IMG/VR virus record: IMGVR_UViG_3300025853_000511
Location: 1-27,994 of that record
Strand: one strand, 5' to 3'
Length of the DNA: 27,994 bases
Source of the DNA: a virus
Positions 1 to 27,994 of this stretch are shown here, piece after piece. The notes under the pieces were generated by a model. It worked only from the letters and a program-made list of their open reading frames with translations. It was not told the DNA's origin and did no database searches. The translations under genes were made by a program, and so were the position numbers. Each line of letters starts with the position of its first letter. Positions within the stretch are counted from its first letter, which is position 1.

Positions 1-1
1 T

Positions 2-14
2 GGTAACGCGCGAC
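2..14. repeat. 13-bp terminal direct repeat, left copy
   Basis: The 13 bases ggtaacgcgcgac at positions 2-14 are repeated exactly as the last 13 bases of the window. A match of this length placed at both extremities is very unlikely by chance. It suggests either circular closure of the contig or cohesive ends of a cos phage. The location about 1.2 kb upstream of the small terminase gene is where cos sites commonly lie. The base before the repeat differs (t here, g at 27981), so the overlap is not flush with position 1. Confidence 0.7.
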
Positions 15-62
15 CCCGAAACATTCCTAGCGACAGATTAAAAAAGGGCATTTCGTTTTATT

Positions 63-1244
63 ATGGACATCAAAACGGTAGACATTGAGAAAATAATTCC
101 TTATGCGAAAAATCCACGCAAAAATGATGCAGCGGTGGGTAAGGTTGCGGCATCTTTGAAAGAATTTGGATTTCGCCAACCAATAGTCGTTGACGCTGAA
201 ATGGTTGTAATTGCTGGACATACGCGCTTGGCGGCGGCACGCAAGCTAAAACTAAATCAAGTGCCAATCCATATTGCAACCGACCTAACGGCAAACCAGA
301 TCAAAGCGTACCGCATAGCTGACAACCGCGTCAGCCAAGAGGCGAAATGGGATGATGACTTGCTGGCGTTAGAATTAGCCGATCTTGATCTGGAAAACTA
401 CGACCTTGGGCTGACCGGCTTTGATGATGACGAACTTGCGGCGTTAATGGCCGAAGCGGTAACAGAGGGGCTAGTTGACGAAGATCAAGTGCCACCGGAG
501 CCAGAAACACCAGTAAGCGTTCTAGGCGATATTTGGCAGCTAGGGCGGCACAGGGTTATGTGCGGGGATAGCACCAGCATCGATGCCGTTGATCAATTAT
601 TGATAGCAGAAAAAATTGATTTAATTTTAACAGACCCGCCATATGGAATTGGCTATGGCGGGTCAATGAAATTAGGCAGCGAAAAATTTGGCTGGAAACA
701 ACATAGCGGTGGATGGGATGAAGAAAGGCCATCAAAAGACTTGTTCGATTTGTTGCATAGTGTTTGTGAAAATTTGATAATATGGGGTGGAAACTATTTT
801 GCTGATATTTTGCCACCATCAATGGGTTGGTTAATTTGGGATAAAGGGCAACGGGGGTTTTCTTTAGCGGATGGTGAAATGGCTTGGACATCTTTCAATA
901 ATGCTTTAAGGATTAAAGAATATTCTAGAGCATTGGCAAACAAAGAAGAAAAACATCACGCAACACAAAAGCCAATTGAAATTCTTGAGTGGTGTCTAGA
1001 ATATGCAGATAGACATTCAAAAAAAACAAATCATATGATTTATGATGCTTTCGGCGGCAGCGGCTCAACTTTGATTGCGTGCGAGAAAACTAACCGGCAA
1101 GCTAGGCTGATGGAACTTGACCCCAAATATGTGGATGTCATTGTAAAACGATGGCAAAACTTCACCGGCTTAATAGCTATTCACGAAAAAACCGGCAAAA
1201 CCTTTAACGAGATGAACAATGGCTCCGACCACGTTTCCGCTTGA
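63..1244 (+). CDS. ParB-domain/DNA N6-adenine methyltransferase fusion
   Basis: The 393-residue protein has an N-terminal ParB/sulfiredoxin-like domain (about residues 1-110, with the GHTRLAAARKL signature) followed by an amino-methyltransferase of the beta arrangement. The catalytic motif IV DPPY is at residues 191-194 and precedes the SAM-binding motif FGGSGST at 330-336. It should methylate adenine (less likely N4-cytosine) in a target that cannot be read from the sequence. Such fusions are common in tailed phages, usually near terminase genes. The stretch encoding the catalytic and target-recognition part (about 580-1040) is clearly AT-richer than the flanks, suggesting a swapped domain. 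The gene overlaps the small terminase start by 26 nt. Protection against host restriction is the likely role, by inference. Confidence 0.9.
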   Translation: MDIKTVDIEKIIPYAKNPRKNDAAVGKVAASLKEFGFRQPIVVDAEMVVIAGHTRLAAARKLKLNQVPIHIATDLTANQIKAYRIADNRVSQEAKWDDDLLALELADLDLENYDLGLTGFDDDELAALMAEAVTEGLVDEDQVPPEPETPVSVLGDIWQLGRHRVMCGDSTSIDAVDQLLIAEKIDLILTDPPYGIGYGGSMKLGSEKFGWKQHSGGWDEERPSKDLFDLLHSVCENLIIWGGNYFADILPPSMGWLIWDKGQRGFSLADGEMAWTSFNNALRIKEYSRALANKEEKHHATQKPIEILEWCLEYADRHSKKTNHMIYDAFGGSGSTLIACEKTNRQARLMELDPKYVDVIVKRWQNFTGLIAIHEKTGKTFNEMNNGSDHVSA

Positions 1245-1758
1245 TTTTATAAGCAAGTTATTAGATTTGACCCCACGCCGCGTGCAACAGCTATCGGCAG
1301 AGGGTGTAATCCCAAAAGCAGAGCGTGGCCGATACGAGTTAGTGCCAGCCATCCAAGGTTATATCCGTTATCTTAAAGAGCGATCGATCAAAGCAGACAC
1401 CAGCGGCGATGATTATAACGCGCACCGCACCAGATTGACAAAAGCGCGAGCAGATTTGGCAGAAATGGAAAAAGAGCAAATTAGAGAACAACTTATACCG
1501 GCTGGCGATGTGGAGCGTGCTTGGATCGATGTCAGCCAGAATATGCGGCAAAAGCTGTTAGCCTTTCCGCAGCGGGTGGCTCCCGAAGTTTATGCCGCTG
1601 AAAAACTGATTGAAGTAAAAAGCATTTTGAAAGATAACATTTACGATGCACTCAAAGAAATCAGCGAGGTCGAAGTCAGGGTCACTCAACCTTTGCGTGG
1701 CACCGAATCTGGCGAAGATAGCGCAGAAAACACTAACCAGCCTAGCCCCGCCGCCTGA
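1219..1758 (+). CDS. Terminase small subunit (lambda Nu1-like)
   Basis: The 179-residue protein begins with a winged-helix DNA-binding domain (about residues 1-55, containing LTPRRVQQLSAEGVIPKA), as in lambda Nu1 and its relatives. A charged helical middle and a C-terminal helical part follow. It should recognise the packaging site and load the large subunit. It precedes the GpA-type large terminase and overlaps it by up to 113 nt, which suggests tight co-translation. The start chosen lies 26 nt inside the methyltransferase end and gives the complete winged helix. The low-complexity C-terminus is poorly conserved in this family. Confidence 0.88.
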   Translation: MAPTTFPLDFISKLLDLTPRRVQQLSAEGVIPKAERGRYELVPAIQGYIRYLKERSIKADTSGDDYNAHRTRLTKARADLAEMEKEQIREQLIPAGDVERAWIDVSQNMRQKLLAFPQRVAPEVYAAEKLIEVKSILKDNIYDALKEISEVEVRVTQPLRGTESGEDSAENTNQPSPAA

Positions 1759-3526
1759 TCTTGCCATTGATGAATGGGCAGACCAGTATCGCGTGCTTTC
1801 GCGCGAAAGCAGCGCAGAGGCCGGTAAATGGTCAACTGACCGCGCACCATACCAGCGCGGGATGATGCGTGCCATTTCCGATCCGGCGACAGAAACGATA
1901 GTTTTTATGACCGGCGCACAGATTGGCAAGACTGAAATTATAAACAACGCCATCGGGTATTATATATCGCAAGACCCTTCTCCCATTCTCGTTGTGCAGC
2001 CAACTTTGGATATGAGCAAGATGTGGAGTAACGACAGGCTTGCGCCTATGCTGCGGGATACGCCAGCCCTAAAGAACTCGGTGAAAGACCCGCGCAGCCG
2101 CGACAGTGGGAATACCTTGCTGCAAAAATCGTTCGTTGGTGGATATATTGCTATTGTCGGGGCTAATTCACCGGCTGGTCTGGCATCAAGGCCGGTGCGG
2201 TGCGTTTTCTTTGATGAGGTGGACAGGTTCCCGCACTCAGCCGGTACAGAGGGTGATCCGATTGATCTGGGTCGGAAAAGAACATCAACCTTTACATATA
2301 ATCGTAAAATCGTAATGGTTAGCACCCCAACCAACAAAGGCGCGTCCAGAATTGAAGCCGCCTATGAAGAAAGCGACCAGCGGCAGTATCACGTCCCCTG
2401 TCACGACTGCGGTCACAAGCAAGTCCTTAAATGGGGACAAGTGCAATGGGAAAAGGATAAACCCGAAACCGCCAGCTATATATGCGAAGGCTGTGGCAGC
2501 GTATGGGATGACGCGGATCGTTATCGCGCTGTTAGGGCTGGTGAATGGGTTGCACAAAACCCAGACCACAAAATAGCTGGTTTCCATTTAAGCGGCTTAT
2601 ATAGCCCTTGGACACCGCTTGCTGATGCTGCGCGTGATTTTTTGGTTGCCAAAAAGTCGCCAGAGACTTTGAGGGTATTTGTCAACACCTTTTTGGCAGA
2701 AACGTGGGAAGATGAGGGGCAAACAGTCGGAGACATTGATTTCCAAAGCCGCGAAGCTGATTACAGCCACACACTGCCGGATGACGTTGTGGTCGTCACA
2801 GCTGGCGTTGACGTGCAGGATGACCGGCTAGAGTTGGAAATTGTCGGATGGGGCCGCGATGAAGAAAGTTGGTCGATTGATTACAAAACGCTGTATGGCG
2901 ATCCATCAACGCCGCATCTGTGGAATGATCTTGATAACATCCTCAAAGGCAGCTTTGTGACCGAAAGTGGGCGACAGCTGGGCATTCGAGCGGCTTGCAT
3001 CGACAGTGGTGGTCATTACACGCAAGCTGTCTATAATTTCGTCAGGCCACGCGAAGGCCGCCGCATTTTTGCCATCAAAGGTATGGGCGGTGAACAGCGG
3101 CCACTTGTATCTCGACCGACAAAAAATAATATTGGCAAGATTAAATTGTTCTCGATTGGCACATTTCCAATCAAGGAATTGATTTTTTCGCGTCTTAGGA
3201 TACAATCAGAGGGTGCGGGCTATTGCCATTTTCCGGCGGGAAGGTCAGACGAATACTATCAGCAGCTGGCTAATAGTGAAAAAATCGTCACCAAATATCA
3301 CAAAGGGTTTCCACGCCGCGACTTTGTTAAGACCCGCACAAGGAACGAGGCACTAGATTGCCGCGTGTACGCATATGCGGCTTTGTGTATCTTGTCGCTG
3401 AATATTAACGCTGTTGCCGATAGGGTCGTCAATGCGCCGGAACCAGAACCAACACCGCAGCCGCAACAGCCGAACCCACTGGCCCGCCGACCACGGCAAG
3501 GCGGCTTTGTCAATAATTGGCGGTAA
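1646..3526 (+). CDS. Terminase large subunit, lambda GpA family
   Basis: This is the packaging motor ATPase and headful or cos-cutting nuclease. Features in order are a WAD motif near residue 45; a deviant Walker A GAQIGKTE at about 90-97; the Walker B region FFDEVDRFP with D190 and E191; paired CxxC motifs at 252/255 and 280/283, as expected of a GpA zinc module; and the RNase H-like nuclease with AGVDVQDD (D389 region), CIDSGGHYT and the C-terminal EALDCRVYAYAAL motif. The 626-residue length fits the family (lambda gpA is about 641). The first ATG at 1646 gives a 113-nt overlap with the small subunit. A GTG at 1697 is an alternative start, and neither has a strong ribosome site. The C-terminus is Pro/Gln-rich. 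Confidence 0.95.
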   Translation: MHSKKSARSKSGSLNLCVAPNLAKIAQKTLTSLAPPPDLAIDEWADQYRVLSRESSAEAGKWSTDRAPYQRGMMRAISDPATETIVFMTGAQIGKTEIINNAIGYYISQDPSPILVVQPTLDMSKMWSNDRLAPMLRDTPALKNSVKDPRSRDSGNTLLQKSFVGGYIAIVGANSPAGLASRPVRCVFFDEVDRFPHSAGTEGDPIDLGRKRTSTFTYNRKIVMVSTPTNKGASRIEAAYEESDQRQYHVPCHDCGHKQVLKWGQVQWEKDKPETASYICEGCGSVWDDADRYRAVRAGEWVAQNPDHKIAGFHLSGLYSPWTPLADAARDFLVAKKSPETLRVFVNTFLAETWEDEGQTVGDIDFQSREADYSHTLPDDVVVVTAGVDVQDDRLELEIVGWGRDEESWSIDYKTLYGDPSTPHLWNDLDNILKGSFVTESGRQLGIRAACIDSGGHYTQAVYNFVRPREGRRIFAIKGMGGEQRPLVSRPTKNNIGKIKLFSIGTFPIKELIFSRLRIQSEGAGYCHFPAGRSDEYYQQLANSEKIVTKYHKGFPRRDFVKTRTRNEALDCRVYAYAALCILSLNINAVADRVVNAPEPEPTPQPQQPNPLARRPRQGGFVNNWR

Positions 3527-3529
3527 ATA

Positions 3530-4117
3530 ATGGCAAACAGATTTGATGTAGACGAGGCACCGGACGGTCAGGCACCCGAAACCATCGTCATTGGTGATTA
3601 TCTTCTTTGGAAACGCTCCGATCTTGTGGATGATTATCCGCTGGCCGACTATTCAATGGAATATGTCGCACGCATCACAGCTGGTGGGTCAACAGAGATA
3701 AAGGTTCCGGCCACAGAGACAGGTGGCACATATGTCTTTGAGGTAGATAGCGCAACAACTGCAACATATGTGGCGGGCTTTTATCACTGGCAGTTAGAGG
3801 TCACGCAAACCGCTACCGGCAACCGCGTGGTCATCGAGCGCGGCACGTTCACTGCTGTCGAGGACTTGGACGTCAACGGTGCAGACCCGCGCAGTCACGC
3901 TGAAATAATGATCGACAAAATCGAAAGCATCTTGCAAGGCAAAGCCGATGCAGATGTTTCAAGCTATTCGATCAACGGTCGTTCACTGACAAAAATGTCA
4001 TATGAAGAATTGATCCAAGCGCGTGATTACTACCGCAAGGAATATGCAAAAGAGCGGGCAAAAGAACGCGCAGACGCCGGTGAAACAACCGGACAAACTG
4101 TCCTAGTGAGGTTTTAA
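3530..4117 (+). CDS. gpW-like head-tail joining protein with N-terminal beta domain
   Basis: The product is 195 residues. The C-terminal third contains SSYSINGRSLTKMSYEEL followed by a basic helix, resembling the core of the lambda gpW family (normally about 70 residues), which plugs the portal after packaging. The first 120 residues are predicted beta-rich, with alternating hydrophobic strands and a GFYHWQLEV segment, and resemble an immunoglobulin-like accessory domain. The gene lies exactly where lambda W lies, between large terminase and portal, 3 nt after the terminase stop. The gpW assignment rests on the C-terminal motif and synteny; the role of the N-terminal domain is unknown. Confidence 0.72.
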   Translation: MANRFDVDEAPDGQAPETIVIGDYLLWKRSDLVDDYPLADYSMEYVARITAGGSTEIKVPATETGGTYVFEVDSATTATYVAGFYHWQLEVTQTATGNRVVIERGTFTAVEDLDVNGADPRSHAEIMIDKIESILQGKADADVSSYSINGRSLTKMSYEELIQARDYYRKEYAKERAKERADAGETTGQTVLVRF

Positions 4118-4119
4118 CA

Positions 4120-5607
4120 ATGGGCATCTTTGACTTTTTCAAAGCAAAGCCTCAACCACGCAAGGCGGTTCGGGCTTATCACGGTGCAGACACTGGCAGA
4201 TTGTTCAGTGATTTCATATCCAGCAGCCGATCAGCCGACAGTGAAATCAAGCCGTCATTGCGTATTTTGCGCGATAGATGCCGCGAAATAAGCCGCAATC
4301 ACCCATATGCCCGCCGCTATCTGCAAATAATGACCACAAATGTGGTCGGGGCCGCCGGTGTGCGGATACAGGTTCGCAAGCGCAATGATGATGGTTCGCT
4401 TGACAGTGTTGGCAACCGGATCATTGAACAAGCGTGGCAAGCGTGGGGCCGTGCTGGTTTTTGCACAGTCGATGGCCGGATGTCGTGGTCACAAGCGCAA
4501 AGGCTGTTCATTGAAACACTGGCCCGCGATGGCGAGGTGTTGATCCAGAAAATCAAGAACCCTGCTGGCAATCCATTTGGCTTTTCGTTGAAATTCCTCG
4601 AAGCTGATTATTTGGATGAGGGTTACGATGCCCGACTCAACAACGGCAACGAGGTTCGGATGGGTGTTGAACTGGATCGCCGCACTGGGGCGCCGGTCAA
4701 CTATTATCTGTTCGAGGATCATCCACACCACGATCAAGGCTATGGCAGCAAGACCAAGCGTCATCATAAGATTGTGCCAGCCGATCAGATCATTCACTGT
4801 TATTTGCAAGACCGCGCCGGACAAACGCGAGGTGTGCCGTGGATGTCTAACGTGCTGTCACGGCTTAAAATGCTGGACGGTTATGAGGAGGCCACGCTTG
4901 TCAATGCGCGTGTCGCCGCGTCAAAGATGGGATTTTTCACAAGTCCAGAAGGTGACGGCTTCATCGGTGATGATTACGACAATCACGCGCCAATATTAGA
5001 TGCAAGCCCTGGCACCTTCAGTCAGTTGCCTGCCGGTATGTCCTTCACTGCCTTTGATCCGTCCAGTGGCACAGAAAGTTTCGATGAGTTTGAAAAAGCT
5101 ATTTTGCGCGGTATCGCATCTGGCCTTGGCGTCAGTTATGTGTCGCTTGCTAACAACCTCGAAGGCGTCAGCTATTCATCAATCCGGCAAGGTACCATTG
5201 AGGACCGCGACCATTTCAAGATGGTGCAGCAGTTTATGATCGACCAGTTTGTTGACCCGATTTATCGGGCTTGGCTAGAAATGGCAATCACAGTTGGCCG
5301 CATCAATCTGCCGATGGGCAAATACGACCTGTTTGCGGATCAAGTCATCTACCGGCCACGCGGCTTTGCGTGGGTTGACCCACAAAAGGAAATTCAAGCA
5401 AGCGTCACGGCACTCAACAACGGCATCGTCAGCTTGCAAGATGTGCATTCGCAATATGGCCGCGATACTGAGGAAATCTTTGAGCAAATCAATCGCGAGG
5501 GCGAACTAGCTGACCGGTACGGCATCGACACCGCTTTCCAGCCGTTTGGCACAAAGCTACCGGCACAGCCGTCAATAGACGCGGGGCAAGACGATGGCAA
5601 AGTATAA
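4120..5607 (+). CDS. Portal protein, lambda family
   Basis: The 495-residue protein matches lambda gpB-type portals in length and layout. The N-terminal part contains LRILRDRCREISRNHPYARRYLQIM, quoted here only as a landmark near residues 46-70. The middle has ADQIIHCYLQDRAGQTRGVP, and further on come EFEKAILRGIASGLGVSYVS and YSSIRQGTIEDRDHF, typical of the portal stem and crown region. It forms the dodecameric ring at the head vertex through which DNA is pumped. It sits between the gpW-like gene and the capsid polyprotein gene, and its last 14 nt overlap the protease start. Confidence 0.95.
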   Translation: MGIFDFFKAKPQPRKAVRAYHGADTGRLFSDFISSSRSADSEIKPSLRILRDRCREISRNHPYARRYLQIMTTNVVGAAGVRIQVRKRNDDGSLDSVGNRIIEQAWQAWGRAGFCTVDGRMSWSQAQRLFIETLARDGEVLIQKIKNPAGNPFGFSLKFLEADYLDEGYDARLNNGNEVRMGVELDRRTGAPVNYYLFEDHPHHDQGYGSKTKRHHKIVPADQIIHCYLQDRAGQTRGVPWMSNVLSRLKMLDGYEEATLVNARVAASKMGFFTSPEGDGFIGDDYDNHAPILDASPGTFSQLPAGMSFTAFDPSSGTESFDEFEKAILRGIASGLGVSYVSLANNLEGVSYSSIRQGTIEDRDHFKMVQQFMIDQFVDPIYRAWLEMAITVGRINLPMGKYDLFADQVIYRPRGFAWVDPQKEIQASVTALNNGIVSLQDVHSQYGRDTEEIFEQINREGELADRYGIDTAFQPFGTKLPAQPSIDAGQDDGKV

Positions 5608-7519
5608 AGAAGAAGGCGAAAGGGGCATTGAAATGCTTGAAGATGACCAGATTGAAAAAACTGATGATTTGGTGGATAATGCACCAATGGAAAACGAAAT
5701 TGAACAAACTGAGGATCGGCTTGATCGCGGGGAACTGGTGTTCCGCGCCCGCGCCGCTGATATGGTCGAAGAAGATGACCGCCGCGTCAGAATGTCAATT
5801 AGTTCTGAGGAACCGGTTGAGCGGTCTTTCGGTTTAGAGGTTTTGCGCCACACTGATGGCGCGGTAGATTTGTCACGGTTGAACAGCGGCCACGCGCCCT
5901 TGTTGCTGGATCACGACCTGACAAAACAGATTGGCGTCATTGAGCGCACCTACTTGGATCAAGCAGATCGCCGGTTGCGGTCTGTGGTTCGCTTTGGAAA
6001 AAGCGCACTGGCTCAAGAGGTTTATCAAGACGTCAAGGACGGCATCCGAAGCAATGTCAGCATCGGATACCAAATCCGCGAAATGGAACAAAAGAACGAA
6101 CGCGATGGGACAGTCGCAATTAGCTCGTGGGTTCCGTATGAAGCCAGTATTGTGAGTGTGCCAGCCGATGCCGGTGTGGGCGTCAATCGCAGTGCTGAAA
6201 TTATCGAACCAGTGATTGAGAAAAAGGAGGTCAAAATGACCGAAGTTAATCACGAAGAAATCCGCGAAGCTGCCGCAGAAGCTGCCAAGCGTGAATTTCA
6301 AAAGAACGCGCAAGAAATCATCAATCTTGCCGTTAAGCATAACCGCCGCGATTTGGCTGATGAGGCCATCGGTGCGGGTCAAACTGTAGCGCAATTCCGC
6401 GCAACTTTGCTGGACGCCATCGGCGAAGGCAAGCCACTTGAGCAGTCAGCCGGTGCGGTTGATATGTCAGCCAAAGAACAGCGTGATTATAGCTTTATGA
6501 AAGCTGTTCGCGGTCTGGTCAATGGCTCCGGTCTGCAAGGTCTTGAGCGTGAGGTTTCTGAGGAAATCGCAAAGCGTTCTGGCCGTGAAGCGCGTGGCTT
6601 CTACGCACCAGACAGCTTCTGGGGCGGTCGCCGTGACCTGACTGTCGGCACTGACAGTGCTGGCGGTTTCCTGCGTCCTACAGATCACCTTGGTGATCAG
6701 TTCGTTGATGCCCTGCGTTCTCGCTTGGTTATGAACGAGTTGGGCGCACGGTTTATGACCGGTCTGCGTGGTGATGTGGCTATTCCAAAGCTGGCGACTG
6801 GCGTATCTGCTGGGTTCGTTGCTGAGAATGGCGCAACATCTGAGGTGAACGCTGTGTTCTCACAGATCACAATGTCACCAAAGTCACTGGGCGCATTCAC
6901 AGACGTTTCACGTCTGCTTATGATCCAGTCTGACCCATCTGTTGAGCAGATTGTTCGTGACGATCTTTTGAACGCTATCGCTCAGAAGGTTGAGGACGTT
7001 GCTATCGAAGGTGGCGGGTCAAACGAGCCATCTGGTATCATCGACACAGCTGGCATTGGTTCAGTTGCTATCGGCACCAACGGTGGCGCGATTGCTTGGG
7101 ATGACATCGTAAACCTCGTCAAAGAGGTTGAGGTGGACAACGCCGCGATCAACGGCAACACCCTTGCGTATCTGACCAACCCGAAAGTGAAATCTTTGAT
7201 GGCGTCAACATCAAAAGTTGCTTCAACTGACAGCGTTATGTTGCTTGATGCGCCTTGGAACCAGCTTTATGGTTACAACTTGGCTGTCACCAACAACGTG
7301 CCATCAGACCTCACCAAAGGCACCCTGACCACAGCGTCAGCGATGATCTTCGGTGATTTCTCACAGTTGATGATGGGCTTTTTCTCAACACCAGACATCC
7401 TCATTGATCCGTACACAGCTGGATCATCTGGCGCGGTTCGTATCCGCGTGATGCAGGAACTGGACATTGCTGTCCGTCACGCACAGTCGTTTGCGGCTTG
7501 CTTGGACATTGATGCCTAA
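5594..7519 (+). CDS. Prohead protease (S78-like) fused to HK97-fold major capsid protein
   Basis: This single 641-residue reading frame joins two morphogenesis proteins. Residues about 45-200 form a prohead serine protease with the expected His in LLLDHD (H107) and Ser in SNVSIGY (S156), followed by YEASIVSVPAD. Residues 215-300 form a charged helical delta-like scaffold region. The remainder (about 325-641) is an HK97-type capsid protein starting near TDSAGGFLRP. The protease would cleave the linker and scaffold during maturation. A strong internal ribosome site and in-frame ATG (6236) lie exactly between the two parts. Codons in the capsid half favour cgt, ggt and gct more than neighbouring genes, as expected for the most abundant protein. 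A terminator-like hairpin follows the stop. Confidence 0.93.
   Translation: MAKYKEEGERGIEMLEDDQIEKTDDLVDNAPMENEIEQTEDRLDRGELVFRARAADMVEEDDRRVRMSISSEEPVERSFGLEVLRHTDGAVDLSRLNSGHAPLLLDHDLTKQIGVIERTYLDQADRRLRSVVRFGKSALAQEVYQDVKDGIRSNVSIGYQIREMEQKNERDGTVAISSWVPYEASIVSVPADAGVGVNRSAEIIEPVIEKKEVKMTEVNHEEIREAAAEAAKREFQKNAQEIINLAVKHNRRDLADEAIGAGQTVAQFRATLLDAIGEGKPLEQSAGAVDMSAKEQRDYSFMKAVRGLVNGSGLQGLEREVSEEIAKRSGREARGFYAPDSFWGGRRDLTVGTDSAGGFLRPTDHLGDQFVDALRSRLVMNELGARFMTGLRGDVAIPKLATGVSAGFVAENGATSEVNAVFSQITMSPKSLGAFTDVSRLLMIQSDPSVEQIVRDDLLNAIAQKVEDVAIEGGGSNEPSGIIDTAGIGSVAIGTNGGAIAWDDIVNLVKEVEVDNAAINGNTLAYLTNPKVKSLMASTSKVASTDSVMLLDAPWNQLYGYNLAVTNNVPSDLTKGTLTTASAMIFGDFSQLMMGFFSTPDILIDPYTAGSSGAVRIRVMQELDIAVRHAQSFAACLDIDA
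6224..6238 (+). promoter_or_regulatory. Internal ribosome binding site and start for free capsid precursor
   Basis: The sequence aaggaggt (6224-6231) is an essentially perfect Shine-Dalgarno element placed 5 nt before an in-frame ATG at 6236 (Met215 of the fusion). It is the best ribosome site in this part of the genome and falls at the boundary between the protease and the scaffold/capsid domains. Translation from here would give a 427-residue capsid precursor without protease. This would provide many capsid subunits per protease, analogous to lambda C/Nu3. Its use is inferred, not shown. Confidence 0.72.
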
Positions 7520-7525
7520 ATAACT

Positions 7526-7555
7526 GGTGGGGCGGCTCTGGTCGCCCTGCCTTTT
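7526..7555 (+). terminator. Rho-independent terminator-like hairpin after the capsid gene
   Basis: Arms ggtggggcg (7526-7534) and cgccctgcc (7543-7551) pair over nine positions, two of them G-U, around an 8-nt loop, followed by tttt at 7552-7555. It begins 6 nt after the capsid stop. The T-run is short, so it probably attenuates transcription or stabilises the capsid mRNA rather than fully stopping the tail operon. Confidence 0.6.
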
Positions 7556-7571
7556 CCCACTGGGGGTTGAT

Positions 7572-7784
7572 ATGAAAGTTAAATGCAAAAGAAACATTGT
7601 CGTCAAAGGCGTGGCTCACGTTGTCGGTGACATTTTAGAGGTTCCTGAGAACATCGGGCTGGATTTGGTCAACACTGGCCGCGTTGAGGTATATGAGGAC
7701 AAGCTAGGTCTGACTGACCGCGCTATCGGCTTGACAACAAAGAGTGCCGCAGCACTGACAAAGCGGGCAAAGAAAAAGAAATAA
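7572..7784 (+). CDS. Small hypothetical protein in the head-tail region
   Basis: The 70-residue product starts MKVKCKRNIVVKG, contains a GDILEVPEN segment and ends in a run of Lys and Arg (KRAKKKK). The ATG at 7572 is chosen over a GTG at 7527 because the 5' extension would be encoded by the terminator hairpin. I do not recognise the family. Small basic proteins directly after the capsid gene in this type of phage are often head-tail or head-stabilising factors, so a structural role is possible. It is immediately followed by the FII-like gene with no gap. Confidence 0.7.
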   Translation: MKVKCKRNIVVKGVAHVVGDILEVPENIGLDLVNTGRVEVYEDKLGLTDRAIGLTTKSAAALTKRAKKKK

Positions 7785-8096
7785 ATGGCTGTTGAAAGTG
7801 CAGATGATCGGGCGATTTTTGTGGGCATTGATGATTTCGGTGTCGCCGCTACCTATACGCCTACCGGCGGGATTGCCACAACGGTCAACGGCATTTTTGA
7901 CAATGACTTTGTTGAGGTAGAAACCGGCGCGGGTGTCGGAATTGCCTTACAACAACCACGCTTTCAGTGCCGCACGGCAGACGTAGCAACAGCGGCAGAA
8001 GGTGACGCGATTGTGATCAACTCAATCAACTACACAGTGCGGATCGTGCAAGACGATGGAACCGGTATGACTGTGTTTGTGTTGGAGTTAGACTGA
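7785..8096 (+). CDS. FII-like head-tail attachment (neck) protein
   Basis: The 103-residue, probably beta-rich protein resembles lambda gpFII in size and pattern. It has GIFDNDFVEVETGAGVGIAL followed by RFQCRTADV, then EGDAIVINSINYTVRIVQDD, matching the FII order of a 'GVFD' segment, 'RTDEV', and 'GDTLTIGEENFWV'. It would form the neck ring that joins the tail to the filled head. It lies between capsid and tail-terminator genes, as in lambda. The stop overlaps the next ATG (TGATG). The assignment comes from remembered pattern similarity and synteny. Confidence 0.7.
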   Translation: MAVESADDRAIFVGIDDFGVAATYTPTGGIATTVNGIFDNDFVEVETGAGVGIALQQPRFQCRTADVATAAEGDAIVINSINYTVRIVQDDGTGMTVFVLELD

Positions 8097-8539
8097 TGGC
8101 TCACGTTCGCAAGCAAATACGCGATGCGGTTGTAACCGCGCTGACTGGATTGACGACAACCGGCTCAAATGTATTCCGGAGCCGCATCTATCCTTTGGAA
8201 AAGACAAAGCTGCCGTGTTTGTGTATATTTACAAGAAGCGAGACCACTGAGTTCGACACAATGACGATCAGTCGGTCAACGCAAAGGAATTTAGATATTG
8301 CTGTTGAAGCATATGTTAGCGCGACAGCTAACTACGACAACACACTGGACACGATTGCAGTGCAAGTCGAGGAAGCAATAGCAAGTGACGTGACGTTAGG
8401 CGGCTTGGCAAAAGATGCACAAGTCACTGCGTTCGAGGCCGATTTTAGTGGTGACGGTGAGCAGCCGGTTGCCGTTGGCCGCTTTACCGTGGCTGTGCAG
8501 TATCGTACAGCTGAAAATGACGTTGAAACCGCCGCATAA
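8096..8539 (+). CDS. Tail terminator protein, gpU-like
   Basis: The 147-residue protein has the layout of lambda-type tail terminators. An N-terminal helix (RKQIRDAVVTALTGL) is followed by RSRIYPLEKTKLPCLCIF, a long strand pair (STQRNLDIAVEAYV), a helix with LDTIAVQVEEAI, and a C-terminal strand GRFTVAVQYRT. It would cap the tail tube and set the end of tail polymerisation. It precedes the tube protein gene, as U precedes V in lambda. The product ends with VETAA, 12 nt before the next start. Confidence 0.75.
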   Translation: MAHVRKQIRDAVVTALTGLTTTGSNVFRSRIYPLEKTKLPCLCIFTRSETTEFDTMTISRSTQRNLDIAVEAYVSATANYDNTLDTIAVQVEEAIASDVTLGGLAKDAQVTAFEADFSGDGEQPVAVGRFTVAVQYRTAENDVETAA

Positions 8540-8551
8540 GGAGTTGATCCA

Positions 8552-8953
8552 ATGGCAACACATACAGGCTCAGAAGGAACGGTGAAGCTAGGCACTGTCG
8601 GCAGCGACACCGCAATCGGCGAAATCCGGTCCTACACCATCACAGAAAATGCAGACACCATCGAGGACACCACGATGGGTGATGCCAGCCGCACTTACAA
8701 AGTCGGCCTGAAAAACTTTTCGGGTTCGGTTGAGTGCTATTTTGACGAAACTGACGCATCGCAAGACAGTATGGTCGCTGGTGCTGAGTTGACTTTGACC
8801 GTCTATCCAGAGGGTTCAGACAGCACAGACGATTATCTGACCGGTGACGTCATCATCACATCTGCCGATGTTACTGCATCAGCTGATGGAATGGTCGAGG
8901 CATCATTCAGCTTCCAAGGCACTGGCGCACTGACACGCGGCGCGGTGGCATAA
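8552..8953 (+). CDS. Major tail tube protein
   Basis: The 133-residue protein begins with the sequence typical of small tube subunits (GSEGTVKLG, then IGEIRSYTITENADTIEDT) and includes DASRTYKVGLKNFSGSVECY and a final SFSFQGTGAL strand. These are hallmarks of lambda V/HK97-like tail tube proteins, here without the extra C-terminal Ig domain of lambda gpV. A good ribosome site (aaggag, 8538-8543) precedes it. It lies directly upstream of the frameshifted chaperone pair. It would build the inner tube of a non-contractile tail, since no sheath gene is present. Confidence 0.88.
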   Translation: MATHTGSEGTVKLGTVGSDTAIGEIRSYTITENADTIEDTTMGDASRTYKVGLKNFSGSVECYFDETDASQDSMVAGAELTLTVYPEGSDSTDDYLTGDVIITSADVTASADGMVEASFSFQGTGALTRGAVA

Positions 8954-8957
8954 CTAG

Positions 8958-9302
8958 ATGTCACTGGGAGCGCAAATAGCTGCGCGGCGCAATACACAAA
9001 GGCGCATCATTGACGTTCCGGAATGGGGCGAGGATGATGTGCCGTTGCGTCTTTATTGTGGGCCGATCACGGCGGGCGATATAGATAGATTGCAGCGCAA
9101 GCACAAAAACTTTCTGAACGATATGACAATTGCCGGAATGGTTGATTTGATTATCCACAAAGCAGAAATGGAAGATGGGGCAAAAGCATTTACGCTAGAA
9201 GATAAGCCTCATCTGATGCGTGAAACGGTTGCTGTAATCTCAGAGGTTGCCGGACAAATGTTCGGCGAAACTGTAGACGTTGAGCAAGCGGAAAAAAACT
9301 GA
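8958..9302 (+). CDS. Tail assembly chaperone, gpG-like (zero frame)
   Basis: The 114-residue protein has a small beta segment (DVPLRLYCGPITAGDIDRL) and a helical remainder ending QAEKN. It occupies the slot of lambda G, between tube and tape-measure genes. The last codons gaa aaa aac run straight into the stop tga and form the slippery heptamer of a -1 frameshift site. Most ribosomes should end here, giving the short form that coats the tape measure during tail assembly. The longer product is listed separately. Confidence 0.87.
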   Translation: MSLGAQIAARRNTQRRIIDVPEWGEDDVPLRLYCGPITAGDIDRLQRKHKNFLNDMTIAGMVDLIIHKAEMEDGAKAFTLEDKPHLMRETVAVISEVAGQMFGETVDVEQAEKN

Positions 9303-9442
9303 AGGCCGATCCGTTACGGCTAAACATTATGGCCTTAGCGGATCGCTTACATAAGACGCAAGCTGAGATTGAAGAATTGACGCTGGAGGAAATCAACGAA
9401 TGGTTCGCTTATTTTAGGATTTTACAAGATGGCACAGAATAA
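8958..9442 (+). CDS. Tail assembly chaperone G-T fusion made by -1 frameshift
   Basis: A -1 slip at A AAA AAC (9293-9299) lets ribosomes bypass the stop at 9300 and read a further 47 codons from 9299 to 9439, ending at taa 9440-9442. The added part (starting LKADPLRLNIMALADRLHKT, ending FRILQDGTE) contains helices and EELTLEEINEWFAYF, a typical T-domain tail. The full product would be 161 residues. The T extension overlaps the tape-measure start by 14 nt, as expected. A stable hairpin lies 7 nt after the heptamer. Without frameshifting there would be a 126-nt gap here, unusual in this compact genome. Confidence 0.87.
9293..9345 (+). promoter_or_regulatory. Programmed -1 ribosomal frameshift element
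   Basis: The element has three parts. The slippery heptamer A AAA AAC (9293-9299) is in the correct phase, then comes a 7-nt spacer (9300-9306), then a hairpin at 9307-9345. The stem pairs CGATCCG (9307-9313) with CGGATCG (9339-9345). It continues inward with U-G, U-A and A-U pairs, one C/U mismatch, and five further pairs (9318-9322 with 9330-9334), leaving a 7-nt loop. The zero-frame stop lies inside the spacer. Confidence 0.9.
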
Positions 9443-10988
9443 ACTCCAGATTGTAATCGCGGCCAAAGATACAACCGGCAAGGTTTTCCGCGGTCTAAAT
9501 AGAGCGTTAGCCGGTGTTGGGCGTTCAATTCTCAGTATGAAAACGGCACTGGTCGGCTTGGCTGGTGCCGCTGGCCTTGGTTTTTTGGTCAAGTCGTCAC
9601 TTGATAGCATTGACGCCCTTGGCAAGACCGCCAGCAAGCTAGGCGTTACCACTGCCGAACTGCAAAAACTCCGATACGCTTCCGAACTGGCTGGCGTTGA
9701 AACGCGCACCGTTGATATGGCTGTGCAACGCTTCACACGGCGTCTGTCTGAGGCCGCTAGAGGCACCGGCGAAGCAAAAGACGCACTGATCGAACTGGGG
9801 CTGAATGCGCGTGAATTGGCGCAACAGCCGCTTGAAAAGCAGATGCTCGAATTGGCAAACGCTTTTGAGGAAGTCGAAAGCAGTGGCGACCGTGTGCGTC
9901 TGGCGTTCAAGCTGTTCGATAGTGAAGGTGTGGCGTTCATAAACACCCTGCAAGGCGGCACAGCGGCTTTGCAAGAGATGTTTGACGAGGTTGATGACCT
10001 TGGCGTTGTACTGTCAGCCAATGCCGTCAAAGGCGTTGAGGACGCGAATGATAGCTTTGTCAAACTGACATCGTTGTTTAGAGGTGTGCGCGATAGCATT
10101 GTCAGTTCGCTTGCACCGGCGTTTCGCACATTTGCTGACAGCATCAGAACAAATGTGGTCGATGCTATTAAAGACGCGGGCGGGATCGAACAGTTTGGCC
10201 GCAACCTCGCGTTGACCATCATTCGCATCTTCAAGCGCGGCGCAGAGGGCATTGAAGCCTTTACAAGTGAAACAATCCGTCAACTCAACCGCGTGATTGC
10301 ATTTTCAAATGACGTGGGCAAAGCCCTTGATATTGATTGGGCAAAAAAATTAGAGCCCTTAAATGAGAGTGATCTAGGTCTGGTTGATGTTTTTGAAGAT
10401 TTGGAAAGAAAAATCAATGCGCTTGGTATCGCTTCTGACAGGGCAAATGACGCCAATAATGATTTCAATAAGGGCAGTGAGGATTTAGAGGAAACGCTCA
10501 AAAAAGTTTTGATGACGGCAAACGATGTCAGAATGAACGGCATCAATGCGCTAGAGGATGCGCTTGTCAGCATCATCGACCGCACATCATCAGTCAAAGA
10601 TGCGTTCAAGGCGATGGCTAGATCAATCATCAGCGATATGATCAGAATGCAGATACAACAAAGCATCACCGGCCCACTGGCGCAAGCTATGGGTTTCCAA
10701 GTTAGTGGGTTGAAGGCGATTGGCGGGCCGGTGCAGTCTGGTTCGGCTTATGTCGTCGGCGAACGCGGGCCAGAAATGTTTGTGCCTAACAGTTCGGGCG
10801 CGATTGTGCCAAATGATCGGATGTCGGCTGGTGGCGTAATTGTTAATCAAACGATCAACGTATCAACTGGCGTTCAGCAAACGGTTCGGGCAGAGGTTAT
10901 GCAGATGATGCCGCAAATTAGCAATGCGGCCAAGAGTGCAGTGCTTGATGCAAGACGGCGTGGCGGTTCATTCGCGGCTGCATTTTAG
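9429..10988 (+). CDS. Tape measure protein
   Basis: The 519-residue protein has a basic N-terminus, a hydrophobic segment (residues about 37-58, MKTALVGLAGAAGLGFLV), long helical coiled-coil-like stretches, and the C-terminal tape-measure signature GERGPEMFVPNSSG. This protein sets tail length and helps eject DNA across the host membrane. At the usual rise per residue a 519-residue ruler implies a fairly short tail, in the region of 70-80 nm. It follows the G/GT genes, as in all lambda-like phages. Codons around 10320-10530 are somewhat AT-richer than the rest. Confidence 0.93.
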   Translation: MAQNKLQIVIAAKDTTGKVFRGLNRALAGVGRSILSMKTALVGLAGAAGLGFLVKSSLDSIDALGKTASKLGVTTAELQKLRYASELAGVETRTVDMAVQRFTRRLSEAARGTGEAKDALIELGLNARELAQQPLEKQMLELANAFEEVESSGDRVRLAFKLFDSEGVAFINTLQGGTAALQEMFDEVDDLGVVLSANAVKGVEDANDSFVKLTSLFRGVRDSIVSSLAPAFRTFADSIRTNVVDAIKDAGGIEQFGRNLALTIIRIFKRGAEGIEAFTSETIRQLNRVIAFSNDVGKALDIDWAKKLEPLNESDLGLVDVFEDLERKINALGIASDRANDANNDFNKGSEDLEETLKKVLMTANDVRMNGINALEDALVSIIDRTSSVKDAFKAMARSIISDMIRMQIQQSITGPLAQAMGFQVSGLKAIGGPVQSGSAYVVGERGPEMFVPNSSGAIVPNDRMSAGGVIVNQTINVSTGVQQTVRAEVMQMMPQISNAAKSAVLDARRRGGSFAAAF

Positions 10989-10997
10989 GGGTGAAAA

Positions 10998-11630
10998 ATG
11001 GCTATAACATATCCACTCACATTGCCGACCGTTGCCGGTATCGCGTCAATCAATCTCCGCGCAGTCAACGCAGTTGCGGTCAGTAGCAGCCCATTCACCT
11101 ATAAACAACAAGTTATCGCGCATCAAGGTCAACGGTGGGAAGCAGAGGTGACTTTGCCGCCTATGACGCGGGCAGATGCTGAAACGTGGATTGCGTTTCT
11201 GGTGTCTCTGCAAGGCGCACGAGGCACGTTCACAATGGGTGATCCGAATGCCGCATCAGCGCGAGGAAGCGCGTCAGTGACTGCCGGAACGCCGGTTGTG
11301 AATGGCGCAGATCAGACCGGTGGGTCATTGACTGTTGACGGCTTGCCAGCCTCTGCGACTGGTTATTTGAAAGCTGGCGATTATATTCAGCTGGGCGGTG
11401 GATCGTCTGCGACCTTGCACAAGGTTTTGCAGGACGTAGACAGCAACGCATCCGGTCAAGCAACCTTGGAGTTGTGGCCGTATATTCGCACTGCACCATC
11501 AGATGATGCGACAATTGTTGTTGGCGATACTGTCGGCGTGTTCCGGCTATCTAGCAATCAGACAGATTGGTCAATCAATAACGCCAGTTTCTACGGCATC
11601 ACCTTTGCGGCGGTTGAGGCGGTGGCGTAA
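10998..11630 (+). CDS. Minor tail protein, distal-tail-like
   Basis: The 210-residue, probably beta-rich protein starts directly after the tape measure with a good ribosome site (agggg). Residues 1-75 contain an SSPFTYKQQVIAHQGQRWEA segment followed by MTRADAETWIAFLVSLQGARG, which resembles the strand-helix pattern of distal tail and lambda M/L-type proteins. The middle is Gly/Ala/Ser-rich with an insertion-like beta region. By position it should form the ring between the tail tube and the tip. I cannot name the family with certainty. Confidence 0.68.
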   Translation: MAITYPLTLPTVAGIASINLRAVNAVAVSSSPFTYKQQVIAHQGQRWEAEVTLPPMTRADAETWIAFLVSLQGARGTFTMGDPNAASARGSASVTAGTPVVNGADQTGGSLTVDGLPASATGYLKAGDYIQLGGGSSATLHKVLQDVDSNASGQATLELWPYIRTAPSDDATIVVGDTVGVFRLSSNQTDWSINNASFYGITFAAVEAVA

Positions 11631-12262
11631 TGGCCAGCCGTGACATCACAACCGGCATTGCCACCGCGCTTGAGGCGTCCGAAATACAACCTTTTTTCGG
11701 CGTTCAACTGTTTTTGGACAGTGAAAATCTATATTTCTGGACTGGTTTGGGCGATCTAACGACTGGCGGCATAACATATGCTGGCACCGGTCAATTCCTT
11801 GCGATCTCAGAGATGGAAGAAACCGCAGAGATTGCGGCCAGAGGCGCGACAATCACACTGTCTGGCATACCTAGCAACCTCATATCGCTTGCGCTCACAG
11901 AACCGTATCAGGGCCGGAAATGCAAAATTATGTTCGGCGCGATTGATGCGAACCGTATTTATCTAAAAGCAGAAGATGGCACATATATTTTGCGCGAAGA
12001 TAGTGGCCGGATCGACATCACAGAGGGCGATGTCACGCCAGTTGTGGAATTGTTCACCGGTTATATTGACCAGATGAATATAGATGAAGGGCCAGACACC
12101 TCAACCATTGTGCTGGCTATAGAAAGCCGACTGATAGACTTAGAGCGTGAACGCATTTTCCGCTATACTGACCAGAACCAAAAAGCGAGATTTCCAAACG
12201 ACAAGGGTTTGGAGTTTGTTGAAGATTTGCAAGACAAGCAATTCAACTGGGGGCGGGGATAA
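11630..12262 (+). CDS. Minor tail protein of the tail tip (baseplate hub type)
   Basis: The 210-residue protein carries EMEETAEIAARGATITLSGI and SLALTEPYQGRKCKIMFG, motifs common in a family of phage tail-tip proteins that occurs between the distal-tail and tip-attachment genes. Strong beta content and the C-terminal sequence DKQFNWGRG fit that family. Its start overlaps the previous stop and its stop overlaps the next start (TAATG), which shows translational coupling across the tip genes. No lambda K-type NlpC/P60 peptidase gene follows, so this tip module is shorter than that of lambda. Confidence 0.72.
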   Translation: MASRDITTGIATALEASEIQPFFGVQLFLDSENLYFWTGLGDLTTGGITYAGTGQFLAISEMEETAEIAARGATITLSGIPSNLISLALTEPYQGRKCKIMFGAIDANRIYLKAEDGTYILREDSGRIDITEGDVTPVVELFTGYIDQMNIDEGPDTSTIVLAIESRLIDLERERIFRYTDQNQKARFPNDKGLEFVEDLQDKQFNWGRG

Positions 12263-14874
12263 TGTTTGCGGCTATATTTCTGTTTTCAGCAATAATCTTT
12301 TACGCTGAACCGGCCCACGCTTTTGGTTTCGGTTTGATCATTGCGGCGGTTGCATCTGCGGCGGCATCCACTGCGTTAGCTTCAGCGGCAACAATCACAA
12401 CAGCAGGGGGGATTTTCGCGTATTTTGGCGAACGGTTTCTAGCATCAGCCGCTTTGCAGTTCGCTCTTAATGCACTATCTCCAAAGCCGCGTGGTGTGCG
12501 TCAATCAGAACCATCACAGTCAGCAATATTGGTCAGCGGTGTTTCGCCGGTAGCAGATCACCAAATCATCTATGGTGAAACAAAGGTGGGCGGCGTGATT
12601 GTCTACAAAGAGGCCACAGACAACAATAAGTTTCTGCATATTGTGGTCGCGTTGGCTGGTCACGAGTGCGAAGAAATTGTGACTGTTTATCTGAATGATG
12701 AGGCATTGACGCTTGACGGCGATGGCGAGGTCACTGCGCCGGATAAATATGTTGGCAAGGTTCGGATCAAAACGCACCTTGGAACAGCCACACAAGCGGC
12801 AGACGCCGATCTGATCAACGAAAGTGACGGCTTGTGGACTGCTGACCATCGACTGCAGGGCATTTGCTACATTTATGCGCGGCTAGAGTTCAACGCTGAC
12901 GCTTTCCCGAATGGTGAACCTAACATCAGCGCGGTTGTTAAAGGCAAAAAGGTCTACAATCCGGCGACCGATACAACCGCTTGGTCGGACAATTCCGCGC
13001 TTATCGTGCGGGATTATTTGGCGGCGGCTTATGGATTGGCATCTGACAGTGACGAGATTGATGACACGCTAATTGCGACAGCCGTGGGCATCTGTGATGA
13101 AAGCGTTGCGCTGGCCGCTGGCGGCACTGAGAAACGATATACAACCAACGGTGCCATAACAACCGGCAACAAGCCATCAGAGACGCTTGATGCGCTTCTG
13201 AGGCCGATGGGTGGGATGCTTTGGTATGCTCAAGGCAAGTGGCGAATGAAGGCGGCAGCATATGTCACGCCAACATTCACACTGACTGAAGATGATTTGC
13301 GCTCGAATGTATCAATCCAAACACGTCACAGCCGCCGCGACAATTTCAATATTGTGCGCGGCAAGTTTCGCGGGTCCGAAAGCAATTGGCAGTTTAGTGA
13401 CTTTCCAGAAATCAGATCAACGACATTCATCGAGGCTGACGGCGGGCAAGAAAGCGCGATGGATTTGGAACTGGGTCTGGTGTCATCATCATCAGCCGCG
13501 CAAAGAATAGCTAAAATAGCTCTTTTCCAGAACCGCGAACAGCTGACACTATCAGCCACGTTCGGATTGCGGGCGTTTCAGTTGCAAGTCGGTGACGTTG
13601 TAAAATTCACAAACACACGCGCTGGATTTGATGAAAAGCCGTTTGAGGTTGTGAACTGGTCGTTTTCGCCTAACGATAACGGCGATATGCTTGTCAATAT
13701 GACACTGCGCGAAACGTCATCAGCGGTCTACGACTGGTCTGCTGAAGAAACCGCGTTTGAGGCCAACAACACGACACTAGCTGATCCGTTTGACGTTCCG
13801 GCCATCGGTCTGGCGGTGGCGTCAGAGGCGCGGATTATCAACGAGCATCTGACCAATGTGATCGTGGCGACAACAACATCAGACGCGCCGGAGCGGATCG
13901 ACAACGTAGAGGTGCAGTTCAAAAAGTCTACAGATACAGATTACATATCCGCTGGGATTGGCGATCTGGGCAAATTTGAAATCATTGACGTTGTAGATGA
14001 CAGTTATGACATTAGGGCCAGGGGCATCAACACGTTTGGCATCAAAGGCGATTTTTCTATCGTATCCAATTTTGGCGTTGAAAACCTAGCCGATCCACCG
14101 GCTGACGTTACCGATTTCAGCTTCAACGTGGGATCGTCTGGCATTTTGCTGGAATGGGAACCTGTAGCCGATCTTGATCTCTCATTCTATCGCATCCGGC
14201 ACAGCTTTTTGGAGAGTGGCGCAACCTTTGCCAACGCAATCACGGCTGTCAACAAGGTGGCGCGGCCAGCCAATAGCGTGATTGTTCCGGCGCAGTCTGG
14301 CACCTATTTGATCAAGGCATATGACAAATCTGGCAACCAGTCGGTCAACGCAACATCAATCGTTGTGCGAGCAGAGGACTTAGACATCTATGGCACAACG
14401 CAACGACAGACAGAGCATAGCACCTTTACTGGCACTAAAACTGGCTGTAGCGTTGTTGATAACCGGTTGCGGATCACCGATCCATCAACTGCCCCAACCA
14501 CAGCAACTTATGATTTCAGTAACTACATCGATACCGGAAGCGTGCGAGTGGCGCGTTGTAGCACTGAAATTGACAACTTGCGAATAAACGATGCGGCGAC
14601 TGTTACGTTTGACACGCTAACCGGAAATTTTGACAGTCTTGGCGGTAACTTTGATGATCTGACCGGCGGCTCATCTTTTGCTGACACTGACGTTATAACA
14701 TTTGTTAGCACGACAGATGATGACCCTGCTGGATCGCCAACGTGGTCTGCGTACAAGCGTTTCAAGTCTGGGGACTTTAGTGGACGCGCTTTTCGGTTTC
14801 GGGTAGAATTGCAATCAACTGGCGATGACGTGACACCGGCTTTGTCGGAGTTGGCCGCCACTGTGAGGTATTAA
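12262..14874 (+). CDS. Tip attachment protein J-like (central tail hub)
   Basis: The 870-residue protein has the J-type central part: QIIYGETKVGGVIVYKEA and the strand-rich hub, a helical SETLDALLRPMGGMLWYAQG segment, and DNFNIVRGKFRGSESNW. A fibronectin type III-like module follows around residues 611-700 (PADVTDF ... GILLEWEP). It would form the tail hub and touch the receptor. The N-terminus is unusual: a signal-peptide-like MFAAIFLFSAIIFYAEPAHA ending in an AHA site, followed by a second hydrophobic Ala/Gly-rich stretch to about residue 70. The C-terminal region carries two tandem DTLTGNFDSL/FDDLTGGS-like short motifs. The product is shorter than lambda J (about 1130). Confidence 0.85.
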   Translation: MFAAIFLFSAIIFYAEPAHAFGFGLIIAAVASAAASTALASAATITTAGGIFAYFGERFLASAALQFALNALSPKPRGVRQSEPSQSAILVSGVSPVADHQIIYGETKVGGVIVYKEATDNNKFLHIVVALAGHECEEIVTVYLNDEALTLDGDGEVTAPDKYVGKVRIKTHLGTATQAADADLINESDGLWTADHRLQGICYIYARLEFNADAFPNGEPNISAVVKGKKVYNPATDTTAWSDNSALIVRDYLAAAYGLASDSDEIDDTLIATAVGICDESVALAAGGTEKRYTTNGAITTGNKPSETLDALLRPMGGMLWYAQGKWRMKAAAYVTPTFTLTEDDLRSNVSIQTRHSRRDNFNIVRGKFRGSESNWQFSDFPEIRSTTFIEADGGQESAMDLELGLVSSSSAAQRIAKIALFQNREQLTLSATFGLRAFQLQVGDVVKFTNTRAGFDEKPFEVVNWSFSPNDNGDMLVNMTLRETSSAVYDWSAEETAFEANNTTLADPFDVPAIGLAVASEARIINEHLTNVIVATTTSDAPERIDNVEVQFKKSTDTDYISAGIGDLGKFEIIDVVDDSYDIRARGINTFGIKGDFSIVSNFGVENLADPPADVTDFSFNVGSSGILLEWEPVADLDLSFYRIRHSFLESGATFANAITAVNKVARPANSVIVPAQSGTYLIKAYDKSGNQSVNATSIVVRAEDLDIYGTTQRQTEHSTFTGTKTGCSVVDNRLRITDPSTAPTTATYDFSNYIDTGSVRVARCSTEIDNLRINDAATVTFDTLTGNFDSLGGNFDDLTGGSSFADTDVITFVSTTDDDPAGSPTWSAYKRFKSGDFSGRAFRFRVELQSTGDDVTPALSELAATVRY

Positions 14875-15768
14875 ATGGCAACGCACGATTATGTAATTTC
14901 GGATCAGACGACACCGGCTTTTCGCGCCGATTTGAACGATGCGCTAGAGGCGATTGCCACGAATAATGGCAGTGCAACCGCGCCATCAACCACATATGCC
15001 GGTATGTGGTGGCACGATACCGCCAACAATTATCTGAAAATGCGCGATGCTAATGATGCGAACTGGATCATTGTGGCCGAAATGGACGTCACAAATAGCC
15101 GCGTCAAGTTGATTTCCAACAGCGTCAAAGCGGCATCTGCGGCTGGCATCGACATTCTTGACAGCACTGGCACCAAAATCATCGACTTACAGATCGCATC
15201 CGAAGCGACAGCAAAAGCCGGAACCAATAACACTGAATTGATGACGCCTCTGCGCGTGGCACAAGCTGCGGCATTGCCAGCTGGTGCGATGATGCCATAC
15301 GCCGGAACGTCTGCGCCGACAGACTGGCTTTTTTGTTATGGTCAGTCCTTGTCAACAAGCACATACGCTGATTTGTTTGCCGCAATTGGCTACACCTATG
15401 GAGGCTCTGGGGCATCATTTAATGTGCCGGATTTGCGTGGCCGTGTCATTGCGGGTCAGGATGATATGGGCGGCACGTCAGCCAATCGCCTCACTAACCA
15501 GCCTGGTGGCTTGAATGGCGACACTTTGGGTGCGACTGGCGGCTCTGAAACGCACACGCTGACAGAGGCGCAATTGCCGTCACACACGCACTCAATGGGT
15601 GAGAACAGCCGCGCACAGCTGGGCAACGATAACGGTGTGGGTTATACCGGTAATTGGGTGTCGGGCGCACATTCAAACATCACATATTCAACACAATCAA
15701 CCGGCGGCGATGAGGCTCACAACAACGTGCAGCCGACAATCGTGTTGAATTACATTATCAAGACTTAG
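14875..15768 (+). CDS. Tail fibre protein with phage tail-collar domain
   Basis: The 297-residue protein begins with a short adhesin-attachment domain (ISDQTTPAFRADLNDALEAI, then AGMWWHDTANNYLKMRD) that recurs in marine phage fibres. A linker and a tail-collar-type domain follow from about residue 135 (PAGAMMPYAGTSAP, FNVPDLRGRVIAG). The C-terminus holds the His-rich THTLTEAQLPSHTHSMGEN, where the histidines may bind metal as in T4 gp12-type collars. It would be a short receptor-binding fibre. It directly follows the J-like gene and precedes the long fibre. Confidence 0.85.
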   Translation: MATHDYVISDQTTPAFRADLNDALEAIATNNGSATAPSTTYAGMWWHDTANNYLKMRDANDANWIIVAEMDVTNSRVKLISNSVKAASAAGIDILDSTGTKIIDLQIASEATAKAGTNNTELMTPLRVAQAAALPAGAMMPYAGTSAPTDWLFCYGQSLSTSTYADLFAAIGYTYGGSGASFNVPDLRGRVIAGQDDMGGTSANRLTNQPGGLNGDTLGATGGSETHTLTEAQLPSHTHSMGENSRAQLGNDNGVGYTGNWVSGAHSNITYSTQSTGGDEAHNNVQPTIVLNYIIKT

Positions 15769-15776
15769 AGGGCAAA

Positions 15777-17813
15777 ATGGCTGACAAAAAAATCTCAGAA
15801 TTAGACGTTATCAATGGCGCAGACACTGCAGCCGATGACTTTTTTGTGGTTGTTGACACCTCTGGCTCAGTCACAAAGAAAATCAGCCGCGCAGAGTTAA
15901 ACAACGCTATCGAGCAAGATGTTCTGGCACAAGTTGACATCACTAGCGCAAATATTGATGGCGGCACGATTGACAACACGCCTATCGGCTCGACCACAGC
16001 ATCAACCGGTAATTTCACGACAGTTGACACCACTGGCAACGTGACGGTTGGCGGCAATCTGACGGTGCAGGGAACAACTGTGACGGTTGACACTGCTACA
16101 GTTCAGACGGTTGATTTGGGGGATAATGACAAAATACGTCTGGGAAATTCGCGGGATTTACAGCTGTATCACGATGGGTCGCAAAGTTTTATAGACCAAG
16201 TTGGTAATGGTAGTCTACTTATTCGCAACACCACACCAGATGCAGATGTATTGATTTACTCTGATGATGGTTCTGGTGGAGAGGCGCTTTATATTCAAGC
16301 CGATGGTTCTAATGGACGAACAAGACTTTACAATTACGGCAGTGAAAAACTATCCACTCGCACCGATGGCATTGTCATCACCGGAACGCTGACTGCGGAT
16401 GGGCTGACTGTTGATGGCAGTGTAAATCCTATTACTGTTGTTAATGGTGCCAGAACTGGCTTACAGCTAACTCAAACTGGCGGCGGCACTGGTTATGTAA
16501 CACTTACTGATGCGAATGAAGCACTTTATATACGCACATCGGATGGCTCAGTAAAAAGCAGACTATCAATCGCAGCCAACGGCGACATCAGCTTCTACGA
16601 CAGCACAGGCACCACGCAAGGTTTCTTCTGGGATGCCTCGACACAGCGGCTTGGGCTGGGTGAAACATCCCCTGACACTGCGCTACACGCGAAGGGAAGC
16701 ATCACTGTTGCCACAATAGAAAGCACCGCCGCAAATAGTGACATTCAAATGAAAGGAAGCGGCACAACAGGTTATACTGCTGTGCGCGCAAACGCTGAAA
16801 CTTTGGCTCTGTTAACAGCAGGGACAAATGCAATAACAATTGACGGCAGTCAAAACGTGGGCATTGGGACTAGCAGTGTTGCAGCAAAGCTAGACATCAG
16901 AGGAATGACTGGCACCACAACAGAGGCTTTCTTAATCGGTTATGGAGCAAATGGAGATAACTACTACACATCTGGGTCTAGTGGTAGCCAAATTTTCCGT
17001 GCAGCAAACACAGAACGTATGCGCATCGACGGCGGCGACTTGCTGGTGGGGACGACTGACACAACTGTCTACGATAACAATGCTGACTCTAGCGTAGACA
17101 ATGGTTTGAACTTGCGTGGTGACGGAAAGTTAGATGCGGCTAGATACAATGGCCCTGTTTTGGGATTAAATCGGACAGGAACTGATGGCACTCTTGCAGA
17201 GTTTCGGAGGTCCGGCACCACTGTGGCTAGCATTGGTACTAAAACTAGCACGCCTTATTTCGTTAGAAGCACTGGCGGTGGTATAGCTCTTGTTGCTGAT
17301 TCTTTGTGTCCAGCGGATTCAACAGGAAGTCCAAGGGATGATTATTATAGTCTTGGGTTGTCAACAAATAGATTTAGTGACCTCTACCTAGCAGGCGGTG
17401 TCTACTTGGGCGGCACTGGTGCGGCTAATTATCTGGATGACTATGAGGAAGGGACTTGGACGCCTAGTGCTACTAGTGCTAATGGTGATGCTGTAGTTAG
17501 CACTAGTATAGAAAGTGCTACCTACACTAAAGTTGGCAATCTTGTAAATGTCCGATGCTATATTACTCTAACTGTGACTTCAGTAGGCACTGGAAACGCT
17601 AGAATAACCGGACTTCCTTTTACAAATAACGGTTATTACACACCGTTCACATCTACGCACGAAACATTTGCGGGTAGCACAGGTCAAGGCTTTGTTAAAC
17701 CTACAAACACACAAATGGAATTTCTAAATGCAAATTCAACAAGCACGCTTCCTATTAGCGGCACTGGTACAAAATACGCAATGATTTCTCTGACATATAA
17801 GACAGATTCTTAA
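15777..17813 (+). CDS. Long tail fibre / receptor-binding protein
   Basis: The 678-residue protein starts with the attachment domain KKISELDVINGADTAADDFF and continues with Gly/Thr-rich repeats of the form GNVTVGGNLTVQG, then RLGLGETSPDTALHAKG and NVGIGTSSVAAKLDIRG, typical of trimeric marine phage fibres. The C-terminus has YLDDYEEGTWTPSATSANG followed by a beta domain that may bind glycans. DNA from about 16120, and especially from 17085 to the end, is AT-richer than the first 340 nt. It also holds four of the seven GANTC sites found in the window. Both point to recombination of the host-binding end. No chaperone or peptidase domain is visible at the C-terminus. Confidence 0.85.
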   Translation: MADKKISELDVINGADTAADDFFVVVDTSGSVTKKISRAELNNAIEQDVLAQVDITSANIDGGTIDNTPIGSTTASTGNFTTVDTTGNVTVGGNLTVQGTTVTVDTATVQTVDLGDNDKIRLGNSRDLQLYHDGSQSFIDQVGNGSLLIRNTTPDADVLIYSDDGSGGEALYIQADGSNGRTRLYNYGSEKLSTRTDGIVITGTLTADGLTVDGSVNPITVVNGARTGLQLTQTGGGTGYVTLTDANEALYIRTSDGSVKSRLSIAANGDISFYDSTGTTQGFFWDASTQRLGLGETSPDTALHAKGSITVATIESTAANSDIQMKGSGTTGYTAVRANAETLALLTAGTNAITIDGSQNVGIGTSSVAAKLDIRGMTGTTTEAFLIGYGANGDNYYTSGSSGSQIFRAANTERMRIDGGDLLVGTTDTTVYDNNADSSVDNGLNLRGDGKLDAARYNGPVLGLNRTGTDGTLAEFRRSGTTVASIGTKTSTPYFVRSTGGGIALVADSLCPADSTGSPRDDYYSLGLSTNRFSDLYLAGGVYLGGTGAANYLDDYEEGTWTPSATSANGDAVVSTSIESATYTKVGNLVNVRCYITLTVTSVGTGNARITGLPFTNNGYYTPFTSTHETFAGSTGQGFVKPTNTQMEFLNANSTSTLPISGTGTKYAMISLTYKTDS

Positions 17814-17863
17814 CTACCTCATTCGGATGATTGAGGCAGACAGTCCAGCCAAAGGAGATAAAA

Positions 17864-18115
17864 ATGGCACTAACAGAAGAAACAATCCAAGACAAAATCG
17901 AGGTGGTGGGCGACTACAAGCACGTGCAAGTTCGCACCGCAACAGTCATCAAGCGTGATGGCGTTGAGATTAGCCGTAGCTATCACAGGCACGTTGTAGC
18001 ACCTGACGATGACATCACTGGCGAAAGCGCAGAGGTGCAAGCTATCTGTGCGGCGGTACACACACAAGCCGTGAAGGATGCTTATGCGGCACATCTGGCC
18101 GAACAGGAGGTTTAA
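17864..18115 (+). CDS. Hypothetical protein downstream of tail fibre
   Basis: The 83-residue product (starting MALTEETIQDKIEVVGDYKH) has a predicted beta hairpin with VQVRTATVIKRDGVEISRSY and a helical C-terminus. The ATG at 17864 follows a clear aaaggag ribosome site (17851-17857) and is preferred to an upstream TTG at 17831. Proteins of this type recur after fibre genes in marine phages; I know no function. A virion-associated or fibre-related role is possible by position only. Confidence 0.75.
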   Translation: MALTEETIQDKIEVVGDYKHVQVRTATVIKRDGVEISRSYHRHVVAPDDDITGESAEVQAICAAVHTQAVKDAYAAHLAEQEV

Positions 18116-18118
18116 CCT

Positions 18119-18475
18119 ATGGCTAACACATATAATTGGGCGTTTAACTTTGACGTCTGCAACCAACCACAAAACGGTCACTTGGACCTAATCACCACGA
18201 TTCACTGGCGCATCAGTGCTACCAGCAGTAGCGTTGTTGACGCTGAAGGCAATCCACTGTCTGTCTCAGCATACGGCACAGCGGCTGTAGCAACGCCAGA
18301 GGAAGGCTGTCCTGATTACATCGCCTTTGACGACATCACACCTGATTGGGCGAAGGAAAAGACACTGGCATCGCTCGACAAGACTGAGGCTGAATTGCAG
18401 GCTGTTCTTGATGAGCGGATGGCTGAGATGGCATCACCGCCAATGCGTCAGGCAGTACCAGCAAGCTGGGCGTAA
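18119..18475 (+). CDS. Hypothetical protein, possibly fibre-associated
   Basis: The 118-residue protein contains an N-terminal NWAFNFDV segment, a TTIHWRISATSSSVV strand region and a C-terminal helix (LDKTEAELQAVLDERMAEM). Its strong ribosome site (aggagg, 18106-18111) sits at the end of the preceding gene, so the two are co-translated. I recognise the pattern from small genes near phage fibres but not a defined function. Nothing indicates an enzyme. Confidence 0.72.
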   Translation: MANTYNWAFNFDVCNQPQNGHLDLITTIHWRISATSSSVVDAEGNPLSVSAYGTAAVATPEEGCPDYIAFDDITPDWAKEKTLASLDKTEAELQAVLDERMAEMASPPMRQAVPASWA

Positions 18476-18493
18476 CACTAACTGTTGGGGTTG

Positions 18494-18661
18494 ATGATGA
18501 CTGAGGACCAGAAAATTATCCTAGACGTAGCGGCAGGAACAGGAACCTTTGCGGCGTGGCTGGAAATGGCACCTGACGCTGTTGCCCTAATCACTGGTAT
18601 CTGGGTCATCATCCGCATCTGGGAAACAGACACAGTGCGAAAGTGGACAGGCCGCGACTGA
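18494..18661 (+). CDS. Small membrane protein, 55 residues
   Basis: The frame ATG 18494 to tga 18659-18661 encodes MMTEDQKIIL and later a single hydrophobic segment APDAVALITGIWVIIRIW (about residues 26-43), then a basic RKWTGRD tail. A gggg ribosome site precedes it. A second ATG at 18497 is equally possible. The single-TM topology with a short charged tail would fit a small membrane effector or lysis accessory, but the lysis genes start 1.2 kb downstream. It directly abuts the next gene. Confidence 0.6.
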   Translation: MMTEDQKIILDVAAGTGTFAAWLEMAPDAVALITGIWVIIRIWETDTVRKWTGRD

Positions 18662-18662
18662 T

Positions 18663-18848
18663 GTGGTTGAAGCGGCTTTCCTTTTATTGGTCTTTGTGGA
18701 TGGACAGAAGGTCAGTCCGGCTTGGTATTTCCGCGATTTGCTAGATTGCACGTTCATAGCGCAGACGCTTACAAAACAAGGGCCAAATAAGATCACCAGC
18801 TATTGTTTGCCGGTGGATGTAGCAGAAGGAACACGCATTTATGATTGA
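18663..18848 (+). CDS. Hypothetical small protein (GTG start)
   Basis: The 61-residue product reads VVEAAFLLLVFVDGQKVSPA then WYFRDLLDCTFIAQTL and KITSYCLPVDVAEGTRIYD. Two cysteines and no clear membrane helix beyond the first few residues are visible. The GTG at 18663 is 2 nt after the previous stop, and its own stop overlaps the next gene's ATG at 18841, which supports it as a real cistron. I do not recognise a family with known function. Confidence 0.6.
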   Translation: MVEAAFLLLVFVDGQKVSPAWYFRDLLDCTFIAQTLTKQGPNKITSYCLPVDVAEGTRIYD

Positions 18849-19302
18849 TCCTATCAGCGCAATCAGCGTGATCACAACTTGCAGCACCGCCATATCGAGC
18901 GCAATCAAGGCGGGCAAGGATTTGCACAGCTTATCCGGCCCGATTAAGAAATACGCCGAAGCTGAAGCCGCGTTGAATTTTGGCGCAAGCAAAAAGAAAA
19001 ACAGCATTTTCAGCAAAGTGACTGGCGCGGAAGCTGTCGCAATCGACAACTTTTTCAAAAAGCACGAACTGGAACAAACCCGCAAGCAACTGCGCGAGGT
19101 GTTTATGCTCTACGCGCCTCACGGCAGCTGGGAGGCATTGCAAGCTGAAATTGCACGTCAGCGTCAGATACAAAAAGACTTGCTGGAACATCAAGCGAAG
19201 ATGCGCGAACGGTTTTTTGCGGCTATAATCATTGGCGGTTTTGTGCTTGTCGGGGGCGGCGGGTTGATTTTCTGGGTTGGTTGGATGAAAGGCTGGCTGT
19301 AG
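18841..19302 (+). CDS. Coiled-coil protein with C-terminal membrane anchor
   Basis: The 153-residue protein starts MIDPISAISVITTCSTAISS, has a basic middle (ASKKKNSIFSKVTGAEAVAI) and a long helix (residues about 75-120, KKHELEQTRKQLREVFM onward). It ends in a strongly hydrophobic, Gly-rich segment (FFAAIIIGGFVLVGGGGLIF). An aagga ribosome site precedes it. Proteins with this layout lie just upstream of lysis genes in related marine phages. An i-spanin-like or virion protein role is possible, but topology (C-terminal anchor) does not match a standard spanin. Confidence 0.72.
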   Translation: MIDPISAISVITTCSTAISSAIKAGKDLHSLSGPIKKYAEAEAALNFGASKKKNSIFSKVTGAEAVAIDNFFKKHELEQTRKQLREVFMLYAPHGSWEALQAEIARQRQIQKDLLEHQAKMRERFFAAIIIGGFVLVGGGGLIFWVGWMKGWL

Positions 19303-19725
19303 GTGTCAACGCGCACTGGTCTTGCTGGTGAGTTTATTTGTTGCGCCGCGATTATGCGGCTAGAAGGCGACTGGTCTGTCGTCCACAGTCCGATGGATAG
19401 GATTGACGCGATTGCTTTCAATGAAGATATATTTTTGAGGATACAGATCAAGACCAGCAGTTTGAAACCGGCGATTGCAGGACAGCACAAACCGTTTTGG
19501 CATTTTCAGAACGGTAGCGGAAACAAGAAAAAGCATCTGCCAGACCCATCGGAGATTGATATAATTGCACACGTTTTTTTGGATCATAGGCGGGTTGCCT
19601 TTTACGCCGCCGAAACGGTGTCGCAGTTCAGCCAACGGCGTCCGCTGCATTACGCCGATACGCCGCATCTTGAACAAGACAGTTGGGATCGGGCGGTGCA
19701 GATTGTGCAGGAGCGAATAAAATGA
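19303..19725 (+). CDS. PD-(D/E)XK-like nuclease-fold protein
   Basis: The 140-residue protein shows the core pattern of the PD-(D/E)XK fold. GLAGEFICCAAI carries an N-terminal Glu (E10), MDRIDAIAFN carries the Asp (D32 or D35), and IFLRIQIKTSS gives the (E/Q)xK strand (Q48, K50). The Glu-to-Gln change occurs naturally in active members of the superfamily, so activity remains possible. It starts at GTG 19303 right after the previous stop and overlaps the lysozyme start (ATGA). A role in junction resolution, DNA repair or host DNA attack cannot be separated by sequence. Confidence 0.68.
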   Translation: MSTRTGLAGEFICCAAIMRLEGDWSVVHSPMDRIDAIAFNEDIFLRIQIKTSSLKPAIAGQHKPFWHFQNGSGNKKKHLPDPSEIDIIAHVFLDHRRVAFYAAETVSQFSQRRPLHYADTPHLEQDSWDRAVQIVQERIK

Positions 19726-20171
19726 ATATCGACCAATTGCGTGAAGAATTAGCCGCTGATGAGGGCGTCAAGTTCGAGATATATTTATGCTCGATGGGCC
19801 TACCGACATTTGGCATTGGGCATATGATCCGCGAACACGATCCAGAACACGGTCAACCTATTGGCACACCGGTTGATGATGAGCGTGTGCGGCAAGCGTT
19901 TGCGCTGGATATTGCTGTCACCATTGAGGATTGCCACCGGCTTTTCAGCAACTGGACCGAACTACCGGCAGAGGCGCAATTGATCTGCGCGAATATGTGT
20001 TTCAATCTTGGTTATCCGCGTTTCAGTAAGTTCGTCAACTTTCGGGCGGCGATTGAGGCACAAGACTGGAATAAGGCCGCTGACGAGGCCGTAGACAGCC
20101 GCTGGCACGATCAAGTACCTAACAGGGCCAAAAGATTGGTGAAGCGGCTCAGAGGGCTTGCAGATGGCTGA
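19722..20171 (+). CDS. Endolysin, T4-type lysozyme (GH24) with Cys at the catalytic Asp position
   Basis: The 149-residue protein aligns residue for residue with the T4 lysozyme active-site region: MNIDQLREELAADEG, then IYLCSMGLPTFGIGH. E14 equals T4 E11 and T29 equals T4 T26, but the T4 D20 position is C23. From memory of T4 mutagenesis, D20C keeps substantial activity, so this is probably a working muramidase. Lobe-2 residues such as LICANMCFNLGYPRFSKFVN are typical. No signal peptide is present, so release needs a holin, and two membrane genes follow. The ATG at 19722 overlaps the previous stop; the longer frame from 19683 is rejected. Confidence 0.93.
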   Translation: MNIDQLREELAADEGVKFEIYLCSMGLPTFGIGHMIREHDPEHGQPIGTPVDDERVRQAFALDIAVTIEDCHRLFSNWTELPAEAQLICANMCFNLGYPRFSKFVNFRAAIEAQDWNKAADEAVDSRWHDQVPNRAKRLVKRLRGLADG

Positions 20172-20373
20172 AATGACATTTGAGCGTATTTTAGAGTGGA
20201 AATTGTTGCCGCGTTTTATGATGTTGGCGTTTACCTTAATGGCGTGGAATGTTTGCGATTGGTTTATGTCTTTGGGGCCAGATGCAACGACACAACAAAC
20301 CGCATTTGTCAGCACTATTGTCGGCGCAGCAACCGGCGCATTTGCGGTGTGGATAGGGAATGAAAGCAAATGA
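20164..20373 (+). CDS. Small two-TM protein in lysis cassette (holin or antiholin candidate)
   Basis: The 69-residue product (MAEMTFERILEWKLLPRFMM start) has two predicted membrane helices, about residues 19-38 (MLAFTLMAWNVCDWFMSL) and 47-63 (FVSTIVGAATGAFAVWI), joined by a short turn with TTQQ. It overlaps the lysozyme end by 8 nt and the 3-TM holin start by 4 nt, so the three genes form one translational unit. A class II-like holin or a regulator of the neighbouring holin is the obvious inference. The ATG at 20164 is preferred to a TTG at 20158. Confidence 0.8.
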   Translation: MAEMTFERILEWKLLPRFMMLAFTLMAWNVCDWFMSLGPDATTQQTAFVSTIVGAATGAFAVWIGNESK

Positions 20374-20747
20374 TCCAGATGTTAATTCCGGCAATCACTG
20401 AACTGGCTGGCGGCTGGCTGAAAGGCAAAGCCGAAAAGCAAGCGGCTGTGAACAAGGTCAAGGTCGCCAAGGCAGAGGCAGAGGCAGAGGTTATGCGCGT
20501 AGCCGCCACGCACGAGGCTGGCTGGGAAAAAATAATGGCGCAGGGCAGTCAGGACAGTTGGAAGGATGAGGCGTGGACAATTTGTTTCATCGCCATTGTC
20601 GTTGCCTGTTTTCTGCCGTGGACACAGCCATATGTTGCTGAAGGTTTTGCCGCGCTAGAGCAAACGCCCGACTGGTTCCAGTGGGCGATGTATGCGTCAA
20701 TCGGCGCGTCTTTTGGCATCAGAGGCATCAAGGGTTTTCGCAAGTAG
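20370..20747 (+). CDS. 3-TM holin of the gene-transfer-agent type
   Basis: The 125-residue protein has an amphipathic N-terminus, a basic/Ala-Glu helix (KVKVAKAEAEAEVMRV) and SWKDEAWTICFIAIVVACFL, followed by WFQWAMYASIGASFGIRG. This order matches the holin family first described for release of alphaproteobacterial gene transfer agents (remembered Pfam GTA_holin_3TM). It should permit lysozyme access to the murein. An exact hexanucleotide repeat ggcaga (about three copies, 20471-20488) encodes part of the Ala-Glu helix. The 3' end overlaps the end of the opposing gene by 20 bp. Confidence 0.85.
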   Translation: MIQMLIPAITELAGGWLKGKAEKQAAVNKVKVAKAEAEAEVMRVAATHEAGWEKIMAQGSQDSWKDEAWTICFIAIVVACFLPWTQPYVAEGFAALEQTPDWFQWAMYASIGASFGIRGIKGFRK

Positions 20748-20943
20748 GTTTGTACCAGACGCGATAGCCGCCACCCACTTTGCTGGTCCGGTATCCCATA
20801 TGACGATAACGCATAGCATCACGGCACCGCATCGCTGCGGTTTTTGTCTCGAAAAAGATGCTGTCGCCTTCTTCCATATTTTCCAGAAAATCCCAATCAC
20901 CTCTGCCCATCTTAGGGATCGGCACGTTTTTTTCGATTTTCAT
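20728..20943 (-). CDS. Small conserved phage protein, last gene of the leftward operon
   Basis: The 71-residue product begins MKIEKNVPIPKMGRGDWDFL and continues with MEEGDSIFFETKTAA and a C-terminal GGGYRVWYKP. The pattern (IPK, a DFL/MEVGDS block, Gly-rich RVW ending) recurs in small proteins next to phage replication and recombination genes; I know no defined function. Alternative starts at 20967 and 21024 would extend it into the preceding zinc-protein gene. The ATG at 20943 fits the family's usual start. It overlaps the zinc gene by 32 nt and the opposing holin gene by 20 nt. Confidence 0.72.
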   Translation of the reverse strand: MKIEKNVPIPKMGRGDWDFLENMEEGDSIFFETKTAAMRCRDAMRYRHMGYRTSKVGGGYRVWYKPTCENP

Positions 20944-21112
20944 CTCTGATAATTCCCCATCTTTCATTGAAACAATCGGAATGCACAACTTGCTTGTCAC
21001 CATCACAAACCCAATCATTGTCATTTAGGTTGACGTTACGCTCACACCAGACGCACTTTTCAAAGCGCGGCTGGCGTGGTGCGATTTGACGTTTTTTAGA
21101 ACGGTATGTCAT
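20912..21112 (-). CDS. Small zinc-binding protein (treble-clef or ribbon type)
   Basis: The 66-residue basic protein contains FEKCVWCERN, then WVCDG and VVHSDCFNERWG, giving Cys20, Cys23, Cys36, His44 and Cys47. The CxxC...C...HxxC spacing suggests one structural zinc. The ATG at 21112 lies within the last codons of the SSB gene (17-nt overlap), so it is translationally coupled. The longer frame to 21388 only shadows SSB and is not used. A DNA-binding or protein-docking role beside SSB is a guess from position. Confidence 0.68.
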   Translation of the reverse strand: MTYRSKKRQIAPRQPRFEKCVWCERNVNLNDNDWVCDGDKQVVHSDCFNERWGIIRDENRKKRADP

Positions 21113-21473
21113 CGTCCAGCGCAGTTTCTGATGGTGCTGGTGTAGCCGCCGGCGCACTTTGCTCACTAGACCGCAAAGATGGATAACTGTTGTTGTGAAC
21201 GCGAAGCGATAGGGCTTTTTTTGTTTCACCCTGACTGTTCGTATATTCGCGTTCTGAAAGTTCTCCGATAACTGTGATCTCTGCGCCCTTGACCAGAGCC
21301 GGTTGAAGCGTGGCCCCACGGTTGCCCCAAATTGAGCAATCAAGCCAGACTGTTGATTTTTTCTCGCCATATCCAACATCACTCGCAAGAGAAAAACTAG
21401 TCACGGTTGTGTCGCTGACGTCCCGCGTTTCCGCATCTTTGCCAAGGCGACCGGTGAAAGTGCAACTGTTCAT
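21096..21473 (-). CDS. ssb: Single-stranded DNA-binding protein
   Basis: The 125-residue OB-fold protein starts MNSCTFTGRLGKDAETRDV and contains STVWLDCSIWGNRG and the VIGELSEREY strand. It ends with the conserved acidic tip LDDDIPF that recruits partner enzymes in bacterial SSBs. It would coat ssDNA during replication and recombination. It follows the annealing-protein gene with an ATGA overlap (4 nt). It is shorter than E. coli SSB (178 residues) mainly because of a short Ala/Pro linker. Confidence 0.93.
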   Translation of the reverse strand: MNSCTFTGRLGKDAETRDVSDTTVTSFSLASDVGYGEKKSTVWLDCSIWGNRGATLQPALVKGAEITVIGELSEREYTNSQGETKKALSLRVHNNSYPSLRSSEQSAPAATPAPSETALDDDIPF

Positions 21474-22066
21474 TGTAATTCTTCCTTCCTTTTGGAAAAC
21501 ATTTTTAGGTGTTCATCACTGATTTTCAATCCTTTGGATTGATACAGCTTTGTGTAAAGTGCGTTGACATCACGCACTGATTTACAGCCGTCAAGCTGCA
21601 AAACTAAATTGTCTGTGGAGAGGGGCGCGGGGGCCGCATCGGAGGAATGCGAACCACCCGCACCGGCGCGGCGTGGAAGGGAGGGAACCACGCCTCGACC
21701 GCTTGCCATATTGCCATCATCGTCACTGGCGTTCAACCCGAACATTGTCATCAGTGATGCCCGCCGGTAGTAGGTAAGGCAGCTGATAAACGATTGTGGC
21801 GTGTCTTTTTCGGGCTTTAGTTCAATGTCACTGCTGAAACTTGCGCCATTTCCAAGATGGAAAACTGTTGTGATAAGCGAATTGCCGTGCAGATGTTGCT
21901 CGAAAGCCAGATCGTATTCCTGCAACGTGCTTAACGCCGCCAGAACGTCACCCAAAGTGGTGTATTCGCTTTTGAACATCGGATTTTTGCCAGACTTGCC
22001 CACCGTTGTCGCCGACCTAAACGCCGACAAAGCCGCGAACAATGCGCCATCTTTTACTGTTTCCAT
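21470..22066 (-). CDS. ERF-like single-strand annealing recombinase
   Basis: The 198-residue product begins METVKDGALFAALSAF and has the ERF-like core: SGKNPMFKSEYTTLGDVLAA (a short form of the 'NP.FKS.Y..L..V' signature), then LITTVFHLGNGASFSSDIEL and FISCLTYYRRASLMTMFGL. It would bind ssDNA and anneal complementary strands. The ATG at 22066 has an aaaggg-type ribosome site and the expected N-terminus; the frame upstream to 22126 is not used. It lies between the exonuclease and SSB genes, the standard phage recombination set. A Ser/Ala/Pro-rich linker (about residues 135-155) precedes a short C-terminal helical part. Confidence 0.85.
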   Translation of the reverse strand: METVKDGALFAALSAFRSATTVGKSGKNPMFKSEYTTLGDVLAALSTLQEYDLAFEQHLHGNSLITTVFHLGNGASFSSDIELKPEKDTPQSFISCLTYYRRASLMTMFGLNASDDDGNMASGRGVVPSLPRRAGAGGSHSSDAAPAPLSTDNLVLQLDGCKSVRDVNALYTKLYQSKGLKISDEHLKMFSKRKEELQ

Positions 22067-22905
22067 AGCTGTTTTGCCCTTTCTACAAACTCTGGTTCCA
22101 TACGCCACTGAAAGGCGTGTTGCCAATCGGGATCAGTGATTGATGCCAGTGTCTTGGCGTCATTGCTGACCCTCAATAGATTTTGTCTGATTAGTGCCTT
22201 TTGCCGCATTTCCTCTAGCGCGTGAGCCAGACTGTCGGCCTTCAATTCGTCACAATTGAATGGCGTGAACATCTGACAGTCGTGTTCTGCTATGTAGCAG
22301 ATCGAAGGTGTCACACCCAAAGCGGCTTGATATATGGCTGACTGACAAAGGTGATTAAACTCCGGCTTTTTCGGCAGTGTTGCTTTCGACCAACCCTGTT
22401 CACCGTTTTTCAGCACTTTGGTTTTGCGCGGTGCTTTGGTTTTCATTTCACAGAACATCGTTTTCGGCTGTAGCAGGTCCACATATCCGATGATCGGCAC
22501 GTCAACGCCATCAAGCCACAACTCAATACGTTCTTCCTCAACAGCACCAGTAAAATTGGCATCGACTAAAGCTGTGACCGCGTTTCCGACCATTCCGGCA
22601 ATGCAAGTCCGAAATTTGTCGCGCAACACTTGATCTTGATTTGCATCGTGAAAATCAAAGTCAATTTTCGCTTGCTCAATAGTGTCACCGATGTCTTGAC
22701 CGTGGCAAATTATAGCTTGAACACTATTATGGACGACTGTGCCGATAGCGGCGCGTTCCCCCACACCTATTTTGCGGCGTTGGTCTTTGTCGAGTGCTAT
22801 GTATTTGAAAACCCACATTGCTGTGGTGTTCAAAAGCTGACTTGCTGACAGATGTGTCAGATCAGCGGCTGACCACTCTGGGCCGATTTGTCTTGTCAAA
22901 GTCAT
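22054..22905 (-). CDS. RecB/Cas4-like PD-(D/E)XK exonuclease
   Basis: The 283-residue protein has the Cas4/RecB-like layout. A Ser-rich start (LTHLSASQLLN) leads to IGTVVHNSVQ with H59, then IIGYVDLLQPKTMFCEMKTK with D143, E153 and K155, and a QSAIYQ motif of the Qxxx(Y) type. It should resect double-stranded ends to feed the ERF-like annealing protein made from the next gene (13-nt overlap). No Cys cluster for an Fe-S centre is visible, unlike true Cas4. It is the first gene of the leftward operon, reading away from the shared promoter region at 22906-22982. Confidence 0.88.
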   Translation of the reverse strand: MTLTRQIGPEWSAADLTHLSASQLLNTTAMWVFKYIALDKDQRRKIGVGERAAIGTVVHNSVQAIICHGQDIGDTIEQAKIDFDFHDANQDQVLRDKFRTCIAGMVGNAVTALVDANFTGAVEEERIELWLDGVDVPIIGYVDLLQPKTMFCEMKTKAPRKTKVLKNGEQGWSKATLPKKPEFNHLCQSAIYQAALGVTPSICYIAEHDCQMFTPFNCDELKADSLAHALEEMRQKALIRQNLLRVSNDAKTLASITDPDWQHAFQWRMEPEFVERAKQLWKQ

Positions 22906-22982
22906 AACGCCACATTAAACAGTTTTCCCCACTTGTAAATATTTTTCTTTCGCTTCACACTTTTTTCAACTAGGGTGATCTT
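22906..22982. promoter_or_regulatory. Divergent intergenic region with candidate leftward promoter
   Basis: This 77-bp AT-rich gap separates the leftward recombination and rightward replication operons and is the only divergent gap in the window. On the minus strand TTGAAA (22969-22964), a 17-bp spacer and AAAAAT (22946-22941) form a plausible sigma-70-type promoter, four of six matches at -10. A weaker plus-strand candidate is TTGTAA (22933-22938) with CACACT 17 bp later. No long inverted repeat or clear operator is seen. Confidence 0.45.
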
Positions 22983-23420
22983 ATGAGCAAGGTTAATGGA
23001 CGAAACAAAGGTGCCAATTTCGAGAGGTGGGTGGCTAATGAACTACACCTCGAAACCGGTGTGCTATTTCGCAGAAACCTATCGCAATACCAACAAAAAG
23101 ACTTGGCCGATCTAACACCAGATCGGTCATTTCCTTTTCTGATTGAGTGCAAAAGATACAAAGACCGCGTTGATCCAAAATGGTGGGATCAGATATGCAC
23201 AGCGGCCAGATCATCAGCAAATGTCGATGATGCAATGCCTTGCTTGATCTACAAGCTAGACCGTCAGCCAATAAAATGCCGGATACCGATCCAAGCGTTG
23301 ATCAGACTGGGTGAGCCGGTGAATGTGGACATAGTAGAAGCCTATGACTGGCGATACACCGCAACCCTAGACTGGACAGACTTTTGTATGGTCTGTCGGG
23401 AGTTATTGGCTGATGTTTGA
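22983..23420 (+). CDS. Holliday-junction-resolvase-like PD-(D/E)XK nuclease
   Basis: The 145-residue protein starts MSKVNGRNKGANFERWVANE, the typical N-terminus of Hjc-type and related phage resolvases. It has the acidic pair E14/E20, LADLTPD with D43, and FPFLIECKRYK with E55 and K57. A conserved DPKWWDQI follows, suited to stacking against DNA. It would cut branched DNA before packaging or protect during repair. It is the first rightward gene after the divergent gap and has a taggg-type ribosome site. Confidence 0.85.
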   Translation: MSKVNGRNKGANFERWVANELHLETGVLFRRNLSQYQQKDLADLTPDRSFPFLIECKRYKDRVDPKWWDQICTAARSSANVDDAMPCLIYKLDRQPIKCRIPIQALIRLGEPVNVDIVEAYDWRYTATLDWTDFCMVCRELLADV

Positions 23421-23634
23421 AAGCATATTGGCGTTTTGTGTGATTTTGAAGGCGGGCGGCGAACCGACAAATCCTTGCTGGATGGTTCGAGAAAATACGC
23501 GCTTCCCATCGTTTGATGCGTGTCGGGCATATGGTGACATCAAAGAGGCGCAAGTGTCACTGCGGATCGTCAATGAATATGATGTGCCGCCGGTCGTAAC
23601 TATTCAATGTGGGCCAGTAAAGGAGGGAACGTGA
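23413..23634 (+). CDS. Hypothetical protein with hydrophobic N-terminus
   Basis: The 73-residue product starts MFESILAFCVILKAGGEP, a weak signal- or anchor-like segment, and has conserved-looking cysteines (C22, C37, C66) in a small domain with FPSFDACRAYGDI and PPVVTIQCGP. It overlaps the previous gene by 8 nt. Small Cys-containing exported proteins of this style occur in phages of alphaproteobacteria; I know no function. It could also be a cytoplasmic protein with an unremarkable N-terminus. Confidence 0.65.
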   Translation: MFESILAFCVILKAGGEPTNPCWMVRENTRFPSFDACRAYGDIKEAQVSLRIVNEYDVPPVVTIQCGPVKEGT

Positions 23635-23792
23635 TGCAAGACTGGTTTTGTATGGATTGTTACAGCGTTTTTGGTGAATGTGAGGCAATCGAGTATTACA
23701 GCACAACCCGCGATGAAACTAGCGGGCTGTTTTGTCCAATGTGCAAAGGTGATATGTTGACACCGGTGGGGGATGACGATGGCGGTGAATGA
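23634..23792 (+). CDS. Small zinc-ribbon protein
   Basis: The 52-residue product begins MQDWFCMDCYSVFGECEAIE and ends after LFCPMCKGDMLTPVG with an acidic tail. Two CxxC pairs (C6/C9 and C34/C37) make a zinc ribbon. The ATG at 23634 has a strong aggagg ribosome site (23621-23626) and overlaps the previous stop. This is one of four small Cys-pair proteins in the window. It could aid transcription or nucleic acid handling, but its tiny size gives no specific prediction. Confidence 0.72.
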   Translation: MQDWFCMDCYSVFGECEAIEYYSTTRDETSGLFCPMCKGDMLTPVGDDDGGE

Positions 23793-24180
23793 TTACACTA
23801 GGGTTGTTGGTGCGCGGGAATATGTTTTGTCTGGCTATGAAACGTGGATTGATGTCCACGAGTTGACAGTTCATATTAGCAAAGGCAAAGGCGGGATTGA
23901 GGTGGCTGTCTATCGGCGCGAAGATGATGGCTATACACCGCCAATATCGTCAATGCGGGTGCAATATGAGCGTTATGACGTTAAAACGCCATTGGTGCTT
24001 GATCTGGACAATAAGCCAGCAAGACGCACCGTCATACAGGAAGGTGATGGATCATTTCAGAGGCGACTAGACAGAGATGTTTGTCCGAAATGCAAAACAT
24101 CCTTGCAAAAAACGCAAAAAAAGACGCTCAAGTGCGTTGCTTGCAAGCTGGAAATCAACACTGATGGAAACGCAAGCTGA
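23779..24180 (+). CDS. Hypothetical protein with C-terminal zinc ribbon
   Basis: The 133-residue protein (MAVNDYTRVVGAREYVLSGY start) has a beta-rich N-terminal domain with ETWIDVHELTVHISKGKGG and a C-terminal ribbon DVCPKCKTSLQ ... TLKCVACKLEI, giving two CxxC pairs. ATG 23779 sits 6 nt after gggg; ATG 23773 would add two residues. It overlaps the previous gene by 14 nt and the next by 17 nt. I do not recognise the N-terminal domain. Confidence 0.7.
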   Translation: MAVNDYTRVVGAREYVLSGYETWIDVHELTVHISKGKGGIEVAVYRREDDGYTPPISSMRVQYERYDVKTPLVLDLDNKPARRTVIQEGDGSFQRRLDRDVCPKCKTSLQKTQKKTLKCVACKLEINTDGNAS

Positions 24181-24574
24181 CCTAAATCGCGAAGCGCAAG
24201 TGATCAAGCGTGTTTGCAATCATTTCAATTGCGAGGCGTTGAAGCTACCAACGCATCAGCGGCTGGATTTTGCGTTGACACGGCAAGCCGACATTGTGGC
24301 ATTTGCTGAGATAAAAGTGCGGCGATGTGCGTCTGATGCCTACAAAACGGCGATGATACATCTCGACAAGGTTATCTTTGCTCATCAGCTAGCAGATATT
24401 GCAAGCACTCCGGCCTTTTTGTTTATTCAATGGACCGATGGTTTGGGTTATGTAGATTTCAAATCCAGCTTTTACACAAGACTGGGCGGGCGAACAGATC
24501 GCGGCATTGTCAAGGATTACAGCTTGGTTGCCCACTATCCGATGGAAAATTTCAAGTTTATAGGTGAAAAATGA
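24164..24574 (+). CDS. PD-(D/E)XK-like protein
   Basis: The 136-residue product starts METQADLNREAQVIKRVCNH and shows a nuclease-like core: E10 in the first helix, RLDFALTRQ with D35, and ADIVAFAEIKVRR with E49 and K51. The C-terminal half has FLFIQWTDGLGYVDF strands. Together with the proteins at 19303, 22054 and 22983 it makes four members of this fold. The start at 24164 is inside the previous gene's 3' end, and the longer frame from 24077 only shadows it. The role could be replication-associated, given the adjacent initiator operon. Confidence 0.68.
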   Translation: METQADLNREAQVIKRVCNHFNCEALKLPTHQRLDFALTRQADIVAFAEIKVRRCASDAYKTAMIHLDKVIFAHQLADIASTPAFLFIQWTDGLGYVDFKSSFYTRLGGRTDRGIVKDYSLVAHYPMENFKFIGEK

Positions 24575-24837
24575 AACGTGCAGAAATACTAGATGAGGCA
24601 AAAGAGTGCGTAATGGTGGACCGTGCAGCTGATCACGGCGACTTGGAGGACAATTTTGTCTTGATTGCCCGCTATTGGTCAAATCATCTGGATGCACAGA
24701 TCACGCCAGCTGATGTCGGGATTATGATGACCTTGCTGAAAATCGCCAGAATGAAAGGCAACCCCAACCACAAAGACAATTATCGCGATGGTGCTGGTTA
24801 TATGGCGTGTGCTTATGAGGTGTCCAATGTCGATTAA
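24571..24837 (+). CDS. DUF6378-like protein
   Basis: The 88-residue helical protein starts MKRAEILDEAKECVMVDRAA and continues DHGDLEDNFVLIARYWSNHL, with MMTLLKIARMKGNPNHKDNY and a final DGAGYMACAYE. I recognise this as the phage-associated family annotated DUF6378. The conserved His, Asp and Glu residues in an all-helical body recall MazG/HD-like metal-binding helix bundles, but the function is not established. It overlaps both neighbours (ATGA with the previous gene, 11 nt with the next). Confidence 0.78.
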   Translation: MKRAEILDEAKECVMVDRAADHGDLEDNFVLIARYWSNHLDAQITPADVGIMMTLLKIARMKGNPNHKDNYRDGAGYMACAYEVSNVD

Positions 24838-25537
24838 AGCACTAGACTGGGCGATGGAAACGCCACTGAAAGACCCGCTGGCGAAGCTGGTGTTGATTTG
24901 TATCGCAAACCACCACAATCCGTCACACGGCTATGCTTGGCCTTCCGTGGGCCACTTATGCCACATTACTGGCGCAAGCGATGCCACAGTGCGCCGGAAG
25001 CTGAAACAGCTAGAGGAATTGGGGCTGATAACACGCAAGCATCGGGCTGGCAGATCAACGTCATATTTCCTGCAATTTGACACCCCTGTCACACAGACAG
25101 TCCTATCACACAGACAGGACACCCCTGTCACAGTGACAGGTATAACCCTTAAAGAACCGTTAAATAAAAATAAGGGCAAAACGAAAGTTTCAGATTGGAT
25201 GCCATCAGAGGCTGATAAGGAGTGGGCAATTGATAATGGTGCAGACTGGCACGACACACTTACCAGCATCAAGCTATGGTCAAAGCAGAATGGCGACAAA
25301 GCCGCATATGTGGATATGTCGGCCTTTTGGCAAAACTGGATCAGACGCGATAAAAGCCGGAAACCAGCTTCAAAGCAAATGTCTGTTGCAAAGCCGGACA
25401 AGCACGAGACCAGTGCAAAGCTGATGCTGGCGCGGTGGGAAACGCTCACACCCTCACAGCAATCAGACTGGTATAACCGGAACCCTGTCATCAGAGCGCA
25501 TATTGACCGGCAAAATAAAAGTGCAGAAAAAGTGTGA
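24827..25537 (+). CDS. Winged-helix replication initiator-like protein (lambda O-type role)
   Basis: The 236-residue protein starts MSIKALDWAMETPLKDPLAK and carries a DnaD/RepA-like winged helix. Its recognition part is SVGHLCHITGASDATVRRKL and KQLEELGLITRKHRAGRSTS. A linker (about residues 85-106) encodes repeated DTPVT-type motifs because the DNA there holds iteron-like inverted repeats. The C-terminal part has FWQNWIRRDK and a Trp-rich end. No helicase or polymerase gene is present, so it probably recruits the host replisome. It would bind the origin in its own gene, as lambda O does. The start at 24827 is chosen over 24788 because it keeps the domain start and overlaps by 11 nt. Confidence 0.8.
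   Translation: MSIKALDWAMETPLKDPLAKLVLICIANHHNPSHGYAWPSVGHLCHITGASDATVRRKLKQLEELGLITRKHRAGRSTSYFLQFDTPVTQTVLSHRQDTPVTVTGITLKEPLNKNKGKTKVSDWMPSEADKEWAIDNGADWHDTLTSIKLWSKQNGDKAAYVDMSAFWQNWIRRDKSRKPASKQMSVAKPDKHETSAKLMLARWETLTPSQQSDWYNRNPVIRAHIDRQNKSAEKV
25086..25180. other. Candidate replication origin: iterons plus AT-rich segment
   Basis: Three related inverted repeats lie in tandem: ctgtcacacagacag (25086-25100), ctatcacacagacag (25103-25117) and the perfect 17-nt palindrome cctgtcacagtgacagg (25124-25140). Immediately right of them, from 25141 to about 25180, is an AT-rich stretch with taaa and aataaa runs, suited to strand opening. They lie inside the initiator gene between its winged helix and C-terminal part. 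Placement of iterons and an AT-rich element within the initiator gene is the lambda arrangement. Confidence 0.7.
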
Positions 25538-25544
25538 ATAACTG

Positions 25545-25574
25545 TTGACGTGTGTGGGGATAATGTGGGATAAC
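25545..25574 (+). promoter_or_regulatory. Candidate sigma-70-type promoter
   Basis: TTGACG (25545-25550), an 18-bp spacer and GATAAC (25569-25574) give five of six and four of six matches. It lies in the 67-nt gap after the initiator gene and would drive the 25605 gene and those after it, up to the terminator at 26973. The spacer also carries ggggataatg, a near copy of the -10 area. Confidence 0.5.
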
Positions 25575-25604
25575 TAATCATCGGAACAAACAAGGGAGAT
25601 ACCG

Positions 25605-25982
25605 ATGACCAAAACCATTTCAATGAACGCCAAGCGTTGTTCGACCACACCAGCTAACCTGCCAGTTTGGGATTTGTATGTGGACAGCTGTGCTGAACCT
25701 TTTGGTTCGCTGACTAATTTCGCTGGTGAGGGTGCTGTGGCTACGGTGCAAAGCATTCTCGATAGCACAAACGAGGCTCGTTTTTCTGCAAAAACTATTG
25801 CTGATGTGTGCGCTCAAGTTCGCGCTTTTTGGGAAAGCGAGTTTGAGCATATGAACGCCGAAGCAGAAGCGGAGCGGCAAACTGAAGCGGGTTTTGAGCG
25901 TTATTATGACGGCCAGATACCGGTGGCTGAGAAAACGCAAGCCGAACGCGAAGAATACGAAGCAGAAATGTGGGCGGCCTAA
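25605..25982 (+). CDS. Hypothetical protein, acidic C-terminus
   Basis: The 125-residue protein starts MTKTISMNAKRCSTTPANLP, has a small Cys-containing N-terminal part, a helix (TIADVCAQVRAFWESEFEHM) and a Glu-rich C-terminal tail (AEREEYEAEMWAA). A clear aagggag ribosome site precedes it. It is the first gene after a candidate promoter. I do not recognise a family. The acidic helical tail suggests interaction with another protein but no activity. Confidence 0.72.
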   Translation: MTKTISMNAKRCSTTPANLPVWDLYVDSCAEPFGSLTNFAGEGAVATVQSILDSTNEARFSAKTIADVCAQVRAFWESEFEHMNAEAEAERQTEAGFERYYDGQIPVAEKTQAEREEYEAEMWAA

Positions 25983-26200
25983 TGATCCGCGTCCTTTCAA
26001 TAGCAGTTCTGGCGGCTGGTTGCTCATACGCACCGGTCGCCGATCTGCGCGTCAGCACTGATGCGGCGATGTATCAGCGCGATGTTTCAGAGTGCAAGCA
26101 GCTGGTGGAGCAGTCGCTTGCGTGGTTCCAGTATGATCACAACGGTATGCGCCTAAATGAGTGTTTGCGCGGTCGTGGTCACAGCATCATCGGGGGATAA
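25982..26200 (+). CDS. Small lipoprotein
   Basis: The 72-residue product starts MIRVLSIAVLAAGCSYAPVA. LAAGC is a clean lipobox, so C14 would be lipidated after cleavage, and Ser at +2 favours outer-membrane sorting in gammaproteobacterial rules. The mature part contains YQRDVSECKQLVEQS and NECLRGRGHSIIGG, a pattern seen in small lipoproteins of alphaproteobacteria and their phages. The start overlaps the preceding stop. Possible roles are o-spanin (though no i-spanin partner is adjacent) or superinfection exclusion; neither is proven. Confidence 0.8.
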   Translation: MIRVLSIAVLAAGCSYAPVADLRVSTDAAMYQRDVSECKQLVEQSLAWFQYDHNGMRLNECLRGRGHSIIGG

Positions 26201-26201
26201 G

Positions 26202-26327
26202 ATGAGCGAGAACGTCAAAGATTTTATCGGAATGATGATCGTCACAGCGATGGTCATTGTGTTTGGCACCAATCTGGTGACAGACAACTACAACGTCTGG
26301 GCCTTGATGGTCCAGTTTGCAAACTAG
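26202..26327 (+). CDS. Small single-TM protein, 41 residues
   Basis: The frame ATG 26202 to tag 26325-26327 encodes MSENVKDFIGMMIVTAMVIV followed by FGTNLVTDNYNVWALMV, with one membrane helix at about residues 9-25. A gggg ribosome site lies just upstream and it directly follows the lipoprotein gene (1-nt gap), suggesting they act together at the envelope. It is too short for family assignment. Confidence 0.6.
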   Translation: MSENVKDFIGMMIVTAMVIVFGTNLVTDNYNVWALMVQFAN

Positions 26328-26339
26328 GGAGTTAGTGCA

Positions 26340-26951
26340 ATGGAAAACTACACAATCAAGCTAGAATGTAGCGCGATGGCGTTGGCTGAGTTGATCAAGA
26401 TGGGTTTGATCCAAAACGCGACAATCCTCGAAATCAAGGACGCAAAGCCGGAACCAACGGTCGAGGAAAAGATTGAAAAGCCAGCTTTTGATGCCAGCAG
26501 AAAACTGCCGACAAAGCCCATACAAGCGAATGAAAACGTGATGCCAATGTATCAAAATCCGGCATATCACAAATCTCGCAGCGGTTACAAACAACAGATG
26601 AAGGGTTGGGATTTCTACAGCTTCATCCTTGATATGTACCATCCGCAAAAGGCCTTTACTACTGGTGACATATTTGACGCCTGTCAAACTCATTCGTTAA
26701 AGCTAACACGCAAAGCCGCTTCATCGTTTTTGACGCGGTTCCGCAGAATGAACTTGGTCAAGGCAATCGGCACAGAGCGGAATGGCTATATCTACGAAAC
26801 TCTGCCGCCTGTCAGAAAGTCAGATTTCCAATTGCTTGTCGCCAACTACAATAAAAACCAAGTCAAGCGCGAACAAACCCAAAGCGCGAACGCTAACCGC
26901 AATAAGTTGCCACAATGGGAAGAACTGCGGCGCAAGTTTGCAAGAAACTAA
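26340..26951 (+). CDS. Hypothetical protein with winged-helix-like C-terminal domain
   Basis: The 203-residue protein has a short N-terminal part (IKLECSAMALAELIKMGLIQ), a Pro/Lys-rich linker, and a C-terminal domain (about residues 83-155) with FYSFILDMYHPQKAFTTGDI, then KAASSFLTRFRRMNLVKAIG and GYIYETL. The helix-helix-wing order with a Thr/Arg-rich third helix suggests winged-helix DNA binding. A basic C-terminal tail ends KFARN. It has an aggga-type ribosome site and is followed by a strong terminator, so it ends its transcription unit. A regulatory role is plausible but inferred. Confidence 0.65.
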   Translation: MENYTIKLECSAMALAELIKMGLIQNATILEIKDAKPEPTVEEKIEKPAFDASRKLPTKPIQANENVMPMYQNPAYHKSRSGYKQQMKGWDFYSFILDMYHPQKAFTTGDIFDACQTHSLKLTRKAASSFLTRFRRMNLVKAIGTERNGYIYETLPPVRKSDFQLLVANYNKNQVKREQTQSANANRNKLPQWEELRRKFARN

Positions 26952-26972
26952 GCAGATCAACAAAGAGGAAGC

Positions 26973-27001
26973 AAAGGGCGGCATTGACCGCCTTTTGTTT
27001 T
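26973..27001 (+). terminator. Rho-independent terminator
   Basis: The stem ggcgg (26977-26981) and ccgcc (26988-26992) with a 6-nt cattga loop is followed by ttttgtttt (26993-27001). Four more A/G-T pairs (26973-26976 with 26993-26996) extend the stem. It ends the unit that closes with the 26340 gene and insulates the genes at 27019 onward. Confidence 0.85.
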
Positions 27002-27018
27002 GCGGATAATGTCAAGCG

Positions 27019-27204
27019 ATGGATTGCTGTGATTTTTTCGAGGACAAGGTTGAGTGCTTACATTGTGGGTCTTTGACTTACGGTATTGTGTGGGCCAACA
27101 GTGGCACCATCAATTGCGATCAGTGTGATGACATCATCTTTGATGCGCGTGACACGTCTGGCACAGTGGTCATCCTAGAGTTAGAAGATACAACGGTGCA
27201 GTGA
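27019..27204 (+). CDS. Small zinc-ribbon protein
   Basis: The 61-residue product starts MDCCDFFEDKVECLHCGSLT and has a second pair in NCDQCDDIIFDARDTSG, giving CxxC at 13/16 and 33/36, a zinc ribbon. The C-terminal half is acidic. No clear ribosome site precedes it, but it follows the terminator directly and its stop overlaps the next ATG (TGATG), so it heads the unit leading into the structural genes. A late-transcription regulator is one possibility for a small zinc protein here, with low certainty. Confidence 0.65.
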   Translation: MDCCDFFEDKVECLHCGSLTYGIVWANSGTINCDQCDDIIFDARDTSGTVVILELEDTTVQ

Positions 27205-27953
27205 TGGCAGGTCCAGCAATCCCATTTTTGGTTCGCACGTTTGGCAAGCAGATCTTTCGAAGTGGTTTGCAGTTCGGCGGTGGCGGCACTGGATCAGCTT
27301 TATTTGGCGCATTTGCAGGGTCAAATCGCAATGGCATAGGTCTTAACATTACGGTCGGCAGCAACATAGGACAGCTTGCCAGAACGATAGATGCCTTTGG
27401 CAAACAACAACTGCCCTTTGCAACCAGTCAAGCATTAAATGACGCCGCGTTTGCAACACGCAAACAGATTGTTGAACGCACCTATCCGCAGTCGTTTGAC
27501 GTCAAGAACAAGCGATTTGCGGCCACGATGTACCGCGTAGACAAATCAAACAAGCGCAATCTGACAGCCAGAGTGTATGACCGTCTAGGCCGTGATTATA
27601 TGGTCAACCAAGCCGAAGGCGGTGTGAAGCGGCCACGCGGCAACAACATTGCGATACCATCACGCGCAATCAAACGAACAGCCAGTGGCAAAGTGCCAAA
27701 GGCAAAGCAGCCTCGCAACGTGCTGAATGCTCGTGGGTACAAGACCAAGCTGCGCAGTGGACAAGATGTGATCGCGCAACAGACCGGTCGGGGGGCGGCC
27801 AAGCGTCAGCAAGTGCTTTATCTGCTAGAACAACGCGCATATATTCCTAAGCGTTTCCGCTTCTACGAGGACGGTCAGCGCACAGCACAGCGGTCATTCA
27901 ATCGGGCGTTCGCAACGCGCTTCAGAGAGGCTCAGAGGACCAGCAAACGATGA
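27204..27953 (+). CDS. Probable structural protein, tail-completion-like
   Basis: The 249-residue, very basic protein has a Gly-rich, partly hydrophobic N-terminal stretch (FGGGGTGSALFGAFAG). A domain follows with QLARTIDAFGKQQLPFATSQ, then LNDAAFATRKQIVERTYPQS and KNKRFAATMY. It ends with IPKRFRFYEDGQRTAQRSFN. The middle recalls the layout of lambda gpZ-type minor tail proteins ('...LP.A...ALN.....+') and HK97 gp10-type connectors, but similarity is faint. When the ends are joined it lies just upstream of the methyltransferase and terminase genes. The ATG at 27204 is preferred to GTG 27201. Confidence 0.6.
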   Translation: MAGPAIPFLVRTFGKQIFRSGLQFGGGGTGSALFGAFAGSNRNGIGLNITVGSNIGQLARTIDAFGKQQLPFATSQALNDAAFATRKQIVERTYPQSFDVKNKRFAATMYRVDKSNKRNLTARVYDRLGRDYMVNQAEGGVKRPRGNNIAIPSRAIKRTASGKVPKAKQPRNVLNARGYKTKLRSGQDVIAQQTGRGAAKRQQVLYLLEQRAYIPKRFRFYEDGQRTAQRSFNRAFATRFREAQRTSKR

Positions 27954-27994
27954 TAGGTTCTTCTGACAGTGATCGTCTGCGGGTAACGCGCGAC
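27950..27994 (+). CDS. Tiny reading frame running off the right end (joins across the ends)
   Basis: ATG 27950 overlaps the previous stop (ATGA) and the frame stays open to the last base, encoding MIGSSDSDRLRVTRD. If the 13-bp terminal repeats are merged it continues in the same frame at position 15 with PETFLATD and stops at taa 39-41, 23 residues in all. It fills the otherwise unoccupied junction between the structural gene and the methyltransferase. Its expression is uncertain. Confidence 0.3.
   Translation, partial: MIGSSDSDRLRVTRD
27982..27994. repeat. 13-bp terminal direct repeat, right copy
   Basis: This is the second exact copy of ggtaacgcgcgac, ending at the last base of the window. 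See positions 2-14. Confidence 0.7.

Follow-up and report, generated by a model that had tools for sequence, protein, structure and literature searches.

The window and its tail-fibre locus

The stretch analysed here (the window) is a virus record of 27,994 bases with lambda-type terminase, portal, capsid, tape measure, J, and collar genes. It belongs to a marine siphophage that is collinear with the CRP-822-type roseophages: a row of 15 window genes between 1219 and 17813, with one gap, has its matches in the same order in CRP-821, and the terminase-portal-capsid-tail block is collinear between the window and the isolates CRP-821, CRP-811, and CRP-406, all members of that group (PMC12629253). 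A megablast comparison of the window with named phages gave no match. When the terminase was searched in bacterial genomes, only two matches were obtained, 35% identical, and assignment of a host or prophage by this route was dropped. For the methyltransferase gene (Table 1), matches to solved structures were weak and did not indicate a target word. A minus-strand gene at 22054-22905 weakly matched the CRISPR/Cas-associated phage family phrog_1706, and the window proteins scanned against PHROGs gave no match to a reverse transcriptase or a diversity-generating element.

The tail-fibre gene falls into two parts. Among relatives whose fibre ends differ from that of the window, the nearest is L196. 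It shares 95% identity with the window over 7845-12252 and 93% over 15001-16078, where homology ends inside the fibre gene; beyond this point only the patches 16376-16414 and 16578-16660 are shared. Composition and codon usage shift at the same codon, codon 101 (16077). GC3 is 0.52 in codons 1-100 and 0.28-0.46 thereafter, and the codon-usage z score passes from +0.8 to values between -1.1 and -3.7. An earlier interpretation of this DNA made without database searches (the sequence-only reading) had described 17085-18203 as AT-richer, with codons differing from those of the structural genes, and had taken it for the acquired end. The shift is real for the fibre but not for the genes at 17864-18475, whose GC3 is 0.52, and the alignment with relatives that this reading had called for placed the boundary at 16078, 1 kb upstream of 17085. 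Two findings had been named as arguments against an import. There was no vertical descent over the whole fibre gene, and an identical set of sites in close relatives was seen in the 99.7% identical twin, L208, which has the same fibre, but not in other relatives, which have different fibre ends with GANTC sites of their own. Given the break with L196 and the fibre shared with L208, the swap took place once the L196 lineage had separated, in either or both lineages, but before the window and its twin diverged.

Beyond 16078 the fibre gene appears to be a patchwork of segments joined at short, nearly identical stretches of DNA. These patches (Table 1) are 75-100% identical at the DNA level in dozens of otherwise different fibres, of GANTC avoiders and non-avoiders alike, and they look like recombination hinges, a role suggested by their sequence. 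With other lineages the distal fibre shares hinges of 40-90 bp, at up to 100% identity, and the C terminus, which is 74% identical in DNA to its nearest relative, L087; no long near-identical segment was found. The sharp break against a 93% identical relative, the foreign codons from that point on, and the shared hinges together support the reading of the distal fibre as a swapped module. A nucleotide-level donor of its four GANTC sites was not found: degenerate DNA scans at 17085 and 17298-17316 hit the twin alone, and in L087, whose GANTC density is near-ordinary (about 0.75), and in L333 the bases aligned with 17805 and 17085 do not form GANTC.

The fifth site of the cluster, 18199, lies in the next-but-one gene relative to the fibre's sites, the DUF7936 gene. 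Here a module is shared at the DNA level with another lineage: a 297-bp run, 18136-18432, takes in the site and is identical in L350, which carries the same site, lacks a detectable homologue for most window genes, and has few other genes in common with the window. L350 comes from sample 3300025815, and the same sample number applies to L193, which matches the window at 99%. More distant homologues read TATTC at this position (L352, L353, L366, L400, and L093), and L119 has a GANTC site. The DUF7936 gene appears to be a separate recent exchange and offers the clearest evidence of recent exchange at the locus; we infer its direction from the fact that L350 bears GANTC (15 sites versus 29.7 expected, not a strong depletion). 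The single import envisaged by the sequence-only reading thus gives way to several pieces, with 18199 in a different one from the fibre sites, and the donor search that it proposed gave a putative source, L350, for the gene around 18199 and none for the four fibre sites.

Table 1. Features of the window discussed in the text (window positions)
Feature	Position	Strand	Remarks
Methyltransferase gene	63-1244		ParB-like nuclease domain fused to N6/N4 DNA methyltransferase (PHROGs); just upstream of terminase genes
N-terminal anchor of tail-fibre protein, conserved (codons 1-100)	15777..16077	+	Native codon usage; 93% DNA identity to L196 as far as 16078
Distal tail fibre, putatively swapped	16078..17813	+	Foreign codon usage; L196 homology break; 4 GANTC
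Short candidate hinge	16376..16417		Identical DNA (100%) in fibres that otherwise differ: L350 and L361 over 42 bp, L196 over 39 bp
Candidate hinge, about 88 bp, ...GDISFYDSTGTTQGFFWDASTQRLGLG	16573..16660		Often 94-100% DNA identity; fibres of GANTC-avoiding and non-avoiding phages
GANTC site (GACTC)	17085..17089		In fibre
GANTC site (GATTC)	17298..17302		In fibre
GANTC site (GATTC)	17316..17320		In fibre
Candidate hinge, 90 bp, ...GGVYLGGTGAANYLDDYEEGTWTPS	17379..17468		Typically 75-95% DNA identity; 131 loci matched
GANTC site (GATTC)	17805..17809		Near fibre stop codon; aligned L087 sequence AATTC
Small gene	17864..18115	+	phrog_6228; 81-96% amino-acid identity in several other phages; no GANTC
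DUF7936 gene, 118 aa	18119..18475	+	Fifth GANTC site (18199); 18136-18432 identical to L350

GANTC in the window and among its relatives

The window contains seven GANTC sites (1705, 4634, 17085, 17298, 17316, 17805, and 18199), against 94 ± 10 expected from dinucleotide shuffles. As the sequence-only reading had stated, five of the seven fall within 17085-18203 and four within 17085-17813, the 729 bp that close the fibre ORF (15777-17813). In synonymous-codon shuffles, which keep the protein and the codon counts fixed, 5.8 sites were expected in the distal fibre (codons 101-678), where 4 are found, and 57 in the remaining coding DNA, where 4 were likewise counted, one of them twice because two ORFs overlap there. 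Across models, the expectation for the distal fibre was about 4.3-5.8. The fibre end is therefore not enriched in GANTC but merely undepleted, and the window outside it, with 3 sites versus about 90 expected, is that of a GANTC-avoiding phage.

The pattern is recurrent rather than a one-off. In 27 deduplicated GANTC-avoiding loci, defined by a core GANTC ratio below 0.05 and chosen with the window and its twin left out, the distal fibres hold 37 sites versus 94 expected, and the rest 10 versus 1050; these loci are contig pieces, deduplicated by shared 24-mers, and retain some kinship. When restricted to the 22 loci whose cores are longest, the bootstrap 95% confidence interval of the distal ratio was 0.23-0.51. 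Within the phage family, whose members were picked by J protein or fibre anchor, blind to the distal end and excluding the window and its twin, observed over expected counts were 25/764 in the upstream core, 30/76 in the distal fibre, and 12/207 downstream. Other genes of the family's avoiders gave ratios of 0-0.12 (J, 6/289; portal, 2/202; collar, 3/41). Foreign codon usage recurs as well, with a mean z of -3.8 in the distal fibres of 33 avoiders versus -0.7 in their other ORFs (P = 1.5e-7); between GANTC density and foreign codon usage there was a weak trend (rho -0.32, P = 0.07). In five distinct genomes of CRP isolates, no GANTC was found in the fibre versus about 23 expected. As a side observation, CRP-811 (L424) has just two GANTC sites, at 13597 and 13641; they are separated by 44 bp and share a small gene of the lysis region (13487-13732), possibly another imported piece.

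Other avoided words and the origin of the sites

GANTC is one of several words that the window avoids. CATG is absent (107 expected), CCNGG occurs 3 times versus 73 expected, and strong depletion extends to CGWCG, RGCGCY, and several six-base palindromes; so many depleted words suggest many restriction pressures. The window's own distal fibre, with no CATG versus about 1 (synonymous shuffle) or 9.7 (dinucleotide model) expected, is uninformative on this point, and the CATG test was made on the aggregate over relatives. Distal fibres held no CATG in 14 CATG-avoiding loci (28-41 expected), no GATC in GATC avoiders (74-137 expected), no GTAC in GTAC avoiders (37-48 expected), and 7 CCNGG in CCNGG avoiders (27-43 expected); the ranges combine synonymous shuffles with scaling by non-avoiding loci, models that differ up to fourfold for CATG. 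In 11 loci that avoid both GANTC and CATG, the window included, distal fibres have 15 GANTC versus 33-42 expected and no CATG versus 22 expected by synonymous shuffle. Separately, GATC stands at about 1.4-1.5 times its expectation in GANTC avoiders (the window core, L423-L428, and others) but not in their distal fibres.

These counts bear on what kind of donor is conceivable. Distal fibres remain entirely free of CATG, GATC, and GTAC in phages that avoid these words, which excludes any general loosening of word selection in this part of the gene. The counts also speak against generally naive donors, which would have returned these words along with GANTC. Of the import proposed by the sequence-only reading, the swapped module stands, on the break, the codons, the hinges, and the recurrent site counts, but the donor simply free of word selection is not supported. 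Nor can avoided words date the swap as had been suggested: four counts give a very wide interval, the other avoided words do not return, and the five sites yield neither a date nor evidence of a host switch.

Our favoured reading, with a probability of roughly 0.7, is that recombination supplied both the distal fibre (16078-17813) and the DUF7936 gene (18119-18475) as modules, which brought GANTC from undepleted phages and have not yet been purged of it. Such fibre modules would circulate in a pool common to marine phages and be exchanged, probably, via the short hinges, which unrelated phages have in nearly identical DNA form. Elsewhere in the genome GANTC would have been purged, probably through hosts or host populations, the putative agent being a restriction activity like that of HinfI or a consequence of CcrM methylation. 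Modules arriving from phages undepleted in GANTC would carry sites that slow purging has yet to remove, and the four fibre sites would have entered with theirs.

Since CATG-type words never return, either the donors belong to the same hosts, with their CATG-type restriction, but are free of the GANTC constraint, or selection on GANTC is soft enough for its sites to linger, whereas CATG-type sites would stop a swap immediately. The first option is a narrower form of the favoured reading, in which donors avoid CATG, GATC, and GTAC and are insensitive to GANTC, for example through a putative protecting methyltransferase. We regard it as a reasonable proposal at somewhat below even odds: it accounts for the return of GANTC without the other three words, and CATG-free, GANTC-bearing phages exist in the pool (L221, L224, and L317), but L350, the best nucleotide match to any transferred piece, is not CATG-free (14 versus 54 expected), nor is L087 (46 versus 120 expected), and site counts do not separate such donors from soft selection on GANTC. 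L317 is CATG-free and GATC-poor with normal GANTC (38 versus 35 expected), as would be expected of a donor from the same host.

The same contrast hints at two word classes in marine phages, "strict" (CATG, GATC, and GTAC) and "leaky" (GANTC and, less so, CCNGG), a division that we hold tentatively, at close to an even chance. If it is true, strict words would be absent even from swapped ends, so that a swap survives only when already clean, and leaky words would persist in swapped pieces; the contrast would then tell which phages draw on a common fibre pool and would distinguish lethal restriction from milder selection.

It is unlikely that local relaxation or fast protein evolution let GANTC sites arise and persist in the fibre without import. 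Such an origin is consistent with the lack of a donor for the four fibre sites, with closest homologues that have no sites at the aligned positions, and with distal counts of avoiders that fit one common rate of 0.38, which is the average (dispersion P = 0.12). However, the boundary is sharp within one gene and coincides with the homology and codon breaks, the neighbouring genes (J, collar, and those downstream) are clean, the CRP isolates purge their fibres completely, and the full avoidance of CATG, GATC, and GTAC in distal fibres means that word selection as such is not relaxed. Chance clustering of leftover sites in one genome is highly improbable, for although there are only seven sites and the interval was chosen after looking, five of seven randomly placed sites would fall within 1119 bp with P = 2.7e-4, and the pattern is repeated in independent loci without the window. 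A positional effect, such as late entry of this DNA end, was rejected, given the clean J, collar, and downstream genes and a boundary inside a gene.

Relation to known systems

The CRP-822-type roseophages (PMC12629253; CRP-821, -822, -823, -831, -811, and -406) resemble the window in their collinear morphogenesis genes, in a TerL 57-62% identical to the window's over about 600 aa, and in the near absence of GANTC (0-2 sites versus about 90-110 expected). Unlike the window, these isolates have a fibre without GANTC and a genome in which CATG is not absent, and their replication and lysis genes are mostly different. GANTC depletion is also common to the window and to pelagiphages, about half of whose genomes are clearly depleted, following phage phylogeny, according to the accessible text of Seong et al. 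(2022, PMC9516812); that text treats whole genomes and describes no fibre-specific exception.

The accessible literature on GANTC depletion offers no settled explanation of why alphaproteobacterial phages avoid the word, and the pattern described here gives a handle on this question. Fibre swapping is well known in phages. A counter-selected word provides an independent marker of such swaps in metagenomic phages, for which the donor is not needed; the contrast between GANTC and CATG, GATC, and GTAC limits that marker, which is not a general clock for swaps. In the tail-fibre module exchange of tailed phages, a conserved N-terminal anchor is combined with a variable, receptor-binding distal part. 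The window resembles this system in that homology breaks off once the anchor ends, close relatives carry unrelated distal ends, and short conserved hinges are present. It differs in that the swap is marked by the return of one counter-selected word while the others stay away.

Follow-up and report, generated by a model that had tools for sequence, protein, structure and literature searches.

A probable replication origin inside the initiator gene of an HTH_36 phage, with counterpart repeats in related genes

Iteron origins that lie within the gene of their own initiator are an already known arrangement. In phage lambda, iterons and an AT tract occupy the middle of the O gene (PMC7466680), and in the RepA_N initiator of plasmid pSK41 four Rep boxes lie in the DNA that codes for the linker (PMC5703833). 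In repABC replicons, oriV is found within repC; it is AT-rich, silent mutations are harmful to it, and iterons have been reported absent (PMC3155836). The staphylococcal plasmid pPR9 has a hybrid initiator, an HTH_36 N-terminus on the pSK41 C-terminus, and its mini-replicon replicates (PMC5703833). Here we describe a probable case of this arrangement within HTH_36 phage initiators.

We analyzed a 28-kb virus record (27,994 nucleotides), called the window below. Its positions 25086-25175 are very probably a phage replication origin located inside the initiator gene. In the mechanism that we propose, the initiator would bind three inverted repeats through its N-terminal winged helix, probably as one dimer on each; the nucleoprotein complex formed on these iterons would open the adjoining AT-rich tract; and the C-terminal part of the initiator would help to recruit the host helicase or primosome. 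The features of the locus, in window coordinates, are these:

24827-25537, plus strand: replication initiator gene, with ATG at 24827; 236 aa comprising a winged helix, a disordered linker and a helical C-terminal part, as predicted from HTH_36, PHROG and AlphaFold
24833-25072, plus strand: winged-helix DNA-binding domain (aa 3-82), with the recognition helix at aa 52-64 including Arg57, as predicted from profile, model and fold matches
25052-25189, no strand: unchanged codons 76-121 (46 codons), spanning the repeats and the AT tract, with zero synonymous or non-synonymous change relative to the related locus L004
25086-25100, no strand: iteron 1, CTGTC-n5-GACAG, sequence CTGTCACACAGACAG
25103-25117, no strand: iteron 2, CTATC-n5-GACAG, sequence CTATCACACAGACAG, with one arm mismatch and in a codon frame unlike that of iterons 1 and 3
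25125-25139, within 25124-25140, no strand: iteron 3, CTGTC-n5-GACAG, sequence CTGTCACAGTGACAG, 17-nt form CCTGTCACAGTGACAGG, in the same codon frame as iteron 1
25141-25175, plus strand: presumed DNA-unwinding element, an AT-rich tract in which AACC occurs twice, at 25144 and 25155 (11 nt apart)

Pfam and PHROG profile searches were run on a translation begun at 24830, one codon inside the start. The window protein matches HTH_36 (PF13730; E 6.7e-12, 45.5 bits against a gathering score of 25), a family matched by all 16 of 16 aligned relatives, as well as PHROG replication initiation families (phrog_1032 at E 5.8e-21, also phrog_270 and phrog_391). An AlphaFold model made from 16 sequences places helices and a wing at aa 3-82 and disorder at aa 86-115 (pLDDT <50), followed by a helical C-terminal part; because its pTM is 0.37, the relative placement of the domains is not to be trusted. 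The disordered stretch coincides with the repeat-bearing DNA, in agreement with an earlier, preliminary description of this sequence that had put the repeats between the winged-helix domain and the C-terminal part. Since the linker protein is disordered, the linker DNA is free to carry binding sites. A fold search, well tested for aa 2-89 only, returned generic winged helices, including the CAP-DNA complex 2cgp (Z 8.7) and the RepA_N-type initiator 4pt7 (Z 8.5). The C-terminal part has no Pfam, PDB-sequence or NCBIfam match; the look of its sequence and weak PHROG "primosomal" matches suggest that it may be DnaT-like, and hhalign against an annotated DnaT-like relative gave a probability of 11%. 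No helicase or P-type helicase loader was recognized among the genes scanned beside the initiator gene, in a record that may be a fragment and with some small genes outside the scan.

The closest likeness in layout is to lambda ori in O and its lambdoid and Stx-phage relatives, where inverted-repeat iterons and an AT tract also occupy the DNA for the linker that joins an N-terminal DNA-binding domain to a C-terminal part (PMC7466680, PMC6022878); the lambda O repeats, too, stand in several frames (0, 2, 2, 1). The preliminary description held that the layout copies lambda ori. As an analogy of layout this stands, but the two proteins share no family: lambda O matches PF04492 (Phage_rep_O) at E 5.7e-36, whereas the window protein does not match it at E up to 1, and BLASTP finds no similarity between them. 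The iteron sequences are unrelated, as had been supposed, and no P gene was recognized in the window. RepA_N initiators such as that of pSK41 share with the window a winged-helix N-terminus, origin-type repeats in linker DNA and a separate C-terminal module (PMC5703833); however, they belong to another family (PF06970, absent from the Pfam matches of the window protein up to E 1) and to plasmids rather than phages, and have another C-terminal domain. By analogy, the window segment would work like lambda ori in O and the RepA_N origins, although Pfam places its protein in neither family. A review names pUSA03 as a carrier of the HTH_36 hybrid initiator, but the first rep gene of this plasmid (NC_007792; L368:101-1060) matches PF06970, carries four GTGTC-n5-GACAC boxes in linker DNA and is therefore used here as a RepA_N control only. 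The pPR9 initiator, compared by its published description, has an HTH_36 N-terminal domain as the window does, and there this domain varies together with the roughly 500 bp of origin region next to it as one block (PMC5703833), an experimental precedent for block exchange. RepC is like the window in having its origin in the initiator gene and unlike it in reportedly having no iterons; the RP-C profile (PF03428) weakly matches the window winged helix at E 3.4e-4 and 20.9 bits, under the cutoff of 24.4.

The three inverted repeats previously seen in the linker are indeed present, at 25086, 25103 and 25125. They are 15-17 nt each and lie entirely in linker codons of the initiator gene, and their start-to-start spacing of 17 and then 22 nt means that they occupy two different reading frames. 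The last had been called a perfect 17-nt palindrome, and 25124-25140 pairs throughout, apart from the unpaired center base inherent to an odd length. Exact matches to the pattern CTRTCACANNGACAG in the whole 28-kb record are the three iterons only; allowing up to two mismatches gives 6 matches where 0.97 are expected (6 was reached in 0 of 100 shuffles), one of the 6 being the iteron 3 palindrome counted again on the opposite strand. A three-member palindrome family within 60 nt appeared in 4 of 1,000 synonymous-codon shuffles and 0 of 1,000 base shuffles of the initiator gene, and in the tiled window it was confined to two overlapping 300-nt tiles, both over the iterons. A plain 6-mer count was too weak as a repeat statistic and was replaced by repeat-cluster and general repeat scores. 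The general repeat score of the initiator gene is z 4.7 (z 9.8 for lambda O, the positive control); for the 22 other window genes it is 3.2 at 24077-24574 and at most 1.1 in the remainder. The gene at 24077-24574, the sole other one with a raised score, carries a phage PDDEXK_14 nuclease domain. Elsewhere in the window, the gene at 63-1244 adjoins a terminase small subunit gene; its N-terminus matches ParB-like partition families, and along its length it also matches families of DNA methyltransferases.

Comparison with loci from IMG/VR, phages and plasmids (L numbers) shows how widely such repeats occur. The preliminary description had looked to relatives with conserved initiator ends and a repeat-free linker as evidence against an origin; the cluster that scored best within the gene proved to be the linker repeats, at aa 85-117, in 27 of 29 non-redundant relatives. 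The exceptions are L079 and L090, and scores near those of shuffles were obtained for L012, L030 and L079. Of 17 plasmid and phage initiators fetched independently, most also have their best cluster in the linker; no repeat cluster was detectable in L374, L376 and L377, three distant relatives from outside the original sample, and two tblastn scans of genome contigs yielded zero relatives. The spelling of the linker repeats varies by lineage (GTGTC-n5-GACAC, CTGCA-n5-TGCAG, GTGCA-n5-TGCAC, GGCTC-n5-GAGCC, GTGAC-n8, GTGAA-n8 and others), and the repeats stand in mixed frames and encode different peptides. Judged by motif patterns only, the arrangement of winged helix, iterons and AT tract is joined to several C-terminal types, suggesting that modules may be exchanged at the linker. 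In Pseudanabaena phage Pam5 (L016:1501-2289), the initiator ORF has GGGGTCA-type iterons and lies partly in an annotation gap of the deposited record.

Selection on the linker DNA is also visible in the codons. The window gene and L004 differ at 59 codons (47 synonymous and 12 non-synonymous), none of them within codons 76-121, and a like gap without changes separates L005 from L007 at codons 84-120. Across 14 related genes with TGCA-type repeats, synonymous polymorphism affects 2 of 27 linker codons versus 129 of 194 elsewhere (p 3e-9). The earlier proposal that DNA function shapes this segment is well supported, because linker repeats are kept in 27 of the 29 relatives and synonymous change is excluded there. 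It had been based on a repeated DTPVT in the linker, which holds for iterons 1 and 3; iteron 2, in the other frame, encodes LSHRQ, and this frame-shifted copy is stronger evidence for DNA function than the repeated peptide.

The spelling of the repeats follows the recognition helix. When the helices are aligned, an Arg in the place of window Arg57 is accompanied by TG[AT]C linker words (xTGNC), and other residues by TG[AC]A (xTGNA). Among 66 representatives with <90% N-terminal identity, base 5 of the half-site is C in 39 of 39 cases with Arg57 and A in 24 of 27 without (Fisher p 5e-15, with relatedness ignored and with the hypothesis formed on part of the data later counted); the same count made outside the linker gives no association (p 0.32). 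Three of the 27 depart from this: L017 is an O-type protein from enterobacteria that was aligned at the family edge; L229 has just one repeat call, a weak one; and in L016 the half-site anchored on the palindrome is GGTCA, with A as base 5. Calling half-sites blind to the helix gives agreement for most types of helix. The caller with free spacing anchors some palindromes in shifted frames, so statements on base 5 rest on the TGNC/TGNA count and on a two-spacing caller, which itself goes wrong on some genes whose palindromes are weak or overlap. The Arg/non-Arg contrast falls in clusters on a tree, with 6 changes of residue class, and the 3 independent pairs on well-supported branches comprise 2 concordant, 0 discordant and 1 tied; with only 3 such pairs, a tree-based sign test is unable to reach significance. 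When 12 newly fetched initiators with visible repeats were scored by eye, not blind, 10 agreed and 2 (L373 and L379) broke the rule; we therefore judge the covariation to be strong inside the family but to admit exceptions at greater distance.

Two near-neighbor switches are the cleanest. L009 differs from L057-L059 at 12 of 84 N-terminal residues, of which 3 (S53A, A55V and L56K) fall in the recognition helix, and every iteron switches from GTGTC to GGCTC type; the window clade differs from L030 by R57A plus A53R among 22 differences. The geometry of contact between helix residues and half-site is something that we infer from such comparisons. The Arthrobacter phages Orcanus (L378:898-1719) and Abidatro (L383:898-1692) have similar helices, with VQRKL versus VQNKL at the Arg57 position, and repeats of GTGCC versus GTGAA; the pair may represent a natural switch of specificity.

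The AT-rich stretch reported to follow the repeats is located at 25141-25175. In relatives, AAC words on the plus strand after the last iteron are spaced 9-11 nt apart in 66 of 114 intervals, with 175 AAC against 41 GTT in this downstream region. The longest AAC chain averages 2.48, compared with 1.84 in synonymous shuffles, a modest signal per gene, and 60 of the 82 longest chains fall in the linker region. AAC repeats about every 10-11 nt past the last iteron are thus a second, weaker signal. A role for them in melting or loading is plausible, because unwinding elements with strand-specific ssDNA motifs have precedents with plasmid Rep proteins and with DnaD (PMC4081077, PMC10201434). AACC or GAACC words every 10-12 nt right after the last iteron, on one strand, were seen in several host phyla (window 25141-25175, L369, L371, L373, L378, L380 and L381).

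The covariation of helix and repeats indicates protein binding, not replication as such, and most winged helices are transcription regulators; the iterons might thus be operators by which the initiator represses or tunes transcription of its own gene or of downstream ones, and the origin might lie elsewhere. We consider this unlikely: the sites are within coding sequence, and a pattern search of the record found none upstream of the gene; in relatives, an AT-rich tract and phased AAC words come after the sites; the PHROG families matched are replication initiators; and known in-gene repeats with such a layout are origins (PMC7466680, PMC5703833). It is less likely still that the inverted repeats act in mRNA, as hairpins for translation or termination control. 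The strong folding of the segment as RNA (-23.9 kcal/mol, z -3.9) speaks for hairpins but is expected from inverted repeats anyway, Rfam gave no match, and hairpins would predict neither that repeat spelling tracks a recognition-helix residue nor that all copies switch together.

Selection for the DTPVT peptide, with the DNA repeats as a by-product, would account for the identical peptides of copies 1 and 3. It strikes us as highly improbable given that copy 2 is out of frame with the others, synonymous sites are frozen, the repeats exceed those of synonymous shuffles, and relatives have mixed frames and different peptides in a linker predicted to be disordered. Cumulative GC skew, a check proposed in the preliminary description, was run on the record and gave no usable origin signal; skew here tracks gene strand and is for that reason uninformative. 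An origin inside the initiator gene is the reading that we retain.

Older comparative work on lambdoid origins exists. In the searchable literature, which mostly leaves out subscription papers, we came upon no account of linker iterons that covers the HTH_36 initiators as a family, and the covariation between helix and half-site may be new to the literature. More tentatively, and somewhat short of calling it probable, we suggest from the sequence comparisons that, across Proteobacteria and Actinomycetota, the HTH_36 initiators of phages and phage-plasmids share a portable cassette (a winged helix, linker iterons that it recognizes itself, and AAC every 10-11 nt) joined to several unrelated C-terminal modules, in which the pairing of Arg57 with C at base 5, and of other residues mostly with A, would amount to a recognition code readable from genomes. 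The comparative code and a cassette common to several hosts are the part that might surprise specialists. Each such gene appears to pair a DNA-binding domain with its target within a few hundred nt; many phage genomes would therefore supply matched protein-target pairs, making a joint change of specificity in initiator and origin directly testable. Origin prediction in uncharacterized phages and phage-plasmids would become possible, and synonymous recoding of such initiator genes may abolish replication.
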